NCBI GenBank assembly: GCA_000830175.1
Contig: JQIS01000010.1
Coordinates: forward strand, 1 to 64,000
Origin: Sulfurovum sp. FS08-3
Lineage (GTDB): Bacteria > Campylobacterota > Campylobacteria > Campylobacterales > Sulfurovaceae
Direction of reading: 5' to 3'
DNA: 64,000 nucleotides
A program made the position numbers and the translations under genes. Shown here piece by piece: positions 1 to 64,000 of the stretch. The notes under the pieces are model-generated. The model was not told where the DNA came from. It worked only from the letters and a program-made list of their open reading frames with translations, and ran no database searches. How positions within the stretch are numbered: the stretch's first letter is position 1; each line of letters begins with the position of its first letter.

Positions 1-65
1 TCTAGCGGTAAGGATCCCAGGTTTTCATCCTGGTTACAGGAGTTCGAATCTCCTTGGGGTCACCA
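1..65 (+). tRNA. tRNA-Glu (UUC), 5' end cut off by the window edge
   Basis: The window opens inside the D arm of a tRNA. The anticodon stem CCAGG (17-21) pairs with CCTGG (29-33) around a seven-base loop whose anticodon TTC sits at 24-26, so it reads glutamate codons. The T stem AGGAG (38-42) pairs with CTCCT (50-54) around the loop TTCGAAT. The acceptor 3' strand is 55-61, the discriminator A is 62, and an encoded CCA ends at 65. The acceptor 5' strand lies left of the window. Confidence 0.95.
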
Positions 66-133
66 TTCCAATCAATCCAACTTCAAAATAGCAACAAAAC
101 AAAACAGCAAGGCATTAAACCTCACCTTTTTAT

Positions 134-628
134 TTATCTTACACTCTCCATACCGTGATAGATTTTGAGTCTCTCCTCTTTGTCCAAACTTCGGACTTTG
201 CGTACGCTTCTCTTGCCTATTTGGATAGGTACAAGCAACGTAGAGTATCGCATAGCCAAAGGCTCATCAATGGCATAGGTTTGTGCATAGATGGTGATAA
301 AATAGTCATCTTCTGCATTGGCTAATGTTTTGAGCTTAATCACTACTTTATCGTAATCAATCTGCTCTGTCTTGTCTGCATCTTCATACAAAAGCTCCAA
401 TCTCTCATCGACAACCACTTGATAATGAGCCATTTTGGTACCCATTTCGCTTGTGAGTGTGATGGTAGTCTCAATGGCTTGATTGAGTTCCAAAACCGAA
501 TGGTTGAAATCCATAAAGAGATAACTTGAGGGTTTGGAACAACTCATGGGCGACGTTCCATGATGGTGCGATGGATTGGCAAAAAGAGCTAGAGTTGCCA
601 ATGCTGTAAATAGTATGCCTTTTTTCAT
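134..628 (-). CDS. Secreted hypothetical protein, 164 aa
   Basis: The start MKKGILFTALATLALFANP is a signal peptide, so the product should be exported. After it comes a short His-rich stretch (HHHG) and a mixed alpha/beta body with no domain I recognise. The start ATG overlaps the stop of the upstream lipoprotein gene by four bases (ATGA), so the two are probably translationally coupled and could act together at the cell surface. Function is unknown. The reading frame is intact and the start has no competitor. Confidence 0.75.
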   Translation of the reverse strand: MKKGILFTALATLALFANPSHHHGTSPMSCSKPSSYLFMDFNHSVLELNQAIETTITLTSEMGTKMAHYQVVVDERLELLYEDADKTEQIDYDKVVIKLKTLANAEDDYFITIYAQTYAIDEPLAMRYSTLLVPIQIGKRSVRKVRSLDKEERLKIYHGMESVR

Positions 629-3600
629 TGAATCTCCTCATTGTTTTGTAAACCAAAAAGCGAATCCCATACATCTTCAAAGAAATTGCTATCCTCTTCG
701 ATGTAGAGATCAAAACAGCTTTTGGTTGCGTTGTTGTAATCAAACAAATCAATAATGTGCAATCCTTTGCTAAGCTCTAACGTTTTGTATTCACTTGCGG
801 TTCGTCTATTGTAAGCACCGCCTAGCTTGGTGATGGGTGAAGTTTTAAATACCTCAAAATCGGCATCGCCCTCTAGTTTTGCTCCACTGACTGAAGCAAC
901 TTGAGTAAATTTAATCAAATAGTCGCTACGACTTGGGATATCGACTTTGATAAGTACATGGTTGAGCAATCGATTGCTACTGCCCAGTGTGGTTTGCGTA
1001 CAAAAACGTTTGGTTTGTTTGATAGCAATACTCTTGTAGATAGGTAGAGTATCTGCATTGTCTCCATCATTGAGTTGATTTGAGCCATAGTAATCGATAA
1101 TGGGGCTAATCTCTTCATTAGCTAAAATCGCATCAATAGCGTTGCCATTATTGGGGTCTAGTTGTTTGAGTCCCGTAATAAAAGTAAAAATCGTCAAAAA
1201 GGCTGGATAGTTCGTCTCGATATTGGTAGCTACATTGTACAACGGTGCAAATCCCAACGATAGATTATCGTGTGCTTCGTTGTCGTCGTCAAAAAGGTCG
1301 TACAAAATACGGTGAATGGAACCTTCATTGAACCACCCCTTGTCGCCGTAACCATCGTTTTCCAAATCAAAAACAGAACTGTAACTTTGTGCGGGTCCTG
1401 TGGTATCAATATAGATAGGTTCATGGTGTACTATTCCCGCAAAGGCATTACACCACCCCTCTTCGTACGCCAAACGAGGATCAAGCTTCGAGGAGATATT
1501 GTGGTTGCCCCCTAGACTATCTTGACGTGACACTTGTGCTTTGAGATAGTGTCCAAACTCATGGGTAATGACACTCACATCGTACTCATCGGTATCACGA
1601 TTGGCATCGCCTAGTATCCACAACTCCTTATCCTCACGACTGTAGTGGCTTGTGCCAATATAACCCAAATCTTTATCTCCCGTTGCCGCTTTGTTATCAA
1701 TCGACCAATTCACTATGAGAGGCGTTAAAGTTGCTGTAGTATCTGCCTCCCGAAGGGTTTGCAATGCACTGTAGAGATTACTAAGGATTGCAAAAGGTGC
1801 GGCGATACGATTTTGGCTGTAGCTATTGGTAGTCGTGTTCCAACCCGATTGGGCATTGAAATCCCTGATGCTTGTTGTCTCATTGAGTTCCAAAACACTA
1901 CCCTCCATGGCATATTGCAATTTCCTATCGACATTATCGACGACTCGAATATCCCATTTATCACTTTTGAGATAGGCATAAATGCGTACTTTGTAGGATT
2001 TTCCTTTTTGAAGATTTTCAAAGCGATACTTTCCACTATCGTCTGTCGTTGTCTCATCAAGTTGCTTGTTTGCATTGTCATACAATCTCACCAACACACC
2101 ACGAGAGGGTTCTTGTGTAATGTTGTTATAATCAAGCCCCATGTGTGTCACGGGTACTCTATCAAAGGTTACTTTTCCATCAATAGCACTCCCGCCACCT
2201 TGCGGATCAACTAGCACCTCAACGCTTGTCACATTACCCTCCATCTTGCCATCAAAGGGGCGATAGGTAAAGGTATCTTTGCCACTGTAACCTTGCGTAG
2301 GCGTATAAATGACCTTGTTTTGGCTCAACTCTACCGTACCATGCGAGGGCGAAGCGACAATTTTAATGCTCAATGTATCGCCGTTTGCATCACTATCATT
2401 GGCTAAAACATCAATATAATCCGAACCAACGGTGGTAAATTCTATCGTATCATCGACTCCTACGGGGGCAATATTGGCATCTGAAACATGAAGCGTTACT
2501 CTAGCCATTTCACCTACCTCTTTGCCGTCACTTGGGAGATATATAAAGCTATCTTCGCCCACAAAACCCGCACGAGGCGTATAGCTTACACCCCCTTCAA
2601 CCACCACAACATTACCATTTTGAGGTTGCACAAAAGTACCAATCGATAGAGTATCGCCGTCACTGTCGCTATCGTTGGCAAATATCTTGATAAGCGTACC
2701 TTTTGAATTGGCTACGATGGTTACATTATCATCCGTAGCGATTGGCAAAGCATTGGGAATGACTTGCAATACATCAACCCAAACCTTTGTAGTTTTGGAG
2801 TTCTTGCCACTCTCATCGGTGACAACGTAATCAAAACTATCCGTACCTATGAAGTCGCTATTGGAGACATAGGTAATAGTCCCCTCATTGTTGATAACAG
2901 CACTACCATAGCGTGGCAGTGTGATACTTTTGATGCTCAATGTATCGTTATCGTCGTTAATATCATTGGCTAACAAATCCAAATAGTGAATCTTTTTTGA
3001 AACCACACTAAAGTTATCTTCTACACCCACAGGAGCGTAATCAATATCCTTGATTTCAATGTTTACCAATGTTGCCACACCGCTCTCTTGTCCATCGTAG
3101 GGCGTATAGGTAAAGCTATCTTCTCCGTGATAGTTTTTGGCGGGTATATAGACGATTTTATCATTTTCAACATAGGTAATCCCATGATAAGGCTGAGAGA
3201 CTTTGTCAATCATAATCTTATCACCATTGAGATCGACATCGTTGGCAAGAACATCAATAACCGTGCTATTGTTTTCATAGACACTTACAGAGTCTTTGAT
3301 TCCAAGAGGAGGCATATTGGGCATCTCAATGACAATATAAACCATCGTCTTATTTCCCTCTTCAAAGCCATTAGTAGGAGTGTAGCTAAAGCTATCTAAA
3401 CCTGTATAATCTTTGATAGGAGTATAGAGAATTTTATTGTTTGAAACCGTGAGCGTTCCATGAGAAGGAGCTGTTGTGCTTTTGATGCTTAGTGGCTTGT
3501 CTTCTGGGGTCAAATCGTTGTTTAAGACATCAAGAGTAATGGATTGATTTTGAGTGATAGCGACACTATCTTCGATTCCAATAGGCTTTTGTGCTTGTGC

Positions 3601-3990
3601 TTGTGAAGCGACGTAGAGGGTTACGAGAGCCTTTTGAGAGGTCTCTTTGCCATCGGTAATGGAGTAGTTTATATAGTCAATACCCTCAAAATTGGGGTCG
3701 GGAGTGTAACGCACAGAAGTTGCCAATACCTCAATAGTACCGTGTGCAGGGTTGGTGGTAGTTGCAATTTTGAGGCTATCACCATCGGCATCTTTATCGT
3801 TTGTGAGCAGTTCAAGGGTGTAATTTTTGCTATTTATCGTCACAATAGCACTATCTGGATTGGCGACTGGAGGAGTGTTTGTGACAATAGGAGCGGGTGA
3901 ACTATCATTATTTTCAATTTTGGCGGGTGAACTACCGCAACTAGCTAAAAACAAAAGCAATGCAACCAATAACATATAACGAAACATCAA
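625..3990 (-). CDS. Surface lipoprotein with six Ig/cadherin-like repeats and an HEXXH zinc-protease domain
   Basis: This 1121-aa protein begins with a lipoprotein signal peptide; the lipobox is LASC, with the lipidated Cys near residue 18. Residues about 38-600 hold six tandem domains of about 90 aa, each with an N-terminal (A/P)PxGxxD-like start, a central LANDxDxxGD-like Ca-binding loop, a xPxHGT turn, and a FxGxDSFxYxxxDG end, as in large bacterial adhesins. A carboxypeptidase-regulatory-like beta sandwich follows (about 605-690, ending GKYRFENLQKGKSYKVRI). The C-terminal third has HEFGHY near residue 810 and EEGW about 30 residues later. HExxH plus a downstream Glu is the metal site of gluzincin metallopeptidases, so a cell-surface protease is likely; its substrate is unknown. 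It could instead be an adhesin with an inactive protease fold. Confidence 0.85.
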   Translation of the reverse strand: MMFRYMLLVALLLFLASCGSSPAKIENNDSSPAPIVTNTPPVANPDSAIVTINSKNYTLELLTNDKDADGDSLKIATTTNPAHGTIEVLATSVRYTPDPNFEGIDYINYSITDGKETSQKALVTLYVASQAQAQKPIGIEDSVAITQNQSITLDVLNNDLTPEDKPLSIKSTTAPSHGTLTVSNNKILYTPIKDYTGLDSFSYTPTNGFEEGNKTMVYIVIEMPNMPPLGIKDSVSVYENNSTVIDVLANDVDLNGDKIMIDKVSQPYHGITYVENDKIVYIPAKNYHGEDSFTYTPYDGQESGVATLVNIEIKDIDYAPVGVEDNFSVVSKKIHYLDLLANDINDDNDTLSIKSITLPRYGSAVINNEGTITYVSNSDFIGTDSFDYVVTDESGKNSKTTKVWVDVLQVIPNALPIATDDNVTIVANSKGTLIKIFANDSDSDGDTLSIGTFVQPQNGNVVVVEGGVSYTPRAGFVGEDSFIYLPSDGKEVGEMARVTLHVSDANIAPVGVDDTIEFTTVGSDYIDVLANDSDANGDTLSIKIVASPSHGTVELSQNKVIYTPTQGYSGKDTFTYRPFDGKMEGNVTSVEVLVDPQGGGSAIDGKVTFDRVPVTHMGLDYNNITQEPSRGVLVRLYDNANKQLDETTTDDSGKYRFENLQKGKSYKVRIYAYLKSDKWDIRVVDNVDRKLQYAMEGSVLELNETTSIRDFNAQSGWNTTTNSYSQNRIAAPFAILSNLYSALQTLREADTTATLTPLIVNWSIDNKAATGDKDLGYIGTSHYSREDKELWILGDANRDTDEYDVSVITHEFGHYLKAQVSRQDSLGGNHNISSKLDPRLAYEEGWCNAFAGIVHHEPIYIDTTGPAQSYSSVFDLENDGYGDKGWFNEGSIHRILYDLFDDDNEAHDNLSLGFAPLYNVATNIETNYPAFLTIFTFITGLKQLDPNNGNAIDAILANEEISPIIDYYGSNQLNDGDNADTLPIYKSIAIKQTKRFCTQTTLGSSNRLLNHVLIKVDIPSRSDYLIKFTQVASVSGAKLEGDADFEVFKTSPITKLGGAYNRRTASEYKTLELSKGLHIIDLFDYNNATKSCFDLYIEEDSNFFEDVWDSLFGLQNNEEIQ

Positions 3991-4081
3991 ATAGCTCCAA
4001 ATTTATAAATATAGATTTTAGCATAATCCCTTTAAGAGTCCGTTAAAATGAGTACAAAAATCATCAAAGCCAACTTTCTTG

Positions 4082-4090
4082 TGCTATAAT
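4082..4090 (+). promoter_or_regulatory. Extended -10 promoter of the ABC exporter gene
   Basis: TGCTATAAT is a perfect extended -10 element, 24 bases before the TTG start at 4114. No good -35 is visible, which is normal for Campylobacterota sigma-70 promoters. Confidence 0.55.
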
Positions 4091-4113
4091 CCAATCAAAA
4101 AAGGCAAACCTGC

Positions 4114-5865
4114 TTGAATCCTATTACCCTTGAAATCATTATTGGCAAAATTTTAAAGTACAAAAGCCAACTCATCAAAGGCAATGTTGTTGCTGTGCTT
4201 TCGACTTTGATGGTCGTGGCTATTCCGTTGCTTATTCCTATGCTTGTCGATGAGCTATTGCTTGACAAAGAGAAAGTTATCGTTGCTTTTATTCAAGAGC
4301 ATATCGTCGAGACGACGCTTAGTGGCTATGTTTTGATTGTGCTTTTTGTGACGCTGTTGCTGCGTGTCGGGGGATTTGTCTTGTCGATTTGGCAAACCAA
4401 AATTTTTCTAACTATCTCCAAAAAAGTGAGCTATTTTTTACGTCTCAAGCTCCTTAGACACCTCAAAACCGTCTCGCTCAAAGAGTATGAGATGCTCAAA
4501 AGTGGCTCTATTGCCTCCAAACTTATCACCGATATTAATACCATTGATACCTTTATCGGTACAACGGTGAGCAAACTGATCATCTCGATTTTGACACTCT
4601 TTTTTACCGCTGTGGTGTTGCTTGTGATTGATTGGCAATTGGCGATTTTTATCCTCCTTACCAACCCGCTTGTCGTCTTTTTTACTACTAAACTCTCTCG
4701 CAATGTGGGTAAACTCAAAAAAGAAGAGAATCTTGCTACTGAAAAGTTTCAAAGTGCTTTGGTCGATTCGCTAGATATTTTCTCTCAAATTCGTGCCACC
4801 AACAAAGAGGATTATTTTTTTGACAAGATTCAACTCCGTGCCAAAGAGTTGCAAGAGCGTGAGATTGCTTTTGGCTACAAAAGCGAAGCGGCGATGCGGT
4901 TGTCGTTTCTTATTTTTTTAAGCGGTTATGAGCTTTTTCGAGCGGTTAGTATTTTGTTTGTCGCCTACGGTAGCCTCTCTATTGGACTGATGATGGCAAT
5001 TTTTAGCTACCTTTGGGTCATGGCAGCCCCTACGCAAGATATTATCAACTTTCAATACGCCCTCAAAAACGCCAAAGAGGCAATCAAGCGTCTCAATGAG
5101 ATTTTGGATATGCATCAAGAAAAACGTATCCCAAACTCCCCCAATCCTTTTGATAGACCTTTGGCTATTGAGGTTAAAAATCTCTCTTTTGCTTACAATA
5201 AAGGAGAGAACATTCTCAACAACATCTCACTAAGCATCAAAGAGCATCAAAATATCGCCCTCGTAGGAGCTAGTGGGAGTGGCAAAACGACACTCGCCAA
5301 TATTTTAGTAGGATTTTATCCCCATGAGAGCGGAGAGATTTTCTACAACGGTATAAGCTCTAAGGAGATTGATTTAAGGGTAATTCGTGAACATATCTAT
5401 CTCATTCTTCAAAATCCTAAGCTTTTTCACGACACTTTACGCTTCAACCTTACTCTTGGCAAAGAGTGCAGCGACAAAGCGATTGTTGAGGCTCTTGAGA
5501 TTGCCCAACTTAGCACCATTGTTGAAAAGCTTGAGAAGGGACTCGATACAATGATAGGAAGAGAGGGGATTAAACTTAGCGGCGGACAACGCCAAAGAGT
5601 GGCAATAGCCCGAATGATACTTGCCAATCCTAGCATGGTTATTCTCGATGAATCCACATCGGCTCTTGATATCCAAACCGAAAGCCGTCTCTTTGCCAAC
5701 CTAGCCCCTTTTATGCGACACAAAACCTTTATCACCATCGCCCATCGTCTTAGCACCATCAAAAGTGCCGATTACATCTATGTGCTTGAACACGGTCAAA
5801 TCATCGACCACGGCACTCCCCACGAACTCATACACAAAGAGGGTTATTTTAGTGCGATGGGGTAA
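4114..5865 (+). CDS. ABC exporter, fused transmembrane and ATPase domains
   Basis: A half-size type IV (MsbA/McjD-like) ABC transporter of 583 aa. Residues about 25-310 form the six-helix transmembrane domain. The nucleotide-binding domain contains Walker A GASGSGKTT (near 385), the Q-loop LILQNPKLF, the signature LSGGQRQRVAIAR, Walker B MVILDESTSALD and the H-loop IAHRLSTI. All catalytic residues are present, so it should work as a homodimer exporting a lipid, peptide or drug. It starts with TTG, with AAGG about 10 bases upstream; no ATG lies close by. It stands alone on this strand and its 3' end overlaps the convergent lipase gene by 22 bases. Confidence 0.9.
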   Translation: MNPITLEIIIGKILKYKSQLIKGNVVAVLSTLMVVAIPLLIPMLVDELLLDKEKVIVAFIQEHIVETTLSGYVLIVLFVTLLLRVGGFVLSIWQTKIFLTISKKVSYFLRLKLLRHLKTVSLKEYEMLKSGSIASKLITDINTIDTFIGTTVSKLIISILTLFFTAVVLLVIDWQLAIFILLTNPLVVFFTTKLSRNVGKLKKEENLATEKFQSALVDSLDIFSQIRATNKEDYFFDKIQLRAKELQEREIAFGYKSEAAMRLSFLIFLSGYELFRAVSILFVAYGSLSIGLMMAIFSYLWVMAAPTQDIINFQYALKNAKEAIKRLNEILDMHQEKRIPNSPNPFDRPLAIEVKNLSFAYNKGENILNNISLSIKEHQNIALVGASGSGKTTLANILVGFYPHESGEIFYNGISSKEIDLRVIREHIYLILQNPKLFHDTLRFNLTLGKECSDKAIVEALEIAQLSTIVEKLEKGLDTMIGREGIKLSGGQRQRVAIARMILANPSMVILDESTSALDIQTESRLFANLAPFMRHKTFITIAHRLSTIKSADYIYVLEHGQIIDHGTPHELIHKEGYFSAMG

Positions 5866-6659
5866 GCAATAGCACCATACGCACTCTTGTATCCTGCTTT
5901 TTTGATTTTTTTGAACTTATTAAAGTGCGTTGATTTAAATTTGTGCAAGTGAGGCTCGATAAGTAGCAACTCACCTTCAAAATCCTCAATTGTCTTTTTG
6001 GTTTGGTTTATCATCATGAGTCGCATACTGCGTTCGAGTGTTTTGATAATGGCTTTGGTGTGACCAAAAAAGGTATATTCCTCTTTGACAAAGGGTGCTA
6101 GAGAGTTTTTACCCATCACATCAACGGCGATAGTAAGGATAGTCGTATCATCGAGGTAGCTTAGTGGCAAATTGGCTCCCAAATAGCCATCGACATAATA
6201 GGCATCATCGATTTTGACTTGTGAGAAAATGACAGGAATAGACATGGAGGCCAAAATAGCGTCTTTGATAGCAATATCGTCATACCTAGAAAAGATACGA
6301 ATCTCACCGTTGTTAAAATTGGTAGCGATGAGTTTGAGAGGGATAGGCGATTGAGCCATCTTCATCTCGCCAAAGACACTTTCGAGTATTTTGTAAATTT
6401 TACTGCTATTGATAAGAGAGGCGTTGCTAAAGGAGATTTTAATCCATTTGAAGATATTGCTAAACTCACTAAATATCCTCAAAAACTCCTCTTGGGGCAA
6501 CTTCAAAGCATACACGCTTCCTATAATAGCTCCCATACTTGTACCTACGATTTGTTGTGGAAATCTATCAAGCTCGTAGAGTCGTTTGATAACACCCACA
6601 TGTGCATACCCCAGTGCCGCACCGCCTGAAAGGACGAGATTAAAGTTTGGATATGTCAT
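5844..6659 (-). CDS. Patatin-like phospholipase (RssA/NTE family)
   Basis: A 271-aa patatin. The oxyanion-hole glycine motif SGGAALGYAHVG lies at residues about 10-21 and the nucleophile elbow GTSMG about 40-44 with the catalytic Ser; the Asp of the Ser-Asp dyad is in the DGYLGANLP segment (about 155-163). It is expected to hydrolyse lipid acyl esters on the inner face of the membrane. The start ATG lies inside the end of the upstream 200-aa gene (20-base overlap), pointing to a coupled pair. Its 3' end overlaps the convergent ABC exporter. Confidence 0.88.
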   Translation of the reverse strand: MTYPNFNLVLSGGAALGYAHVGVIKRLYELDRFPQQIVGTSMGAIIGSVYALKLPQEEFLRIFSEFSNIFKWIKISFSNASLINSSKIYKILESVFGEMKMAQSPIPLKLIATNFNNGEIRIFSRYDDIAIKDAILASMSIPVIFSQVKIDDAYYVDGYLGANLPLSYLDDTTILTIAVDVMGKNSLAPFVKEEYTFFGHTKAIIKTLERSMRLMMINQTKKTIEDFEGELLLIEPHLHKFKSTHFNKFKKIKKAGYKSAYGAIAYPIALK

Positions 6660-7242
6660 CAGGAAGCCTATCGGTTCTAAAGAGCTGTTCGCCTAGCAAA
6701 AAGTAAACCGTGGGGATATGAAAAGCATCGGTCATAGTATCAAAGCATATATCTATCTCACAATTTCCCGCACACCGTGTCTTATACCCCTCTAGTTCAC
6801 CCTCAATCGTAAATATCTCAGAGTGTCCGATTTTGTACTGCTCTATCACGTTTATATTTTCCAATCCTACCAATTTTTTAAGCTCAAGATACTCTTTGCG
6901 TTGTTTTGAGGAGATGAAATTTGAGGTAATAAAGCCATCTTGCAATCCCGAGGTCAAAAAGAGCCATCCGCCATAAGCCAAAAGCATATTTTCATCGCTT
7001 ACACCTTTGGTTTGAGCATCCCAAAAGAGATGCATGATAGGCGAATAAAAGACTCTACCGCTTCGACCATCTTCCAAAACAAAACGCAAAAGCTCAATCC
7101 GTGCCGCTTTGTTCATCATGATACGCTTAAAGGTGCGTAGGTGTTTGATTTTTGTGACTTTACCTCCATGGTGAGTCTCTAGCCACGCTTTGACTTCATC
7201 GCTAATGAGTTTGAGTTTTTTATTAAATAGAGTCTTTAGCAT
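6640..7242 (-). CDS. Hypothetical protein coupled to the patatin gene
   Basis: A 200-aa protein with no signal peptide, no obvious membrane segment and no family I recognise. It starts with a basic helix (MLKTLFNKKLKLI). The second half has two cysteines in RCAGNCEIDICFD, which could bind a metal or form a disulfide. The gene ends within the start of the patatin gene and begins nine bases after the stop of the beta-propeller-like gene, so all three are probably co-transcribed. It may be a lipase partner or regulator; that is inference from the overlap only. Confidence 0.65.
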   Translation of the reverse strand: MLKTLFNKKLKLISDEVKAWLETHHGGKVTKIKHLRTFKRIMMNKAARIELLRFVLEDGRSGRVFYSPIMHLFWDAQTKGVSDENMLLAYGGWLFLTSGLQDGFITSNFISSKQRKEYLELKKLVGLENINVIEQYKIGHSEIFTIEGELEGYKTRCAGNCEIDICFDTMTDAFHIPTVYFLLGEQLFRTDRLPDDISKL

Positions 7243-7250
7243 AGGTATTC

Positions 7251-8423
7251 CTATTCGTATTGGGTGATATTGAGATCAATTTTATAGATTGAGCTATCAT
7301 TAATATAGGAGATATAGATGAAGTCATTGAGGATAGTAATGGCTTCCAATCCGTAGCTGTTGTTACCTTTTTCAAAGAGATTGTCGTTATTAAAGATAAG
7401 CTTGGAGACTCCCGTGTGGGGCAAAGTTTGGTAAATATCCCCATCTTCGGATAGGATATAGAGAAAATAGCGTGTATGGGCGATACCCACAATATCATCT
7501 ATCCCACTCTCCAAAACCCCCAAATAGCTCCCGTTGAGATCAAAAAGAGTCACTTCACCGCTCACATCGTGGGTGACGCAATAGATTGTATCTTCATAAA
7601 TATCCAATCCATCAGGAAACGGTGTAGCGTGTAGGGGTGTGACGGTAGAGCCATTGAGATCCATACGCTCCATCTCATAGCTTGTTTTGGGAATGGTATA
7701 GGAGTAGTAGTAGAGCCTATCATGGTACGCCAATCCATTGACAAGATAGTTATCGGTTAGGTTGGCTATGAGGCTTGAGTTGTACTCATCCATTTTAAGA
7801 GCGTACAACTCTCCCTCTTGAGTAGCGTAGAGAATATGCGTTGTGTTATTATCCATCCCCGCACTGGGTGCTTTGATAGGTATTTTGCGATAGATTGTAG
7901 CATCAAGAGGGGTGGAGAGTTTGCCCTGTGCTACCACATTGCCATCGCAATACTTCTTGTAGTAGCTTCCATCGTGGCTAAGTTCTACTTGACACCCCGC
8001 CATACAAAACTCACTCCCAAAGAGCATCTCCTCATCAAACAAATATCCATCATCCAAAAACGCTGCATAGATAAGGTCACCACCGCAGTTGAAAGCACGA
8101 TACTCTACCGTAGCACTCTTTTGATTGAGTACAAATTTACCCGTACGGATAAGGCTTTGCCAACCCGCTCGCTCTTGTAAGATTTTATCCTCTACAAGGA
8201 GTCTATCCTCTATTGTCACAAGTGTGCAATCCCAAGCGGTTTGATGGGTTGAGTTTTGGGTAACGCTAAGAGTAATGTTGTGTTCACCTACACTCCAATC
8301 GCTTTTGGATAGATAGGCTTCATAGCTAAGCGTCACATTACCCTCTCTCCAAACGTAGCTTAGATTGCTTTCACCACTTTGGACTTTGGCGACAAGCACC
8401 ACAAGCTCCCCCACTCTAGCCAC
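7251..8423 (-). CDS. Beta-propeller-like envelope protein, probably 5'-truncated
   Basis: From the only available start (GTG at 8423) this gives 390 aa without a signal peptide: an Ig/PKD-like segment (about 1-65), a Cys-containing domain (about 100-180; CMAGC) and a beta-propeller-like C-terminal half with repeated YxxDxIY-type strands. The frame stays open upstream to a stop at 8667-8669, passing through a 23-residue tandem repeat rich in D/E-X-N-X-S/T, but contains no start codon there. The protein looks periplasmic (many N-glycosylation sequons), so the missing signal peptide suggests that the original 5' end was lost where the 48-bp repeat now sits. It could be a pseudogene or be expressed from an unusual start. 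Confidence 0.55.
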   Translation of the reverse strand: MARVGELVVLVAKVQSGESNLSYVWREGNVTLSYEAYLSKSDWSVGEHNITLSVTQNSTHQTAWDCTLVTIEDRLLVEDKILQERAGWQSLIRTGKFVLNQKSATVEYRAFNCGGDLIYAAFLDDGYLFDEEMLFGSEFCMAGCQVELSHDGSYYKKYCDGNVVAQGKLSTPLDATIYRKIPIKAPSAGMDNNTTHILYATQEGELYALKMDEYNSSLIANLTDNYLVNGLAYHDRLYYYSYTIPKTSYEMERMDLNGSTVTPLHATPFPDGLDIYEDTIYCVTHDVSGEVTLFDLNGSYLGVLESGIDDIVGIAHTRYFLYILSEDGDIYQTLPHTGVSKLIFNNDNLFEKGNNSYGLEAITILNDFIYISYINDSSIYKIDLNITQYE

Positions 8424-8490
8424 CTTATCGACTCCACTATCGACGCCAAAAGGTACAGTATCGGTAATATTGCTCTCATCGGTTTGATTG

Positions 8491-8628
8491 TTTTCATACG
8501 TTGTATTGATTTCATCGCTACTATTGACCTCAAATGTTGTATTGATTTCGTTATCAGTGTTTTCATAGGTTGTGTTGATTTCATCGCTACTATTAACCTC
8601 AAATGTTGTATTGATTTCATTATCAGTG
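8491..8628 (-). repeat. Two tandem 69-bp repeats encoding a sequon-rich linker
   Basis: Units 8491-8559 and 8560-8628 differ at 4 of 69 positions. In the frame of the downstream beta-propeller gene each unit encodes 23 residues containing EINTT twice and EVNSS once. All three match the D/E-X-N-X-S/T sequon of bacterial PglB. A unit length divisible by three preserves the frame, so the repeat number could vary without breaking the gene. Confidence 0.85.
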
Positions 8629-8646
8629 TTTTCTTTACTGGTTCCA

Positions 8647-8694
8647 TGGGTTACATTATAGCATATTTAGGAGGAGCTAACCGACTAGCCTGTT
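8647..8694. repeat. 48-bp dispersed repeat, copy 1
   Basis: This stretch is identical over 48 bases to 42038-42085, in the same orientation. On the minus strand it contains TGCTATAAT (8653-8661), an extended -10 facing the truncated beta-propeller gene. Outside the 48 bases the flanks differ. Both copies border a gene that has lost one end. Confidence 0.9.
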
Positions 8695-8748
8695 TAAATT
8701 ATTATATCAATAATTTACCACCTCTCTTCTCATTTTAGGAAATCTGCC

Positions 8749-10602
8749 ATGAATGCGCAAAAAAAGACTACCATTATTCTCTCTGTTATTTTTCTCATTA
8801 TTTTTTTGGTTATGATTGTCAATATTTCACTCAATTTTCGCCACTACGGCATCAAAAGTGTGGAGGATAAGGCACTTGTAATCTCAGATCTTATCAAGCA
8901 CTCGCTCACCTCTCATATGGTCAATGGTACGATTGATAAAAGGGATTTCTTTTTGGAACAAATCAAAAACTCTTCGCATATCAAAGATTTGTGGTTGGTA
9001 CGTTCTCCAGCCCTTATCAAACAATACGGTGGAGGTTTGCAAGGCGAACATGCCAAAGATGAGATAGACAAAGTAGTCATTGCCAAAGGAGAAGCCAAAA
9101 AAGTCGTGAGTGAAGATATCTATTTCAACAATACCTTTCGCATGACTATCCCCTACAAGGCTACCAATGATGCCAAAATCAACTGCCTTAAGTGCCACGA
9201 TGCCAAAGAGGGGGATACGTTGGGGGCTATCTCTATCATTATCGACATAAACGATATTAAAACTATGGGTATGCAAACGGTTATAGATATTGCTATGGTG
9301 GCTTTTGCGGTGTTGCTTTTGATTCAGCTTCTCACAGGCAAACTGCTCAAACCCTATATGGTCATTTTTGAATCGATGCGAAGCGTAGTAACGAGAGCCA
9401 ATCAGGGCGATTACAGCGGTAGAGTCAAAGAGATTGGTTCCAAGGAAAGCATTGAAGTCGCTATGCTTATCAATGTACTTATGGAGAAGTTTGAAAATAT
9501 CCTTGATGAGATCGAAAAGAAGATTGATATTTTTCTCTCACACAAAAGAGTAAATAAATCCAAAGACCCCCTCAACGATGTCAAGAGTACCATTTCACAA
9601 CTCTCTGATATTTACAAATTTAGACGCACCATTGAACACGATATTGGCATTGAAGATATTTACAATCGATTGGTTAGTGTCTTCAAAACCAAGCTCAATA
9701 TTGAAACTTTTACTATCATAGAGTGCAACACAACCCACAAAAGCACCAAAGTTATCTACAATAGCCATCGTCTCCATTGCGGTGTCTTAGAGGATGGGTG
9801 TCGTGCCGATAGGGCGAGTGTAATCGTTGATTCGTGTCAATTTGATGGTATTTGCAAAAGTTTCAAGCAAGACCCCAAAACTCCCAACAACTACATCTGT
9901 TTGCCCTATTCTATCTCCAACGATTTTGATATTATTGTCTCTATTGTCACGCAAACCCAAGAGGAGTATGAGCGTATCCATACCATTATTCATTTTATTG
10001 ATGACTATATCGACAGTGCCAAAACGGAGTTTATTAGCAAAAAATTGATGCAACAGCTCAAAGAGCAATCTCTAAGAGACCCCCTTACCAATCTCTACAA
10101 TCGAAAATATCTTGAAGAGTATATCAATCAAGCGATGATAGATCATCAAAAAAACGCTACACGCTACGGTGTGTTGATGGCGGATATTGACTATTTTAAG
10201 ATGATTAATGACAAATATGGACACGATGTGGGGGATAATGCACTCAAAATCATCGCCAAAGTCTTGAGCGATAGTGTCACCTCTCAAGATTTGGCTGCAC
10301 GTTACGGAGGTGAGGAGTTTATTGTCATACTCAAAGATTGCGATAGGGCAAAACTCCTAGAGGTAGCTCAAAAAATTCGCACCGAGTTTGCCAAACAAAA
10401 GATTAAAACCGCTTCGGGCTTGACCTTTACCAAAACCATTAGCATTGGAGCGGCTCTTTTGCCCGATGAAGCTCCCAATTTTTGGAAAGTGATTAAACTA
10501 GCCGATGTAGCACTCTACGATGCCAAAAACGCAGGACGTGATAGAGTCGAGATGTTTGATGCCACAAAAGCTCGTGATGAAAATTTTGATGTGGAGTATT
10601 AG
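8749..10602 (+). CDS. Heme-c-binding membrane sensor diguanylate cyclase (GGDEF)
   Basis: A 617-aa inner-membrane sensor. Membrane segments at about 8-29 and 175-195 flank a periplasmic domain that carries CLKCH (Cys146, Cys149, His150), a covalent heme c site as in Tll0287/DUF3365-like sensors. A HAMP-like linker, then a cytoplasmic domain with a cysteine cluster (about residues 344-367), precede the GGDEF domain (about 440-605). The GGDEF domain has ADIDYFKMINDKYGHDVGD and GGEEF (about 520-524), so it should make cyclic di-GMP. The inhibitory RxxD motif is replaced by TSQD, so product inhibition at that site is unlikely. Heme suggests sensing of redox state or a small gas such as NO. Confidence 0.9.
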   Translation: MNAQKKTTIILSVIFLIIFLVMIVNISLNFRHYGIKSVEDKALVISDLIKHSLTSHMVNGTIDKRDFFLEQIKNSSHIKDLWLVRSPALIKQYGGGLQGEHAKDEIDKVVIAKGEAKKVVSEDIYFNNTFRMTIPYKATNDAKINCLKCHDAKEGDTLGAISIIIDINDIKTMGMQTVIDIAMVAFAVLLLIQLLTGKLLKPYMVIFESMRSVVTRANQGDYSGRVKEIGSKESIEVAMLINVLMEKFENILDEIEKKIDIFLSHKRVNKSKDPLNDVKSTISQLSDIYKFRRTIEHDIGIEDIYNRLVSVFKTKLNIETFTIIECNTTHKSTKVIYNSHRLHCGVLEDGCRADRASVIVDSCQFDGICKSFKQDPKTPNNYICLPYSISNDFDIIVSIVTQTQEEYERIHTIIHFIDDYIDSAKTEFISKKLMQQLKEQSLRDPLTNLYNRKYLEEYINQAMIDHQKNATRYGVLMADIDYFKMINDKYGHDVGDNALKIIAKVLSDSVTSQDLAARYGGEEFIVILKDCDRAKLLEVAQKIRTEFAKQKIKTASGLTFTKTISIGAALLPDEAPNFWKVIKLADVALYDAKNAGRDRVEMFDATKARDENFDVEY

Positions 10603-10679
10603 AAAGATAGGCTAATAAGCAAGAGGTCACCTTAACACTCTTTTGGATATACTGTTACAAATCGTTGATAGGATTACAA

Positions 10680-11654
10680 ATGCGGCTTTATAGTATTTTA
10701 TTATTCCCCATAATATTAAGTGCCAATGAATATCAGCTTGGGCATGGATTGGAACTTAACCCCTACCTTACAATGGGTGGTTACTTTTCAAGTAAATATG
10801 AAAACTCTAAGGATACCAAAGAGTACATGATTGATGATGTAGCTATCCTTGCTTATGGTCGTTTGGGGGAGCGTTTTAGCTATCTTGTTGAGATTGAAGC
10901 TGCCGAGTTTTGGGTACACAACTTTGGTAACGATACTACACAAAAAAATATGACCTTTCATATCGAAAGAGCTTATGTCAATTATAAATACGATGACTAC
11001 TTTAGTATCAAAGTAGGAAAGTTTATCACGCCAATTGGCTTTTGGAATCTCAATCCTATTACTGTACTCAAAGATACTACCTCCAATCCCCGCTATGCGA
11101 GTGAAATTTATCCCAAATTTACCACAGGTTTGATGGCGTATGGCTATTTGCCCTTTGATGAGAGTATAGAGTACAATGCTTTTATCCAAAAAAATAAAGA
11201 TTTGGATAAAGGATACAATAATATTCAAACCGATGATTATTATGGGATGGAGCTTCAAAAGCACTGGGGGGATTTAACGATTGGGCTTAATATGGGGAAG
11301 TATGAGGTAAATGAGGAGAATATGAAGTATTTTGGAGCTTCACTTAAATATGAAACCTCCCATCTTCAGATACTTTCAGAGTATGCACACCTTATCTACA
11401 ATCCGCTTAGTAACAGCAGTGATAAACACGATAAATACGCTTACTACATTCAAGGGCGCTATAAGCTCAATGCCAAACACTACCTAGTAGGTCGTTATGA
11501 GAAGTTTGAGGATGGGTTTGCAGGCGTGGATGAGAGTGTCAAGATTATTGGATATAACTATCGACCAATCTATCCCATTTCGATTAAGAGTGAGTATCAG
11601 CTCCGTGAGAATGATAACAACAGCTTGATAGTATCGTTTTCGATGCTCTTTTAG
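10680..11654 (+). CDS. Outer-membrane porin (OprP/OprO-like beta-barrel)
   Basis: A beta-barrel of 324 aa after choosing the ATG at 10680, preceded by AGGAT, instead of an in-frame TTG 15 bases upstream. MRLYSILLFPIILSANE is the signal peptide. The body has alternating amphipathic strands and the phrase VGKFITPIGFWNLNP, typical of phosphate-selective or general porins, and it ends in a terminal Phe (FSMLF), the usual recognition signal for barrel assembly. A TATACT at 10648-10653 could be its -10. It is followed at once by a small phosphate-binding-like gene and a cyclase on the same strand. Confidence 0.8.
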   Translation: MRLYSILLFPIILSANEYQLGHGLELNPYLTMGGYFSSKYENSKDTKEYMIDDVAILAYGRLGERFSYLVEIEAAEFWVHNFGNDTTQKNMTFHIERAYVNYKYDDYFSIKVGKFITPIGFWNLNPITVLKDTTSNPRYASEIYPKFTTGLMAYGYLPFDESIEYNAFIQKNKDLDKGYNNIQTDDYYGMELQKHWGDLTIGLNMGKYEVNEENMKYFGASLKYETSHLQILSEYAHLIYNPLSNSSDKHDKYAYYIQGRYKLNAKHYLVGRYEKFEDGFAGVDESVKIIGYNYRPIYPISIKSEYQLRENDNNSLIVSFSMLF

Positions 11655-11663
11655 AGGTGTTGG

Positions 11664-12064
11664 ATGCGAGGTACAATACTTTTTTTGCTCCTGCTTTTTC
11701 CTCTGATGGGTGGTGATTATGTTGTCGTTATCTCAAACAAAACATCGATTAAGCAGGTATCCAAGAGCCTTTTAAAAGATATTTATCTTAAAAAAAGGAA
11801 TTTATGGCAGGTATCAAAATAGTTCCAATCAATCTTTTTGCTCAACACGATATCCGTAGCAAATTTGAAGCGGTTGTTTTGGAGATGGATAGAGAGGAGT
11901 TAAACGCTTATTGGATTGAGCAACACTATCACGGGATACGACCACCCATTACCCAAAAATCATCCAAAAGTCTTAAAGCTTTTTTGGATGGCGTGGAGGG
12001 GAGTATCGGCTACCTTCCCAAGGCACAGATGGATGGGACACTAAGAGTACTCTATGAGTTTTAG
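11664..12064 (+). pseudogene. Small PstS-like periplasmic binding protein, interrupted by a frameshift in an A7 run
   Basis: The first frame (11664-11822) encodes a signal peptide (MRGTILFLLLLFPLMGGDY) and a start typical of phosphate-binding-like domains (VISNKTSIKQVSKSLLKDIYL). It stops at 11820-11822. The second frame (to 12064) supplies the rest: IKIVPINLFAQHDIRSKFE, EELNAYWIEQHYHG and GSIGYLP. Reading -1 at the seven A residues 11790-11796 joins them into one protein of about 133 aa. Without the shift the 86-aa ORF from ATG 11804 would lack a signal peptide, although AAGGA lies just before that ATG. It may be a real mutation, ribosomal or polymerase slippage, or a sequencing error. The 3' end overlaps the cyclase gene by 11 bases. 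Confidence 0.7.
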
Positions 12065-13817
12065 AACCAAAACTATTTTACTTTTTTTATTGACAAGTTT
12101 GATTCCTTATCTGCTCGTCATTGTCTATATTGTTCACAATACCAAAAGCGAGGTGGTAAGTGAGCTTAACCGTGATATTGATTTTAGTTTGGAGCTTGTG
12201 GGAGAACGGCTCGATAATCAATTAGAAGTCTTGCAAAAAGAGTTTATTTTTATCGCTAAACTTGATATTATGGATGATATTATGAGCCAAGATATTGACC
12301 GCCGTATCAGCAATCTCTTTAAAGACAAAAAAGCAGATATGCGACTCAAAGGCGATTTTTTTGCCACCAATCTTAAAGGCAAGGTGGTAGCCTCGTCGAA
12401 TATTCAAGCGATCTCTAAAAAGTTTGATTTCAATCAAACCAATACCAAAATATTTCAATACAATATTGTGGGCAGTTTTAATAATCAAAAAATAGGAACT
12501 ATCTATCTAACCTACCATCTTGATAACCTTAAAGCACTTCTCAAATCCAAATCCAATCAGATGTTGTATTTATACAACAACCAAACCAACCTCAATCTCT
12601 TTAAAATTAAACATTTTACCCAAAGTATCGTACGCTCTAAGCCTATTGGCAAGCTGGAAAATATGGAGCTTTTTATCGAAATGGATAAGCAGCAAGCTCT
12701 CATGCTCTATAACCATTTTCAACTTATTTTGCTCTTCTCGCTATTAGCAGGTGCGGTTTTAATCTCACTGGTTTCGATCTATTTTGCTTCCAAGATTACC
12801 AAACCCATCAATAATCTCTCTCAAACCGCTCTTAGCATCGCTTCGACCAAAGACTACGCCAAACGAGTTAGCATTCATTCAAGTGATGAGATTGGCAAGA
12901 TGGCAAAAGCATTTAACGAATTGGTTATGAGTATCGAAAAAGCCTTGGCAGAGTTGGAAATTCAAAACCAACACAAACTTAAATTGATAGAAGAAAAAAG
13001 TAAAAACGAGATGTTTGAAGTGCTTTCACATAAACTCTCCAAATATCTCTCCCCTCAAATCTACCACTCCATATTTGAAGGGCAGCAAGATGTCAAGCTT
13101 GAATCCAAGCGTAAAAAACTGACTATCTTCTTCTCTGATATTATCGATTTTACGGCAACCACAGAGAGCATGGAGTCTGAAGACCTTTCAAGTCTGCTTA
13201 ATCACTATCTTAATGAGATGAGTTTGATAGCCCTCAAGCACGGGGCAACCATTGATAAATTTATCGGTGATGCCATACTGATATTTTTTGGCGATCCAAC
13301 TTCTAAAGGGGTTAAAGCCGATGCCCAAGCGTGTCTGGATATGTCGTTGGAGATGATAGCCAAGGTTAAAGAACTTGAAAACTATTGGTTGGAATTGGGT
13401 GTACCTAAACCCTTTCGTATTCGTATCGGTATCCATACAGGCTTCTCGACTGTAGGGAATTTTGGAAGCGAAGATAGGATGGATTATACCATTATCGGCG
13501 GGGCGGTCAATCTGGCAAGTCGGATTGAGTCCAAAGCCAAGCCCAATGAGATATGGATCTCTCAAGAGACCTATTTGCTCATCAAAGATAGTATCTATTG
13601 CCAAGAACAAGAAGCAATCGGTGCAAAAGGAATCACTCAGCCTATTAAAATCTACAAGGTTGTGGATTATCACGATAAACTCAATACTCCAATGGTGTTG
13701 GATTATGCGTTAGAGGGAGTCAAGATAGTGCATAACAGTATTGAGATTGAAAATAGGGCAAGTGCTGTTAAAAGTCTCAAAGAGCTACTTAAATGTATTG
13801 AAAATAGTAATTGTTAG
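12054..13817 (+). CDS. Membrane-bound HAMP class III adenylate cyclase
   Basis: A 587-aa receptor cyclase: membrane helix 7-28, a periplasmic sensor domain (about 30-220), a second helix (about 225-245), a HAMP domain (about 246-300), a short coiled coil, and a class III nucleotide cyclase domain (about 350-550). The metal-binding aspartates are in FFSDIIDFT and IGDAIL, and the transition-state Asn/Arg are in VNLASR. Lys in DKFIGDA and Asp in MDYTIIGG are the pair that selects ATP, so cAMP is the likely product. The start overlaps the end of the binding-protein gene. The porin, binding protein and cyclase may form a ligand-sensing module, as small phosphate-binding-like proteins often precede sensor enzymes. 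Confidence 0.88.
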   Translation: MSFRTKTILLFLLTSLIPYLLVIVYIVHNTKSEVVSELNRDIDFSLELVGERLDNQLEVLQKEFIFIAKLDIMDDIMSQDIDRRISNLFKDKKADMRLKGDFFATNLKGKVVASSNIQAISKKFDFNQTNTKIFQYNIVGSFNNQKIGTIYLTYHLDNLKALLKSKSNQMLYLYNNQTNLNLFKIKHFTQSIVRSKPIGKLENMELFIEMDKQQALMLYNHFQLILLFSLLAGAVLISLVSIYFASKITKPINNLSQTALSIASTKDYAKRVSIHSSDEIGKMAKAFNELVMSIEKALAELEIQNQHKLKLIEEKSKNEMFEVLSHKLSKYLSPQIYHSIFEGQQDVKLESKRKKLTIFFSDIIDFTATTESMESEDLSSLLNHYLNEMSLIALKHGATIDKFIGDAILIFFGDPTSKGVKADAQACLDMSLEMIAKVKELENYWLELGVPKPFRIRIGIHTGFSTVGNFGSEDRMDYTIIGGAVNLASRIESKAKPNEIWISQETYLLIKDSIYCQEQEAIGAKGITQPIKIYKVVDYHDKLNTPMVLDYALEGVKIVHNSIEIENRASAVKSLKELLKCIENSNC

Positions 13818-13842
13818 ATAAATTTGGAGTATTTTGAATAGA

Positions 13843-13868
13843 TTTTGGTGCGAAGATGCACCAAAATA
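13843..13868. terminator. Bidirectional hairpin terminator
   Basis: ATTTTGGTGC (13843-13852) and GCACCAAAAT (13859-13868) are perfect inverted arms around a six-base loop. The T/A runs at the stem base suit termination in both directions, between the convergent cyclase and rpsU genes. Confidence 0.75.
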
Positions 13869-14081
13869 TTAGAGTCTTGATTCGTATCGTCGTAGCATAA
13901 AAAGTTTTTTGAGGATCTTTTTACGGGTAGCGATTTTCTCTTTTTTCTTCTTCTCTGTAGCGGTTTCGTGGTACTGTCTCGCTCTAGCTTCTGTAACGAT
14001 AAGGTTTCTATCGCATTGTCTTTTAAATTTTCTGTACGCATCATCAAATGAATCACGTGAATTTAAAACAATTCCTGGCAT
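13869..14081 (-). CDS. rpsU: 30S ribosomal protein S21
   Basis: The 70-aa product ([20 protein letters not shown] at the N terminus, strongly basic [12 protein letters not shown]-containing C-terminal helix) is a complete S21. S21 sits on the 30S platform and helps initiation by base pairing of the anti-Shine-Dalgarno region. The gene stands alone between converging and diverging neighbours. A longer overlapping frame on the same strand gives no known protein and was discarded. Confidence 0.96.
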
Positions 14082-14224
14082 AACACATCACCCCCTCTCT
14101 AATCCAAATTTTTGCAGTCGCAAAGCAATTAAGTAAGAAAAGGATTATATCGAAATTTTATTAAAATAGTTTGAATTACTAAAATATATCAATTTGACAT
14201 CTTTCTATTTTGAAAATTTCTAAG

Positions 14225-14230
14225 TATAAT
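14225..14230 (+). promoter_or_regulatory. -10 element of recQ
   Basis: TATAAT ends six bases before the recQ ATG at 14236, which would place transcription start at or next to the start codon, a possible leaderless mRNA. No Shine-Dalgarno is visible between the two. Confidence 0.5.
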
Positions 14231-14235
14231 GCGTT

Positions 14236-16050
14236 ATGGATAAAAAGCAGACACTGAAACACTACTTTGGGTATGACGACTTTAGAGATTTGCAAGAAGA
14301 GGCAATTGATACGATAGTGAGCAAAAGAGATATGCTTATGATACTCCCCACAGGCGGGGGCAAATCGCTATGCTACCAACTTCCCACTTTGATGATGGAG
14401 GGCGTTACGGTGGTGGTTTCTCCGTTGCTTTCGCTTATGTACGATCAAGTCACATCGCTTCAAGCCAACGGGATAGAAGCAGCAATGGTAAGCTCCATGC
14501 AAAGCTTTGAAGAGATTAAGAGCATCGAACAACAAGTTATAAGGGGCGAGATTAAAATGCTCTACGTTGCTCCTGAGCGTATGGATAGCAGCTACTTTAT
14601 CTCCTTGCTTCACCGTGCCAAAATCAATTTTTTTGTCATTGATGAGGCACATTGTCTCTCTCAATGGGGGCATGAGTTTAGGCAAAGCTATCGAAAATTG
14701 AGTATCCTCAAAGAGCAGTTTCCACGCATCCCTATCGCTGCCTTTACAGCAACGGCCACTCAAATGGTACGAGCCGATATTATCAATGAGTTGCGACTCG
14801 ACAAACCCAATATTATCGTAGGCTCAATCTTTCGTTCCAATTTGTTTATCACCATCAAGCACCGTATTGGTGATGGCAAGGCACAGTTATTGGAGTTTTT
14901 GAAGCTCTACAAGGGTCAATCGGGAATCATCTATACCCTTTCTCGAAAATCGACCGAGTCGGTGGCTGCTTATCTCTCTCAAAAAGGATACAAAGCCAGA
15001 GCTTATCATGCAGGACTTTCAAATGAGGAGCGAGGAAGAATCCATAATGAGTTTATTCAAGACCGTTTGGATATGGTAGTAGCTACGGTTGCTTTTGGGA
15101 TGGGAATTGATAAACCCAATATCCGTTTTGTCGTCCACCTTCATCTACCACGCAATTTGGAGAGCTACTATCAAGAGATTGGCAGAGCAGGAAGAGATGG
15201 CAATCTAAGCCAAACGTTACTGCTTTTTACAACGGCTGACTTGATTCAACAGCGTCTTTTTATTGACGATTTGGAAGCGGGGGAGTACAAACGAAACGCT
15301 TATGCAAAGTTGCAATCCATCTCTACCTTTGCCACATCAACAAGTTGTCGCCATCAAAGCATTTCGCACTATTTCAAAGAGAGCCTTGTACCTTGCATGG
15401 AACGGTGTGATAACTGCTTAAGCTACAAAAACCAAACGATAGATATTACCACTCCCGCTCAAAAGATACTCTCAGCTATCTATCGAACCAAGCAGAGCTT
15501 TGGAGCCAACTACGTTGTCGATATTCTCAAAGGGAGCAAAAGCAAAAAAATTGTACAAAACGCCCACGACAAGCTCTCGGTTTACGATATTGGCAAGGAG
15601 TACTCCAAAAGCGGTTGGCTCACCATTGTTGATAAACTTTTGGAGTTTGGAGCGGTGGCTATCAACGACAAACGAGTCTATATCTTGACGGAGATGGGCA
15701 AAAAGATACTTCAAGGCAAACAGAGCGTTGCCATTGATGAAGAGCGATTGAAAGTCACCTTTGAGACCCAAGTAGTCGATGATAACGGGGTATTTGAAGA
15801 GGATACGCAACGCATTTTGGATCGTCTAAGCAAACTACGCAACACCATCGCAACCCAAAACTCTATCCCCGCCTATATCGTCTTTTCACAAAAGACTCTA
15901 GCACAAATGGCAATGGAGCTTCCCACCACCAAAGAGGCGATGCTTAACATTCACGGAGTAGGAGAGGTGAAGTATGAACGCTACGGCGAAGCTTTTATTG
16001 AAGAGATTAGGGCTATCAAAAACGCAAAAGGTATTGTTGGTAGTGGATAA
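14236..16050 (+). CDS. recQ: ATP-dependent DNA helicase RecQ
   Basis: A 604-aa superfamily 2 helicase that unwinds recombination and stalled-fork intermediates. Domain order: helicase core with Walker A PTGGGKS (about 39-45), DEAH (136-139) and the aromatic-rich loop CLSQWGHEFR; second RecA domain with VATVAFGMGIDKPNIRFV and QEIGRAGRDG; zinc-binding RQC region with cysteines in SCRH, PCMERCDNC; and a C-terminal HRDC domain (about 525-595, containing MLNIHGVGEVKYERYG). The protein is full length. Its 3' end overlaps the convergent degenerate-GGDEF gene by 35 bases. Confidence 0.96.
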   Translation: MDKKQTLKHYFGYDDFRDLQEEAIDTIVSKRDMLMILPTGGGKSLCYQLPTLMMEGVTVVVSPLLSLMYDQVTSLQANGIEAAMVSSMQSFEEIKSIEQQVIRGEIKMLYVAPERMDSSYFISLLHRAKINFFVIDEAHCLSQWGHEFRQSYRKLSILKEQFPRIPIAAFTATATQMVRADIINELRLDKPNIIVGSIFRSNLFITIKHRIGDGKAQLLEFLKLYKGQSGIIYTLSRKSTESVAAYLSQKGYKARAYHAGLSNEERGRIHNEFIQDRLDMVVATVAFGMGIDKPNIRFVVHLHLPRNLESYYQEIGRAGRDGNLSQTLLLFTTADLIQQRLFIDDLEAGEYKRNAYAKLQSISTFATSTSCRHQSISHYFKESLVPCMERCDNCLSYKNQTIDITTPAQKILSAIYRTKQSFGANYVVDILKGSKSKKIVQNAHDKLSVYDIGKEYSKSGWLTIVDKLLEFGAVAINDKRVYILTEMGKKILQGKQSVAIDEERLKVTFETQVVDDNGVFEEDTQRILDRLSKLRNTIATQNSIPAYIVFSQKTLAQMAMELPTTKEAMLNIHGVGEVKYERYGEAFIEEIRAIKNAKGIVGSG

Positions 16051-17014
16051 TATCGGGCGAATCTTTTTTTTTGGCTAAGTGCAACGCCTCATCAACATAG
16101 AGATTGAGTATATCGTAGGTGGCTTGTGTGTTGTCTGAGAGGTTAAGACTCTTAGTGGCAATTCCTACAAAGACTTCAAGGTCACTCAATTCATCAACGG
16201 CTTCATAGTGTATATGATTTTTGATACGTTCAACAACCATTGTGGAGTTTTCTTGATTGGTATTGGGCAAAAGCAACATAAACTCATTGTCGTTAAAGCG
16301 TCCAATAACATCAATACGGCGTGTATTGTGTGCAATAATAGAAGCAAACGCTTTGATGATTCTATCGTGTTGCTCTTGACCGTACAGTTCACTAGATGAT
16401 GCAATGTGAAAGAGTGCGACACTAAGGTGCGAACCATCACGCTTGGCTACTTCAATAAGGTATTTGTAGCTCTCTTCAAGTCCTCTTCGATTGTAAATAC
16501 CTGTAACTTCATCGTGTGTAGTCTCTTGTGAAAGAGCCTTTTGGAGCTGCTCAATACGCTCTTGAAGCTCTTTGTTTTTGTCTTGAAGATTGATAGTAGC
16601 AGTGATATTGTTGGAGAGTGCCAAAATACGCAAAGCTGTACCGTTTTTGTTGCGTATCGCCATGGCACGTGTACGCATATAGATAGGGTGAGCCGTTTTG
16701 TGTTGGTATCGTATAATTTGATTAAAAGGGTAGTTTGAGTCTTGCAAATGTTTTTGGAGTTTGGTCATGGCTGTTGCAAGATCTTCATCAAAAATGACAC
16801 TTTTAAACTCACTAAAGTGGTGTGCCCTATCCTTGGATGCATAGCCCAGTAGTGTCCAAAAATTAGGAGAGATCCACATATTATTTTTTTTGGTAAGATC
16901 CCAATACCAAATTCCATCAATAGAACCCTCATGGATAAAATCAAATATTGAACGATTAAGAATGGAGTAAAGCTCCCTATGGAGATAGTGTAGCTCGGTG
17001 GGTGTATCTGTCAT
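16016..17014 (-). CDS. PAS protein with degenerate GGDEF domain (array member 4)
   Basis: A soluble 332-aa protein: PAS domain (about 20-135, containing GIWYWDLTKKNNMWIS), coiled coil (about 135-165), then a GGDEF fold (about 165-325). The catalytic signature is NDNEF instead of GGDEF, and the metal-binding DxDxFK motif is replaced by FHIASSSEL, so cyclase activity is not expected. RRID, exactly five residues before the signature, preserves the RxxD inhibitory site that binds c-di-GMP. It is the last gene of a four-gene operon (four-base overlap with the preceding gene). A c-di-GMP receptor or scaffold role is inferred. Confidence 0.85.
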   Translation of the reverse strand: MTDTPTELHYLHRELYSILNRSIFDFIHEGSIDGIWYWDLTKKNNMWISPNFWTLLGYASKDRAHHFSEFKSVIFDEDLATAMTKLQKHLQDSNYPFNQIIRYQHKTAHPIYMRTRAMAIRNKNGTALRILALSNNITATINLQDKNKELQERIEQLQKALSQETTHDEVTGIYNRRGLEESYKYLIEVAKRDGSHLSVALFHIASSSELYGQEQHDRIIKAFASIIAHNTRRIDVIGRFNDNEFMLLLPNTNQENSTMVVERIKNHIHYEAVDELSDLEVFVGIATKSLNLSDNTQATYDILNLYVDEALHLAKKKDSPDIIHYQQYLLRF

Positions 17015-18075
17015 TGATAAAAATCCTCATCGTTGAAGTTCTCATTTTCGTTTGAAGCCTGTTTGAATGGGTCGGTGAAATTATTAATATCATCGTAGTG
17101 AAGCACCTGATTGCCTCCATTTTTTTGAGTATGATAGAGTGCTTCATCGACAAAGAGGTTGAGTGTATCGTAAATTTTTTGGGTATTGTCGCTAACATTG
17201 AGGCTTAGCGTTGCTACTCCACAACTTACGCTAAGGTAGTCGATTTTCGCCAAAGGTTGCTCTTGGAGATATTGGCGAACCCTTTCGCACACTGTAATTG
17301 CTCCTTTTTTATTGGTATTGGGCATAAGTATGATAAACTCCTCATCTCCAAATCGTCCCAAAATATCGACTCGGCGTGTAGAGTGTATCAAAATGGTTGC
17401 AAGATCTTTAAACACCTCTTCAAGACGTTGCTCTCCGTATTGTCTCTCTACTTGAACGCAATTTTCCAAATAGACCATGGCGACACTAAAGAGTGCACTG
17501 TTGCGTTTGGCAGTCTCTATAAGGTATTTGTAGCTCTCTTCTAGTCCTTGTCGATTGTAAAGTTGTGTAATGGCATCGTGAAACGATTTCTCTTGTATCT
17601 CTTGACGCAATGCGGCAATCTCATCTTTATAGACTTGAATACTCTCAGAGACAAGGGCAGGGGTGACATCGTTGTGGAAAGCAATAATACGCAAAGGTTT
17701 GTTCCCTTGATTGCGAATAACCATCGCTTGACACCGTAACGAAACCATCGAGCCATTTTTGTGGTGATAGCGTAAAACTTTATCGCAAGGATACTCTGGA
17801 TATTTGAGATGCTGTTTGAGTTTTTCGATTGCCTCTTGATAATCCTCCTCAAGCAGTAGCTCTCTCCATCGTACGCTTAAGTGTTCTATCTCATCTTGTC
17901 GATAGCCCAACATGTGCAAAAAGCCCAAAGAGAACCACATTTGATCTTTTTGGCTCAAATCCCAATACCAAACGCCATAAAGCGAACTCTTCTCCATAAA
18001 TTCAAAGAGGGGTTTTTTGATAAACATATAGAGTTCTTTTTGAAGATAGTGCATCTGTTGGGACGTATCTCTCAT
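17011..18075 (-). CDS. PAS protein with degenerate GGDEF domain (array member 3)
   Basis: A 354-aa paralogue of its neighbours: PAS (about 20-135; GVWYWDLSQKDQMWFS), coiled coil, GGDEF fold. The signature reads GDEEF, lacking the second glycine, and the metal-site segment is VYLENCVQV, so catalysis is doubtful. RRVD five residues upstream keeps the RxxD c-di-GMP site. It overlaps both neighbouring array genes by four bases, so the operon is tightly coupled. It has a longer acidic C-terminal tail (NENENFNDEDFYQ), a feature shared only with member 2. Confidence 0.85.
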   Translation of the reverse strand: MRDTSQQMHYLQKELYMFIKKPLFEFMEKSSLYGVWYWDLSQKDQMWFSLGFLHMLGYRQDEIEHLSVRWRELLLEEDYQEAIEKLKQHLKYPEYPCDKVLRYHHKNGSMVSLRCQAMVIRNQGNKPLRIIAFHNDVTPALVSESIQVYKDEIAALRQEIQEKSFHDAITQLYNRQGLEESYKYLIETAKRNSALFSVAMVYLENCVQVERQYGEQRLEEVFKDLATILIHSTRRVDILGRFGDEEFIILMPNTNKKGAITVCERVRQYLQEQPLAKIDYLSVSCGVATLSLNVSDNTQKIYDTLNLFVDEALYHTQKNGGNQVLHYDDINNFTDPFKQASNENENFNDEDFYQ

Positions 18076-19139
18076 CGGTAGTAATCCTCATAGCGGGGTT
18101 GCTCCTCCATATCGCCCATATCTTGGAGTTCGATTTGGGGTATGGTGACATGAATATTATCATAATGTTGCACACGGTTGCTCTCTTTTTTGGCATGATG
18201 GAGTGCTTCGTCGGTTGAAAGTATAAGTTGCTCATAAATCTTTTGCGTATCTTCTTGTAGGAGCGAAGAGCGTGTTGCGACACCACAACTTAGCGTTATA
18301 TCGACTCCGCCGCAAGGATGCCTTCGGATAGAGTTGCAAATACGCCAACTCACAACCATTGCATCCTCTTTGGAGGTGTTGGGCATTAATACTACAAACT
18401 TTTCACTATCAAAGCGTCCAATAATATCGACTCTTCGAGTGGAGTCGTAGAGTGTATGGGCGAGTGCTTTCAAGATTTTATCGATACGCTCTTGATCGTG
18501 CTGCTGGTGCAATTGTTCAAACGCATCAATTTCAAACATCGCAACGCTCAAGAGCGATCCATCACGCTTGCTTGCCTCAATAAGGTATTTGCAATTCTCT
18601 TCCACCCCTTTGTGGGCATAAATGCTTGTGAGGGGATCAAGAAAGGATTGGCTTTGCATCTCTTGATGGAGTTTTGCTATTTCGTTTTGATAATATTGTA
18701 TTTCATCTTTGTCTTGCATAAGTGCGGTGACATCGTTGTGCAAAAAAATCATGCGTGTGGGTTGTTGGCTTTGGTTGTGTAGCACCATGGCTCGACATCG
18801 TAGCCAAAGCGTTGAGCCGTTTTTGTGACGATAACGCAATACTCGATTGAAAGGGTACTCAGGGTATTGGATATGTTTGTTGAGCTTTTCCAAAGCAAGG
18901 CTTAAATCCTCTTTGAAAAGCACCGCTTTCCAATTGGAAGCCAAATGCTCCATTGTATCGTGGTGATAGCCTAAAATATGCCAAAAACCAGAAGATATCC
19001 ACATATTGTGTTGTTGTGTTAAATCCCAAAACAAAATACCATCAAGTGAACCTTTGTCGATAAATCCAAAGAGCGGTTGATGGATGAGAGTGTAGAGTTC
19101 CTCTTGAAGATAGTGCAATGGGTTTTGCGGTAATTGCAT
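18072..19139 (-). CDS. PAS protein with degenerate GGDEF domain (array member 2)
   Basis: A 355-aa paralogue with PAS (about 20-135; GILFWDLTQQHNMWIS), coiled coil and GGDEF fold. The signature is DSEKF, which cannot bind GTP as GGDEF does; the metal-site segment keeps one Asp (EIDAFEQLH). RRVD five residues before it preserves the c-di-GMP inhibitory site. The C-terminal tail is acidic (MGDMEEQPRYEDYYR). It begins 12 bases after member 1 and overlaps member 3 by four bases. Confidence 0.85.
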   Translation of the reverse strand: MQLPQNPLHYLQEELYTLIHQPLFGFIDKGSLDGILFWDLTQQHNMWISSGFWHILGYHHDTMEHLASNWKAVLFKEDLSLALEKLNKHIQYPEYPFNRVLRYRHKNGSTLWLRCRAMVLHNQSQQPTRMIFLHNDVTALMQDKDEIQYYQNEIAKLHQEMQSQSFLDPLTSIYAHKGVEENCKYLIEASKRDGSLLSVAMFEIDAFEQLHQQHDQERIDKILKALAHTLYDSTRRVDIIGRFDSEKFVVLMPNTSKEDAMVVSWRICNSIRRHPCGGVDITLSCGVATRSSLLQEDTQKIYEQLILSTDEALHHAKKESNRVQHYDNIHVTIPQIELQDMGDMEEQPRYEDYYR

Positions 19140-19151
19140 TGAGATGTGCCT

Positions 19152-19742
19152 TTAATAGAAGAGATTATCAAAGTGCAATACTCTATTGCTGCCATTTTTT
19201 TTGGCATGATAGAGAGCATCATCGGCACACAAGTTGAGTTTATCGTGATATTGAGGCGTAGGGTCACTTAGATTGACATGAATAGTAGCAACACCCCCGC
19301 TTATTGTTATGCCCTCAATTGCAGCAATGGAGCTAGACTCCGTAAAGCTACGGATACGCTCCGATACCATAATGGCATCTTCTTTGTTGGTATTGGGCAT
19401 AATGACCATAAATTTTTCACCATCAAAACGTCCCAAAATATCAACTTTGCGTGTATTTTTTTGCAAAATCGAAGCAAACTCTTGAAGCACCTCATCCCCT
19501 TTGGGGCGACCATGATGAATATTTAACGTATCAAAATCATCAATCTCAATAAGGGCTACACTCAAATAAGAGCCGTCTCGTTTGGCTACTTCAATAAGGT
19601 ATTCGCACTTCTCGTGAAGTCCACGACGATTAAAAATTTTTGTAAGATAGTCACGTGTGATTTCGTTGTGAAGCTCCTCTTTGAGCTGTTCAATTTGGGC
19701 ATAACAGGCTTCTAGCTCATTTTGATACTCTAACTCCATCAT
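19152..19742 (-). CDS. Stand-alone degenerate GGDEF protein (array member 1)
   Basis: First gene of the array, about 196 aa from ATG 19742; AAGGA lies about 10 bases upstream, so I prefer it to an in-frame TTG at 19751. It has no PAS domain, only a coiled coil (residues about 1-30) and a GGDEF fold. It is the least decayed copy: EIDDFDTLNIHHG still resembles the metal and GTP motif and RPKGDEVL follows, but the signature is DGEKF. RKVD keeps the RxxD site. It could pair with the PAS-containing members through its coiled coil. Confidence 0.82.
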   Translation of the reverse strand: MMELEYQNELEACYAQIEQLKEELHNEITRDYLTKIFNRRGLHEKCEYLIEVAKRDGSYLSVALIEIDDFDTLNIHHGRPKGDEVLQEFASILQKNTRKVDILGRFDGEKFMVIMPNTNKEDAIMVSERIRSFTESSSIAAIEGITISGGVATIHVNLSDPTPQYHDKLNLCADDALYHAKKNGSNRVLHFDNLFY

Positions 19743-19871
19743 GCGTACCAATCCTTATTGTAATATTTTGTACTATTTTACAAAAAAATTTGTAAGTGCT
19801 TAATAAAATATTTAAATTTATCTATTTTTTGAGCAATAAATTGCATGAAATGCTACTTATCAAGAGTTTTT

Positions 19872-19880
19872 TGCTATGAT
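19872..19880 (+). promoter_or_regulatory. Extended -10 of purN
   Basis: TGCTATGAT matches an extended -10 element, 30 bases before the purN start; it lies between divergent purN and the GGDEF array. Confidence 0.45.
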
Positions 19881-19909
19881 GTAAGCTACTATTTTTGAAA
19901 GAGTGACGT

Positions 19910-20467
19910 ATGAAACAATTAGCACTATTATTTAGCGGTAACGGAACAAATTTGGACTATATCCTAGAACACCTCCATCTCAAAGATAACTACAGAGTTG
20001 TTTTGGCTCTGTGTAATAACCCAAATGCCAAGGGGATAGAGATTGCTAAACGCTACGGTGTAACGCTTGAGATTATTGACCACAAAGCCTATGCTACGAG
20101 AGAAGCATTTGATGCAAAAGTTGTTGAAGTTATCCAGAGCTATCGTCCCGATTTGACGGTTTTGGCTGGATTTATGCGTATTGTTACTCCTGTTTTTACC
20201 CATGCTATCAAAGCCATCAATCTCCACCCCTCACTCTTGCCCAAATACAAGGGACTCCATGCGATTGAACGAAGCTACGAGAGCGGTGATAGGGTTGTGG
20301 GAGTTTCGGTTCATTGGGTCACAAGTGAGCTTGATGGAGGCGAGGTGATTGTGCAAAAGAGTTTTGAAAGAGAAACAAATATGAGCTTTGAAGCTTTTGA
20401 GGCAAAAATTAAAACCATTGAGAAAGAGGCACTAGTAGAAGCCATTCAAAAAGTAGGCAATCTCTAA
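19910..20467 (+). CDS. purN: Phosphoribosylglycinamide formyltransferase (purine synthesis)
   Basis: The 185-aa product transfers a formyl group from 10-formyltetrahydrofolate to GAR, step three of purine synthesis. The substrate loop LFSGNGTNLDYIL is at the N terminus. The catalytic trio is present: Asn and His in INLHPSLLPKYKG (about 103-115) and Asp in ELDGGEVI (about 143-150). Length is normal. It is a single-gene unit with its own promoter and a downstream hairpin. Confidence 0.95.
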   Translation: MKQLALLFSGNGTNLDYILEHLHLKDNYRVVLALCNNPNAKGIEIAKRYGVTLEIIDHKAYATREAFDAKVVEVIQSYRPDLTVLAGFMRIVTPVFTHAIKAINLHPSLLPKYKGLHAIERSYESGDRVVGVSVHWVTSELDGGEVIVQKSFERETNMSFEAFEAKIKTIEKEALVEAIQKVGNL

Positions 20468-20482
20468 ATTCGGGGTAGTTTT

Positions 20483-20528
20483 TAACTGACCTTACGCACT
20501 TTTTTCTCGAAGTGTGCAGCATCAGTTA
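20483..20528 (+). terminator. Imperfect hairpin after purN, with a dispersed motif
   Basis: TAACTGA (20483-20489) and TCAGTTA (20522-20528) form the outer stem; CACTT and AAGTG form an inner stem around a T6 run. It lies 15 bases after the purN stop and may end transcription. The left arm (20484-20501) matches the reverse complement of 23795-23812 at 16 of 18 positions. Confidence 0.45.
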
Positions 20529-20578
20529 GATTTTAAGTTGTAGGTTAGCCAAAACCATTGATTTAAGGGATGTGCAGA

Positions 20579-20860
20579 CTATTTAATCCACTCTTTGCCA
20601 CTGCTAAAGCTAAAGGGGTATTGGTCTCGAAACTCTTCACGGGAGAATTTGAAACGAAATCTATCCATGTATTGGCTGATAAGTTTATAAGAGGTGTTGA
20701 GTTTTTGAAACTTTTGAGTATCGCCGTTGGGCATATCGGGGTGGAGTTCTTTGGAGAGCTTAAGGTAACGCTCTCGTACCATCTCTTTGTTTTCGACTCC
20801 AATCAGTCCAAGAAACTCTACTGCCTCCTCAAACTCATCATAACTCACTTCAAAAAACAA
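20579..20860 (-). CDS. Small J-domain protein
   Basis: A 93-aa protein that is little more than a J domain. The HPD tripeptide that stimulates DnaK ATPase is intact in LSKELHPDMPNGD (about 34-46), followed by the helix FQKLNTSYKLISQYM. There is no Gly/Phe region or zinc domain, so it is not DnaJ itself but a specialised co-chaperone. It lies nine bases after tpiA in the same direction and is probably part of the pgk-tpiA operon. Confidence 0.8.
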   Translation of the reverse strand: MFFEVSYDEFEEAVEFLGLIGVENKEMVRERYLKLSKELHPDMPNGDTQKFQKLNTSYKLISQYMDRFRFKFSREEFRDQYPFSFSSGKEWIK

Positions 20861-20869
20861 AACACTTCT

Positions 20870-21565
20870 CTAATGTGAGGCTTCTATCATCGCAAAGAAG
20901 TTGTGAGCATCAAGCGAAGCACTCCCTACAAGCACTCCATCTGCTTCGCTAATATCGGCAATCTCTTTGATATTGTCCAATTTTGCAGAACCTCCATAGA
21001 GCAAAGGAGCTTGTGTAATCACCTTTTTGAGCAATTGATGGGTAGCTCTAATATCGGCGGTTGTAGCACTCACTCCCGTACCAATCGCCCAAATAGGCTC
21101 ATAGGCAACGATAAGCTTTTCGTAGTTCAAATCAATCCCTTCAAGTTGTGCAAAGAGATACTCTTGAAGTGCCTCTTGCCCCTCTTGACGAACCTCGAGT
21201 GGCTCACCCAAGCAGTAGATGATGGTAAATCCTTGCTCTTTGAAAAAGGCAAATTTTTTGGCTACACTCTCTTGCGATTCGCCCAAAATTTCACGACGTT
21301 CGCTGTGTCCAATGAGAATGGTTTGGATGCCAAACTCTTCAAGTTGTTCCACACCCACTTCGCCCGTAAAAGCTCCATTTCGGGTTGGATAGGCGTTTTG
21401 GACACCTACTACAAGCTTTGAGGTTGCAAAATCATCGATTGCACTAAGGGGTGGAAAAACATAGATAGGATTCTCCACTTTTTGTGCCAAAGTCTCTAGT
21501 GTTTGGATATAGGCTTTGGTTGAGGCTCTTGTGTGATTGGTTTTGAAGTTGGCAGCAAAAATCAT
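20870..21565 (-). CDS. tpiA: Triosephosphate isomerase
   Basis: A 231-aa TIM barrel interconverting dihydroxyacetone phosphate and glyceraldehyde 3-phosphate. Asn/Lys of the active site are in the N-terminal [10 protein letters not shown]; the electrophilic His is in LIGHSERRE (about 93-101); the catalytic Glu is in [11 protein letters not shown]; the phosphate-binding loop is LYGGSAK. It is slightly shorter than the usual 250 aa, as is common in Campylobacterota. Its start overlaps the pgk stop by four bases. Confidence 0.96.
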
Positions 21566-22755
21566 GACTCCAATGCCTCAAGACCTGGAAGCTTCGCCCC
21601 CTCAAGTAGTTGCAAACTCGCCCCACCACCTGTAGATACAAAGGTAATCTCATCAACATCATTGGCTCTAGCCGCCACATCGGCAGTATCGCCTCCCCCT
21701 ACGATGGTGGTAGCGTGAGATTGTGCGATGTAGTGTGACATTTGAATACTTCCTTTGGAGAACTTATCCATCTCATAAACCCCCATAGGTCCGTTCCAAA
21801 TAATCGTTTGGGCATCGTTGAGGGCTTCTCTAAAGAGTCTTGAAGAGGCAGGTCCAATATCAAGCCCCATCCAACCTACGGGAATCTCTTGGGTAGGGAG
21901 ATATTTAATGGGTACATCGTTGCTAAATTGAGGTGCTACCACCACATCAACGGGGAGATAGAGTTTGACGCCTAGCTCTTTGGCTTTTGCCATAATAGCT
22001 GTTGCTTCACCAATCAAATCATCTTCAACCAATGAATTTCCAATCTCATATCCTTGTGCTTTAAGGAAAGTAAATGCCATTCCTCCACCGATAATGAGTT
22101 TATCGACTTTGGTGATAAGTGTCGTAAGGGCTTCAAGTTTACCGCTTACTTTGCTTCCCCCGACAACGGCAACAAAGGGACGAACAGGGTTGTTGATAAC
22201 TTTTGAAAAGAAATTAATCTCTTTGGAGAGCAAAAATCCACCCGCTTTGTGATCCATATCAAACTCATCGGCAATAGCGTGAATGGAAGCGTGTTTGCGG
22301 TGACAAGCCCCAAAAGCATCATTGATATAAAAATCAGCAAACGAAGCCAACTCTTTGGCAAAAGCTACGTCGTTTGTCGTCTCACCCGCTTCGTATCGCA
22401 AGTTTTCGAGTACCAAAACATCTCCCGCTTCCATATTGGCTGCTTTGGTTTTGGCATCTTCACCTACAACATCCTCTGCCATCAAAAGTTCTCGCTTGAT
22501 TCTAAGGAGTGTATTGAGTCGTTTAGCAATGGGTTTGAGCGAAAATTGCTCTTCGTATTTGCCTGGTTCTGGTCGCTCAAAGTGCGAAGCCAAAATGACT
22601 CTGCAATTTCTATCGATACAGTATCGAATCGTTTGCAATGCTGCTCGAATCCGTCTATCATCGGTAATATTATTAAACTCATCTTTGGGGACATTAAAGT
22701 CACATCGTATAAACACTCTTTGACCATCAATAGCTAAATCTTTAATACTTCGCAC
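21562..22755 (-). CDS. pgk: Phosphoglycerate kinase
   Basis: The 397-aa enzyme makes ATP from 1,3-bisphosphoglycerate (or runs in reverse during carbon fixation or gluconeogenesis). Visible motifs: N-terminal [12 protein letters not shown] (substrate-binding Arg/Asp/Asn), [28 protein letters not shown] (transferase hinge), [10 protein letters not shown], and the nucleotide loop GGGDTADVA. Length is complete. It leads the pgk-tpiA-J-protein unit; gapA, which often precedes pgk in relatives, is not upstream here. Confidence 0.96.
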
Positions 22756-22814
22756 GTTTTTTACCTCTGTAGTTTGGAGTAAAGGGAGCTTTTAAAGAGA
22801 CCCTTAATAAAATA

Positions 22815-22823
22815 ATTATAGCA
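22815..22823 (-). promoter_or_regulatory. Extended -10 promoter of pgk
   Basis: On the minus strand 22823-22815 reads TGCTATAAT, about 60 bases before the pgk start. Confidence 0.55.
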
Positions 22824-22927
22824 TATATAAGCTAAAGAGGTATGTGGTTTTTTGGATTTTAGTGGCTCTATATTGTCATGGTTTTTTTGATTGGATTGGA
22901 AAACAAAAATTTATGCTTAGTCCAAAA

Positions 22928-23551
22928 CTAAGCATTGTTGTGTAGATAGATGATAGGAGATTGGTAGTAGTCTTTGGAGAACTCCTCTTTATTGACACGC
23001 AGTTTATACAAACCCCACACCGAAAAAGCCGTAATGAAGAGCAAAGAGAGTCCAACCATTATATAGTCAATATTTTGCTCCGCTTGTTCCCCAAAAAAGT
23101 ACCCTAATGAAATCATCATAACATTCCATATAAAGTTTGAAAGGTAAGTCAAAGAGGCAAACCACACCATGGGCATACGAAATATACCAGCAGGGATAGA
23201 GACATAGAGTCCAACAACGGGTATTACGGGTGAAAAAAGCACCGTAGCTTTGCCGTATTTTCTAAAGAGATATTTGATTTTGGTAAGCTTTCGTTTTTGT
23301 TTGCGTGTTTTAAAGAATTTTGAGGCAATAAAATTGGCAAAAGAGTAGCTTACCAAAGCACCCGCCAAGGTCCCCGCTGTCGTAATGATTGAAACCGTAG
23401 CAAAATCCATCTGCCCTTGTGCTGCTAAATATCCAGCAGGTAAAAGTACCAATTGGGGCGGAAGTGGAAGAAAGGTGTTGGTCACAAGCATATAAAAGAA
23501 AAAACCTATATAGCCAATTTCAAAAATAAAAGTCATCATTGTATCTAACAT
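22928..23551 (-). CDS. DedA/VTT-family membrane protein
   Basis: A 207-aa inner-membrane protein with about five hydrophobic segments. The phrase LPLPPQLVLLPAGYLA and the FSPVIPVVGLYVSIPAGIF re-entrant segment are typical of the DedA (SNARE-associated, VTT) family, whose members flip phospholipid carriers and support envelope homeostasis. A basic loop (KTRKQKRKLTK) faces the cytoplasm. It is monocistronic as far as I can see. Confidence 0.88.
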   Translation of the reverse strand: MLDTMMTFIFEIGYIGFFFYMLVTNTFLPLPPQLVLLPAGYLAAQGQMDFATVSIITTAGTLAGALVSYSFANFIASKFFKTRKQKRKLTKIKYLFRKYGKATVLFSPVIPVVGLYVSIPAGIFRMPMVWFASLTYLSNFIWNVMMISLGYFFGEQAEQNIDYIMVGLSLLFITAFSVWGLYKLRVNKEEFSKDYYQSPIIYLHNNA

Positions 23552-23813
23552 AGTAGGAGTCCAGAGAGAGGTAGATTTTTTTCATGTAATTATAACAAAA
23601 AAAAATAAATTAGATTAGCTTTGCGTGTTATCAAGTTGTTACGATAGAGTTGAATCTATCCGATGGATGATAGAAGCCTAGAGAACCTCTATCACACGTA
23701 GGTTGGGCATCGCCACACTTAAAAACTTAATATATCGTATCTATCGATAGGCTTTATCTATCGTTTGGTGATAGAAATATCAAATTTTTTCTCGAAGTGC
23801 GTAAGATTAGTTG
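23552..23813. other. Intergenic region with inverted repeats and a dispersed motif
   Basis: No gene is visible in these 262 bases. GATAGA...TCTATC (about 23646-23663) and the palindrome CTATCGATAG near 23739-23748 are possible protein sites or hairpins. At 23795-23812 the reverse complement reads like the left arm of the purN hairpin (AACTAATCTTACGCACTT). Confidence 0.5.
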
Positions 23814-25073
23814 TTATTTCTCAATCCTAATCATCGCAATCCCTTCATCCACAGCACTAAGGGTTTTGAGGGCAGAGATGGCGTTTTGAATATCGCTCTC
23901 TTTGCAATGGTGAGTGGTAAAGAGCAGATGAGCTTTGCGGTTGGCACAAGGTTTTTGCAACATCGATTCGATAGAGATATTAAACTCTCCAAGCGTTGAA
24001 GCCACTTTGGCCAATACCCCACTTTGATCATCAACTTTGAGTCGTAAATAGTACTCCGATGCTATGTTGCTAGAGTCCAAAAGCTTAAAGCCGCTCTCAA
24101 GACCCTTTTTGTACCCTAGCATGGGTCCTTGATTGCCTCGAACAATATCAATAATGTCTGAAATGACCGCACTAGCCGTTGCATCTCCTCCAGCACCCGC
24201 ACCGTAAAACATCGTTTCACCCACACAATCGCCTACCACCATAACGGCGTTCATCACACCGCTTACTTTGGCTAGCATACTCTCTTTGGGTATCATGGTG
24301 GGGTGTACTCTAAGCTCTATACCGTTGTGTGCCTTTTTGGCGATACCCAAAAGTTTGATTTTGTAGTCAAACTCTTTGGCAAACTCTATATCGGTTTGAG
24401 AGATTTGTTCAATGCCTTCAATGAGAATATCTTCAGGTTTGGCATCAATTCCATAGGCAATACTGGCTAAAATCAAGAGTTTGTGTGCCGCATCAAATCC
24501 ACCTACATCAAAAGTTGGATCGCTTTCGGCGTATCCCAATGCTTGTGCCTCTTGTAAGACTTCGCTGTACAACGCATCATCTTTAAACATTTTGGTAAGC
24601 ATATAGTTGCATGTACCGTTCATAATGCCCATAATAGAGCCAATATGATTGGCACTTAAACCGTTTCGCAACGCCCCAATAATAGGAATACCTCCTGCTG
24701 TACTTGCTTCATACATAAAAGGAATATCCCCAGCAAGTGCTTGGAGTTCGTATCGATGATAAGCCAAAAGGGCTTTGTTGGCAGTTACGACTGCTTTGCC
24801 CTTTTTAAGTGCTTTTTTAACGATTGCATAAGGCTCTTCTATGCCTCCCATAAGCTCTACAACAATATCAATTTCACTATCTTCTAAAATATCATCGACG
24901 TTATTGCTAAGCTCAATAGTAACGTTGCGTTGCTTATTAAGATTGCTTACAACGCCTCTTTTGACGACAATTTTTTTTCCTGCACGTGCCTCAATGATGT
25001 CACTGTTTTGCTCTAGGATATTGGCAACACTCGTGCCTACCGTTCCTACTCCAATGATACCAATCTTTACCAT
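23814..25073 (-). CDS. hom: Homoserine dehydrogenase
   Basis: The 419-aa enzyme reduces aspartate semialdehyde to homoserine for threonine and methionine synthesis. The NAD(P)-binding start is GIIGVGTVGTSVANIL; the catalytic core includes EASTAGGIPIIGALRNGL, NGTCNYMLTKM and YGAGAGGDATASAV. A C-terminal ACT domain (about 345-419) suggests feedback control by threonine. The gene follows directly on the aminotransferase stop, with no spacer, so both are one unit. Confidence 0.95.
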   Translation of the reverse strand: MVKIGIIGVGTVGTSVANILEQNSDIIEARAGKKIVVKRGVVSNLNKQRNVTIELSNNVDDILEDSEIDIVVELMGGIEEPYAIVKKALKKGKAVVTANKALLAYHRYELQALAGDIPFMYEASTAGGIPIIGALRNGLSANHIGSIMGIMNGTCNYMLTKMFKDDALYSEVLQEAQALGYAESDPTFDVGGFDAAHKLLILASIAYGIDAKPEDILIEGIEQISQTDIEFAKEFDYKIKLLGIAKKAHNGIELRVHPTMIPKESMLAKVSGVMNAVMVVGDCVGETMFYGAGAGGDATASAVISDIIDIVRGNQGPMLGYKKGLESGFKLLDSSNIASEYYLRLKVDDQSGVLAKVASTLGEFNISIESMLQKPCANRKAHLLFTTHHCKESDIQNAISALKTLSAVDEGIAMIRIEK

Positions 25074-26309
25074 TTAGTAATCCTCGCTCTTTTGTTCTGC
25101 TAAATCTCTTAAAAACTTTTTGATATTTTTAGCGGCTTGGCGAATACGTTTTTCATTTTCAATCAAGGCGATACGGACATACTCATCTCCATATTTTCCA
25201 AATCCAATACCTGGGCTCACCGCCACTCCCGCATGAACAAGCAACTGCTTAGCAAACTCCAAACTCCCCATGTGTCGTGCAATAGGGGGTATTTTTGCCC
25301 AAATAAACATACTTGCATTGGGTTTTGGTAGTCGCCAACCTGCATTTTCAAAGGCTTCGATAAGTACATCACGCCGTTTTTCGTAGCGTGGTATCACTTG
25401 CGTCTGAGGAATGTCGCCATACTCATCAAGTGCTACCGTAGCGGCTACTTGAATGGGGGTAAACATACCGTAATCCAACCACGATTTGATGCTTTGCAAA
25501 GCTCCAATCATCTTTTTGTTGCCCACCACAAAACCGACTCGCCATCCTGCCATATTGTAGCTTTTGGATAGAGTATAACACTCAACGGCTACATCTTTGG
25601 CACCCTCAACACAGAGAATAGAGGGCGTAGTGTAGCCATCAAAAGTAATATCAGCATAAGCAATATCGGAAATAACATAAAAACGCTCTTGTTTGGCCAA
25701 TGCTACCAATCTCTCATAAAAGTGAGGCGTAACCGTCGCTGTAGAGGGGTTGTGCGGGAAGTTTACCAACACAAATTTGGCTCTTGGGACAGAGTTGAGC
25801 AACGCACCGTGAAGATTTTCAAAGAACTTATCCTCATCAACCTCAAACGTCTCCTCATCAAAGACTAGCTCCATCTTCTCTACATTAGCACCTGCCAAAA
25901 TAAAAGCTTGGGAGTGGATAGGGTAGGTAGGATCGGGGATAATGGCTACATCTCCCAAATTGGAAATGGCTTGTACCAAATGGACATATCCCTCTTTACT
26001 TCCCATAGTAGCTACGACCTCCTCGTTGGGGTCGAGTATGACACCGTATTTGCGTTTGTACCACTTTGCCATTGCTAAACGAAGCTTGTAAATCCCTTTA
26101 CTTGCACTGTATCCGTGCGTTTTGTTGCGATTGGCTGCTTCACAAAGCTTGTCGATGATAGGCTGAGGAGTGGGGGCATCGGGATTTCCCATCGAAAAAT
26201 CGATAATATCCTCTCCCGCACGACGAGCCGACATTTTGAGGTCGTTAATCTGTGCAAAAATATATTTTGGCAATCGATTGATTTTATCGAATTGTATTTC
26301 TTCAAACAT
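25074..26309 (-). CDS. Class I aminotransferase (alanine/LL-diaminopimelate type)
   Basis: A 411-aa PLP-dependent fold-type I enzyme. The Schiff-base Lys is in YTLSKSYNMAGWRVGFVVGN (about 238-257); the PLP-contact segments are GSKEGYVHL, NFPHNPSTATV and SDIAYADITFDG; the substrate Arg is in YVRIALIENEKRIRQA near the end. It belongs to the AlaC/LL-DAP aminotransferase group, so the exact substrate (alanine, diaminopimelate or aspartate-family) cannot be fixed from sequence. Its position before hom favours aspartate-family amino-acid metabolism. Confidence 0.88.
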   Translation of the reverse strand: MFEEIQFDKINRLPKYIFAQINDLKMSARRAGEDIIDFSMGNPDAPTPQPIIDKLCEAANRNKTHGYSASKGIYKLRLAMAKWYKRKYGVILDPNEEVVATMGSKEGYVHLVQAISNLGDVAIIPDPTYPIHSQAFILAGANVEKMELVFDEETFEVDEDKFFENLHGALLNSVPRAKFVLVNFPHNPSTATVTPHFYERLVALAKQERFYVISDIAYADITFDGYTTPSILCVEGAKDVAVECYTLSKSYNMAGWRVGFVVGNKKMIGALQSIKSWLDYGMFTPIQVAATVALDEYGDIPQTQVIPRYEKRRDVLIEAFENAGWRLPKPNASMFIWAKIPPIARHMGSLEFAKQLLVHAGVAVSPGIGFGKYGDEYVRIALIENEKRIRQAAKNIKKFLRDLAEQKSEDY

Positions 26310-26341
26310 TTTTTTTCCTAAATTTCAATATTGCGAAGTCA

Positions 26342-26914
26342 CTAGAGACCGTATCCGCCGAGCTTTTTGTACTCTTCTTGACTCAGTTGTGTTACGCCAC
26401 TGACTTTATCAATTTTGAAGTACGATAAAGTGGTAACATTATACTCTTTTTGGGTATGATTATCAATAAATGTAAACGAACCTTTTTTGACTATCATAAG
26501 CCAATCGGTAGAGAGGTCAAAGGGATACTCTTGGGTTTGATTGGCATAGGTTTTGTATCGGCGACTCTTTTGGTTGGTCAAACGAAACCATATTTTTTCG
26601 CTAGGCACAAGCGTGAGGGTCTCTATAGGGATGAGGGCGGTTACATTCCCCTCGTTGCTATCGACTTGCGTTTCATTGATTTCAGACGACGTATCGGTAA
26701 GATTACTTTCGATGGTTGTGTTCTCTTCAAGGGCTACCGCATTGCTTGTTGTGATACTTGTTGTATTGGTAGTGTTGTTTTCTATTGTATTGAAAGTACG
26801 ATTTGAGTCTTGAACGATAGTTTTGTTTAGCTCAGGCGAGAGAGTTGTTTTTTTTTTTTTTTTTTTTCTCTTCCAAGACCTTAATGCTGTAGATATTCTC
26901 TTTTTTGTTTTCAA
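26342..26914 (-). CDS. C-terminal part of the frame-split RodZ-like protein (sequon-rich periplasmic region)
   Basis: This frame continues the protein of 26832-27344 after the A20 tract. The ATG at 26914 is probably not a real start, as residues before the Lys run are out-of-frame sequence. The real content begins TTLSPELNKTIVQ. A Thr/Asn-rich linker holds at least six D/E-X-N-X-S/T sequons (DSNRT, ENNTT, EENTT, ESNLT, EINET, EGNVT), then a beta-rich domain of about 80 aa (KIWFRLTNQKSRRYK...DWLMIVKKGSFTF) like the RodZ C-terminal domain. It is expressed as part of the membrane protein only if the A run is 19 or 22 long, or after slippage. Confidence 0.7.
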   Translation of the reverse strand: MKTKKRISTALRSWKRKKKKKKTTLSPELNKTIVQDSNRTFNTIENNTTNTTSITTSNAVALEENTTIESNLTDTSSEINETQVDSNEGNVTALIPIETLTLVPSEKIWFRLTNQKSRRYKTYANQTQEYPFDLSTDWLMIVKKGSFTFIDNHTQKEYNVTTLSYFKIDKVSGVTQLSQEEYKKLGGYGL

Positions 26915-27344
26915 GTGACGATTGATTCTTTTCTATCCCAAAGTAGCTATTATCCACCACAGTGTTGGTTACGCTCTCTTGTTTGTAGAAGTTTTGGTAA
27001 ATATACCACGCTCCATAAAGCAATATCGCAATAAAAAGATAGAAAAAGAGTTTGGAAAAAAAACCATCCGAAGAGGTTTCAACGGTATTACTCAAAACGG
27101 GTTTATTGGTCATTTCAACGTTTTTGACGTAATATTCACGTATATCGTTTTTAAATTGTGTCAAATCAATACCAAATTCTCGTTCAAAAATCTTTGCAAA
27201 TCCCAATACCTGCATTTTGCTGAAGGTTTTAATTTCGCCATTGATAAGTTTTTTGAGCGTATCGGTAGGGATATTGGTTTTGATTGATACCGATTGTAAT
27301 CCATACTCTTCAACAATCTCTTTAATTGTATTATGACTCTCCAT
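26832..27344 (-). CDS. RodZ-like HTH membrane protein, N-terminal part ending after the A20 tract
   Basis: Residues 1-70 form a cytoplasmic helix-turn-helix domain (NTIKEIVEEYGLQSVSI, TDTLKKLINGEI); one membrane helix (about 100-118, FFYLFIAILLYGAWYIY) leads to the periplasm. This is the plan of RodZ, which links MreB to the cell wall. As sequenced, the A20 tract yields six Lys and then a premature stop (NNSLA), giving 170 aa. Shifting by -1 or +2 joins it to the C-terminal frame for a protein of about 330 aa. It overlaps rlmB by 14 bases and is in the rpmE-rsmI-rlmB operon. The same position in C. jejuni is held, from memory, by Cj0152c, a reported N-glycoprotein. Confidence 0.75.
   Translation of the reverse strand: MESHNTIKEIVEEYGLQSVSIKTNIPTDTLKKLINGEIKTFSKMQVLGFAKIFEREFGIDLTQFKNDIREYYVKNVEMTNKPVLSNTVETSSDGFFSKLFFYLFIAILLYGAWYIYQNFYKQESVTNTVVDNSYFGIEKNQSSLENKKENIYSIKVLEEKKKKKKNNSLA
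26848..26867 (-). repeat. 20-nt homopolymeric A tract (T on the plus strand) inside a coding region
   Basis: Twenty consecutive T on the plus strand, coding as A20. Runs of this length are hypermutable and cause polymerase slippage; A20 is out of frame for the downstream half, while A19 or A22 is in frame. Confidence 0.9.
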
Positions 27345-28020
27345 TGATCATCCTATCTATTAAAATTCCTGCGGCAACGCTCACATTGAGTGAGTCAAAT
27401 CTCCGCCTCATTGTTATTGAAACTCGTTTATCGAGTTTGGCCTCTATGCGTTTTGAAATGCCCCTATCTTCCGAGCCTAAAATGAGTACTTTTTTGCCTC
27501 TAAACTCTACTGTGCCAATATTTTCACCCTCCATCGCTGCTCCATAGAGTGTAAATCCAAACTGCTTGAGTTCGTTGAGTCTATCAAGAATAGCATCGCT
27601 TATCAAAAACGGCATATCCAACAAAGCTCCAGAGCTAGTACGTGCAATGGCTTCGTAGTTGAGTTGTTTTACACCCGAAGCAATAATGGCATCTACGCCC
27701 AAAGCATACGCACTGCGAACGATAGCACCAATATTTCCTACATCGGTTAGCGTATCAAGCACAAGAATAAAGTGGCTATTGGCCTTAACCTCCTCAAAAG
27801 AGCTGGGCTTAAAATCATCTATCTCGACCAAAATACCTTGATGATTGCCTCCCTTGCTCATGGCTACAGCCCACTTGTTTTCCAAAAATTTAATCTTTGG
27901 CTTGAAGTGATCAAAGAGCTTTTGAGGCAAGAGACCTTTTTTGGCAAGATAGATGGTTTGAATAGAATTTGGGTGTTGTTGTAATGCATACAAAGCTACA
28001 TGTTTTCCATAGATTATCAT
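27331..28020 (-). CDS. rlmB: 23S rRNA 2'-O-ribose methyltransferase, SpoU/TrmH family
   Basis: A 229-aa SPOUT enzyme expected to methylate the ribose of G2251 (E. coli numbering) of 23S rRNA. An N-terminal substrate-binding domain (about 1-70; YGKHVALYALQ) precedes the knotted domain with motif 1 DTLTDVGNIGAIVRSA, motif 2 LILGSEDRGIS and motif 3 SLNVSVAAGILIDRM. It is a little short but complete. It lies between rsmI (12-base gap) and the RodZ-like gene (overlap). Confidence 0.93.
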   Translation of the reverse strand: MIIYGKHVALYALQQHPNSIQTIYLAKKGLLPQKLFDHFKPKIKFLENKWAVAMSKGGNHQGILVEIDDFKPSSFEEVKANSHFILVLDTLTDVGNIGAIVRSAYALGVDAIIASGVKQLNYEAIARTSSGALLDMPFLISDAILDRLNELKQFGFTLYGAAMEGENIGTVEFRGKKVLILGSEDRGISKRIEAKLDKRVSITMRRRFDSLNVSVAAGILIDRMINGES

Positions 28021-28032
28021 GGCGTGATTTTA

Positions 28033-28866
28033 TCAAAATTTCGCTGTATTTTGAGTGTCAATTAGTAGATTGTAACACTCTTTTACGCTTTTGTCGCTAA
28101 CTTGTGACAAAAGTTTGGCTTTTATTTTGGGTGCAAGCTCCATGGCTAGAATATCGTTGTAACTTAACGTTGCTTCATTTTGCATTTTGGCATGAATGAT
28201 AATCACCCATTCTCCTTTGATTTGAACCTCTTTGAGTTGTTCTAAAAGCTTGTGAACGCTTCCTCGATAGTAGGTTTGAAATTTTTTTGTAAGCTCTTTG
28301 GCCAAAAAGAGTTCACGATGGCTATCAATCGCATTGAGTTCCTCAAGCAATTTAAGCAATCGATGAGGCGATTCGTATAAAATGGCATGGCTAGAAGCAT
28401 TTAAAACATTACCCAAAGCTTTGCTTCTATCACTTCCCTTGTGGGGTAAAAAAGCGTAAAAACCAAAATGAGAACCTTTAAAACCACTTGCAGCAAATGC
28501 CGTAGCAAACGCCGTAGCTCCAGGTAAAATATCGTAGGCGATGGAGTGTTTTTGGCAATACTCGACCAATATTTGACCTGGGTCTGAGATGATGGGCATA
28601 CCCGCATCGCTTACATAAACAGCAACCTCTTTGACAAGACGCTCCCCAATCTCCTCTAAGCGTACGACACCGTTATGTTCATTAAAGGATAAAAACTGTG
28701 CATCGTTAGGATATTTCATCTCAAAGCGTTCACTTAAGATATGCAATAGGTGCTTGGTTTGCCTTGTATCTTCGCACAAAAATAGCGTAGCGACTTCAAA
28801 GCATCGTAAAGCACGGATGGTAATATCTTGAGGGTTTCCAATAGGAGTGGGGATGAATGTAAGCAT
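28033..28866 (-). CDS. rsmI: 16S rRNA (cytidine-2'-O) methyltransferase
   Basis: The 277-aa tetrapyrrole-methylase-fold enzyme methylates C1402 of 16S rRNA in the decoding centre. The family start LTFIPTPIGNPQDITIRAL, the segment FLCEDTRQTKHLL, the SAM-binding VYVSDAGMPIISDPGQ and LPGATAFATAFAASGF are all clear, as is FYAFLPHKG. Length is normal. It sits between rpmE and rlmB, both acting on the ribosome. Confidence 0.96.
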   Translation of the reverse strand: MLTFIPTPIGNPQDITIRALRCFEVATLFLCEDTRQTKHLLHILSERFEMKYPNDAQFLSFNEHNGVVRLEEIGERLVKEVAVYVSDAGMPIISDPGQILVEYCQKHSIAYDILPGATAFATAFAASGFKGSHFGFYAFLPHKGSDRSKALGNVLNASSHAILYESPHRLLKLLEELNAIDSHRELFLAKELTKKFQTYYRGSVHKLLEQLKEVQIKGEWVIIIHAKMQNEATLSYNDILAMELAPKIKAKLLSQVSDKSVKECYNLLIDTQNTAKF

Positions 28867-28873
28867 TTAAACC

Positions 28874-28888
28874 GTACCCAAAGGGTAC
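28874..28888 (-). terminator. Small hairpin between rpmE and rsmI
   Basis: GTACCC (28874-28879) and GGGTAC (28883-28888) are perfect arms around AAA. With only six base pairs and a poor T tract it may reduce rather than stop read-through from rpmE into rsmI. Confidence 0.4.
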
Positions 28889-28900
28889 ACCGTATTAGTT

Positions 28901-29101
28901 TTAGGCTAATTTATATTTTTTCTTGAACTTATCAACACGACCTGTCGCATCAACAATCTTTTCTGACCCAGTAAAAAATGGGTGACACTCGTTGCAAATA
29001 TCAATTGTCATGCTCTCTTTGTTTGTCATAGTGGTAAATGTATTTCCACAAGCACAAGTGACTTGACAATCTTTATAATCTGGGTGTATCTCTTTTTTCA
29101 T
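28901..29101 (-). CDS. rpmE: 50S ribosomal protein L31 (zinc-binding form)
   Basis: A 66-aa protein from the ATG at 29101, chosen because GGGGAGAG sits just upstream and [11 protein letters not shown] is the family start; a further ATG 18 bases upstream is less likely. The cysteines in VTCACGN and [10 protein letters not shown] form the zinc site of the C+ form of L31, which bridges the subunits and stores zinc. Confidence 0.96.
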
Positions 29102-29274
29102 TATACTCTCCCCTTTCATCGGTTTTATTCGTAGCTACTTTTCTATAAGGTGAATATCAGAATATAGAAAAATTTTTTAGAGCAAAATTATACCAAAAAT
29201 AGTTTTAAACATTTATTAAAAAATAACTCTATAGGTTGATATATCAAAAACAACTCAATCAAAGCGAGAAGTTA

Positions 29275-29302
29275 CTCCCCTCTAAGCAAGGTTCGAGGGG
29301 AG
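29275..29302 (-). terminator. Hairpin terminator after the outer-membrane protein gene
   Basis: CTCCCCTC (29275-29282) and GAGGGGAG (29295-29302) form a perfect eight-base stem 10 bases beyond the stop codon at 29312. The T tract is weak. Confidence 0.6.
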
Positions 29303-29311
29303 AAAAGACCA

Positions 29312-30043
29312 TTAGAATGTGTAAGTTACGCCCACAGAAACGACGGGGTAGAGTTTGTAGTCGCTTAGTTCATTGAGAAGATCTTGCTCTTCCGTGACAA
29401 CGTCGGTATTGATAGTAGCACATGTACCTGTACCACCCGCTACAAGTGTTGGGTCACATACAGCTGTCAAATCAACATTGGGTTCTCCGTGATACATGAC
29501 ACCCAAATCAACCGAAAAGCCCCAACCTGCTTTTTTGGTAGAGTTGCCCCATCCGATACCGATATAGGGAGCTAGTTCATCAAAATCGACCAAACCCTTA
29601 AGCGATACGCCTCTAGCATCGTAGGTATTTCCACCGATGGTGTAGGTTCCTCCTGATGCTTTGGCATCAAGTGTAAACTCATTGCCATTATAGTAAGCTC
29701 CCGCAGAGACTCTAAATTCGTTATCCATTGGGTAGTAATCCAATAATAGACCTGCTGTTACAAGCTCTAAGTCAAAATCGTACTCAATTCCCTCTTGTGT
29801 ATCGGTTGTTGTATAGGTAGCACCATTGACATTGAGTCTTAGATTGAGTTTTTGAGTGATGGATTTGGAAATATCAAGTCCAAGACCTAATGTACCCACC
29901 TTTAATCCTACTGCCATACTAGGATTTCCACTCAACACTTCTTCCATAACGACAGGTTTGACATCAGGAACAATATCCCCTCCCGCAAAAGCGAGAGAAC
30001 TCATAGCACACAGTGATAGACACGAAAGTATAATTTTTTTCAT
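29312..30043 (-). CDS. Outer-membrane beta-barrel protein, 243 aa
   Basis: A signal peptide (MKKIILSCLSLCAMSSLAFA) is followed by a barrel of alternating hydrophobic strands ending in Phe (VSVGVTYTF), as for small OmpA/OmpW-like barrels. An extracellular-looking loop near residue 195-220 has two cysteines (AVCDPT, GTCATI) that could form a disulfide. No pore specificity can be inferred. It is divergent from the TorF-like gene; both mature proteins start AGG(D/E)IV, suggesting a shared processing context or common origin. Confidence 0.8.
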   Translation of the reverse strand: MKKIILSCLSLCAMSSLAFAGGDIVPDVKPVVMEEVLSGNPSMAVGLKVGTLGLGLDISKSITQKLNLRLNVNGATYTTTDTQEGIEYDFDLELVTAGLLLDYYPMDNEFRVSAGAYYNGNEFTLDAKASGGTYTIGGNTYDARGVSLKGLVDFDELAPYIGIGWGNSTKKAGWGFSVDLGVMYHGEPNVDLTAVCDPTLVAGGTGTCATINTDVVTEEQDLLNELSDYKLYPVVSVGVTYTF

Positions 30044-30163
30044 AACAACAAACTCCTTTAAGATAGTTTATACATTATTATATATAAAATATTCTTAAAA
30101 TACTATCATTGGTGGGTTGTCTAAAAATTAATCACCCCTTTGCCTTTTAAAAATAGTTTTTTG

Positions 30164-30172
30164 TGTTACAAT
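30164..30172 (+). promoter_or_regulatory. Extended -10 of the TorF-like gene
   Basis: TGTTACAAT (TGn plus TACAAT) lies 32 bases before the ATG at 30204. Confidence 0.45.
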
Positions 30173-30203
30173 TTGCGTATAAATATTTTAAGGAGCTTTG
30201 AAA

Positions 30204-30953
30204 ATGAAAAAATTAACACTGAGCATTGCATCAATTGTAGCACTTAGTAGCCTATCTTTTGCAGGAGGTGAGATTGTAGAACCACCCGTGGTGACAACAC
30301 CAACTCAAGATTCATGTTTTGCAATGAGTGCCAATATGACATTGGCCTCCAAATATGTATGGAGAGGTCAAGATCAAAACAGTGGCAACCCAGCGGTTCA
30401 AGGTGGTGTTGATGTGTCGTATTGTGGATTTTATGTAGGTGTATGGGCTTCAAACGGTGACTTTGATACATTTGATGCTTTAGGTTTGCGTACAGCATCG
30501 TCAAGCATTGAAGTTGATATCTATGCGGGATATAAGTTTGAAGTGGCTACTGTTGGGTTCGACATTGGATACATTGCTTATCTCTATCCAGGTGTTACAT
30601 CGGAGTGGGATGATGTCGCTAAAGAGGTCTATGTGGGCGTTCGTAAAGAGTTTGGAGACTTTGGTGTGGGTGCAAAACTCTACTATGACTTTGATAATCT
30701 CAACGAAGATCTTGAAGATGGGTACTACACAGCAGAATTTAGTGCATCGTACAAATTGCCCTACGATATTGCTCTAGCAGGTACTTTTGGTATGGACAAC
30801 ATGGCAGGTCACACGGATGATTACTACTACTCAATCGGTGCTTCTAAAGCCATTGATAAATTTACAGTAGGTGTGGTATATCATGGTTACTACAGTGATG
30901 CACTTGATGATACAACCGATAACATTGTAGGTTATATCTCTGCAAGTTTCTAA
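30204..30953 (+). CDS. TorF-family putative porin
   Basis: 249 aa from ATG 30204, with AGGAG eight bases upstream; an in-frame TTG six bases earlier is less likely. The signal peptide ends SLSFA. The mature part has the TorF (TIGR02001) hallmark TLASKYVWRGQDQNSGNPAV, then VSYCGFYVGVWASN and barrel strands, ending ISASF. Members are outer-membrane barrels of unclear substrate. Two cysteines (DSCFAM, SYCGFY) may form a disulfide. Confidence 0.88.
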   Translation: MKKLTLSIASIVALSSLSFAGGEIVEPPVVTTPTQDSCFAMSANMTLASKYVWRGQDQNSGNPAVQGGVDVSYCGFYVGVWASNGDFDTFDALGLRTASSSIEVDIYAGYKFEVATVGFDIGYIAYLYPGVTSEWDDVAKEVYVGVRKEFGDFGVGAKLYYDFDNLNEDLEDGYYTAEFSASYKLPYDIALAGTFGMDNMAGHTDDYYYSIGASKAIDKFTVGVVYHGYYSDALDDTTDNIVGYISASF

Positions 30954-30959
30954 TGAATA

Positions 30960-30976
30960 GGTGGGTTTAGCCCACC
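30960..30976 (+). terminator. Short GC hairpin after the TorF-like gene
   Basis: GGTGGG (30960-30965) and CCCACC (30971-30976) form a perfect stem with loop TTTAG, just after the stop codon. A T tract is lacking. Confidence 0.45.
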
Positions 30977-31030
30977 ACTCTTAGTGTAGTGGCGAAGCAT
31001 AATTTAACTCCCTAAACCTCTCTTCGCCAT

Positions 31031-31570
31031 CTACCAAATCTTACCAAAATCAAAAACAAAACTACACTCTTGCAACTCAAAGTGGATAGACTCATCCGAA
31101 GCATCGGCTATTTTGATATATCGCCCCTCTCTTAATCGATAGACTTTGGCTACGCCATCGCTAGGATTAACGATGATGTAATACTCAACCCCCTCTTGTT
31201 GATAGAGTTCAAATTTCATATTGTGGTCTTTGATAGCTGTTGAGGGTGAGAGGATTTCAAAGATAATCTTGGGGGCTTTGGAGAGATAGTTTTTGTGTAG
31301 GGGCTTATGGCAAATGACGAGATTATCAGGCTGGACAATGGTATTGTCGCTAATCTTCCAATCGACTGGCAAGAGAGCTTTGCACTCTTGACACTCTTTT
31401 AGTGCATCTTTTAATATCCATGCGATATTATTACTGATAGATTGATGTTCAATACTTGGTGAGGGTGCCATAGCGTAGGGGACACCATAAATTAGCTCCC
31501 AATTCCCCTCCCATTTCAAATAGTCACGGTAGGTGTAGCTGGGTAGATACTCCTTTTTAATCGCACTCAT
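31031..31570 (-). CDS. Uma2/DUF820 family putative restriction-like nuclease
   Basis: 179 aa from the ATG at 31570, which is preceded by AAGGAGT; a 10-residue upstream extension in frame is unlikely. The PD-(D/E)XK-like core shows WELIYGVPYAMAP (the Glu), QPDNLVICH (the Asp), KIIFEILSPST (E-x-hydrophobic core) and MKFELYQQEGVEYYIIV. Uma2 proteins are widely amplified in cyanobacteria and other groups; their role is uncertain, possibly in mobile DNA. Here it is a single copy, separated from the NlpC/P60 gene by 31 bases. Confidence 0.85.
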   Translation of the reverse strand: MSAIKKEYLPSYTYRDYLKWEGNWELIYGVPYAMAPSPSIEHQSISNNIAWILKDALKECQECKALLPVDWKISDNTIVQPDNLVICHKPLHKNYLSKAPKIIFEILSPSTAIKDHNMKFELYQQEGVEYYIIVNPSDGVAKVYRLREGRYIKIADASDESIHFELQECSFVFDFGKIW

Positions 31571-31601
31571 TGAGACTCCTTTTTGCTTATTATAGCACAC
31601 T

Positions 31602-32189
31602 CTATTTTGCTTTTCGTTTACCCCACAAGAACTTATCCTTGTACCATCCTGAAATTAAATTGGATACCGTAACGCTATAAGCCTTGCCCGATGAGGAGTG
31701 AATAAACTCTCCGTTGCCCAAATAGATGCCTGAATGATTGACGTATCCTTTTTGGTCGGTATCAAAAAAGACCAAATCACCTCTCTTTAGCTCCTCTTTG
31801 GTTAAGGATTTGCCCTCTATTTTGGATTGATCAAGCGACGAACGGGGTAGAGAAATATTGTGTTCTTTAAAAACATAATAGACAAAACCCGAACAATCAA
31901 AGGTATCGGGTCCTATTTTGGTATCTTCGTATTTAGAACCTATTTTGCTTTTGGCTAATGTAATCATTTTTTCGATACTCTCTGGCGAAAGTGTGGCGTT
32001 GTTCTCATCGCTCACATTGTTTTCGCCCTCAATGGTAAGATTGACAATACAAGCTTTTTTGTTGTGGATATTGATAGTAGTAGTTGAGCCATCTTGGGCG
32101 TTGATATGGATATTGACGACGCACTCTTGGGCAAAAAGTGGCACCAAAAGAGGGAGAAAAGGTAGGGTTTTTATTGACACCCTACGCAC
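31602..32189 (-). CDS. NlpC/P60 family cell-wall peptidase
   Basis: A 195-aa exported C40 peptidase. After a signal peptide (ending LFA) there is a non-catalytic region with two N-glycosylation-type sequons (ENNVS, ENNAT), then the catalytic domain: nucleophile Cys in DTFDCSGFVYYVF (about 97-109), LKRGDLVFFDTD, and the base His in VNHSGIYLGNGEFIHSS. It should cleave stem peptides in peptidoglycan. The 5' end overlaps the 3' end of nrdA by 19 bases. Confidence 0.92.
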   Translation of the reverse strand: MRRVSIKTLPFLPLLVPLFAQECVVNIHINAQDGSTTTINIHNKKACIVNLTIEGENNVSDENNATLSPESIEKMITLAKSKIGSKYEDTKIGPDTFDCSGFVYYVFKEHNISLPRSSLDQSKIEGKSLTKEELKRGDLVFFDTDQKGYVNHSGIYLGNGEFIHSSSGKAYSVTVSNLISGWYKDKFLWGKRKAK

Positions 32190-34546
32190 TCCATGCTTCT
32201 ATCTTCTATACCCTCTTCCTCTTTGATGGCTTCGGGCGATTGGCTACGCAAATAGTAGGTTGATTTGAGTCCAAATTTCCACGCTTCAAGATAGATATCG
32301 TTGAGGTATTTGCCACTGGCTTTATCAAGTGAGATGAAGATGTTGAGACTTTGTCCTTGATCTATCCACTTTTGGCGAATAGCCCCCGCACGCACCAAAA
32401 GGCGTTGGTCAAGCTCATAACACGAAGTGTAGTACCTAAAGGTATCGGGCGAGAGGTTGGGTGCAACGACGGGAATCAGTCCGCTTAAGTTCTCCTCGTA
32501 CCATTTACGTTTGTAGATAGGCTCAATGGCTTGTGTCGTACCTGTCAAAATGGAGATAGAACTTGTGGGAGCAATAGCCATAAGGTAGCCGTTTCGCATA
32601 CCGTTGGCTTTGACTTTGCTTCGCAATTTGTCCCAATCGTAAGCATAGCCAAAGAGTCCGCCTCTATCGACGAGTTTGCACGCCTCTGGGTTGGCTTTGT
32701 CAATCGGAAAGAGTCCTTTTGACCAATCCGAGCCTTCGTAGGTGGGATAGATTCCTTTTTCAAATGCCAAATCACTCGAGGCCAAAATGGCGTTGTAAGA
32801 GACCGCTTCCATAATCTCATCGATTTTCATAAAGTGTTCGTTGCTACCCCACTCAATGCGACTTTGTGCCAACATCTGTGCTTCACCCATTACGCCCAGT
32901 CCAATAGAGCGACTCTTTTGGTTGGTTTTTTTCACCTTTGCAAGAGGATAGAAGTTGAGGTCTATGACATTATCAAGCATTCTAATGGCAATAGGAACGA
33001 CTCGTTCAATATCTTTTTGGGTATGGATACGAGAGAGATTGATAGAGGCAAGATTGCACACGGCGGTATCGCCATCTTGTTGATGCTTCTCTACCATCCA
33101 TACTTGTTTGCCCCCGATGCTATCAAGAGCGGTAACCTTTTTGCCTAGCTTCACAACACCGCTATCTACTCTAATCTCCTCCAATTCACCCATTACCAAC
33201 TGGCTCATATCTTCAAAAGTGATTTGAATATCGTAATGGTTGGGGGCGGTATTTTGAAAAATTTCAGTACAAAGATTGGAACTACGGATAAGACCCGCAT
33301 GGCGATTGGGATTGGCTTTGTTGGCGGCATCTTTGAAAGTAAGAAAGGGGTTGCCCGTCTCAAAATAGCTACGCAAAATCTCTTTCCACAAATCTTTGGC
33401 TCGTATTTTGTTTTTGGTTAAAGTTTCATCGGCTTCAAGCTCAACAAAACGCTTTGCAAATGCCTCTCCATAGAGTTCTGTAAGTTCGGGGACATCATAG
33501 GGGTCAAAGAGTGTCCACATGGCATCTTGGGTGACCCTCTCCATAAACAAATCATTAATCCATAGAGCTGGAAAGAGGTCATGCGCACGACGGCGTTCTT
33601 CCCCTGAGTTTTTCTTCAAATCCAAAAAGTCTTTGACATCAATATGCCACGGCTCAATATAGACCGCAATTGCCCCTTTTCGAGTACCTAGCTGATCTAC
33701 CGCTACCGCCACATCGTTGGCGATTTTCAAAAACGGTACAATGCCCCCTGCGGCGTGTTTGTGTCCATCGATAAACGAACCCATGCCACGCACCAATGAC
33801 CAATCCCAACCAATACCCCCGCCAAATTTGGAGAGCAACGCCATCTCTTTGTAGCCATCAAAAATACCTTCGATATTATCAGGCGTAGAGCCAATATAAC
33901 AAGAGCTTAGTTGGTGTCTGGGAGTCCTTGCATTGGAGAGTGTTGGTGTGGCTGCCATGACTTCAAATTTGCTTAAAATATCGTAAAATTTCTTTGCCCA
34001 TGTCTGTTTGTCAAACTCATTTTGAGCCAAAAACATCGCCACTGCCATAAAGAGATGTTGGGGCAACTCTATAGGGTGATTGTTTTTGTCTTTGATAAGG
34101 TATCTATCGTAGAGGGTTCGGATACCCAAATAGTTAAATTGCATATCACGTTGGGGGTCGATGTAGCTATTGAGATCCTCTAAATCGTATTTATCTTTGA
34201 GTCCCGCTACGATTCTGCCCTCTTTTTCACCTTTGATAAAATAGTCACGCAGATGATTGTAGCCCGTAAAGCCTGTGACTTTGTGATATAAATCGTACAA
34301 AAAAAGCCGTGCGGCGACAAAGGTCCAATCGGGTCTATCAATATCTATTTTATCCACAGCGGTTCGGATAAGTGTTTGTTGTATTTGAGTCGTAGAGATA
34401 AGATCACGAAACTGCAAATTGGCATCCACTTCCAATTCGCTTTGACTCACATTTTCAAGTCCCTCTACCGATTCGGCGGTATATTTTTGAATTTTGCTAA
34501 TATCCAATGGCTCAACCCTGCCATCACGTTTGACAACTCGTATCAT
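32171..34546 (-). CDS. nrdA: Ribonucleoside-diphosphate reductase class Ia, alpha subunit
   Basis: The 791-aa large subunit makes deoxyribonucleotides aerobically with NrdB, which is not in this window. An ATP-cone (about 1-95, MIRVVKRDGRVEPLDI) precedes the ten-strand barrel with the active-site cysteines in QLSSCYIGS and SSNLCTEI and the phrase NLASINLSR. The C-terminal tail ends MECVGCQ; CxxC there is the swinging thiol pair reduced by thioredoxin. GAGGAG is well placed before ATG 34546. It follows argS closely. Confidence 0.95.
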   Translation of the reverse strand: MIRVVKRDGRVEPLDISKIQKYTAESVEGLENVSQSELEVDANLQFRDLISTTQIQQTLIRTAVDKIDIDRPDWTFVAARLFLYDLYHKVTGFTGYNHLRDYFIKGEKEGRIVAGLKDKYDLEDLNSYIDPQRDMQFNYLGIRTLYDRYLIKDKNNHPIELPQHLFMAVAMFLAQNEFDKQTWAKKFYDILSKFEVMAATPTLSNARTPRHQLSSCYIGSTPDNIEGIFDGYKEMALLSKFGGGIGWDWSLVRGMGSFIDGHKHAAGGIVPFLKIANDVAVAVDQLGTRKGAIAVYIEPWHIDVKDFLDLKKNSGEERRRAHDLFPALWINDLFMERVTQDAMWTLFDPYDVPELTELYGEAFAKRFVELEADETLTKNKIRAKDLWKEILRSYFETGNPFLTFKDAANKANPNRHAGLIRSSNLCTEIFQNTAPNHYDIQITFEDMSQLVMGELEEIRVDSGVVKLGKKVTALDSIGGKQVWMVEKHQQDGDTAVCNLASINLSRIHTQKDIERVVPIAIRMLDNVIDLNFYPLAKVKKTNQKSRSIGLGVMGEAQMLAQSRIEWGSNEHFMKIDEIMEAVSYNAILASSDLAFEKGIYPTYEGSDWSKGLFPIDKANPEACKLVDRGGLFGYAYDWDKLRSKVKANGMRNGYLMAIAPTSSISILTGTTQAIEPIYKRKWYEENLSGLIPVVAPNLSPDTFRYYTSCYELDQRLLVRAGAIRQKWIDQGQSLNIFISLDKASGKYLNDIYLEAWKFGLKSTYYLRSQSPEAIKEEEGIEDRSMECVGCQ

Positions 34547-34558
34547 AAAATATCTCCT

Positions 34559-36262
34559 CTAAAGTCTATTAAGTACTTTAATGCCCAAAATCTCTAAACC
34601 CAACTGTATGGTTTTGGCACACAGCGAGGCAATGGCAATACGACTCTCTTTGGTAGCCTTTTCAAGCCCCTCTTTGAGAATAGGATTTTGTTCATAAAAT
34701 TTCATAAAATCGGTCGCCACATCGTAGAGATAGGCGCTGATAGTATGCGGTGTAGCATCAAGCGAAGCTTTGGTTAAAACATCTTCAAATTTTAAAACGC
34801 TAAGCACCAATGTGTGTTCAATTGCATCGCCTATTACAATCTCACACGCTCCCACATCTCCCTCGTATTTTTTGAGAATACTTTGGATACGGGCGTAAGC
34901 GTATTGCAAATAGAGCGACGTATTGCCCTCAAAGCTCAACATCTTGTCCCAATCAAAGATATAGTTGGATTCACGGTTAATCGACAAATCGGCATATTTG
35001 ACCGCTCCAATGCCCACCGCTTTGGCTAGGGTTTCAAGTTCACCTTGTGAATAGTTCTCACGCTCTTTAATCGCCTCTTTGGCACGAATGAGCGCTTCAT
35101 CAAGGAGTTCAATGAGTTTGACTGTCCCTCCGTCACGGGTTTTGAAAGGTTTGCCGCTTTTGTCCATCATCGTACCAAAAGCGATATGCTCTAGCTTCGT
35201 CTCTTGGGGTACAAACCCTGCTTTTTGAGCGACATCAAAAACCGCTTTGAAGTGACTCGATTGACGTGCATCGACGACGTAAAGGATACGATTGGCCTTA
35301 AGCTTGGTCGCACGATAACGCAACGCCGCCAAATCGGTTGTAGCGTAAAGATAACCGCCATCGCCCTTTTGGACAATCACGGGAATCTCATCTCCTTCAA
35401 GAAAGACACACTTAGCCCCTTGGCTTATTTGAAGCAAGTGGGCATTTTCAAGATCGGTGACAATACGGGGCAAATCCTCGTTATAAAAACTCTCTGCTCG
35501 GACATCTTGGGCGCTTAATGAAACATCAAGCTTGTGATAAACCTCTTGGCAATGGTTGAGTGAAATCCCAATAAATCGCTCCCACAGTGTAAGACAATGC
35601 CTGTCGCCTTGTTGGATTTTGACTACATACTCACGCGCGGTATTGGCAAAATGTGCATCTTCATCAAAGCGTTTTTTGGCAGCTTTGTAAAAAGCTTCAA
35701 GGTCTTGAAGTTCACCGCTTTGCTCCACTCCTTGGGCTTCAAGATAGGCAACAAGCATTCCAAACTGCGTCCCCCAATCACCAATGTGGTTTTGACGAAT
35801 CACCCGATGTCCCAAAAACTCAAAAAGCTTTGCCAAAGCATCGCCGATAATCGTGCTTCTTAGATGTCCTACGTGCATCTCTTTTGCCATATTGGGTCCT
35901 GAGTAATCGACGACAATGGTTTGAGCCTGAGAGGTTAGGGCAACGTCTATTCTCTCATCTGCTAGAGCCTTTGTAGCGTAGCGTGAGAGTGTATCGTCGC
36001 TAAGCCAAATATTGATAAATCCCGCTCCTGCTACTTCGACTTTTTCGATAAGTCCATCGGTTTGGATATGGGATGCTACTTTTGTGGCAATTTCACGCGG
36101 ATTGGTTTGGTAGAGTTTGGCTAGAGGCATAATGCCGTTGTATTGGTAGTCTCCAAATTGTGCCTTGGTGGCTTCATGAATAACAATCTCCCCTTGAGGC
36201 TCAATACCGCTCTGGATAAAAGCCTCTTGGAGTATAGTGGCAATGTGTGATTTTATTTTCAT
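34559..36262 (-). CDS. argS: Arginyl-tRNA synthetase
   Basis: A 567-aa class I synthetase. The HIGH motif appears as HVGH in PNMAKEMHVGHLRSTIIGD (about 121-139). A canonical KMSKS is missing; MMDKSGKPFKTRDGG occupies its place, as in many ArgRS. The N-terminal Add-1 domain and the C-terminal anticodon-binding helical bundle (from about 455, with YAYARIQSIL) are complete. It is between tatA (12-base gap) and nrdA. Confidence 0.96.
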   Translation of the reverse strand: MKIKSHIATILQEAFIQSGIEPQGEIVIHEATKAQFGDYQYNGIMPLAKLYQTNPREIATKVASHIQTDGLIEKVEVAGAGFINIWLSDDTLSRYATKALADERIDVALTSQAQTIVVDYSGPNMAKEMHVGHLRSTIIGDALAKLFEFLGHRVIRQNHIGDWGTQFGMLVAYLEAQGVEQSGELQDLEAFYKAAKKRFDEDAHFANTAREYVVKIQQGDRHCLTLWERFIGISLNHCQEVYHKLDVSLSAQDVRAESFYNEDLPRIVTDLENAHLLQISQGAKCVFLEGDEIPVIVQKGDGGYLYATTDLAALRYRATKLKANRILYVVDARQSSHFKAVFDVAQKAGFVPQETKLEHIAFGTMMDKSGKPFKTRDGGTVKLIELLDEALIRAKEAIKERENYSQGELETLAKAVGIGAVKYADLSINRESNYIFDWDKMLSFEGNTSLYLQYAYARIQSILKKYEGDVGACEIVIGDAIEHTLVLSVLKFEDVLTKASLDATPHTISAYLYDVATDFMKFYEQNPILKEGLEKATKESRIAIASLCAKTIQLGLEILGIKVLNRL

Positions 36263-36274
36263 ACCGTTTGGCTA

Positions 36275-36508
36275 TTAGGCTTTGGTCTCTTGAGCTGTTG
36301 AAGCTTGAACCACCTGTTTTTCCTCTTTTTTCTCTAGATCTATCTTTTTGGCTATTTCAGGCTCATCATCGTCCTCTTTCATCTCTTTTTTAAAGCCTTT
36401 GATTGCTTTGCCCATTCCTTTGGCTAAATCGGGAATCTTTTTAGCTCCAAAAAGCAGCACAACAATGGCTAATATAACAAGAAGTTCTGGCATACTTGGC
36501 ACACCCAT
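36275..36508 (-). CDS. tatA: Twin-arginine translocase subunit TatA
   Basis: A 77-aa protein with the TatA plan: one short N-terminal membrane helix ([15 protein letters not shown]), the [21 protein letters not shown] hinge and amphipathic helix, and an acidic C-terminal tail. It forms the pore for folded, cofactor-containing periplasmic enzymes. tatB and tatC are not in the window. Confidence 0.94.
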
Positions 36509-36686
36509 GGTAATCCTTTTTTACTACTGTGTATTTATTAATCGGAGTATTATACACTCTTTTTTTTAATCTTACGATAGCTTACCCTTGGAGATTTGGC
36601 AAGAGAGATTTTGCTTGATGGGACAATGGCAAAGTGTAATAAGAAAATTGTTGTAAAAATTTGAGGTATATTAGCGATACTATCTA

Positions 36687-37361
36687 TTATCCAAAAATAT
36701 ACCCCTCGCCTCGGATACTTTTGATGTAGTCTTTGTCTTTGTCGGGGTCTATCTTCTCTTTGAGACGCTTGACAGCAACATTGACGCTTTTCTCTTTTTT
36801 CTCTTGGGAGTAGCCCCAAACGGTATTGAGTAGGTATTCACGTGTCAAAAGAATATTTTTATTTTTCATAAACTCCAAAAGCAAACTGAGTTCGAGTTTG
36901 GTGAGGTTGAGTTTTCTATCGTCTATGTATATCTCTTTGGCGTGGGCTTTATAGACAATATCTCGAATACGCAAATTGTCGTCGTAGTTTTTTTGCGTTC
37001 GTTTAAGAAGGGCTTTGACACGAGCGACAAACTCATTGATATCGAAGGGCTTGGTGATATAATCATCGCCCCCCATTTCAAATCCATCAATAATATCTTT
37101 GGGGCTATCTTTGGCGGTCAAAAAGATGACGGGGGTATCGTAGCCTTTTTCTCTCAGTTCTTTGACGCACATTGCTCCTTCGGATGAGGGGAGGTTTCTA
37201 TCCATAATGATAAGATTGACATCCTCTTCTTCTAGGACTTGAAAAAGCTTTTGGTCGTTTAAAAAACCAATCGTATCGTATCCCTCTTTTTGCAGTGTAT
37301 ATTCCACCAACTCCAAAATATCTTCTTCATCTTCTATGATAATAATTAACGCTTTTTTCAT
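36687..37361 (-). CDS. OmpR/PhoB-family response regulator
   Basis: A 224-aa two-domain regulator. The receiver (1-120) has the acidic pair in IIEDEED, the phosphoacceptor Asp in IIMDRNLPS and Lys in DDYITKPFD; the winged-helix DNA-binding domain (about 128-224) has LTKLELSLLLEFM and VNVAVKRLKEKID. No histidine kinase lies next to it in the window. Its leader contains several inverted repeats directly before the ribosome site. It is about the same size and layout as the regulator at 58374-59069. Confidence 0.92.
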   Translation of the reverse strand: MKKALIIIIEDEEDILELVEYTLQKEGYDTIGFLNDQKLFQVLEEEDVNLIIMDRNLPSSEGAMCVKELREKGYDTPVIFLTAKDSPKDIIDGFEMGGDDYITKPFDINEFVARVKALLKRTQKNYDDNLRIRDIVYKAHAKEIYIDDRKLNLTKLELSLLLEFMKNKNILLTREYLLNTVWGYSQEKKEKSVNVAVKRLKEKIDPDKDKDYIKSIRGEGYIFG

Positions 37362-37375
37362 CTCTCAATCTCCTT

Positions 37376-37489
37376 TTCACTAAGCAAAGCTTGGTGAAAA
37401 TTCCTCTCACTAAAGCTTTGCCTATCGGCAAGAATGAAACCCTTGAAATTTTCACTCTTATTTGTGTTTTTTAAACATGAGGGTTTCAT
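37376..37489 (-). promoter_or_regulatory. Leader of the response-regulator gene with several inverted repeats
   Basis: TTCACTAAGC (37376-37385) and GCTTGGTGAA (37389-37398) form a near-perfect stem ending just before AAGGAG. A second partial copy of the same half-site lies near 37404-37418 and could pair alternatively. ATGAAACCCT (37434-37443) and AGGGTTTCAT (37480-37489) form a larger perfect stem. These may combine a tilS terminator with control of the regulator's translation. Confidence 0.45.
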
Positions 37490-37549
37490 ATTTCCTCACT
37501 CATTTGTACGACTTAACACAAAAACCTATACTATTAAATCAAACTATTA

Positions 37550-38533
37550 TTACATTTTGATTACATTTGGCACAATAGACTCTTGATAGAGGTAGGGGCG
37601 GACTTTGGTGGGTATTTTATGGACTCGACAAAGCTCTTTGTACTCTTTTGGCATAACAATGGTTAGGTAGGGAGCGATAAAAATTTTGCCCTTTTGGTAC
37701 TCAATAGCCCAAATACCCCCTAGCACTACCGATGACTTTGTGCTTACTTCTGCTCTTTGAGACCCGCTCATGAGATAGCCCAATGTTTTAAGCGTCGTAT
37801 CAACGGCTTTGGGAATCATGGCGTGATGAAAATATTCCAAAACCACTAGCTCTTTGTAGCGAAAAATCTCTTGAAAGCTCGAACCCAAAAGGAGTTTGTC
37901 ACGTTTGAGATACTCCATGCTCTGCTTTATGCCATTGGGGAATTGCTCTATGAGTCTATTGGCAAATTGATGGCGAAAGTAGTTGCGTTCAAAACGACTC
38001 TCAAAGTTGCTCTCATCGACAAAATGCTCAATAGCATGCTCATTCAAAAAAGCCAATAGCTCTGCTTTGGTATGGTGCAAAATAGGACGGATAAGGGTGT
38101 AGTTTGGACGCTTACTTATCGTTTCAAGCCCCACAAGCTCCATGACTCCCGCCCCTTTGGCAAGTCGCATAAGCAACCACTCCAATTGGTCGTTGAGTTG
38201 ATGTGCCATAATAAGATTGTCGTAGCGATGTTTCTCTATAAGTGTTTCAAAAAATCCGTAGCGAAAATCCCGTGCGTTTTTTTCAAAATGGTGTTCTATT
38301 GGGGGAGCTTTGGTGGTGTAGCAGGTTTTGTTGTATTGCTTGGCAAGTTGCAGTGCGTAAGCCTCTTCGGCATGGGAACTGGGACGTGTTTGGTAATTAA
38401 CCAATGCTATATCAAAGTCAATCCCTTTGTGCAACAACACAAAAAAGAGTGCGGTAGAATCAACTCCTGCCGAAAAAGCAAGGAGGTTTTTATGCTCCAA
38501 AAGGGGGAGTGTTTGGGTGTCTAATTCAACCAT
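37550..38533 (-). CDS. tilS: tRNA(Ile)-lysidine synthase
   Basis: The 327-aa N-type ATP pyrophosphatase adds lysine to C34 of the CAU isoleucine tRNA so that it reads AUA. The PP-loop is LLAFSAGVDSTALF (about 17-30). Family segments NYQTRPSSHAEEAYAL, ARDFRYGFFE and MAHQLNDQLEWLLMRLAKG follow. It is short, with a reduced C-terminal region, as usual in Campylobacterota. Five bases separate it from rimO. Confidence 0.94.
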   Translation of the reverse strand: MVELDTQTLPLLEHKNLLAFSAGVDSTALFFVLLHKGIDFDIALVNYQTRPSSHAEEAYALQLAKQYNKTCYTTKAPPIEHHFEKNARDFRYGFFETLIEKHRYDNLIMAHQLNDQLEWLLMRLAKGAGVMELVGLETISKRPNYTLIRPILHHTKAELLAFLNEHAIEHFVDESNFESRFERNYFRHQFANRLIEQFPNGIKQSMEYLKRDKLLLGSSFQEIFRYKELVVLEYFHHAMIPKAVDTTLKTLGYLMSGSQRAEVSTKSSVVLGGIWAIEYQKGKIFIAPYLTIVMPKEYKELCRVHKIPTKVRPYLYQESIVPNVIKM

Positions 38534-38538
38534 TTCTT

Positions 38539-39849
38539 CTATTGCAAGAGTATCGATGCTAGGAGTCTATCTCCTGCTAGTTGCGTAATTTGGGCTTGAT
38601 AGATAACACCGTACTCTATAGGTTTGTCTTGGGTGTCGTTGATGAGTATATCGCCATCAATCTCAAACGCCCACTGCAAGGGTCTTGCACTCAAAAGATA
38701 GGCATGCTCATCGCTCTCACCTTGGATTACCACTTGCATCGTAGTGCCGATAAGTTTTTCAAGTGCTTTACGATTGGTTTGCATAGCAATATCCCCTAGC
38801 TTCTTGGCTCGTTGGGCTTTGATACTCTCTTCTATCTGCTCCATATCGTGTGCTTTTGTCGTCTCTTCGTTGGAGTACTCAAAGACACTTAGCCTATCAA
38901 AACCAAAATCTTGTACAAAATCGCATACCTTTTCAAAGCGTTCTTGGGTTTCACTAGGGTGTCCTACGATAATGGCTGAACGGATAAAGCTCCCCTCTTT
39001 GCTACGCATATAGTCCAAAAGTTCAAGCGTTTTGCTCTCACCAAATCCTCGTTTCATCGTTTTGAGCATGGCATCATCAATATGCTGAATAGGCATATCG
39101 TAGTAGGTTTGAAAAATGGGCGATGCAGCTATTGTATCAATAAGGGCAAAGGAGGTTGTTGAAGGATAGAGATACAACACTCTTGCAGATACAACACCCT
39201 CAATGGCTTCAACTGCCTCAATCAAATCTATCAAACCCTCTTGATACCCAATATCACGCCCATAAGAGCTACTATCTTGGGATACAAATGAGAAGTCGTA
39301 ATAGCCTTGCTTTACAAGGTTTTGCACTTCGATGATGATAGAGGCAAGAGGGCGAGAGCGGAGTTTGCCCTTAAATGATGGAATAGCACAAAAACTGCAT
39401 ACCTGATTGCACCCCTCAGAGATTTTGATATAGGCGTGGTAGTTTGAACCTGTGATAATACGCTCATCGTTTTCATTCACCAAATAGACACTACGACTAA
39501 AGCGATTTGCTCTTTTGGCTATGAGTTCATCAATGACAGCATAATCACCCACGCCTGTAAAGATATCGACTTCGGGTAGTTCTTGAGCGAGTTCTTCACG
39601 GTAACGCTCACTCAAACAACCGCTTACAACCAAAATAGAGTCCTCTTTTCGCACCTCATGCACTTCAAGTATGGTGCTTATGCTCTCTTGTTTGGCAGCG
39701 TCTATAAAACCGCATGTATTGATGATAATCACATCGGCACTTTGGGCGTCGTCGGTTAGAGTATATTCTTTGAGTCGTCCTAGCATCACTTCACTATCGA
39801 CAAGATTTTTGGTACAACCCAAACTAATTAAATGTAAATTTTTGCTCAC
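38539..39849 (-). CDS. rimO: Ribosomal protein S12 methylthiotransferase
   Basis: A 436-aa radical SAM enzyme that methylthiolates the conserved Asp of S12. The N-terminal MTTase domain has cluster cysteines in SLGCTKNLVD, NTCGFID and VSGCLSERY; the radical SAM cluster is CNQVCSFCAIP (about 146-156); a TRAM domain ends the protein (about 370-436). The start overlaps the Rpn-like gene by four bases. Confidence 0.95.
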   Translation of the reverse strand: MSKNLHLISLGCTKNLVDSEVMLGRLKEYTLTDDAQSADVIIINTCGFIDAAKQESISTILEVHEVRKEDSILVVSGCLSERYREELAQELPEVDIFTGVGDYAVIDELIAKRANRFSRSVYLVNENDERIITGSNYHAYIKISEGCNQVCSFCAIPSFKGKLRSRPLASIIIEVQNLVKQGYYDFSFVSQDSSSYGRDIGYQEGLIDLIEAVEAIEGVVSARVLYLYPSTTSFALIDTIAASPIFQTYYDMPIQHIDDAMLKTMKRGFGESKTLELLDYMRSKEGSFIRSAIIVGHPSETQERFEKVCDFVQDFGFDRLSVFEYSNEETTKAHDMEQIEESIKAQRAKKLGDIAMQTNRKALEKLIGTTMQVVIQGESDEHAYLLSARPLQWAFEIDGDILINDTQDKPIEYGVIYQAQITQLAGDRLLASILLQ

Positions 39850-40655
39850 TTTTGTTTATCCAAATGTTTTTTAAGTTCATCCATGGAGATATTAAGCTTT
39901 TGGGCTACTTGTTCGATAGAGAGTTGAAACTCTTGTATCATCGTGATAGCAGTTTTCAACACCCCTTTGTGTTCGCCTATTTTTTGACCTCTTTGTTCAC
40001 CTATTCTTTGACCTCGTTGTTCGCCCAATTGATAAAAAGGTGTTTTTTCGATATCGACGCTTAGCATATCCGCTCCTTTTTTGACTTCGTTTTCTAAATT
40101 TCTATTGGTTGAGAGTATGTTTACCATTTTGAGATAATTTTCATACTCTCTATCATCGCTTAGCTCTCTAAGGCGTTTCAAAATGGTATTGACAACGGTT
40201 TGTTTGTCTCTATCTTTAAAATCGCACAATATTGTCAATACCAAAGCCGATGGGTCATCGCTCATCAAAAGCGTTTCACAATCAATAGTATGCATATCAA
40301 TTATAGCATATCTGTAGTGCAAATCATCTTTTGTAAGGCTATTTTTCATCGAACATTTTGCTTGACCGATATAGAGTAGGTATTGTTTGATAGTGAGATT
40401 TTCGTATTCAAAGAGCATATCGCTAAGGTATCGATGCATACGCAGGTGCATTTTGGCATGATTGGCGTTTTGGATTTCGATATGGATAATCTCATCACCG
40501 TTTTTAAAGACCAAATCGGCATCACGCTTTTCGATGCGTGTAAACTCTTTGTCGATGAGTTCCATATTTTCTTGGATTTCAATACCCAAAATATGCCTAG
40601 CAACATCTCGTGCAATGTGCTTGAGGAGTTCTTTGCTAATAATATCTTTTTTCAT
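39846..40655 (-). CDS. Rpn-family (PD-(D/E)XK) putative nuclease/transposase
   Basis: A 269-aa Rpn/DUF4351-type protein. The N-terminal nuclease core has DADLVFKNGDEIIHIEIQNAN (Asp, Glu-x-Gln metal site, about 45-65) followed by RMHRYLSDM. Family members nick DNA and promote RecA-independent recombination. Near residue 210 a short repeated unit GEQRGQ(R/K)I occurs, encoded by 24-bp DNA repeats (about 39970-40030), then a small helical domain. The gene overlaps rimO by four bases, an unusual position for a mobile-type gene. Confidence 0.85.
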   Translation of the reverse strand: MKKDIISKELLKHIARDVARHILGIEIQENMELIDKEFTRIEKRDADLVFKNGDEIIHIEIQNANHAKMHLRMHRYLSDMLFEYENLTIKQYLLYIGQAKCSMKNSLTKDDLHYRYAIIDMHTIDCETLLMSDDPSALVLTILCDFKDRDKQTVVNTILKRLRELSDDREYENYLKMVNILSTNRNLENEVKKGADMLSVDIEKTPFYQLGEQRGQRIGEQRGQKIGEHKGVLKTAITMIQEFQLSIEQVAQKLNISMDELKKHLDKQK

Positions 40656-40682
40656 GCGAGTATTGTAACCAAAGCCTTTGTA

Positions 40683-41459
40683 TTAAAAAATCATCCCATC
40701 CACTGGAGAAGAAGCCGTGGCGTAGGGACGTTTGGGGATACGACCCGCCTCAAAGCTCAATCGTCCTGCTATGACGGCATACTTCATAGCTTGTGCCATT
40801 TGGATTGGGTTTTTAGCTTGAGCAATAGCGGTATTGGTAAGGACTCCATCGGCTCCTAGTTCCATAGCAATAGCAGCGTCTGAGGCACACCCAATCCCCG
40901 CATCGACAATCACAGGCACACTTACCGCTTCTTTGATGAAGTGAACATTGAAGCGATTTTGTATCCCTAATCCACTCCCAATTGGTGAAGCCAAAGGCAT
41001 AATCGCATGCGCTCCTGCCTCTTCGAGTCGTTTTGCCATAATGGGGTCATCGCTTGTGTATGCCATAATCGTAAAGCCATCTTTTGCCAATACTTCACAC
41101 GCTTTGATGGTCTCTATTACGTCGGGATAGAGCGTCTTTTGCGTATCGCCAATGACTTCAAGCTTGATCAAATCAATCCCCGTAGCCTCTCTTGTGAGAC
41201 GAAAAAGAGTAATAGCCTCTTGAGCATTGACACACCCAGCGGAGTTTGGCAAAAACTTCACGTTGGTATTTTCAAAATAGCTCATAAGGTTCTCTTGTGC
41301 GGGATCGGTAATGTTTACCCGTCTAACCGCCACAGTAATCAACTCGCTTCCACTTGCAAGTGTTGCATCGAGTGTGGTTTGAAAACTATCGTATTTCCCA
41401 CTTCCTACTATCAATCGACTCTTTAATTCATATTTTCCAATGCGTAATGTACTATTCAT
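40683..41459 (-). CDS. thiG: Thiazole synthase
   Basis: 258 aa from ATG 41459, which has GGAGAG just upstream and starts the family sequence [20 protein letters not shown]. An open frame extends 52 codons further but codes for Cys/Pro-rich sequence unlike ThiG. The TIM barrel makes the thiazole moiety of thiamine from deoxyxylulose phosphate, dehydroglycine and ThiS thiocarboxylate. The Schiff-base Lys is in [32 protein letters not shown] is the phosphate end. No other thi genes are in the window. Confidence 0.95.
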
Positions 41460-42037
41460 ATTGCTCTCCAAATTATTTTTGATGGTTATAGCACAGAGTT
41501 TCTTAATTTTTAATGCGTTTAAAAGAGGGCAGGGCAAGAAAAAAGGGGAATTTTTGGGCAAGAAGCAACAACACAAACTTAAGCCTCTTTGGGTATATTG
41601 CTTGCATAGGTTCAAATAAAGGATAGATATGAATCCCTGTTTAGTTGCAATATGTCAAGCCTTTAAGGGGTTTAGAGCGTTTTGAGGGATTTGAACCGTT
41701 GATACAAAAGCTTGAAGCCTAAGCACCGTATCACGAATCTCCACTTTTTCTTATCCCCATCACAATTTTAGAAACAGTTTTTGATTTGTTAAAATGCTCT
41801 TACAGGGTTTTGGCTTTTTCATGTCTTATGCCATACTCTGTTTTGATAGATTTTTTTATCGCTTGGTATTATAGTATAGACAAGTGGAAATTCATGACAC
41901 GGCACTTGTTTTTGGGTGGCTTGTTTTATCTTTAATACAAAACTAGCTAAAATCCCTATATCATAGTCTCAACCCAGCAATTCTAACCCAACCTCCAATC
42001 TCCAAATAAAAAATAGGATAAAATAAGAAAAAAGGAG
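41460..42037. other. Non-coding, probably decayed, region upstream of thiG
   Basis: About 580 bases with only short frames with stops throughout; I recognise no gene product. A TATAGT-rich promoter-like patch lies near 41868-41878. With the adjacent repeat and truncated ATPase gene, the region looks like a scar of deletion or recombination. Confidence 0.5.
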
Positions 42038-42085
42038 TGGGTTACATTATAGCATATTTAGGAGGAGCTAACCGACTAGCCTGTT
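42038..42085. repeat. 48-bp dispersed repeat, copy 2
   Basis: Identical to 8647-8694 in the same orientation. On the minus strand it carries TGCTATAAT facing thiG. Its right edge falls at the stop codon of the truncated ATPase gene, whose last base pairs are part of the repeat. Confidence 0.9.
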
Positions 42086-42455
42086 AAACTTTAATATCCA
42101 AAAAATCATAGATAGATTTAAGTTCTTGCTCAAAGTTTGAAGCTTCATGCACTTCATCGATACAGATAAACTCACCACCTCTTTTGCTAAACTCATCTAC
42201 AAAATCAAACAAAGAAACACCATAAAACATAGCATGGTCACATGATATATAGAGCTTACTACTATGAAGCAATGGTGAAGCTTGAAGAAGTTGCATTAAA
42301 GTGGTTGTTTTACCAATCCCACGACTTCCATAAACGGCAGTGATTTTTGCAGGTGAGTTTTGTAAATCATCAAAAATATATCGTTTATATAATGGAAGTT
42401 GTTGGTTTGCTTTAAGAGTATAAAGTCGTTTGGCATTTTGAAGTAAGGTTTGCAT
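42084..42455 (-). pseudogene. AAA_14/DUF4143-type ATPase, 3'-truncated
   Basis: Only the first 123 aa of what is normally a protein of about 380-400 aa. Walker A is in AVYGSRGIGKTTTLMQLL (about 39-56) and Walker B in FICIDEVHEA (about 96-105). The frame ends SIYDFLDIKV exactly at the edge of the 48-bp repeat, so the sensor, lid and C-terminal DUF4143 parts are gone. The remaining half-ATPase is unlikely to work. Direct repeats of ATACTA upstream may be the old operator. Confidence 0.75.
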
Positions 42456-42483
42456 AATGTACCTTGATTTGGTTTGTTGAATT

Positions 42484-42522
42484 ATACTAGTTATAGTATT
42501 ATAAGTATATTATGCAATACTA
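42484..42522 (-). promoter_or_regulatory. AT-rich inverted half-sites upstream of the truncated ATPase gene
   Basis: ATACTA (42484-42489), TAGTAT (42494-42499) and ATACTA again (42517-42522) form alternating half-sites about 30-65 bases before the ATPase start, an operator-like arrangement. Confidence 0.35.
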
Positions 42523-42572
42523 ATAATTTAAAAGAGGGATTTTTGCCACCCATCTACCGTTTTGTTCTCTTT

Positions 42573-42623
42573 TTATTGTCCTAACCATAAAATCGTATCG
42601 TAAAATTATGGTTAAGACAATAA
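42573..42623. repeat. 18-bp inverted repeat with 15-base loop
   Basis: The arms 42573-42590 and 42606-42623 are complementary at 17 of 18 positions. No gene covers it. It could be a terminator-like hairpin, a small palindromic element or a recombinase/regulator site. Confidence 0.7.
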
Positions 42624-42748
42624 TAATTCCCATTAATTTCTAAAAACCTTTTTCTAATTATTGCGAACTTGTTGCACGATTGAACATACCAAATACCAAA
42701 TCAAGTCTGCCTTGTAGGGTTTTTAGAGATACCTTAAATATATTTATG

Positions 42749-42754
42749 TATAAT
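42749..42754 (+). promoter_or_regulatory. -10 element of the thioredoxin-like/rnr unit
   Basis: TATAAT, 40 bases upstream of the start at 42794, preceded directly by TG. Confidence 0.5.
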
Positions 42755-42793
42755 CTCTCCAAAAGATAGTAACTCAAATGTATCGGAGAAACC

Positions 42794-43192
42794 ATGAAAA
42801 AAGCAACTTTTTTAGTGCTATTTGTTATTAATTTTATCTTTGCCAATGAGATTGTTTGGGAAAAAGATATAGCCACTGCCTTTGCCAAAGCCAAAGAGAA
42901 CAATCAAACGGTTATGATTTACGTCGAGACCGACAATTGCCCGTGGTGTCGCAAGATGAAACATCGCACCCTTGTGGATGATAGGATTTTCAACAAACTC
43001 AAAAACTACGTTTTGGTGCGTACCATCAAAAACTCACAAGAGGCACAAAACTACGGACTTAAAGTCACTTATGTGCCAACGATGTTTTTTTATTCGCCCA
43101 AAGAGGAGCTTTACAAAGAGATAGTAGGCTACTACAGCGTGGAAGATTTTACAAGTTGGCTTGTTGATGTAGAAACAGCCGCCAAAAAGTAG
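42794..43192 (+). CDS. Periplasmic thioredoxin-like protein (CPWC)
   Basis: A 132-aa exported protein: the signal peptide ends NFIFA, then a thioredoxin fold of the Thioredoxin_7/SoxW-like type. The redox motif is CPWC (Cys49-Cys52) followed by RKM; the cis-Pro is in TYVPTMFF. It probably reduces or shuffles disulfides of periplasmic proteins. It lies five bases before rnr on the same strand, so the pair shares a promoter, though their functions are not obviously linked. Confidence 0.88.
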   Translation: MKKATFLVLFVINFIFANEIVWEKDIATAFAKAKENNQTVMIYVETDNCPWCRKMKHRTLVDDRIFNKLKNYVLVRTIKNSQEAQNYGLKVTYVPTMFFYSPKEELYKEIVGYYSVEDFTSWLVDVETAAKK

Positions 43193-43197
43193 TCTCT

Positions 43198-45147
43198 ATG
43201 ATAGCATTTGAGATACAAATCAACGAAGGGTGTCTAAGAAGCGATATAGAGCCTCAAGAGCTTAAGGCTTTTGATAGGCTCTACGATATGGGAGCGTTGG
43301 AGCAAGTCGAGGGGTTGTGGAGACTCAAAAGCATCTATCGAAGCGGACGGCTCTATATCTCCAAAGGTGTAGCTCCACAAGCCTACCTAGAAGCCCATCA
43401 AAAAGAGCAAAAAGACCTGCTTATCGATACCCAAGATATAGGCGAAGCCAAGGATGGTGATGTAGTCGTCGTCAAACGTATCATCGCCAAACGAGGAAGA
43501 GCCTCAGCAAAGGTTGTTTTGGTCATTTCCAAAGCCCACCTCTACACCATCGCCTACACGACGCACGATGAGAGCGGGAACTTTGCACTGCTCAATATCA
43601 AAAATGCTTTGCCCACAGAGGCAAAAATGGAGGGGATGGATATCAAAGCCTTTAAGCAAGGAACGGTACTCAAAGTCGATAACGACACCTCTAAAGTGTT
43701 AGAGATTATGGGTAATTTGAATGACCCAAAAGTCGATGAAAAAATCTCACTTGCTCTCTTTCATCGCCGTGATGAATTTGAGCCAGACTCCATCAGTCAA
43801 GCCAAAACGGTAGAGAGCCAAGTCAATGCCGATGAGCATACAAGACGTTTCGATTTGCGAACACTTGATTTTTGTACCATCGACCCTGTAAGTGCCAAAG
43901 ATTTTGATGATGCTATCTATTGGGATATACAAAACTCTATTTTGTATGTCGCTATTGCCGATGTGAGTCACTATGTGGAGTACTTCTCACCTATTGATAT
44001 CGAAGCCAAACTTCGAGCCTTTACAACCTACTTTCCGCACAAATCTTTCCCTATGCTCCCACGAGAACTTAGCGAAAACATCTGCTCTCTCAAGCCCCAT
44101 ACCGATAGATTGGCTTTTGTCTCCAAAGTCCATCTTGACCCAAAAACGTTGCAACCTATCAAAGAGGAGTTTTTCGAGGCTATTATCCACTCCAAACGCC
44201 GCTTTAACTACGATGAGATTGATGCCTATCTCAAAGATAATACAAACGCAACGGGCATAGACAAGCAGATGTTGGTATTTTTGTTACCGCTCTATGAGGT
44301 GACCAAAAGGCTCAAAAAAGCACGACTCAAAGAGGGGTTTGATTTTAGAAGCGAAGAGATACGCATCGAGATTGACAAAGCTCATCTGCTTAAAAGCACC
44401 ACGATTGAAACGGGAACTCCCTCGCACTCCCTTATCGAAGAGTGTATGCTTGTCGCCAACAAAGCCAGTGCTAAGGCGTTGGAGAGTTCTATCTTTAGAA
44501 TCCATGAGCCACCAAGTCTTGAAAAGCTTGAAACGTTGTTGGAGCTTTTGATTCCTTTGGGGATTTTGATTGAGAATTACAGCGATTCTCCCGACCTTAT
44601 TCGCAAAATACAAATCCAAGCTCAGCGTGTAGGATTGGAAAAAGAGGTGGATGCTTTGATTATCAAATCGCTCAAACAAGCCTCCTACTCCGATGAGAAT
44701 GTGGGACACTTTGGGCTAGGATTTACACACTACAGCCACTTTACCAGTCCTATTCGCCGCTACAGCGATTTGATTTTGCACCGTCTTATCAAGGCTCATT
44801 TGCGAAGCGACAAAGAGGAGATGGAGTATCTTTTGCGAAACATCAAATCGCTTTGTGTTCGGGTAAGTTCGCTAGAGCGAGAGTCCACCAAAGCCGAGTG
44901 GGATTTTAGAGATAGAAAATTTGCCAGATGGGCAAAAACCCAAGAGGGGCAAAGCTTTAGAGCGACGGTTATAGAACTTGAAGACAACAGTGCCAAAGCC
45001 TTGCTTGAAGCCGATATTCAAGGCGTAGTGGTACATATTCGCAATGATGATTTGGAGCTTTTTGACAAACTGCAAATCATCATTGAACGAGCCGATATAG
45101 CTTCAACCGATATTATGGCGACAGTAGTCAGTAAAGAGAACTCCTAA
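43198..45147 (+). CDS. rnr: Ribonuclease R / VacB family 3'-5' exoribonuclease
   Basis: The 649-aa exoribonuclease degrades structured RNA. Cold-shock-type domains occupy about the first 190 residues; the RNB catalytic domain (about 215-540) has the four-Asp metal site in CTIDPVSAKDFDDAIYWD and later GLGFTHYSHFTSPIRRYSDL. The C terminus is shorter than in E. coli RNase R (813 aa): a single S1-like segment and no basic tail, as usual in Campylobacterota. Confidence 0.94.
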   Translation: MIAFEIQINEGCLRSDIEPQELKAFDRLYDMGALEQVEGLWRLKSIYRSGRLYISKGVAPQAYLEAHQKEQKDLLIDTQDIGEAKDGDVVVVKRIIAKRGRASAKVVLVISKAHLYTIAYTTHDESGNFALLNIKNALPTEAKMEGMDIKAFKQGTVLKVDNDTSKVLEIMGNLNDPKVDEKISLALFHRRDEFEPDSISQAKTVESQVNADEHTRRFDLRTLDFCTIDPVSAKDFDDAIYWDIQNSILYVAIADVSHYVEYFSPIDIEAKLRAFTTYFPHKSFPMLPRELSENICSLKPHTDRLAFVSKVHLDPKTLQPIKEEFFEAIIHSKRRFNYDEIDAYLKDNTNATGIDKQMLVFLLPLYEVTKRLKKARLKEGFDFRSEEIRIEIDKAHLLKSTTIETGTPSHSLIEECMLVANKASAKALESSIFRIHEPPSLEKLETLLELLIPLGILIENYSDSPDLIRKIQIQAQRVGLEKEVDALIIKSLKQASYSDENVGHFGLGFTHYSHFTSPIRRYSDLILHRLIKAHLRSDKEEMEYLLRNIKSLCVRVSSLERESTKAEWDFRDRKFARWAKTQEGQSFRATVIELEDNSAKALLEADIQGVVVHIRNDDLELFDKLQIIIERADIASTDIMATVVSKENS

Positions 45148-45166
45148 AAATTTTTGTAAAGCCTCA

Positions 45167-45226
45167 CAATGACCGTCATTGCCAACCCTCTAGGGTGAAG
45201 CAATCTATAATGTTGCAGATTGCTTC
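45167..45226. repeat. Palindromic intergenic element
   Basis: CAATGAC (45167-45173) faces GTCATTG (45175-45181), and GAAGCAATCT (45197-45206) faces AGATTGCTTC (45217-45226); both pairs are perfect. The words resemble a REP-like family (GTCATTGCGA...GAAGCAATCT) found between genes of many bacteria, here degraded. Confidence 0.65.
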
Positions 45227-45240
45227 GTGCCTTGCAAAGT

Positions 45241-45602
45241 CAAACCTTTATCATTTTACACTACAATAACCCATGAAAAAGACATAACTACCAAAGATAT
45301 AGCCAAATATATTTTGGAAATTGAAGTAACTGAAATTGAGAATGTGAAGATAAAAAGCAAAAGCAGAATTTAATAAAATGTATCCAAAAGAAAAGGAAAC
45401 CAAAAGAGATGTTGATGTTATTTTGGGAAATTTAAATGAAATAACAGAAACAGCAGTGAGTTAAAAGAGATATGAAGGTAATAAAATATTTTTTCCTCGC
45501 TCCAAAGCTAATGTCTTATTAGTCTGATGCATCATCATAATCTCTAGTATTTCATCTGTGTAGAAGATATAAAAACAGCAACAATCAAAACTCTCAAGAG
45601 GA
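45241..45602. other. Decayed coding region
   Basis: Short open stretches without starts or full domains: plus strand about 45271-45373 (reads EKDITTKDIAKYILEIEV...), a possible 28-codon ORF at about 45378-45464, and minus strand about 45600-45465 (FYIFYTDEILEIMMMHQ). They look like scraps of one or more small genes, perhaps a toxin-antitoxin pair, but no family can be named. Confidence 0.35.
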
Positions 45603-47669
45603 TTATGCCTCCATCGCCTGAATAGCGGTAATGACTACGGTATTGACAATATCCTCCACGGTGCATCCTCGTGAGAGATCGTTGATGGGTTTGTTGAGTC
45701 CTTGCAAAATAGGACCAATGGCAATGGCGTTGGAGCTTCGTTGGACGGCTTTGTAGGTGTTGTTTCCTGTGTTGAGATCAGGGAAGATAAGTACGGTTGC
45801 TTCTCCTGCTACTAGGCTATTGGGGAGTTTGGTTTTGGCTACCCCTTTGTCAATCGCAGCGTCGTATTGGATGGGACCTTCGATAAGCAAATTGGGTGCT
45901 AAGGCTTTGGCGATTTGGGTGGCTTCTACTACCTTTTGGACATCTTCACCGCTTCCAGAGCTACCCGTAGAGTAGGAGAGCATGGCGACTTTGGGTTCGA
46001 TTCCAAAGGCTGCGGCACTGTGGGCTGAAGAGATAGCAATTTGAGCCAATTGGCTAGGCGTGGGGTTTTGGTTGATAGCACAATCGGCATAGACCAATAC
46101 CTTTTCGTCTAGTAGCATAAAAAAGAGTGAGGAGACTAGATCAATAGAGGGTTTGGTTTTGATGATTTGCAAAGCGGGGCGAATCGTCTCGGCGGTGGTG
46201 TGAATAGCCCCCGAAACCATCCCATCGGCATCTTTGGACTCTATCATCATCGTAGCAAAGTAGTTAATATCACCCATTTGATCCATCGCACCCTCCAAAG
46301 TAACCCCTTTGTGTTTTCGCAATCGATAGAAAGCTTTGCCGTATTTTTTGGTGAGTGTCGTCTCTTTGGGATTGACAATGGTTGCTTTGGAGAGGTCAAG
46401 TCCCAAATCTTTGGAGCGTTCGCAAATCTCTTCGGGGTCTCCTAGAAGTATCATTGTGGCAACACCTCGACGCAAAAGTATCTCAGTGGCTCTTAGGATA
46501 CGCTCATCTTGGGCTTCGGGCAATACAATGCGTTGGAGGTTGCTTTGGGCTTTGATGAGTGTGCGATACTCAAACATCAAAGGTGTCAAAAGGCTCTTGT
46601 CAATCTTTTGAGCGATGAGGTTTTCGATAAGGGTGCTATCAAAGTGTTGTGAAAATACCCCCATCGCAAGGGCTATTTTGCGGTAGTTGTCAAGCGATAT
46701 ATAAGTGCCTAACTTTTGGAGTTTGGTAACGGTTGTGTAGGTATCCTCTTTGACAGACATGATAGGAACGCTAAATTGTTTGAGTCCTCTTAGCAGCTTC
46801 ATGAAATCCTCTTCGAGTACAAATCCTCCCGTCAAAACCATACCCGCAATAGAGGGAAAATCTTTGGAGTAGTTTGCACTTACAATGCCCAAAATCACAT
46901 CGGTGCGATCACCAGAAGTGACAAAAAGATCCCCTCGTTCAATGTATTTAAGCAGATGTTCGATGTGCATGGAGGCGATTTTGTTGCGTTTGACGATGCG
47001 TTGAAGTTGCGTTTGCGTTCCTAGTACGATTTGGGCATCAAGGGAGTGGGCAATATCTTCAATCGTAGGATAGTTTAGCTCCTCCATCTCGGGCAAAAAG
47101 AGAAGCGTAGGGTGGGAGTCTTTGAGTGTTTCGATATGCTCTTGGGAAGCTCGATTGAGAAAAGTTGCCAAATGATTCAGATGAAATTGGGCTATGTGTC
47201 GTTGCTCCATCTCTGTAGCTTCCGTGATTTCGTGAGCCGTAAGCTCTTTGACGTTGATGATATTGATGATAGCCGAGCCGATATTTTTGGCTATTTGGTA
47301 GTTGATTTCATACTCTTGGGGCAACAAAAAATTGGGCATCGAGAGTCCCTCGATCAAAACAAAATCGTACGCCTCTTGGAGTGTGTGATAGTGTGCGATA
47401 ATCTTTTTGATTGCCTCATCACGCTCTCCTTTGGCTACGAGTTCTTCATAGGCATCAAGCTTGAAGGTGTAGCACTCGTGATACTCTATCGCTAAATTAA
47501 AGTGTTTGCGTATAAATTCAATGGAGTTGTCATTATGCTCTTTGTTTTTGATAATGGGACGAAAAAAGGCGATACGGCGAAGATTTCGTTTGAGTATCTC
47601 CATAATTCCCATGGCGACAATGAGTGTGCCGTTGTGGGTTGAGGATGAGGTAATATAGAGGTTTTTCAT
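45603..47669 (-). CDS. pta: Phosphate acetyltransferase (long, BioD-like N-terminal form)
   Basis: A 688-aa enzyme interconverting acetyl-CoA and acetyl phosphate. An N-terminal P-loop/BioD-like domain (about 1-210) and a DRTGG domain (about 210-330) precede the catalytic domain (about 360-688) with RIVLPEAQDERILRA, MVSGAIHTTAETIRPALQ, LSYSTGSSGSG and GPIQYDAA. The P-loop motif itself is atypical (TSSSTHNGTLIV). Acetate kinase is not adjacent. Confidence 0.95.
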   Translation of the reverse strand: MKNLYITSSSTHNGTLIVAMGIMEILKRNLRRIAFFRPIIKNKEHNDNSIEFIRKHFNLAIEYHECYTFKLDAYEELVAKGERDEAIKKIIAHYHTLQEAYDFVLIEGLSMPNFLLPQEYEINYQIAKNIGSAIINIINVKELTAHEITEATEMEQRHIAQFHLNHLATFLNRASQEHIETLKDSHPTLLFLPEMEELNYPTIEDIAHSLDAQIVLGTQTQLQRIVKRNKIASMHIEHLLKYIERGDLFVTSGDRTDVILGIVSANYSKDFPSIAGMVLTGGFVLEEDFMKLLRGLKQFSVPIMSVKEDTYTTVTKLQKLGTYISLDNYRKIALAMGVFSQHFDSTLIENLIAQKIDKSLLTPLMFEYRTLIKAQSNLQRIVLPEAQDERILRATEILLRRGVATMILLGDPEEICERSKDLGLDLSKATIVNPKETTLTKKYGKAFYRLRKHKGVTLEGAMDQMGDINYFATMMIESKDADGMVSGAIHTTAETIRPALQIIKTKPSIDLVSSLFFMLLDEKVLVYADCAINQNPTPSQLAQIAISSAHSAAAFGIEPKVAMLSYSTGSSGSGEDVQKVVEATQIAKALAPNLLIEGPIQYDAAIDKGVAKTKLPNSLVAGEATVLIFPDLNTGNNTYKAVQRSSNAIAIGPILQGLNKPINDLSRGCTVEDIVNTVVITAIQAMEA

Positions 47670-47787
47670 AATAGTTGCCCTAAGGTGATTTTGGATTGAT
47701 TATAACATATTTTGGTATCAAGATAAAATCAACGATGAAAAAGATTAAATTGGGTATGATAGGTTCAAACCATTGCGGGAGATTTAA

Positions 47788-48330
47788 ATGAAAAAAGTTA
47801 TAGCATCTATCATGCTTATGTTTGCACCACTTATAGGGGAGAATGCAACCTCAATCTACGATATAAACGTCACCACCATCGAGGGCAAAGAGATAACTCT
47901 AGGAGAACGCTACAAAGACAAAGTGTTGCTTATTGTCAATGTCGCTAGTGAGTGTGGCTACACCAATCAATACGGCGGTTTGCAAGAGTTGCATCAAAAG
48001 TATCACGCTAGGGGGCTTAGGGTTTTGGGTTTTCCGTGCAATCAATTTTTGGGACAAGAACCCAAAGATGAAGCCCAAATCAAGAGCTTTTGCATGACTA
48101 CCTTTGGGGTGAAATTTGATATGTTTAGCAAGATTGAGGTCAATGGCGACAACGCTCATCCGCTCTATCAATACCTCAAAAATCAAGCCAAAGGGACACT
48201 GGGAAGTACCAATATTAAGTGGAACTTTACAAAGTTTTTAGTCGATAGGGAGGGAAAAGTTATCAAACGCTACGGCTCATCTACTCAGCCTAAAGCACTT
48301 GAAAAAGATATTGAGGCACTGCTTCGATGA
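47788..48330 (+). CDS. Glutathione peroxidase-family thiol peroxidase, exported
   Basis: 180 aa with a signal peptide (ending LIGENA). The catalytic set is complete: peroxidatic Cys in VASECGYTNQYGGL, Gln in GFPCNQFLGQEP, Trp/Asn in IKWNFTKFLVD. Non-selenium bacterial members usually use thioredoxin rather than glutathione; the Cys in FPCNQF could be the resolving one. The stop overlaps the pdxH start by four bases. Confidence 0.93.
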   Translation: MKKVIASIMLMFAPLIGENATSIYDINVTTIEGKEITLGERYKDKVLLIVNVASECGYTNQYGGLQELHQKYHARGLRVLGFPCNQFLGQEPKDEAQIKSFCMTTFGVKFDMFSKIEVNGDNAHPLYQYLKNQAKGTLGSTNIKWNFTKFLVDREGKVIKRYGSSTQPKALEKDIEALLR

Positions 48331-48962
48331 ATCTCTTTGATATGCGAAACGAATACATGATGCAAGGACTCCATCGCAAAGATTTGCATCCAAGCCCCAT
48401 CAAGCAGTTTGAATTGTGGTTCAATCAAGCCCTTCAAGCCCAACTTATCGAACCCAATGCAATGAGTTTGGCTACTGTTGGAAACGAAGGTTTGCCCTCT
48501 ATTCGTAGTGTTTTGCTCAAAAGCTACGATGAGGAGGGATTTATCTTTTTTAGCAACTACAACAGCAAAAAAGCGCAGCATATAGACCAAAACCCCAACG
48601 TTGCCTTGCATTTTGCGTGGTTGGGGCTTGAACGACAAGTCAAAATTGAAGGCATTGCGACCAAAATAAGCAAAAGTGCTTCGCTTAAATACTTCCTCGC
48701 TCGTCCCAAAGGAAGCCAAATTGGGGCATGGGTATCGCACCAAAGCCAAATCATTAGCTCTCGCAGTCTGCTTGAAGCCAAATTTGAAGAGATGAAAAGG
48801 AAATTTGTAGAGGGCAAAATCCCCTTTCCCGATTTTTGGGGTGGTTACCTCGTCAAGCCTCTTGTTGTGGAGTTTTGGCAAGGTGGCAAAGATAGACTCC
48901 ATGATAGATTTGAGTATCGCTTGATACAAAACCAATGGGACATCAACCGACTTGCCCCGTAG
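48327..48962 (+). CDS. pdxH: Pyridoxamine/pyridoxine 5'-phosphate oxidase
   Basis: The 211-aa FMN enzyme makes pyridoxal phosphate from PNP or PMP. Family segments: MSLATVGNEGLPSIRSVLLKSYDEEGFIFFSNY, QVKIEGIATK, YFLARPKGSQIGAWVSHQSQ, FWQGGKDRLHDRFEY and the C-terminal WDINRLAP. Full length and intact; translation is coupled to the peroxidase gene. Confidence 0.95.
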   Translation: MNLFDMRNEYMMQGLHRKDLHPSPIKQFELWFNQALQAQLIEPNAMSLATVGNEGLPSIRSVLLKSYDEEGFIFFSNYNSKKAQHIDQNPNVALHFAWLGLERQVKIEGIATKISKSASLKYFLARPKGSQIGAWVSHQSQIISSRSLLEAKFEEMKRKFVEGKIPFPDFWGGYLVKPLVVEFWQGGKDRLHDRFEYRLIQNQWDINRLAP

Positions 48963-49061
48963 TCTTTTGTACTCTTGTATTCTCCCGTTTTGGGCAAGAG
49001 AATGCAAAAAAACTAAAGTTTAGTTTTGATACAATTAAAATCATCAATGGGAGGTTAGAGT

Positions 49062-49307
49062 ATGCAAACTTTATCGATACAAGTACAAGATAGTTATATG
49101 CAACAGTTTATGAATTTTGTACACAATAGTCATTCAAATATTATTATTGCAAAAGATAAAAACTTAGAGCATGACCCATATTTTTATGAAAGAGAAAAAA
49201 AATTGCATCAAATTAGAAATGATGTAAAAAATGGCAATATGAGATTATTGTCCCAAGAAGAGTCAGATAGTGAAATCGAACTATTTTTTAAAGAACTTGA
49301 AAAATAA
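49062..49307 (+). CDS. Putative antitoxin of a type II toxin-antitoxin pair
   Basis: An 81-aa acidic helical protein (C terminus SEIELFFKELEK), preceded by GGGAGG and a TACAAT -10-like box near 49029. The N terminus (SIQVQDSYMQQFMNFV) suits an RHH-like dimer domain. It lies three bases before a RelE/ParE-type toxin. Base composition is more AT-rich than its neighbours, suggesting acquisition. Confidence 0.75.
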   Translation: MQTLSIQVQDSYMQQFMNFVHNSHSNIIIAKDKNLEHDPYFYEREKKLHQIRNDVKNGNMRLLSQEESDSEIELFFKELEK

Positions 49308-49310
49308 TTT

Positions 49311-49595
49311 ATGGTAATCGTAAGAACGCAAGAGTATCAAAAAGAGTTATTGGCAATTTTAAAATATATTGCTGATGATAAGATAAGTGCAAGTAAAAAG
49401 TTTAAAAAAGATTTAGATGAACAAATTGCCAAAATTCCAGATTTTCCATATAAGTACAGAAAGTCAATCTATTTTGACGATGACAATATAAGAGATATGA
49501 TATTTAAAAAATATACAATCAATTATGAAATTGATGTGAGTAAAAACAGACTATTTATATTCAGTATATTTAATCAAAATAAGCCCTGTTTTTAG
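49311..49595 (+). CDS. RelE/ParE-family toxin
   Basis: A 94-aa basic protein with the RelE/ParE order: helix (YQKELLAILKYIADDK), second helix (SKKFKKDLDEQIAKI), FPYKYRKSIYF, then strands RDMIFKKYTINYEID and RLFIFSIFNQNK. It would inhibit translation or gyrase when unopposed. AT-rich like the antitoxin, and placed directly before the type II secretion genes. Confidence 0.85.
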   Translation: MVIVRTQEYQKELLAILKYIADDKISASKKFKKDLDEQIAKIPDFPYKYRKSIYFDDDNIRDMIFKKYTINYEIDVSKNRLFIFSIFNQNKPCF

Positions 49596-49631
49596 ATTTA
49601 ACCCCAAATAGCCCATAAGGAAAGAGCCTCC

Positions 49632-50831
49632 ATGAACAATCGTATCCTCTACAGTGCCCTTAGTAAAAATCAAGAGAAGATTAATGGGGTCTTTGATGGC
49701 TCAAAAGAGGAGTTTGAGGAGTTTGTGCGCAAAAAAAAGCTTATGGTTACAAGCTTCAAGCTTCAAACCAAAAAACTTCAAAAAGGCAAACTAACCCCCG
49801 ATGAGTTTTTGGCTTTGATAGAAGAGCTTTATTATCTTATCCAATCGGGTATGGCGATTGACAAAGCCCTGAAGCTTCTCATTACCACCGCTTCAAAAGA
49901 GGCTCAAATCAAACTCCTTGAAAATGTACTCAAAGATGTCAAGGGGGGTGAGCAGTTTTCATTGGCTCTCAAAAGAGGACTCGATAGCCAAGGTGTAGGC
50001 GTGGATGCTTTGAGTATTGGATTTATTGCAACCGCCGAAGAGGTGGGAAATTTGGGCGATGGACTCAAACAACTCTTTGATTATCTTACCTTTCAAAAAG
50101 GGATTCGAGGCGATATTCGTCAAGCCCTCTCCTATCCTATCTTTTTGCTAGGGATGAGCGTAGCGGTATCGTTTTTGATTTTTTTTCTTATTATTCCCAA
50201 ATTTTCGACCCTCTTTACCCCCGAAGAGTTTCAAAAGCTCCCCAGTATCTCCTACAATGTCTTGATGCTAGGCAACTATCTCAACGATAATGCGATGATG
50301 GTTTTCGTGCTTTTGGGTGCTATTATTACGCCTATCGTGCTGTATGTTCAAAAAAAGGGTATCAATTGGTTGGCTCTTTTTTACCGCACTCCCAAACTTA
50401 GAGATTTGGTAATCGATATTCAGCTCTCCATCGTCTATGGAGCATTGTCCAATATGCTTCAAGGGGGACTTGAAATTGATAAAGCCTTACGCCAACTCAA
50501 AAAGATTCAACTGCTCAAAGATATAGATGACCTCCTCGTCAATGCCCTTAGCCAAATCAAACAAGGGGTAAAACTCTCCGAAGTCTTTGCACTAAGTTCT
50601 ATCATCCCTCCTAGCGATATAGCCTTGCTCTATGTGGGCGAAAATTCCGCTTCGATGGTAGAGATTTTTCGTTCACTCTCCACGCGTCACTCACAATCCT
50701 TTAGCCGTCAAACCAAAAAGATTTTGGCTATCTTAGAACCTGCCGTCATTGTAGCGTTGGGAATTTTTATTGCTTTTATTATCGTAGCTATCATGTTGGC
50801 AGTAATGAGCATCTCCGATATGGCAGGGTAG
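49632..50831 (+). CDS. gspF: Type II secretion/pilus assembly inner-membrane platform protein GspF
   Basis: A 399-aa GspF/PilC protein. Two cytoplasmic T2SSF four-helix domains (about 68-190 and 270-390) flank three membrane helices (about 165-190, 215-238, 370-395). The phrases QSGMAIDKALKLL, ATAEEVGNLGDGL and LYVGENSASMVEIFR are family hallmarks. It anchors the assembly ATPase (GspE, not in this window) and is followed by pseudopilin genes, so it serves pseudopilus assembly. Confidence 0.93.
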   Translation: MNNRILYSALSKNQEKINGVFDGSKEEFEEFVRKKKLMVTSFKLQTKKLQKGKLTPDEFLALIEELYYLIQSGMAIDKALKLLITTASKEAQIKLLENVLKDVKGGEQFSLALKRGLDSQGVGVDALSIGFIATAEEVGNLGDGLKQLFDYLTFQKGIRGDIRQALSYPIFLLGMSVAVSFLIFFLIIPKFSTLFTPEEFQKLPSISYNVLMLGNYLNDNAMMVFVLLGAIITPIVLYVQKKGINWLALFYRTPKLRDLVIDIQLSIVYGALSNMLQGGLEIDKALRQLKKIQLLKDIDDLLVNALSQIKQGVKLSEVFALSSIIPPSDIALLYVGENSASMVEIFRSLSTRHSQSFSRQTKKILAILEPAVIVALGIFIAFIIVAIMLAVMSISDMAG

Positions 50832-50860
50832 GGGGCGTTAGGGTCTAAGAGATTTTTGGG

Positions 50861-50866
50861 TATAAT
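50861..50866 (+). promoter_or_regulatory. -10 element of the small ORF
   Basis: TATAAT, 39 bases before the start at 50905; it gives the inserted gene its own promoter. Confidence 0.4.
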
Positions 50867-50904
50867 TGATACAAAAAAGAAAACATCATTAAAAAGTATC
50901 TCCA

Positions 50905-51105
50905 ATGATTTCACTAGAAGCCAAAATCTTAAAAGCAATTCAAACCAATAAGCTCAATCTTGAAATTTTGGGAGAAAGAAATTGGTATCACTATTTTATA
51001 CGTGTTACTCCATTGGTTTGGTCAAGAAATAATCATGACGGTTATCAAATAGAGATTTATACGGATAACTCAAAAATCAAACATTTAGGAACTGTAAAAA
51101 TATAA
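50905..51105 (+). CDS. Small hypothetical protein, 66 aa
   Basis: A compact protein with a helix (SLEAKILKAIQTNK) and three or four strands (YHYFIRVTPLVWSR, YQIEIYTDN). No family recognised. It is AT-rich relative to the flanking secretion genes and has a weak Shine-Dalgarno, so it looks like an insertion between gspF and the pseudopilin operon. Confidence 0.55.
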   Translation: MISLEAKILKAIQTNKLNLEILGERNWYHYFIRVTPLVWSRNNHDGYQIEIYTDNSKIKHLGTVKI

Positions 51106-51155
51106 CCCCCCCCAAGAGTTCTAGGCGGTTGAGTTTCAATTAAAAATCTTCATTA

Positions 51156-51164
51156 TGCTATAAT
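51156..51164 (+). promoter_or_regulatory. Extended -10 of the pseudopilin operon
   Basis: TGCTATAAT followed by a strong GGAGGAG at 51179-51185. Confidence 0.6.
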
Positions 51165-51191
51165 ACTTCACTACCAAAGGAGGAGCGTAAT

Positions 51192-51230
51192 TTGGGCTTA
51201 GTGGGAGATGAAAACAGTGTGTGCCAATGA
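51192..51230 (+). CDS. Possible 12-residue leader peptide of the pseudopilin operon
   Basis: TTG at 51192 is placed six bases after GGAGGAG, the best ribosome site in this area, and opens a 12-codon ORF (MGLVGDENSVCQ). Its TGA overlaps the ATG (51227) of the first pseudopilin gene as ATGA. Translation of the leader could therefore drive that of the pseudopilin. Confidence 0.4.
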   Translation: MGLVGDENSVCQ

Positions 51231-51520
51231 TAAAACCTAAAAGTCGTTACGCCTTTAGCCTTATTGAAATTTTGGTTGTTTTGGCGATGCTAAGCATTTT
51301 GATGATGCTTATTGCTCCAGCGGGAGTCAAAGTCGTAGAGCGTGTGAATAACTATATAGCCAAAAAAAATGATCAAAAAATGGTCGATAAATTGCAATTT
51401 CAAGCCTTTTTGGAGGTCGCAGAGCGTAACGCTTCGGCTCATACAATACTCCAAAAATTTGATATAGAGCGTATCACCTCCAAAGGATTGATAGTCAAAA
51501 AGGATAGCACTTTTGAGTAG
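51227..51520 (+). CDS. Type II secretion pseudopilin (small, GspH/I-like)
   Basis: A prepilin of 97 aa from ATG 51227 (GTG 51221 is also possible; neither has a good Shine-Dalgarno of its own). A short basic leader ends before FSLIEILVVLAMLSILMMLIA, the class III methylation/cleavage motif with Glu at mature +5. The soluble part is only about 60 aa, so it is a minor pseudopilin. It overlaps the next gene by eight bases. Confidence 0.85.
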   Translation: MIKPKSRYAFSLIEILVVLAMLSILMMLIAPAGVKVVERVNNYIAKKNDQKMVDKLQFQAFLEVAERNASAHTILQKFDIERITSKGLIVKKDSTFE

Positions 51521-51971
51521 AAGAGGCTTTGTGACGATTGAGATTTTGATTGCGATGGTGATTGGTTTTTTGGCTATTATTATGCTCTTTGCTTCGGTGA
51601 AGTCGTTGCAAAAAATCACGCTTCAACAACGCCTCTACGAAGATCTCTACACCACCGTACTCTCTCTTAGCGATACCATCAAAGCCCAAGAGTGCCGTAA
51701 AAATCCCACTTTGGAGGGGAGGCTCAATGGTTTTGATTATACGATAGCGTGCGAGCAAAAGAAGGTCATGAAAAATTTTCAAGAGAGCTACGATGAGACG
51801 ACGTATGAAGATACAGGGGGCAATTTTGGTATCTTTATGATCTATCTTTTTGAAGTGACGATAGAGGTGAGACAAGGAGGGCTTAAAAAGTCCTATCGGT
51901 TTTACCAAAGCGAACAAGAACGACTCGTAAGTGAGGAGGAGCTGCTAGATGAAATGTTGCAAAGTATGTAG
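51513..51971 (+). CDS. Minor pseudopilin, 152 aa (GspI/J-like)
   Basis: Starts with TTG at 51513 inside the preceding gene; the prepilin motif GFVTIEILIAMVIGFLA follows at once, so no alternative start is possible. The soluble domain has two cysteines (QECRKN, IACEQK) that may form a disulfide. It overlaps the next gene by 23 bases, marking a tightly packed operon. Confidence 0.85.
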   Translation: MSRRGFVTIEILIAMVIGFLAIIMLFASVKSLQKITLQQRLYEDLYTTVLSLSDTIKAQECRKNPTLEGRLNGFDYTIACEQKKVMKNFQESYDETTYEDTGGNFGIFMIYLFEVTIEVRQGGLKKSYRFYQSEQERLVSEEELLDEMLQSM

Positions 51972-52554
51972 AGCCTTTACGCTTATTGAGATGCTTATCT
52001 CGATTGTGTTGCTAAGTTTGATTATTGCTACGATGATGTTTGGCTTCAAACAAAGCATAAGCCACCTTCAACAAAGTCGCTCCATCGCACCTCAAAAAGC
52101 CATTGAGTTTGAACAGCTTCGCACACTTATCAAAGGAATGTTTCCTTATGTCGTAGAGGTTCAGGAGGGATTTGAGGATAAAAAGCTCCAAACCTATCTC
52201 AAAGCCCAAGAGTACTCTTTGGAGTTTGTGAGTCAAAGTCCTATCTATCACGATGAGATTGTGATTGCCAAACTTCAATGCCTAGAGGAGGCTTTGGTCT
52301 ATTATGAAAAACCGCTCTATAGTGGCAACTATCTTGCTCCCAAACTCGAAGCCAAAGATCAAAAACAGATATTTTTCAAGCCCCTTGAAACGTGTCAATT
52401 CTCTTATCAATGGGGCGGTGTGGGCAACAATCCTACCCTTGTCACGCTCTCTTTTAAATCTCCGCACAAAGCCCCCGTGGAATACCGATTTATGCCGATG
52501 GTTGATTTTAACAACACACGCCTTATTGGCACAGTAAACGATAAGGATTTCTAA
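51949..52554 (+). CDS. Minor pseudopilin GspJ-like, 201 aa
   Basis: The prepilin motif AFTLIEMLISIVLLSLIIATMM is at residues 9-30. The soluble domain of about 170 aa has the size and beta-rich look of GspJ, part of the tip complex of the pseudopilus. The stop and the next start overlap by one base. Confidence 0.85.
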   Translation: MKCCKVCRAFTLIEMLISIVLLSLIIATMMFGFKQSISHLQQSRSIAPQKAIEFEQLRTLIKGMFPYVVEVQEGFEDKKLQTYLKAQEYSLEFVSQSPIYHDEIVIAKLQCLEEALVYYEKPLYSGNYLAPKLEAKDQKQIFFKPLETCQFSYQWGGVGNNPTLVTLSFKSPHKAPVEYRFMPMVDFNNTRLIGTVNDKDF

Positions 52555-53444
52555 TGCAAAAGGGTTACGCTCTCTCTATCGTACTGTGGATTGTGGCGGC
52601 TATGGGGGCTATTGCACTCTTTTTGAGTTCACTTGCCAAAGAGCGCATACACATCGCACAAGAGATTGACAACAAAATCAAAGCCACACTCAAAGCCCAA
52701 GAGAGTTTGGATTTGGTGCTTTTTTATGGCTCTACGGGGAGGTTTTATCTCAATCAAATGCTCAATGCACATGTAGAAGATCTCAATATCCCCAATGCTC
52801 TCTACATCGATGGAAGAACCCTAGTGCTTAATGAGAGCAATGTAACTCTAACCGACGGAGGGGCGTTGTACAATCTGCTCTTTCCCTACGGTGAGTCGAT
52901 TGGCAAGGAGTTGGGTGAGGAGAGTGTGTTTAGTGAGAGTCTCTACGATTGGATGGATGAAGATACCTTTTTGCAACTCAACGGTGCCGAAGATGACTAC
53001 TACCAACAAATAAGCGATAATGGATATGAATCAAGGGACAAACGAGCCATTCAAGATGTCGCCGAATTGGGATTGATTAAGGGCGTAGATAGGCAAAAAC
53101 TTGCCCCAATCAAAAAAGATTTTCTCTACACATGGGCTATTCGTATCAATCTAGCAACCACTACCGATGAAAAACTCTACACCCTTTTAGACTTGCCCAA
53201 AGAGACCATGGAGGAACTCATAACGCTTCGTCAAACCGATATGATGCAATTTATCAATAAAGTCAATCTTGTCCATAGCAACGACGAGACATTTTTTGAA
53301 CTCTTTGGCTTTGCCCCCTCTAAATCGCTTCGGGTGGAGATTAGCTCCAAAGTAGGCAACGCCTATGCCAAAATCAACGCCACCATCGAACTGCACTACA
53401 AAAACAAAGAGCGATGGATTTATAAATATACAATCGAGGATTAA
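52554..53444 (+). CDS. gspK: GspK-like minor pseudopilin
   Basis: A 296-aa protein with a membrane helix near the start (YALSIVLWIVAAMGAIALFLSS), lacking the usual Glu at +5, as is typical of GspK, which caps the pseudopilus. Family-like elements include DWMDED, YESRDKRAIQDVAELGLIKGV and the helix-hairpin-helix-like INLATTTDEKLYTLLDLP. One N-glycosylation-type sequon (ESNVT). Confidence 0.85.
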   Translation: MQKGYALSIVLWIVAAMGAIALFLSSLAKERIHIAQEIDNKIKATLKAQESLDLVLFYGSTGRFYLNQMLNAHVEDLNIPNALYIDGRTLVLNESNVTLTDGGALYNLLFPYGESIGKELGEESVFSESLYDWMDEDTFLQLNGAEDDYYQQISDNGYESRDKRAIQDVAELGLIKGVDRQKLAPIKKDFLYTWAIRINLATTTDEKLYTLLDLPKETMEELITLRQTDMMQFINKVNLVHSNDETFFELFGFAPSKSLRVEISSKVGNAYAKINATIELHYKNKERWIYKYTIED

Positions 53445-53541
53445 TGGAAGCAAAAAAGAGAAGACGCTATACTCTTTAATCTCTTCTACAGTTTGCAACC
53501 GTTAGAATAATGGACTTTAAGATTTATCAATAGGAGAAACG

Positions 53542-53850
53542 ATGCAATTTACAAATGTTACCGTAGAGGTAGGGGGAAATAGCTATTTTGGTGGGGCGGT
53601 TACGAGTCGAACGCTTTGGTTTGAAGATGGGAGCAAAAAGACACTGGGCTTTATGCAAATAGGCGAGTATGAGTTTGGCACTCAAGCCCCAGAACTTATG
53701 GAGATTACAAGCGGTGAGGTAGAGATTTTGTTGCCCAATGAAAGCCAGTGGCAAACCATCCAAGCAGGGGGAAGCTTCCATGTCGAGGGAGATTCGAGTT
53801 TCAAAATCAAAGTCAATGCACTCACCGATTATTGTTGCAGCTACTTGTAG
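53542..53850 (+). CDS. ppnP: Pyrimidine/purine nucleoside phosphorylase
   Basis: A 102-aa cupin-fold enzyme of the PpnP (DUF1255) family, which splits nucleosides with phosphate in salvage. Visible: NSYFGGAVTSRTL, GEYEFGTQAPELMEITSGEVEILLP, WQTIQAGGSFHV and the C-terminal DYCCSYL. AGGAGA precedes the start. It begins a run of closely spaced genes leading to dnaG. Confidence 0.9.
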   Translation: MQFTNVTVEVGGNSYFGGAVTSRTLWFEDGSKKTLGFMQIGEYEFGTQAPELMEITSGEVEILLPNESQWQTIQAGGSFHVEGDSSFKIKVNALTDYCCSYL

Positions 53851-53858
53851 GAGAAGCA

Positions 53859-54068
53859 ATGGAACATCAACCCACACTTCAAGAGCTTCAAGCTTTTGCC
53901 GATACCAAATTAGCAGCCTACAAAAAACTCAAAGAGAGCCTAGCTACTGCCTATGACGGATACGAAGAGCAACTCATCGAAGAGAAACTCGAAGCCTATC
54001 GAACGCTTATCAAGAGTACCAAAGCCAAAATAAGAGAGATGCAATCGCATGAAAACGTTGTGGCTTAG
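53859..54068 (+). CDS. Small coiled-coil protein, 69 aa
   Basis: From the ATG at 53859, preceded by AGGAG at 53849-53853; a longer reading from further upstream would overlap ppnP and is rejected. It is almost entirely charged helix (TKLAAYKKLKESLATAYDG, LEAYRTLIKSTKAKIREM). Function unknown. The end overlaps the next gene by 20 bases. Confidence 0.7.
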   Translation: MEHQPTLQELQAFADTKLAAYKKLKESLATAYDGYEEQLIEEKLEAYRTLIKSTKAKIREMQSHENVVA

Positions 54069-54495
54069 TCTCTTTTGGACACTCACCTTTGTATGGGGCG
54101 GTTACAGCGTGGGGCAAACGTTTGATATAGCAACGCTAAGCGATCAAAACAACCAAAAAGTCTCTTTGGCAAAAGCCCAAAAGATAATGGTAGCCTTTGA
54201 TAAAGCCTCTTATTACGATATTGATCAATTTTTGGCAACCAAACCCAACTTTTTGCAAACCCACAATATCGCCTTTATCAATGATATTTCCGCCGTTCCC
54301 AGTACTATTCTCAAGCTCTTTATCCAACCCGCTATGAAAAAAAAGAGCTATCCTATTTTGCTTTTGAGAGATATCGAAGCCTCCAAAAAGCTTAATTTTA
54401 CGGAGGGCAAAATCACCATCTATTGGCTCAACAAAGGTAAAATTTCCAAAATAGACACCATCGACTCGACCCAAATAGGGGACTATTTTAAATAG
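54049..54495 (+). CDS. Exported protein with possible thioredoxin-like fold but no cysteines
   Basis: 148 aa with a signal peptide (LWLSLFWTLTFVWGGYSVG). The mature part reads like an AhpC/Tlp start (GQTFDIATLSDQNNQKVSL, then a strand KIMVAFDKASYYDI), but the CxxC position is FDKASYYDI, so a redox role is excluded. The resemblance is weak. It is directly followed by dnaG (stop and start adjacent). Confidence 0.7.
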   Translation: MKTLWLSLFWTLTFVWGGYSVGQTFDIATLSDQNNQKVSLAKAQKIMVAFDKASYYDIDQFLATKPNFLQTHNIAFINDISAVPSTILKLFIQPAMKKKSYPILLLRDIEASKKLNFTEGKITIYWLNKGKISKIDTIDSTQIGDYFK

Positions 54496-56145
54496 ATGAT
54501 AGCCCAAACTTCCATCGAAGCTCTGCGAAGTTCGCTTGATATTGTTGATGTGGTGGGCAACTACATTGAGCTTAAAAAAACAGGGGCTAACTACAAAGCC
54601 AATTGCCCTTTTCACGGTGAAAAAACGCCTAGCTTTGTTGTAAGTCCCTCCAAACAGATTTACCACTGCTTTGGATGCGGGGCGGGTGGGGACGCTGTGA
54701 AATTTGTCATGGAGTTTGAAAAACTCAGCTACCCCGAAGCGATAGAGAAACTCGCCTCCACCTATAATTTCCTATTAGAATATACCCAAGGGCAAAACGA
54801 CTACAGTGAGCTAAAAAGGGTCATGGTGGCGGTACAAAAGTGGTATGTCAAAAATCTTGATTTAAACAAAGAGGCTAAAAACTATCTCACAAACAGAGGC
54901 GTGAGTGAGCGTAGTATCGAGGAGTTTGAGGTGGGCTATGTGGGTGATTCTCAAAGTCTGCTCAATTTTCTAAACGCCCAAATGCTTCCACTTCCCATAG
55001 CACAAGAGGCAGGGATTGTAGCTACCAACGACAACCAAAGACCCTACGCAAGACTTGTAGAGCGTATCACCTTTCCCATCTACTCCCCCAATGGCAACTT
55101 GATAGGCTTTGGAGGGCGAACATTGGGCAATCATCCCGCTAAGTATATCAATTCACCCCAAACCAAACTTTTTAACAAATCCCAAATACTCTACGGCTAC
55201 CATCGTGCCAAAAAATCTATCTATGAAAAAAAAGAGATTATTATTACCGAGGGGTATTTGGATGTGATTATGTTTCATCAAGCGGGGTTTAAAACCACCG
55301 TTGCTACACTAGGGACAGCACTCACAAACGAACATCTTCCGCTACTTAAAAAAGGCGAACCCAAAGTGATTTTGGCGTACGACGGAGATACGGCAGGGAT
55401 TGAAGCGGCTTATAAGGCGGCACGAATGCTTAGCGGTGGTTTTAATGGGGGTGTGGTGCTTTTTGGGGGTGGGCTTGACCCTGCCGATATGATTGCCAAA
55501 GGAAAAAGCGTTGAAGTAGCCAAAATGCTTCGCTCTCCTAAGCCTTTTGTTGATTTTGTGCTTGAGCAGATGATTGCACCTTTTGATTTGCACAATGCTT
55601 TGGAGAAACAAAAAGCATTTGAGGAGGCAAAAAGCTACCTCAATAACCTATCTCCTATCCTTAAAGAGTCTTATATCCCCGTTGTTGCTTCGCTTTTGGG
55701 CGTTGGAGTGGCTCACTTTGGGCGTATCTCTCCTACTTCACCTACTCCACCCAAAACCATAAACGACATCATGGAGCTAAGCGTTATTAAAACCTTGCTT
55801 CAAAAACCCGCATGGATTGATGAGTTGATTGACTTTTTAAATCCCAAACTCTTCAAAGTCCATTTTTCGCTTTTGGAGCATCTTATGCACCAAGAGTTTG
55901 ACCACCCCCAGCTTATACGACTCTCTATTGATGAGGGTGTGCAAATATTAAGCGGTGATGAGCTTCGGGCAAGTATTATTCGATTGCAATTTAAAGCGTG
56001 TGAAGATGAGCTTAGTCGCATTACCCAATCTTCATCCATGGATTATCAAACCAAAAACTTTCATATCCAAAAGCTCAAACGAGATATAATGCCAAGATTA
56101 AAACAAGGAGAGTTAGTCACTTATGAGAGCCATATCCCTATTTAG
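54496..56145 (+). CDS. dnaG: DNA primase
   Basis: The 549-aa primase makes RNA primers for replication. The zinc ribbon CPFH...CFGCG (Cys/His/Cys/Cys, about 37-62) is complete; the RNA polymerase core follows with the basic patch GFGGRTLGNHPAKYINSP; the TOPRIM Glu is in IITEGYLDVIMFHQ (about 249-262) and DxD in ILAYDGDTAGIEAA. The C-terminal helicase-binding domain is present. It overlaps the PP-loop gene by 23 bases. Confidence 0.96.
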   Translation: MIAQTSIEALRSSLDIVDVVGNYIELKKTGANYKANCPFHGEKTPSFVVSPSKQIYHCFGCGAGGDAVKFVMEFEKLSYPEAIEKLASTYNFLLEYTQGQNDYSELKRVMVAVQKWYVKNLDLNKEAKNYLTNRGVSERSIEEFEVGYVGDSQSLLNFLNAQMLPLPIAQEAGIVATNDNQRPYARLVERITFPIYSPNGNLIGFGGRTLGNHPAKYINSPQTKLFNKSQILYGYHRAKKSIYEKKEIIITEGYLDVIMFHQAGFKTTVATLGTALTNEHLPLLKKGEPKVILAYDGDTAGIEAAYKAARMLSGGFNGGVVLFGGGLDPADMIAKGKSVEVAKMLRSPKPFVDFVLEQMIAPFDLHNALEKQKAFEEAKSYLNNLSPILKESYIPVVASLLGVGVAHFGRISPTSPTPPKTINDIMELSVIKTLLQKPAWIDELIDFLNPKLFKVHFSLLEHLMHQEFDHPQLIRLSIDEGVQILSGDELRASIIRLQFKACEDELSRITQSSSMDYQTKNFHIQKLKRDIMPRLKQGELVTYESHIPI

Positions 56146-57103
56146 CGGAGGACTAGACAGTTGCATTGCCATTAAACTAATCCGTGACCAAGGCATAGAT
56201 GTCATTGCCATGCATATCGACACAGGTTTTGGGGGGACAAAAGACAACCGTCTCCATCTGCAAAATATGTGCGATCAACTAGGAGTAGAGTTAAAGATTG
56301 TCGATATCAAAGAGCAGTTTGTGGAGGAGATTCTTTTCAATCCCCAATACGGCTACGGCAAAAATTTCAACCCCTGCATCGATTGCCATGCCAATATGTT
56401 TCGAGTCGCCAAAGCCATGATGAAGGAGCGGGATGCTTCCTTTTTGATTTCGGGAGAGGTTTTGGGTCAGCGTCCTATGAGTCAAAGAGGCGATGCCCTT
56501 AAACAAGTGGTTGCACTATCGCAAACCGATGAACTGCTTTTGCGTCCATTGAGTGCCAAAATGCTACCGCCCACGTTGCCCGAAAAAGAGGGGTGGGTCG
56601 ATAGAGAGAGGCTACTGGGCATAAGCGGTCGAAACCGTGAAGTGCAAATGAAAATAGCCAGTGAGATGGGCTTAAAGGATTATGAATCACCAGGAGGCGG
56701 ATGTCTGCTTACTGATGCGAACTTCTCCCATAAATTGCGTGAATTTATCACCCATGATAGACTCTCTATCGACGATATTCGTGTGCTTAAAAATGGTCGT
56801 CACTTTCGATTACCCGATGGGGCTAAGCTCATTGTAGGACGACACCAAGAGGACAATGAAGCCCTTGAAGCCATTATCAATCCAAAATATATCCCGATTT
56901 CTCTACCTATCAATGGTCCCTATTCTCTTATTAGTGCAAACGCTTCGCAACAAGACAAAGAACTAGGATGCAAAATCGCCATCACCTACACCAAAAGCAA
57001 CCCAGAAGATGAGTATGAAGTAACCGTAGGTGACTCTCAAAAGATTGCGGTTTCACCCTTTGCAACCAAAGCCAACGCACAAGCCTATTTTTTTAATGCG
57101 TAA
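56123..57103 (+). CDS. PP-loop ATP pyrophosphatase (MnmA/ThiI-related, Campylobacterota type)
   Basis: A 326-aa N-type ATP pyrophosphatase: PP-loop SLFSGGLDSCIAIKLI at residues 5-20. NPCIDCHANMF (about 88-98) and the single Cys in SPGGGCLLTD could form the sulfur-relay or active-disulfide pair of thiolases such as MnmA and ThiI. The C-terminal 130 aa (RHFRLPDGAKLIVGRHQEDN, later SNPEDEYEVTVGD) resemble the fused domain of proteins annotated as thiouridylase-like. The RNA substrate is unknown. It is coupled to dnaG by a 23-base overlap. Confidence 0.82.
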   Translation: MRAISLFSGGLDSCIAIKLIRDQGIDVIAMHIDTGFGGTKDNRLHLQNMCDQLGVELKIVDIKEQFVEEILFNPQYGYGKNFNPCIDCHANMFRVAKAMMKERDASFLISGEVLGQRPMSQRGDALKQVVALSQTDELLLRPLSAKMLPPTLPEKEGWVDRERLLGISGRNREVQMKIASEMGLKDYESPGGGCLLTDANFSHKLREFITHDRLSIDDIRVLKNGRHFRLPDGAKLIVGRHQEDNEALEAIINPKYIPISLPINGPYSLISANASQQDKELGCKIAITYTKSNPEDEYEVTVGDSQKIAVSPFATKANAQAYFFNA

Positions 57104-57169
57104 AAGGCTTTGGATAGGCGAAGGTGGGGTTTGGTGGATTTTTTAAACGCTATTGCTAGAGATTTCCAA

Positions 57170-57209
57170 GTGGCAAACGTGTGCCACCCGTTTGGTTTGG
57201 GTCTTTTTT
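57170..57209 (+). terminator. Hairpin with T6 tract after the dnaG operon
   Basis: GTGGCA (57170-57175) and TGCCAC (57182-57187) form a stem; CAAACG and CGTTTG can form an alternative one; six T follow at 57204-57209. Confidence 0.45.
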
Positions 57210-57720
57210 ATCGAGAAAAACGCAATGTTCCGCCGCATTTCCAGTCATCAAACTTGACGCATGAACGAATCACGATAGAAAAGGGTTGTTCTTTGTGAGA
57301 AAAGTTTAGATAGGTAAATCGTGAACTCTCTTTTTTGAGTTTGTCGGTGGTATCTTCATCGGCTTCGTGTGTCATCCCTAAAAATTTCACATCATCCCAA
57401 TTGATTCCGTATCGGCTCATGCGTGATGCCACATCTTTCCAATTGTTGTTAATGCTATCAAGCTTTTTGTAATAACGCATTTTGCTTCGATTGGGATCGG
57501 CTTTTCTTCCTTGCATGGTCTCACGCACATGCACAAACTCTTCGTAGCTAGGGGCAACACCCTCGATATAGATGGTGCTATTGTTGTCTTGAAAGCTACT
57601 TAACACAATCTCTTCAAAGCTCTCATCGTTAGAAACCTCCGCAACGCTCAATGGGGGTGTGGTAGCCTCTGCCCATATCAAAGTAGAAGCCAACGCCAAT
57701 GCCGACAAAAATTTTATCAT
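57208..57720 (-). CDS. Exported hypothetical protein, 170 aa
   Basis: The ATG at 57720 is preceded by AAGGAGAG and begins a signal peptide (MIKFLSALALASTLIWAEA); a 52-codon hydrophobic upstream extension is unlikely to be translated. The mature protein is charged, has one sequon (DNNST), a basic stretch (GRKADPNRSKMRYYKK) and two cysteines at the end (SCVKFDDWKCGG) that could form a disulfide. No family recognised. Confidence 0.75.
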   Translation of the reverse strand: MIKFLSALALASTLIWAEATTPPLSVAEVSNDESFEEIVLSSFQDNNSTIYIEGVAPSYEEFVHVRETMQGRKADPNRSKMRYYKKLDSINNNWKDVASRMSRYGINWDDVKFLGMTHEADEDTTDKLKKESSRFTYLNFSHKEQPFSIVIRSCVKFDDWKCGGTLRFSR

Positions 57721-57846
57721 ATCTCTCTCCTTATAATGAATATTTGAAATTCTAACATATTTATATTGTAAAATAAGAGTAATTATTGTAAATAAATAAA
57801 AAATTATTATACATAGAGAGTATATCACTGTGTAATTGAAATAGTG

Positions 57847-57852
57847 TATAAT
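57847..57852 (+). promoter_or_regulatory. -10 element of the lipoprotein gene
   Basis: TATAAT, 37 bases before the start at 57889, in a very AT-rich intergenic region between divergent genes. Confidence 0.5.
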
Positions 57853-57888
57853 ATTCTTTTTGGATAACAAAGACAAAGGGGTGTCATT

Positions 57889-58377
57889 ATGCTACGTTAT
57901 GGGTTAATTGGTTTGAGTCTTATGTTGCTACTCTCTTGCTCTTCGAGACCCGTACCCAAAGAGTATATACCTACCATCAATAAGGCAATGAGAAACGCCT
58001 CGCCTGTAGGTAAGAGAATTTTAAAAACCGCCCACAGTATGTCCTACACAAGCCCCAAGGTGGTTCGTGGTTCATGTTGGGACTATATCAACGCTATCTA
58101 TATTCGTTCAGGATACGGATACAAGAATCAAACCATCTTCAAAGGGGGCAAGGGTGGTCCGTTTGCCCCCATCTACGCCATCGAATCGGGTGATTGGCTC
58201 TATCATATCAACCGTGAGTATAGGGGGATTGAACACAGTGGCATCTTTATTGATTGGATTGATTTGGAGCGTCGCAAAGCTTTGATGATTAGCTATCGTG
58301 GCATGGGTTCGGGTGAGCCTGCACGCTATCAAGTCTATACGCTAAGCCATGTCTATAATATCAAACGAGGCTATTAA
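57889..58377 (+). CDS. Lipoprotein with diverged NlpC/P60-like (papain-fold) features
   Basis: A 162-aa lipoprotein (lipobox LLSC, Cys near 17). The core looks like a C40 peptidase: a Cys at the start of a helix in RGSCWDYINAIYIRSGYG (about 61-78), a GDWLYH element in place of RGDLVFF, and a His in IEHSGIFIDWI (about 112-122). Sequence similarity is otherwise weak, so a peptidoglycan-amidase role is a guess from this pattern. Its 3' end overlaps the convergent regulator gene by four bases. Confidence 0.65.
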   Translation: MLRYGLIGLSLMLLLSCSSRPVPKEYIPTINKAMRNASPVGKRILKTAHSMSYTSPKVVRGSCWDYINAIYIRSGYGYKNQTIFKGGKGGPFAPIYAIESGDWLYHINREYRGIEHSGIFIDWIDLERRKALMISYRGMGSGEPARYQVYTLSHVYNIKRGY

Positions 58378-59069
58378 GTAAATTTATACCCAATACCCCA
58401 AATGGGTTCGATGTAGTGTTTGGTATTGTCGGGGTCAATTTTGTTGCGAAGGCGGTTAATGGTGACATTGACTTTGCGTTTTTGTGCCACGCTTTTGTCT
58501 CTCCAGACATGATGAAGCAGGTAATCACGCTCCAAAATAGAGTTTTTGTTTTGAATAAAAAAGCTTAGTAGATTAAATTCCAATTTTGTAAGGCTCACCT
58601 CTTGAGTGGCGACATAAACCTTTCGAGTGTTGAGATCAAGTGTAATATCACGGTAGCTTACTCTTTTGTGGTCTTGAAGATTGTTGCGTTTGAGCAACGA
58701 TTTGATACGGTAGATAAACTCTTTGGGATTGAAGGGTTTTTTGAGATAATCATCCCCGCCAGACTCAAAGCCCTCTTCGACTTCACTATCTGTGCTTTTA
58801 TCGGTTACAAAAATAATAGGTAGCCCTACGCCATTGTCTCTCAAAAAGCGTACAAAATTGACACCATCAAGATTGGGTAAGGTTCTATCTATCACAATAA
58901 GGTCTATCGTTTGTTGCTGAATTTGTGCATAGACTCCCTTTGTCGAAACGCATTCAACGACACTAAAGCCCTCTTTTTCAAGGAGGGTACGCTCAAATTC
59001 AAGCATCTCCTCATCATCCTCTATCACCAAGATTGTGATTGAGGGAGCGATGACGTTTTGCATTGTCAT
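58374..59069 (-). CDS. OmpR/PhoB-family response regulator
   Basis: A 231-aa regulator: receiver with IEDDEEM acidic pair, phosphoacceptor Asp in IVIDRTLPN, Lys in DDYLKKPFN; winged helix with SLTKLEFNLLSFFIQ and RKVNVTINRLRNKID. It starts two bases after the stop of the TonB-dependent receptor, so it is the last gene of that operon. A partner kinase is not visible. It may regulate uptake genes, perhaps its own operon. Confidence 0.92.
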   Translation of the reverse strand: MTMQNVIAPSITILVIEDDEEMLEFERTLLEKEGFSVVECVSTKGVYAQIQQQTIDLIVIDRTLPNLDGVNFVRFLRDNGVGLPIIFVTDKSTDSEVEEGFESGGDDYLKKPFNPKEFIYRIKSLLKRNNLQDHKRVSYRDITLDLNTRKVYVATQEVSLTKLEFNLLSFFIQNKNSILERDYLLHHVWRDKSVAQKRKVNVTINRLRNKIDPDNTKHYIEPIWGIGYKFT

Positions 59070-59071
59070 CC

Positions 59072-62000
59072 CTAAAATTTGTAGGAGATATCGAAACTAA
59101 AATCCCTTCCGCTTTTAAACTGCTGTATCACATTGTCCCCTTGCTTCCAAACAGTCTCGTCGTCAATGATATTGCCCAGCTTAAATTTGAGTTCCATTCC
59201 GCTATTAAACTTTTCAATCCATACAAAATCGAGAAGATGAGGAGGTATCTCAATACTATCAGGATAAGGTACACCCTGTTCGTTAATGAGTCCGACTTTT
59301 CTAATTCTCTCTCCCATTTTGTTGTAAGAAAGTGCAATGTTTCGTCTGTCGCTGTCGTATCCAAAAGAGAGGTTGGTTACAATTTGCGACAAACCTTGAA
59401 GTTGGCGACTGTCGCTTGTAAGCTCATCTTTTCTCTCTTCAGGAATCGTTACCTCTGAATCGGTATAGGAAAAGTTTCCAGAGATATAATAGTTTTCAAG
59501 TCTTTTGTTGATAAAGCTAAGTTTTTTTCTCCAGTCAAATTCGATACCATAAAGCATTGCTTTTTCAGAGTTCATATAGGAGTAGATGGGTAACGAACTC
59601 GAATCAAGCTGTGTATCTTCGATGGGTTTGTCTAAATGTTTGTAAAATGCACCCACCTTAAAATACTCATCATCAGAGAAATAGTGACTGTATTTGAAAT
59701 CCATGCTATAAATCATGGTAGGTTCCAAATCAGGATTACCATGAACCGTAGCAACATCATAGGGATGGAAATAGGTTCCATCGGTGAACTCTCGTAAGTC
59801 GGGTGCAATGTAGGTTTTTGAAAGAGCAAAATCAATATGGTTAGAATCGTTGTATTTATATTTGATACCTACGCTCGGAAAGAAATCATTGACTTCCAAC
59901 TCCTCTTCTGTTTTAACAACCGCATTGTTATTTGCGGGGTCTTCCTCGTATTGAAAAATAGTTTGTGTTAGTTTTGAGTATCGAACTCCCAATGTCATCT
60001 CTACTTTATCAAAAGGTTTAGTAAAGAAGTTTAAATAAAAGTTTGTCTCATTTACTTTGGCATCGAAATAATCTGCTGGGTTAAACAAGGCACTAATCAT
60101 AAAGAGTCTTGAATCGTAGTTATCGGTTTGACGCACATACTTATTTAAAAAATCTTCGATATTACCACCTGTTAATTCGTAAGGGTCTTCCGTGGCATCT
60201 TTCCCTTTTGAAGGAGCAAGGTAGAACTTTTGATATTGCGATTCTCTCTCTTTGGTTGAGTAGCTTCCGCCCAATTGAATATAATCCTCTTCGCTCAAAA
60301 TATTCAACTCCGTTTTGTTGTTGATATTAAAAGCATAAACATCGTCGGCAGAGTAGAGTTTACGGCTTAGAAGCGTTGTTTCGACGACGGCTCTCACATC
60401 CCCATTATCCAAAATTCTATCGGCATAAAAAAAGTTATTGGGCTGATCAAGTTTAGCCGTTGCATACTCCAAACCAAAATCCAAACGACTCTTTTTGTTG
60501 AAAATCTTATAATCAAAAGCACCGCTTAATTGATCGGCATCAAGCGTACGTTCTTCCCAGTCAAGATAGTAGTAGATATAGTGATATTTATTTGATCCAA
60601 ATACTCCATCGGTGATTCGTGTATTTTTTTCACCTACATGGGTGTAGAGTTTGGTGTATTTTAAAGTAAAAATATCAAGATAGTTATAGCTTAAATTGAT
60701 CATCCCCGATTGTGTATATTTAGATGATGCCTTTTGCTTGGTGCCATCATATATAGGGGTTGTTTCAAACTCTTGTTTATTGTTATCAAAACGATAGATA
60801 AAAAACTCTTCATTTTGGTAAGTATGATCTTGACCATACTTATAAGTACCAAAAACTGAAATTTTATGATCTTCATTTATCGTAAAATTCTTCAATCCCT
60901 CAAGGCTTAAGCTTCCTGCTACTGGTAGAGACTCTTGTGTAATCGCAAAGTTACGTGTCACAAAATCTTTACTAAGTTGCACTACCTCTTCTTTGCCTGG
61001 ATCAATTCGTGAAAAGTTTTTGATTGGCTCACCGACAACAACTTTTGAGTGTTCCAAAATAGCTTCGGGTATATCTCTGTAGCCATCGTCAAATCCACTC
61101 CAGTCGCTATCGCTTCCAGTGTAGTTGATGATATTTTCTCCTGTATGCGTATTGGCTTTGAGACCTAAAGTGACTTTGATATAATCTTTGCCCGATTTAT
61201 CTTGGGTGCGAATATCAACATATCCCCCTCCAAAGCTACTAGGTATATCGGCTGTACCGCTCTTTTGAACTTTGAGTGAGCCAATAACGCTTGATGGGAA
61301 AATATCAAGAGGAACAACCCGCTTAGTTGGATCGGGTGAAGGAAGCGGTAATGAGTTGAGCTCAATATTCGAGTAACGTTCACCCAATCCTCGTACATAG
61401 ATATTTTTTCCGCCTATTAAAGTAACACCCGTTACCCTCTTGAGTGCCGCAGCCGCCGAACCATCACCTTTTTTGGAAAACTCTTCTGAACCTAAAATAT
61501 TGGCAATTGCATTAAGATTTTTCTCTTCAGCAATAATATCCGTAAGACTTCCCTCTACTTTTGGAGCTAAAACGACAAACTCTTCAAGCTCCATACTTGC
61601 AGGTGTAAGTCCAATAGTAACAGAGCCTGTACCGTTTACGGGTACTGTAATGCCCCCTTTGGTTTGTGAGCTGTAGGCAGAGTGAACAACAGAAACGCTC
61701 AAAGCCACTCCCGCAGGTACTTCAACGTTGAAATTTCCATTGGTATCGGTTCGTGCATCTACTGCTGTTCCCTTGACAAATACTCTAGCCCCTTCGATGG
61801 GTTTTTTGTCGTTGGTGGTAACAACACGACCTGTTAGTCGCCCTTTGCCTGTGGCTTTGACTTCGTTGTTCTCTTTTTTCATCTCTTTTCGTGGGGTATC
61901 GACGGCTATCTCTTTGCCACCTCCAGAGGTAAAGGAAGCAATGACTTGTGTATCTCTTCCCTCTTTGATGGTTACTGCTTTTTTAAAGTAGCCCAAATTG

Positions 62001-62221
62001 ATAGCATCTTTTCCAAATATCTCAATTTGATGGTTTCCTGTAGCAACCTCTACCTTTATGCCCCCGTCACTATCGGTTGCAAGTATTGTTTTGCCATCGA
62101 GTCGAACTTCGTTATTGGCTAGTGGCTTTCCATCTTTGAAGACAAAAACCGAAACGCTACCCGCACCAAATAACGATAGGCTCAAAAGCACCACGATGGT
62201 AAAAATCTTAAATATTTTCAT
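59072..62221 (-). CDS. TonB-dependent outer-membrane receptor with two N-terminal beta-sandwich domains
   Basis: A 1049-aa receptor. Signal peptide (1-20), a PEGA/CarboxypepD-like domain (about 22-105), a second carboxypeptidase-regulatory-like domain (about 130-205, GRVVTTNDKKPIEGARVFV), a plug (about 225-350, with KKGDGSAAAALKRVTGVTL and NIYVRGLGERYSNIELN), and a long barrel ending in the terminal Phe of FSFDISYKF. The two sandwich domains are typical of SusC-like or oligomer-importing receptors. Substrate unknown. It starts at the base after the TPR gene's stop. Confidence 0.93.
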   Translation of the reverse strand: MKIFKIFTIVVLLSLSLFGAGSVSVFVFKDGKPLANNEVRLDGKTILATDSDGGIKVEVATGNHQIEIFGKDAINLGYFKKAVTIKEGRDTQVIASFTSGGGKEIAVDTPRKEMKKENNEVKATGKGRLTGRVVTTNDKKPIEGARVFVKGTAVDARTDTNGNFNVEVPAGVALSVSVVHSAYSSQTKGGITVPVNGTGSVTIGLTPASMELEEFVVLAPKVEGSLTDIIAEEKNLNAIANILGSEEFSKKGDGSAAAALKRVTGVTLIGGKNIYVRGLGERYSNIELNSLPLPSPDPTKRVVPLDIFPSSVIGSLKVQKSGTADIPSSFGGGYVDIRTQDKSGKDYIKVTLGLKANTHTGENIINYTGSDSDWSGFDDGYRDIPEAILEHSKVVVGEPIKNFSRIDPGKEEVVQLSKDFVTRNFAITQESLPVAGSLSLEGLKNFTINEDHKISVFGTYKYGQDHTYQNEEFFIYRFDNNKQEFETTPIYDGTKQKASSKYTQSGMINLSYNYLDIFTLKYTKLYTHVGEKNTRITDGVFGSNKYHYIYYYLDWEERTLDADQLSGAFDYKIFNKKSRLDFGLEYATAKLDQPNNFFYADRILDNGDVRAVVETTLLSRKLYSADDVYAFNINNKTELNILSEEDYIQLGGSYSTKERESQYQKFYLAPSKGKDATEDPYELTGGNIEDFLNKYVRQTDNYDSRLFMISALFNPADYFDAKVNETNFYLNFFTKPFDKVEMTLGVRYSKLTQTIFQYEEDPANNNAVVKTEEELEVNDFFPSVGIKYKYNDSNHIDFALSKTYIAPDLREFTDGTYFHPYDVATVHGNPDLEPTMIYSMDFKYSHYFSDDEYFKVGAFYKHLDKPIEDTQLDSSSLPIYSYMNSEKAMLYGIEFDWRKKLSFINKRLENYYISGNFSYTDSEVTIPEERKDELTSDSRQLQGLSQIVTNLSFGYDSDRRNIALSYNKMGERIRKVGLINEQGVPYPDSIEIPPHLLDFVWIEKFNSGMELKFKLGNIIDDETVWKQGDNVIQQFKSGRDFSFDISYKF

Positions 62222-63502
62222 CTATATACACTCCAAACTGCTATCTTTGCACTTTTCAATATTTTTACGAATTAAGGTGGCTTTTGAGAAGAGTTCGCTA
62301 TCGTTGATTTGCTTAAACAACTCCTCCGCTGCGTCGTAATCTTTGATCATATAATAGGAGTATGCCAAGGCATACGCAATATTATCATCATCAAGCATGG
62401 CGTAACGCTCCAGTGCATCCCTTAATCCAATAATAAATTCAAACTCACCCCGTGCAATGAAAATAGCCACTTTTTGTTTGAGTTTCTCTACTTCATCCCC
62501 AATTTGAGAATTAAGATAGAGAGCATGGGGGAAATCGTTGGCTCGTCGATACATCTCAGAGGCCTCTTTTTTGTATTTGCTATCGTAGTGCGATGCCTCT
62601 TCAAAGAGATGCGCTGTTGTATGGGGCATACCTTGTTTGAGATAGAGATGCCCCAAAAGCATACTGATTTTAGGCTCACTAGGATATTTTGACTTCGCCT
62701 CTTCCAAAATTGTAAGGGCTTGTTCTTTTTGATTGGCACCCAAAAGCATTTGAGCCAATGTGATATACTCATTGGCTTTTGAGCCTTTGGCTACATTGAT
62801 GTATTGTTTGGCAGCATCAATAGCTGCTTGATAGAGTTTGAGTTCGGCAAAGTAGTAGAAGCGTTGCTTTAAGAGTGTATCGTCACTAGGAAAGTGATTG
62901 AGTCCTCTGCTTAGAGCATTCAAAGCTCCATCGTGATTTTCAAGCTTCCAGTAGCACTCTGCTCTAAGCGTAAAAAGTGAAGCACTCTCTACTCCCTTTT
63001 CCCCTGCATTATCCAAAGCACTAATGGTTCCTAAATAGTTTTTATTTTGATAGTAGGCTTGTGAAAGGTAGATATAGAGCGAATCAAGCTTATCTTGTTT
63101 GACCTTTTTGGCATCAAAAGGAATCTTTTTTTCCACTTTTTTGGGTTCTTCTTTGGTAAATACCTTAAAGAGATATTTGGGTTTTTCTTCAACTTCAGGC
63201 GGTGGCAAAAAGGTTTTGTTTTTGGTCGCTTCGATAGCTTTGTGAAAAAGATCAATGGCTTGTGCGTAATTTGAGCTTCTTAGCTCTACCATCGCCGCAG
63301 TGGTGTAGTACTTCTCTTTGTCAAAGTCAGGTTGGCTTTTGGCTACAAGCTTGAGTTCACCTCGTGCTTTGTCGTACTTGCCATCGTAAAACATCATCGT
63401 TGCAATGGCAAGGTGATCCTCTTTGGGGGCTTCTTCCTCATTGGCTCCAAAAGCCAAACCAACCAAGAGAGACAATAGTATATATTTTTTTAACATTTTC
63501 AC
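62222..63502 (-). CDS. Periplasmic TPR protein of the TonB operon
   Basis: A 426-aa protein with a signal peptide (ending LAFGA) and about nine to ten TPR-like helix pairs, for example MFYDGKYDKARGELKLVAK, SSNYAQAIDLFHKAIEAT and YSYYMIKDYDAAEELFKQI. TPR proteins are common partners of ExbB-ExbD-TonB2-type systems, where they sit between the transducer and the receptor. The order here (tonB, TPR, receptor) agrees with that. It contains no other domain. Confidence 0.88.
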   Translation of the reverse strand: MKMLKKYILLSLLVGLAFGANEEEAPKEDHLAIATMMFYDGKYDKARGELKLVAKSQPDFDKEKYYTTAAMVELRSSNYAQAIDLFHKAIEATKNKTFLPPPEVEEKPKYLFKVFTKEEPKKVEKKIPFDAKKVKQDKLDSLYIYLSQAYYQNKNYLGTISALDNAGEKGVESASLFTLRAECYWKLENHDGALNALSRGLNHFPSDDTLLKQRFYYFAELKLYQAAIDAAKQYINVAKGSKANEYITLAQMLLGANQKEQALTILEEAKSKYPSEPKISMLLGHLYLKQGMPHTTAHLFEEASHYDSKYKKEASEMYRRANDFPHALYLNSQIGDEVEKLKQKVAIFIARGEFEFIIGLRDALERYAMLDDDNIAYALAYSYYMIKDYDAAEELFKQINDSELFSKATLIRKNIEKCKDSSLECI

Positions 63503-63508
63503 ACTCCC

Positions 63509-64000
63509 TTAGTTAAAATCAAATCGAATTTTTTGTTTTGCCCATACTTTGACGGGGTTGCCTTTGTATTTGGCGGGAATAAATCGCCAATTACGCACTC
63601 CATTGACCGCAACCGCATCAAAAACACCCGCAGGGCTAGACTCTAATACTTGTGCAGCCTCGACGCTTCCATCTACGGCAATAAGCAAGTTTACAATGAC
63701 ATACCCTTTGATACGTTTTTTCATTGCATCATCGGGATACTCCATGGGGCTTCGTGAGGCTACACGGGGTTTGCTATCAACACTTCCCTCGTTCATAGCA
63801 GCATCTTTAGCCATATCGCCCAATACGTCGCTTCCATCACCTGTAATATTATCGGTAGCAAACTCTGGGATATTCATCTCAATACCACCCAAAATCGAAT
63901 CAAGATTGGGCAGTGGAGCTTTGGGAGGAGCTGTTTTGGGCTTAGGTTTGGGCTTAGGTTTGGGCTTAGGTGGAGGCGTTGTTTTGTTCATTTTGACGTA
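63509..64000 (-). CDS. TonB-family energy transducer, 5' end beyond the window
   Basis: The visible part is about 163 codons. A Pro-Lys repeat spacer (PPKPKPKPKPKPK) spans the periplasm, a central linker follows, and the C-terminal TonB domain (about the last 80 residues) has YPDDAMKKRIKGYVIVNLLI, a VDGSVEAAQVLESSP turn, and AVNGVRNWRFIPAKYKGNPV. The frame is open to the window edge and an N-terminal membrane anchor is missing, so the ATG at 63991 is probably internal. exbB and exbD may lie to the right. Confidence 0.9.
   Translation of the reverse strand, partial: YVKMNKTTPPPKPKPKPKPKPKTAPPKAPLPNLDSILGGIEMNIPEFATDNITGDGSDVLGDMAKDAAMNEGSVDSKPRVASRSPMEYPDDAMKKRIKGYVIVNLLIAVDGSVEAAQVLESSPAGVFDAVAVNGVRNWRFIPAKYKGNPVKVWAKQKIRFDFN

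Follow-up and report, generated by a model that had tools for sequence, protein, structure and literature searches.

In P. aeruginosa, PelD binds c-di-GMP through a degenerate GGDEF domain that carries an RxxD motif and a third arginine (R367/D370/R402), and R363, D366, and R395 are needed for c-di-GMP binding by PelD of B. cereus (PMC7112168). CdgA (Bd3125) of Bdellovibrio bacteriovorus pairs a GVNEF motif with RxxD; it is an inactive cyclase that binds c-di-GMP with a Kd of about 2 uM (PMC3271064). Tandem arrangements of related proteins have been described in Leptospira interrogans, where seven PAS-GGDEF paralogs form one operon (LA2926-LA2933 / LIC_11125-LIC_11131) in which most members carry RxxD and copy number differs among strains; these members keep GG[D/E]EF and are predicted to be active, and activity has been demonstrated for LA2932 (PMC5932348, PMC12943098). 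The reference positions for GGDEF domains are those of PleD, namely D327 and E370 for metal, F331, N335, D344, K442, and R446 for substrate, K332, and an inhibitory site (I-site) made up of R359, D362, and R390 plus R313 of a partner domain (PMC12943098).

The locus considered here lies in a 64,000-nucleotide stretch of Sulfurovum sp. FS08-3 DNA (the window), on which four minus-strand paralogs adjoin each other and are read in the order M1, M2, M3, M4. M1 (19152-19742) encodes a 196-residue protein with a coiled coil and a degenerate GGDEF domain (RKVD-5-DGEKF) and no PAS domain. M2 (18072-19139; RRVD-5-DSEKF, with DGEKF in the G003 ortholog), M3 (17011-18075; RRVD-5-GDEEF), and M4 (16016-17014; RRID-5-NDNEF) each encode a PAS_3 domain, a coil, and a degenerate GGDEF domain. 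These features were assigned from open reading frames, Pfam matches, and alignment, and for M3 and M4 also from AlphaFold models. The Pfam GGDEF scores (PF00990) are 114, 71, 93, and 69 bits for M1-M4 at a curated cut-off of 23.8, and PAS_3 is matched in M2-M4 only. A sequence-only reading of this DNA had described four tightly packed paralogs with these substitutions for GGDEF, an N-terminal PAS domain in three of them, and an RxxD five residues before each motif. All of this was borne out: the spacing is exact in all four proteins, and RxxD stands at the same distance in all seven orthologs.

The gene boundaries are equally tight, with a 4-nt overlap (ATGA) at both M2/M3 and M3/M4 and a 12-nt gap between M1 and M2, which makes co-transcription of the array likely. 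M2 and M3 end in EDYYR and EDFYQ, respectively. We considered these termini as a docking motif and rejected this for a simpler reading, since their codons contain GAGGAT, a Shine-Dalgarno-like sequence for the next gene; both units would thus carry the ribosome-binding site of their successor. The array is flanked by a divergent purN upstream and a convergent recQ downstream, the 3' ends of M4 and recQ overlapping by 35 bp. None of M1-M4 has an output domain, and no output partner gene was found near the array. Two other features of the window can be recorded here. Past recQ on the downstream side of the array, a gene at 12054-13817 on the opposite strand encodes a HAMP domain and a class III adenylate/guanylate cyclase catalytic domain. 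At 26342-27344 on the minus strand, the gene for a putative RodZ-like HTH/membrane protein falls into two frames that overlap, the break lying at about 20 consecutive A (near 26848-26867) and reflecting slippage or a sequencing error.

The GGDEF domains of M1-M4 share 45-49% mutual identity. An insertion preceding the last helix is also common to them, whereas the genome's 18 other full-length GGDEF domains either lack it or have it at a different place. In a tree built from the genome's own GGDEF domains and the array orthologs, they form one clade with support of 100/99. Taken together, the single clade, the common insertion, and the level of identity indicate that the four RxxD sites reflect one inheritance followed by retention and, to judge from the sequences, are not four independent events. 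The tandem expansion proposed in the earlier reading is thereby upheld as a single origin by duplication. The nearest other GGDEF domain in the tree is that of L015, placed with moderate support (93/82) and on a long branch. L015 is itself degenerate and carries RTTD together with the R390 equivalent; it is another candidate I-site receptor. It is encoded on G000:C55 as a membrane sensor with the motif SGDAF, and its ortholog L092 (G004:C66) has SGDEF.

Comparison with PleD, in which the R390 equivalent was placed by aligning PleD to M1, separates the two functional sites of these domains. The equivalents of R359, D362, and R390 are invariant in all 11 array sequences, which come from three closely related genomes and are not independent rows. 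Against a background of 32 invariant columns among 163, invariance at all three I-site positions has a P of about 0.007, and the difference from the A-site, where 0 of 11 positions are invariant, gives p = 0.003; both values are to be read with the same non-independence of rows in mind. Elsewhere the genome has 18 full-length GGDEF domains, of which 6 carry RxxD and 12 lack it; the R390 equivalent is absent from 13 of them, and L015 alone combines the two. Since most of these domains keep the fold without RxxD or R390, the triad is not a fold requirement. This bears on the proposal that GGDEF serves the array as a mere scaffold or dimerization domain for PAS sensors, with RxxD and R390 kept for folding or protein contact. 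The most conserved block of the array domains is TRxxDxxGRF, which sits in a structured loop, and this speaks for such a role; the absence of these residues from so many other GGDEF domains of the genome and the lack of any PAS domain in M1 nevertheless make the proposal very unlikely.

The A-site has fared differently. The set expected of an active cyclase (GG[D/E]EF, D327, K332, N335, D344, E370, E371, K442, R446) is complete in no array member, and D327, K332, and R446 are kept in 0 of 11 array sequences; A-site residues are mostly near-universal in the 18 other domains (R446 in 12). Erosion is greatest in M4, which has a 3-residue deletion across the F331-K332 region and E370N, and M3 has lost the metal-site D327 and carries K442Q; nearly the whole GTP site is gone from these two members. 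M1 is the least eroded. In the window genome it keeps N335, D344, E370, and K442, and its D327E change is conservative. The GGDEF domain of Caulobacter CC_3396 binds GTP and activates its own EAL domain. Because M1 keeps much of the A-site, it might likewise bind GTP, and some members, above all M1, could sense GTP or other nucleotides or retain weak cyclase activity. We hold this to be improbable given that M1 also carries E371K, K332D, and R446S, that N335 is replaced by S in both of its orthologs, and that so little of the site is left in M3 and M4.

RxxD is kept in many active cyclases merely for feedback control, and its presence in the array could in principle be that of an inherited relic. 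What the residue comparison indicates is that the predicted catalytic site is lost and that the entire putative I-site triad, beyond RxxD, is selectively kept. The array is best explained as a lineage-specific expansion of putative I-site c-di-GMP receptors that resemble PelD and CdgA and have PAS input.

Predicted structures are in line with the domain assignments. AlphaFold models of M3 and M4 show a PAS domain joined by a helix to a GGDEF fold, with a pLDDT of about 90 for the GGDEF part of M3 and lower values for M4. In Foldseek searches, full-length M3 matches a LOV-activated diguanylate cyclase (8c05), its GGDEF domain matches c-di-GMP-bound GcbC (TMt 0.87), and PleD is also among its matches.

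Overall, M1-M4 are probably co-expressed, catalytically dead proteins that would act as c-di-GMP receptors via the kept I-site, as PelD and CdgA do. In such a mechanism, c-di-GMP would bind at the equivalents of R359, D362, and R390, and the bound ligand would bridge two GGDEF domains as in PleD. The coiled-coil linkers could allow homo- or heterodimers of the paralogs, and a signal perceived by the PAS domains of M2-M4 would determine affinity or dimer geometry. Because M1-M4 have no output domain, the ligand-bound complex would act on a separate protein partner. One detail may depart from PleD: the position of R313 is occupied by V in M1, with an invariant K and R two and three residues further on, and without a positional match to R313 the PleD style of cross-linking may not hold. 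An elaboration of the receptor model, in which c-di-GMP bridges the I-sites of different paralogs in mixed dimers or oligomers, M1 being the common subunit and M2-M4 interchangeable sensors, each for its own signal, of a combinatorial reader, seems to us quite unlikely. The role of shared partner that had been suggested for M1 is unsupported speculation.

The genomic setting is one in which such receptors could operate. The window genome has 27 GGDEF matches, 9 EAL domains, and 2 MshEN domains, and with this complement of GGDEF and EAL domains c-di-GMP is presumably both made and degraded here. PilZ matches over the Pfam cut-off were found in none of 175 Sulfurovaceae genomes, although one incomplete genome yielded two sub-threshold matches. 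Given the missing PilZ and the small number of usual readers, I-site receptors are plausible. The genus of the window has many GGDEF and EAL domains despite the PilZ result, and the number of GGDEF matches varies strongly within it (27, 24, 13, 9, and 7 in G000-G004).

About 15 GGDEF domains of the same genome have intact motifs, and this opens another route by which the array could influence signaling: its proteins might pair with active diguanylate cyclases as regulatory dimer partners, in which case the dead GGDEF domain would block or tune the live one. I-site binding of c-di-GMP would then be secondary or would lock the mixed dimer. The retained dimerization modules (coiled coil and PAS) and the absence of output domains fit this arrangement. 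Taken alone, however, it leaves unexplained the invariance of the I-site triad in a domain that has otherwise diverged to 45% identity, and no active cyclase of the subfamily is present, the nearest relative L015 being degenerate as well. We therefore consider dimer partnership unlikely as the main role, with receptor function the preferred reading.

Comparison of orthologs shows that the array genes are maintained. For every array gene dN/dS between orthologs is 0.08-0.18, with similar values in the PAS and GGDEF parts, which points to purifying selection on maintained proteins. Together with the intact frames in three genomes, these values rule out decaying pseudogenes. The search for the same tandem order, suggested along with the initial observation, recovered the array family in 3 of 175 Sulfurovaceae genomes, corresponding to 3 of the 5 genomes in the genus; the two remaining congeners do not carry the array beside purN. 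Two of the three carriers are Sulfurovum MAGs from sulfidic caves (DYMA01000168.1 and DYTG01000143.1). A wider scan of genome contigs returned these two cave MAGs only and otherwise generic GGDEF matches at 29-31% identity. In DYTG01000143.1 three genes are left, one of them an in-frame M1::M2 chimera that joins the M1 GGDEF domain to the M2 C-terminal tail (L030/L046/L040, about 687-1346; breakpoint in common ATCATGCCAAAAAA). This chimera may be the product of a natural unequal exchange that deleted M2, or it may be a misassembly or assembly collapse.

The three carriers also share the 167-nt intergenic region common to M1 and the divergent purN (19743-19909), which sequence comparison showed to be 89-97% identical among them, in genomes whose divergence at synonymous sites reaches about 40%. 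Within it, an invariant block contains a double dyad at 19833-19853 (GCATTTCATGCAATTTATTGC) that occurs as a single copy in the genome and consists of two abutting dyads, GCATttcATGC and GCAATttATTGC. The region and its dyad are a probable candidate for a divergent promoter or operator. No Rfam match to a known RNA was obtained in the region, and a promoter/terminator scan gave matches no more numerous than in shuffles.

Set beside the described systems, the array resembles PelD in its degenerate GGDEF motif, its intact RxxD, and its third arginine, with the equivalent of PelD R402 (PleD R390) present in 11 of 11 array sequences. PelD differs in having a GAF domain, a membrane anchor, and a place in a polysaccharide operon, whereas the array proteins are soluble, have PAS or no sensor, and occur as four tandem copies; no pel genes were recognized among the window's ORFs. 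In CdgA, too, RxxD precedes a degenerate motif by five residues, but the protein comes from one gene rather than a tandem set. The Leptospira operon is similar in its adjacent, co-directional PAS-GGDEF paralogs of single origin. There, however, the motifs are intact, while every array member is degenerate and one, M1, has no PAS domain. PleD shares the equivalents of R359, D362, and R390 with the array, yet it is an active cyclase that uses R313 of its partner, a residue that appears not to be positionally conserved in the array.

In view of the Leptospira operon and the PelD/CdgA receptor class, the earlier statement that no system of this form had been described was too strong. What sets the array apart is the combination, a tandem set with all members degenerate; the single parts are known elsewhere. 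No description of such a set was found in the open-licence PMC literature, and the titles and abstract beginnings of the literature on Sulfurovum GGDEF proteins contain nothing specific to this locus.

As four naturally diverged I-site domains, M1-M4 constitute test material for the residues that c-di-GMP binding needs. They belong to the Sulfurovaceae, the family whose 175 genomes gave no PilZ over the cut-off. If the receptor reading is true, an entire duplicated PAS-GGDEF set, of a kind previously known as enzymes, would have been switched in this lineage from making c-di-GMP to reading it.
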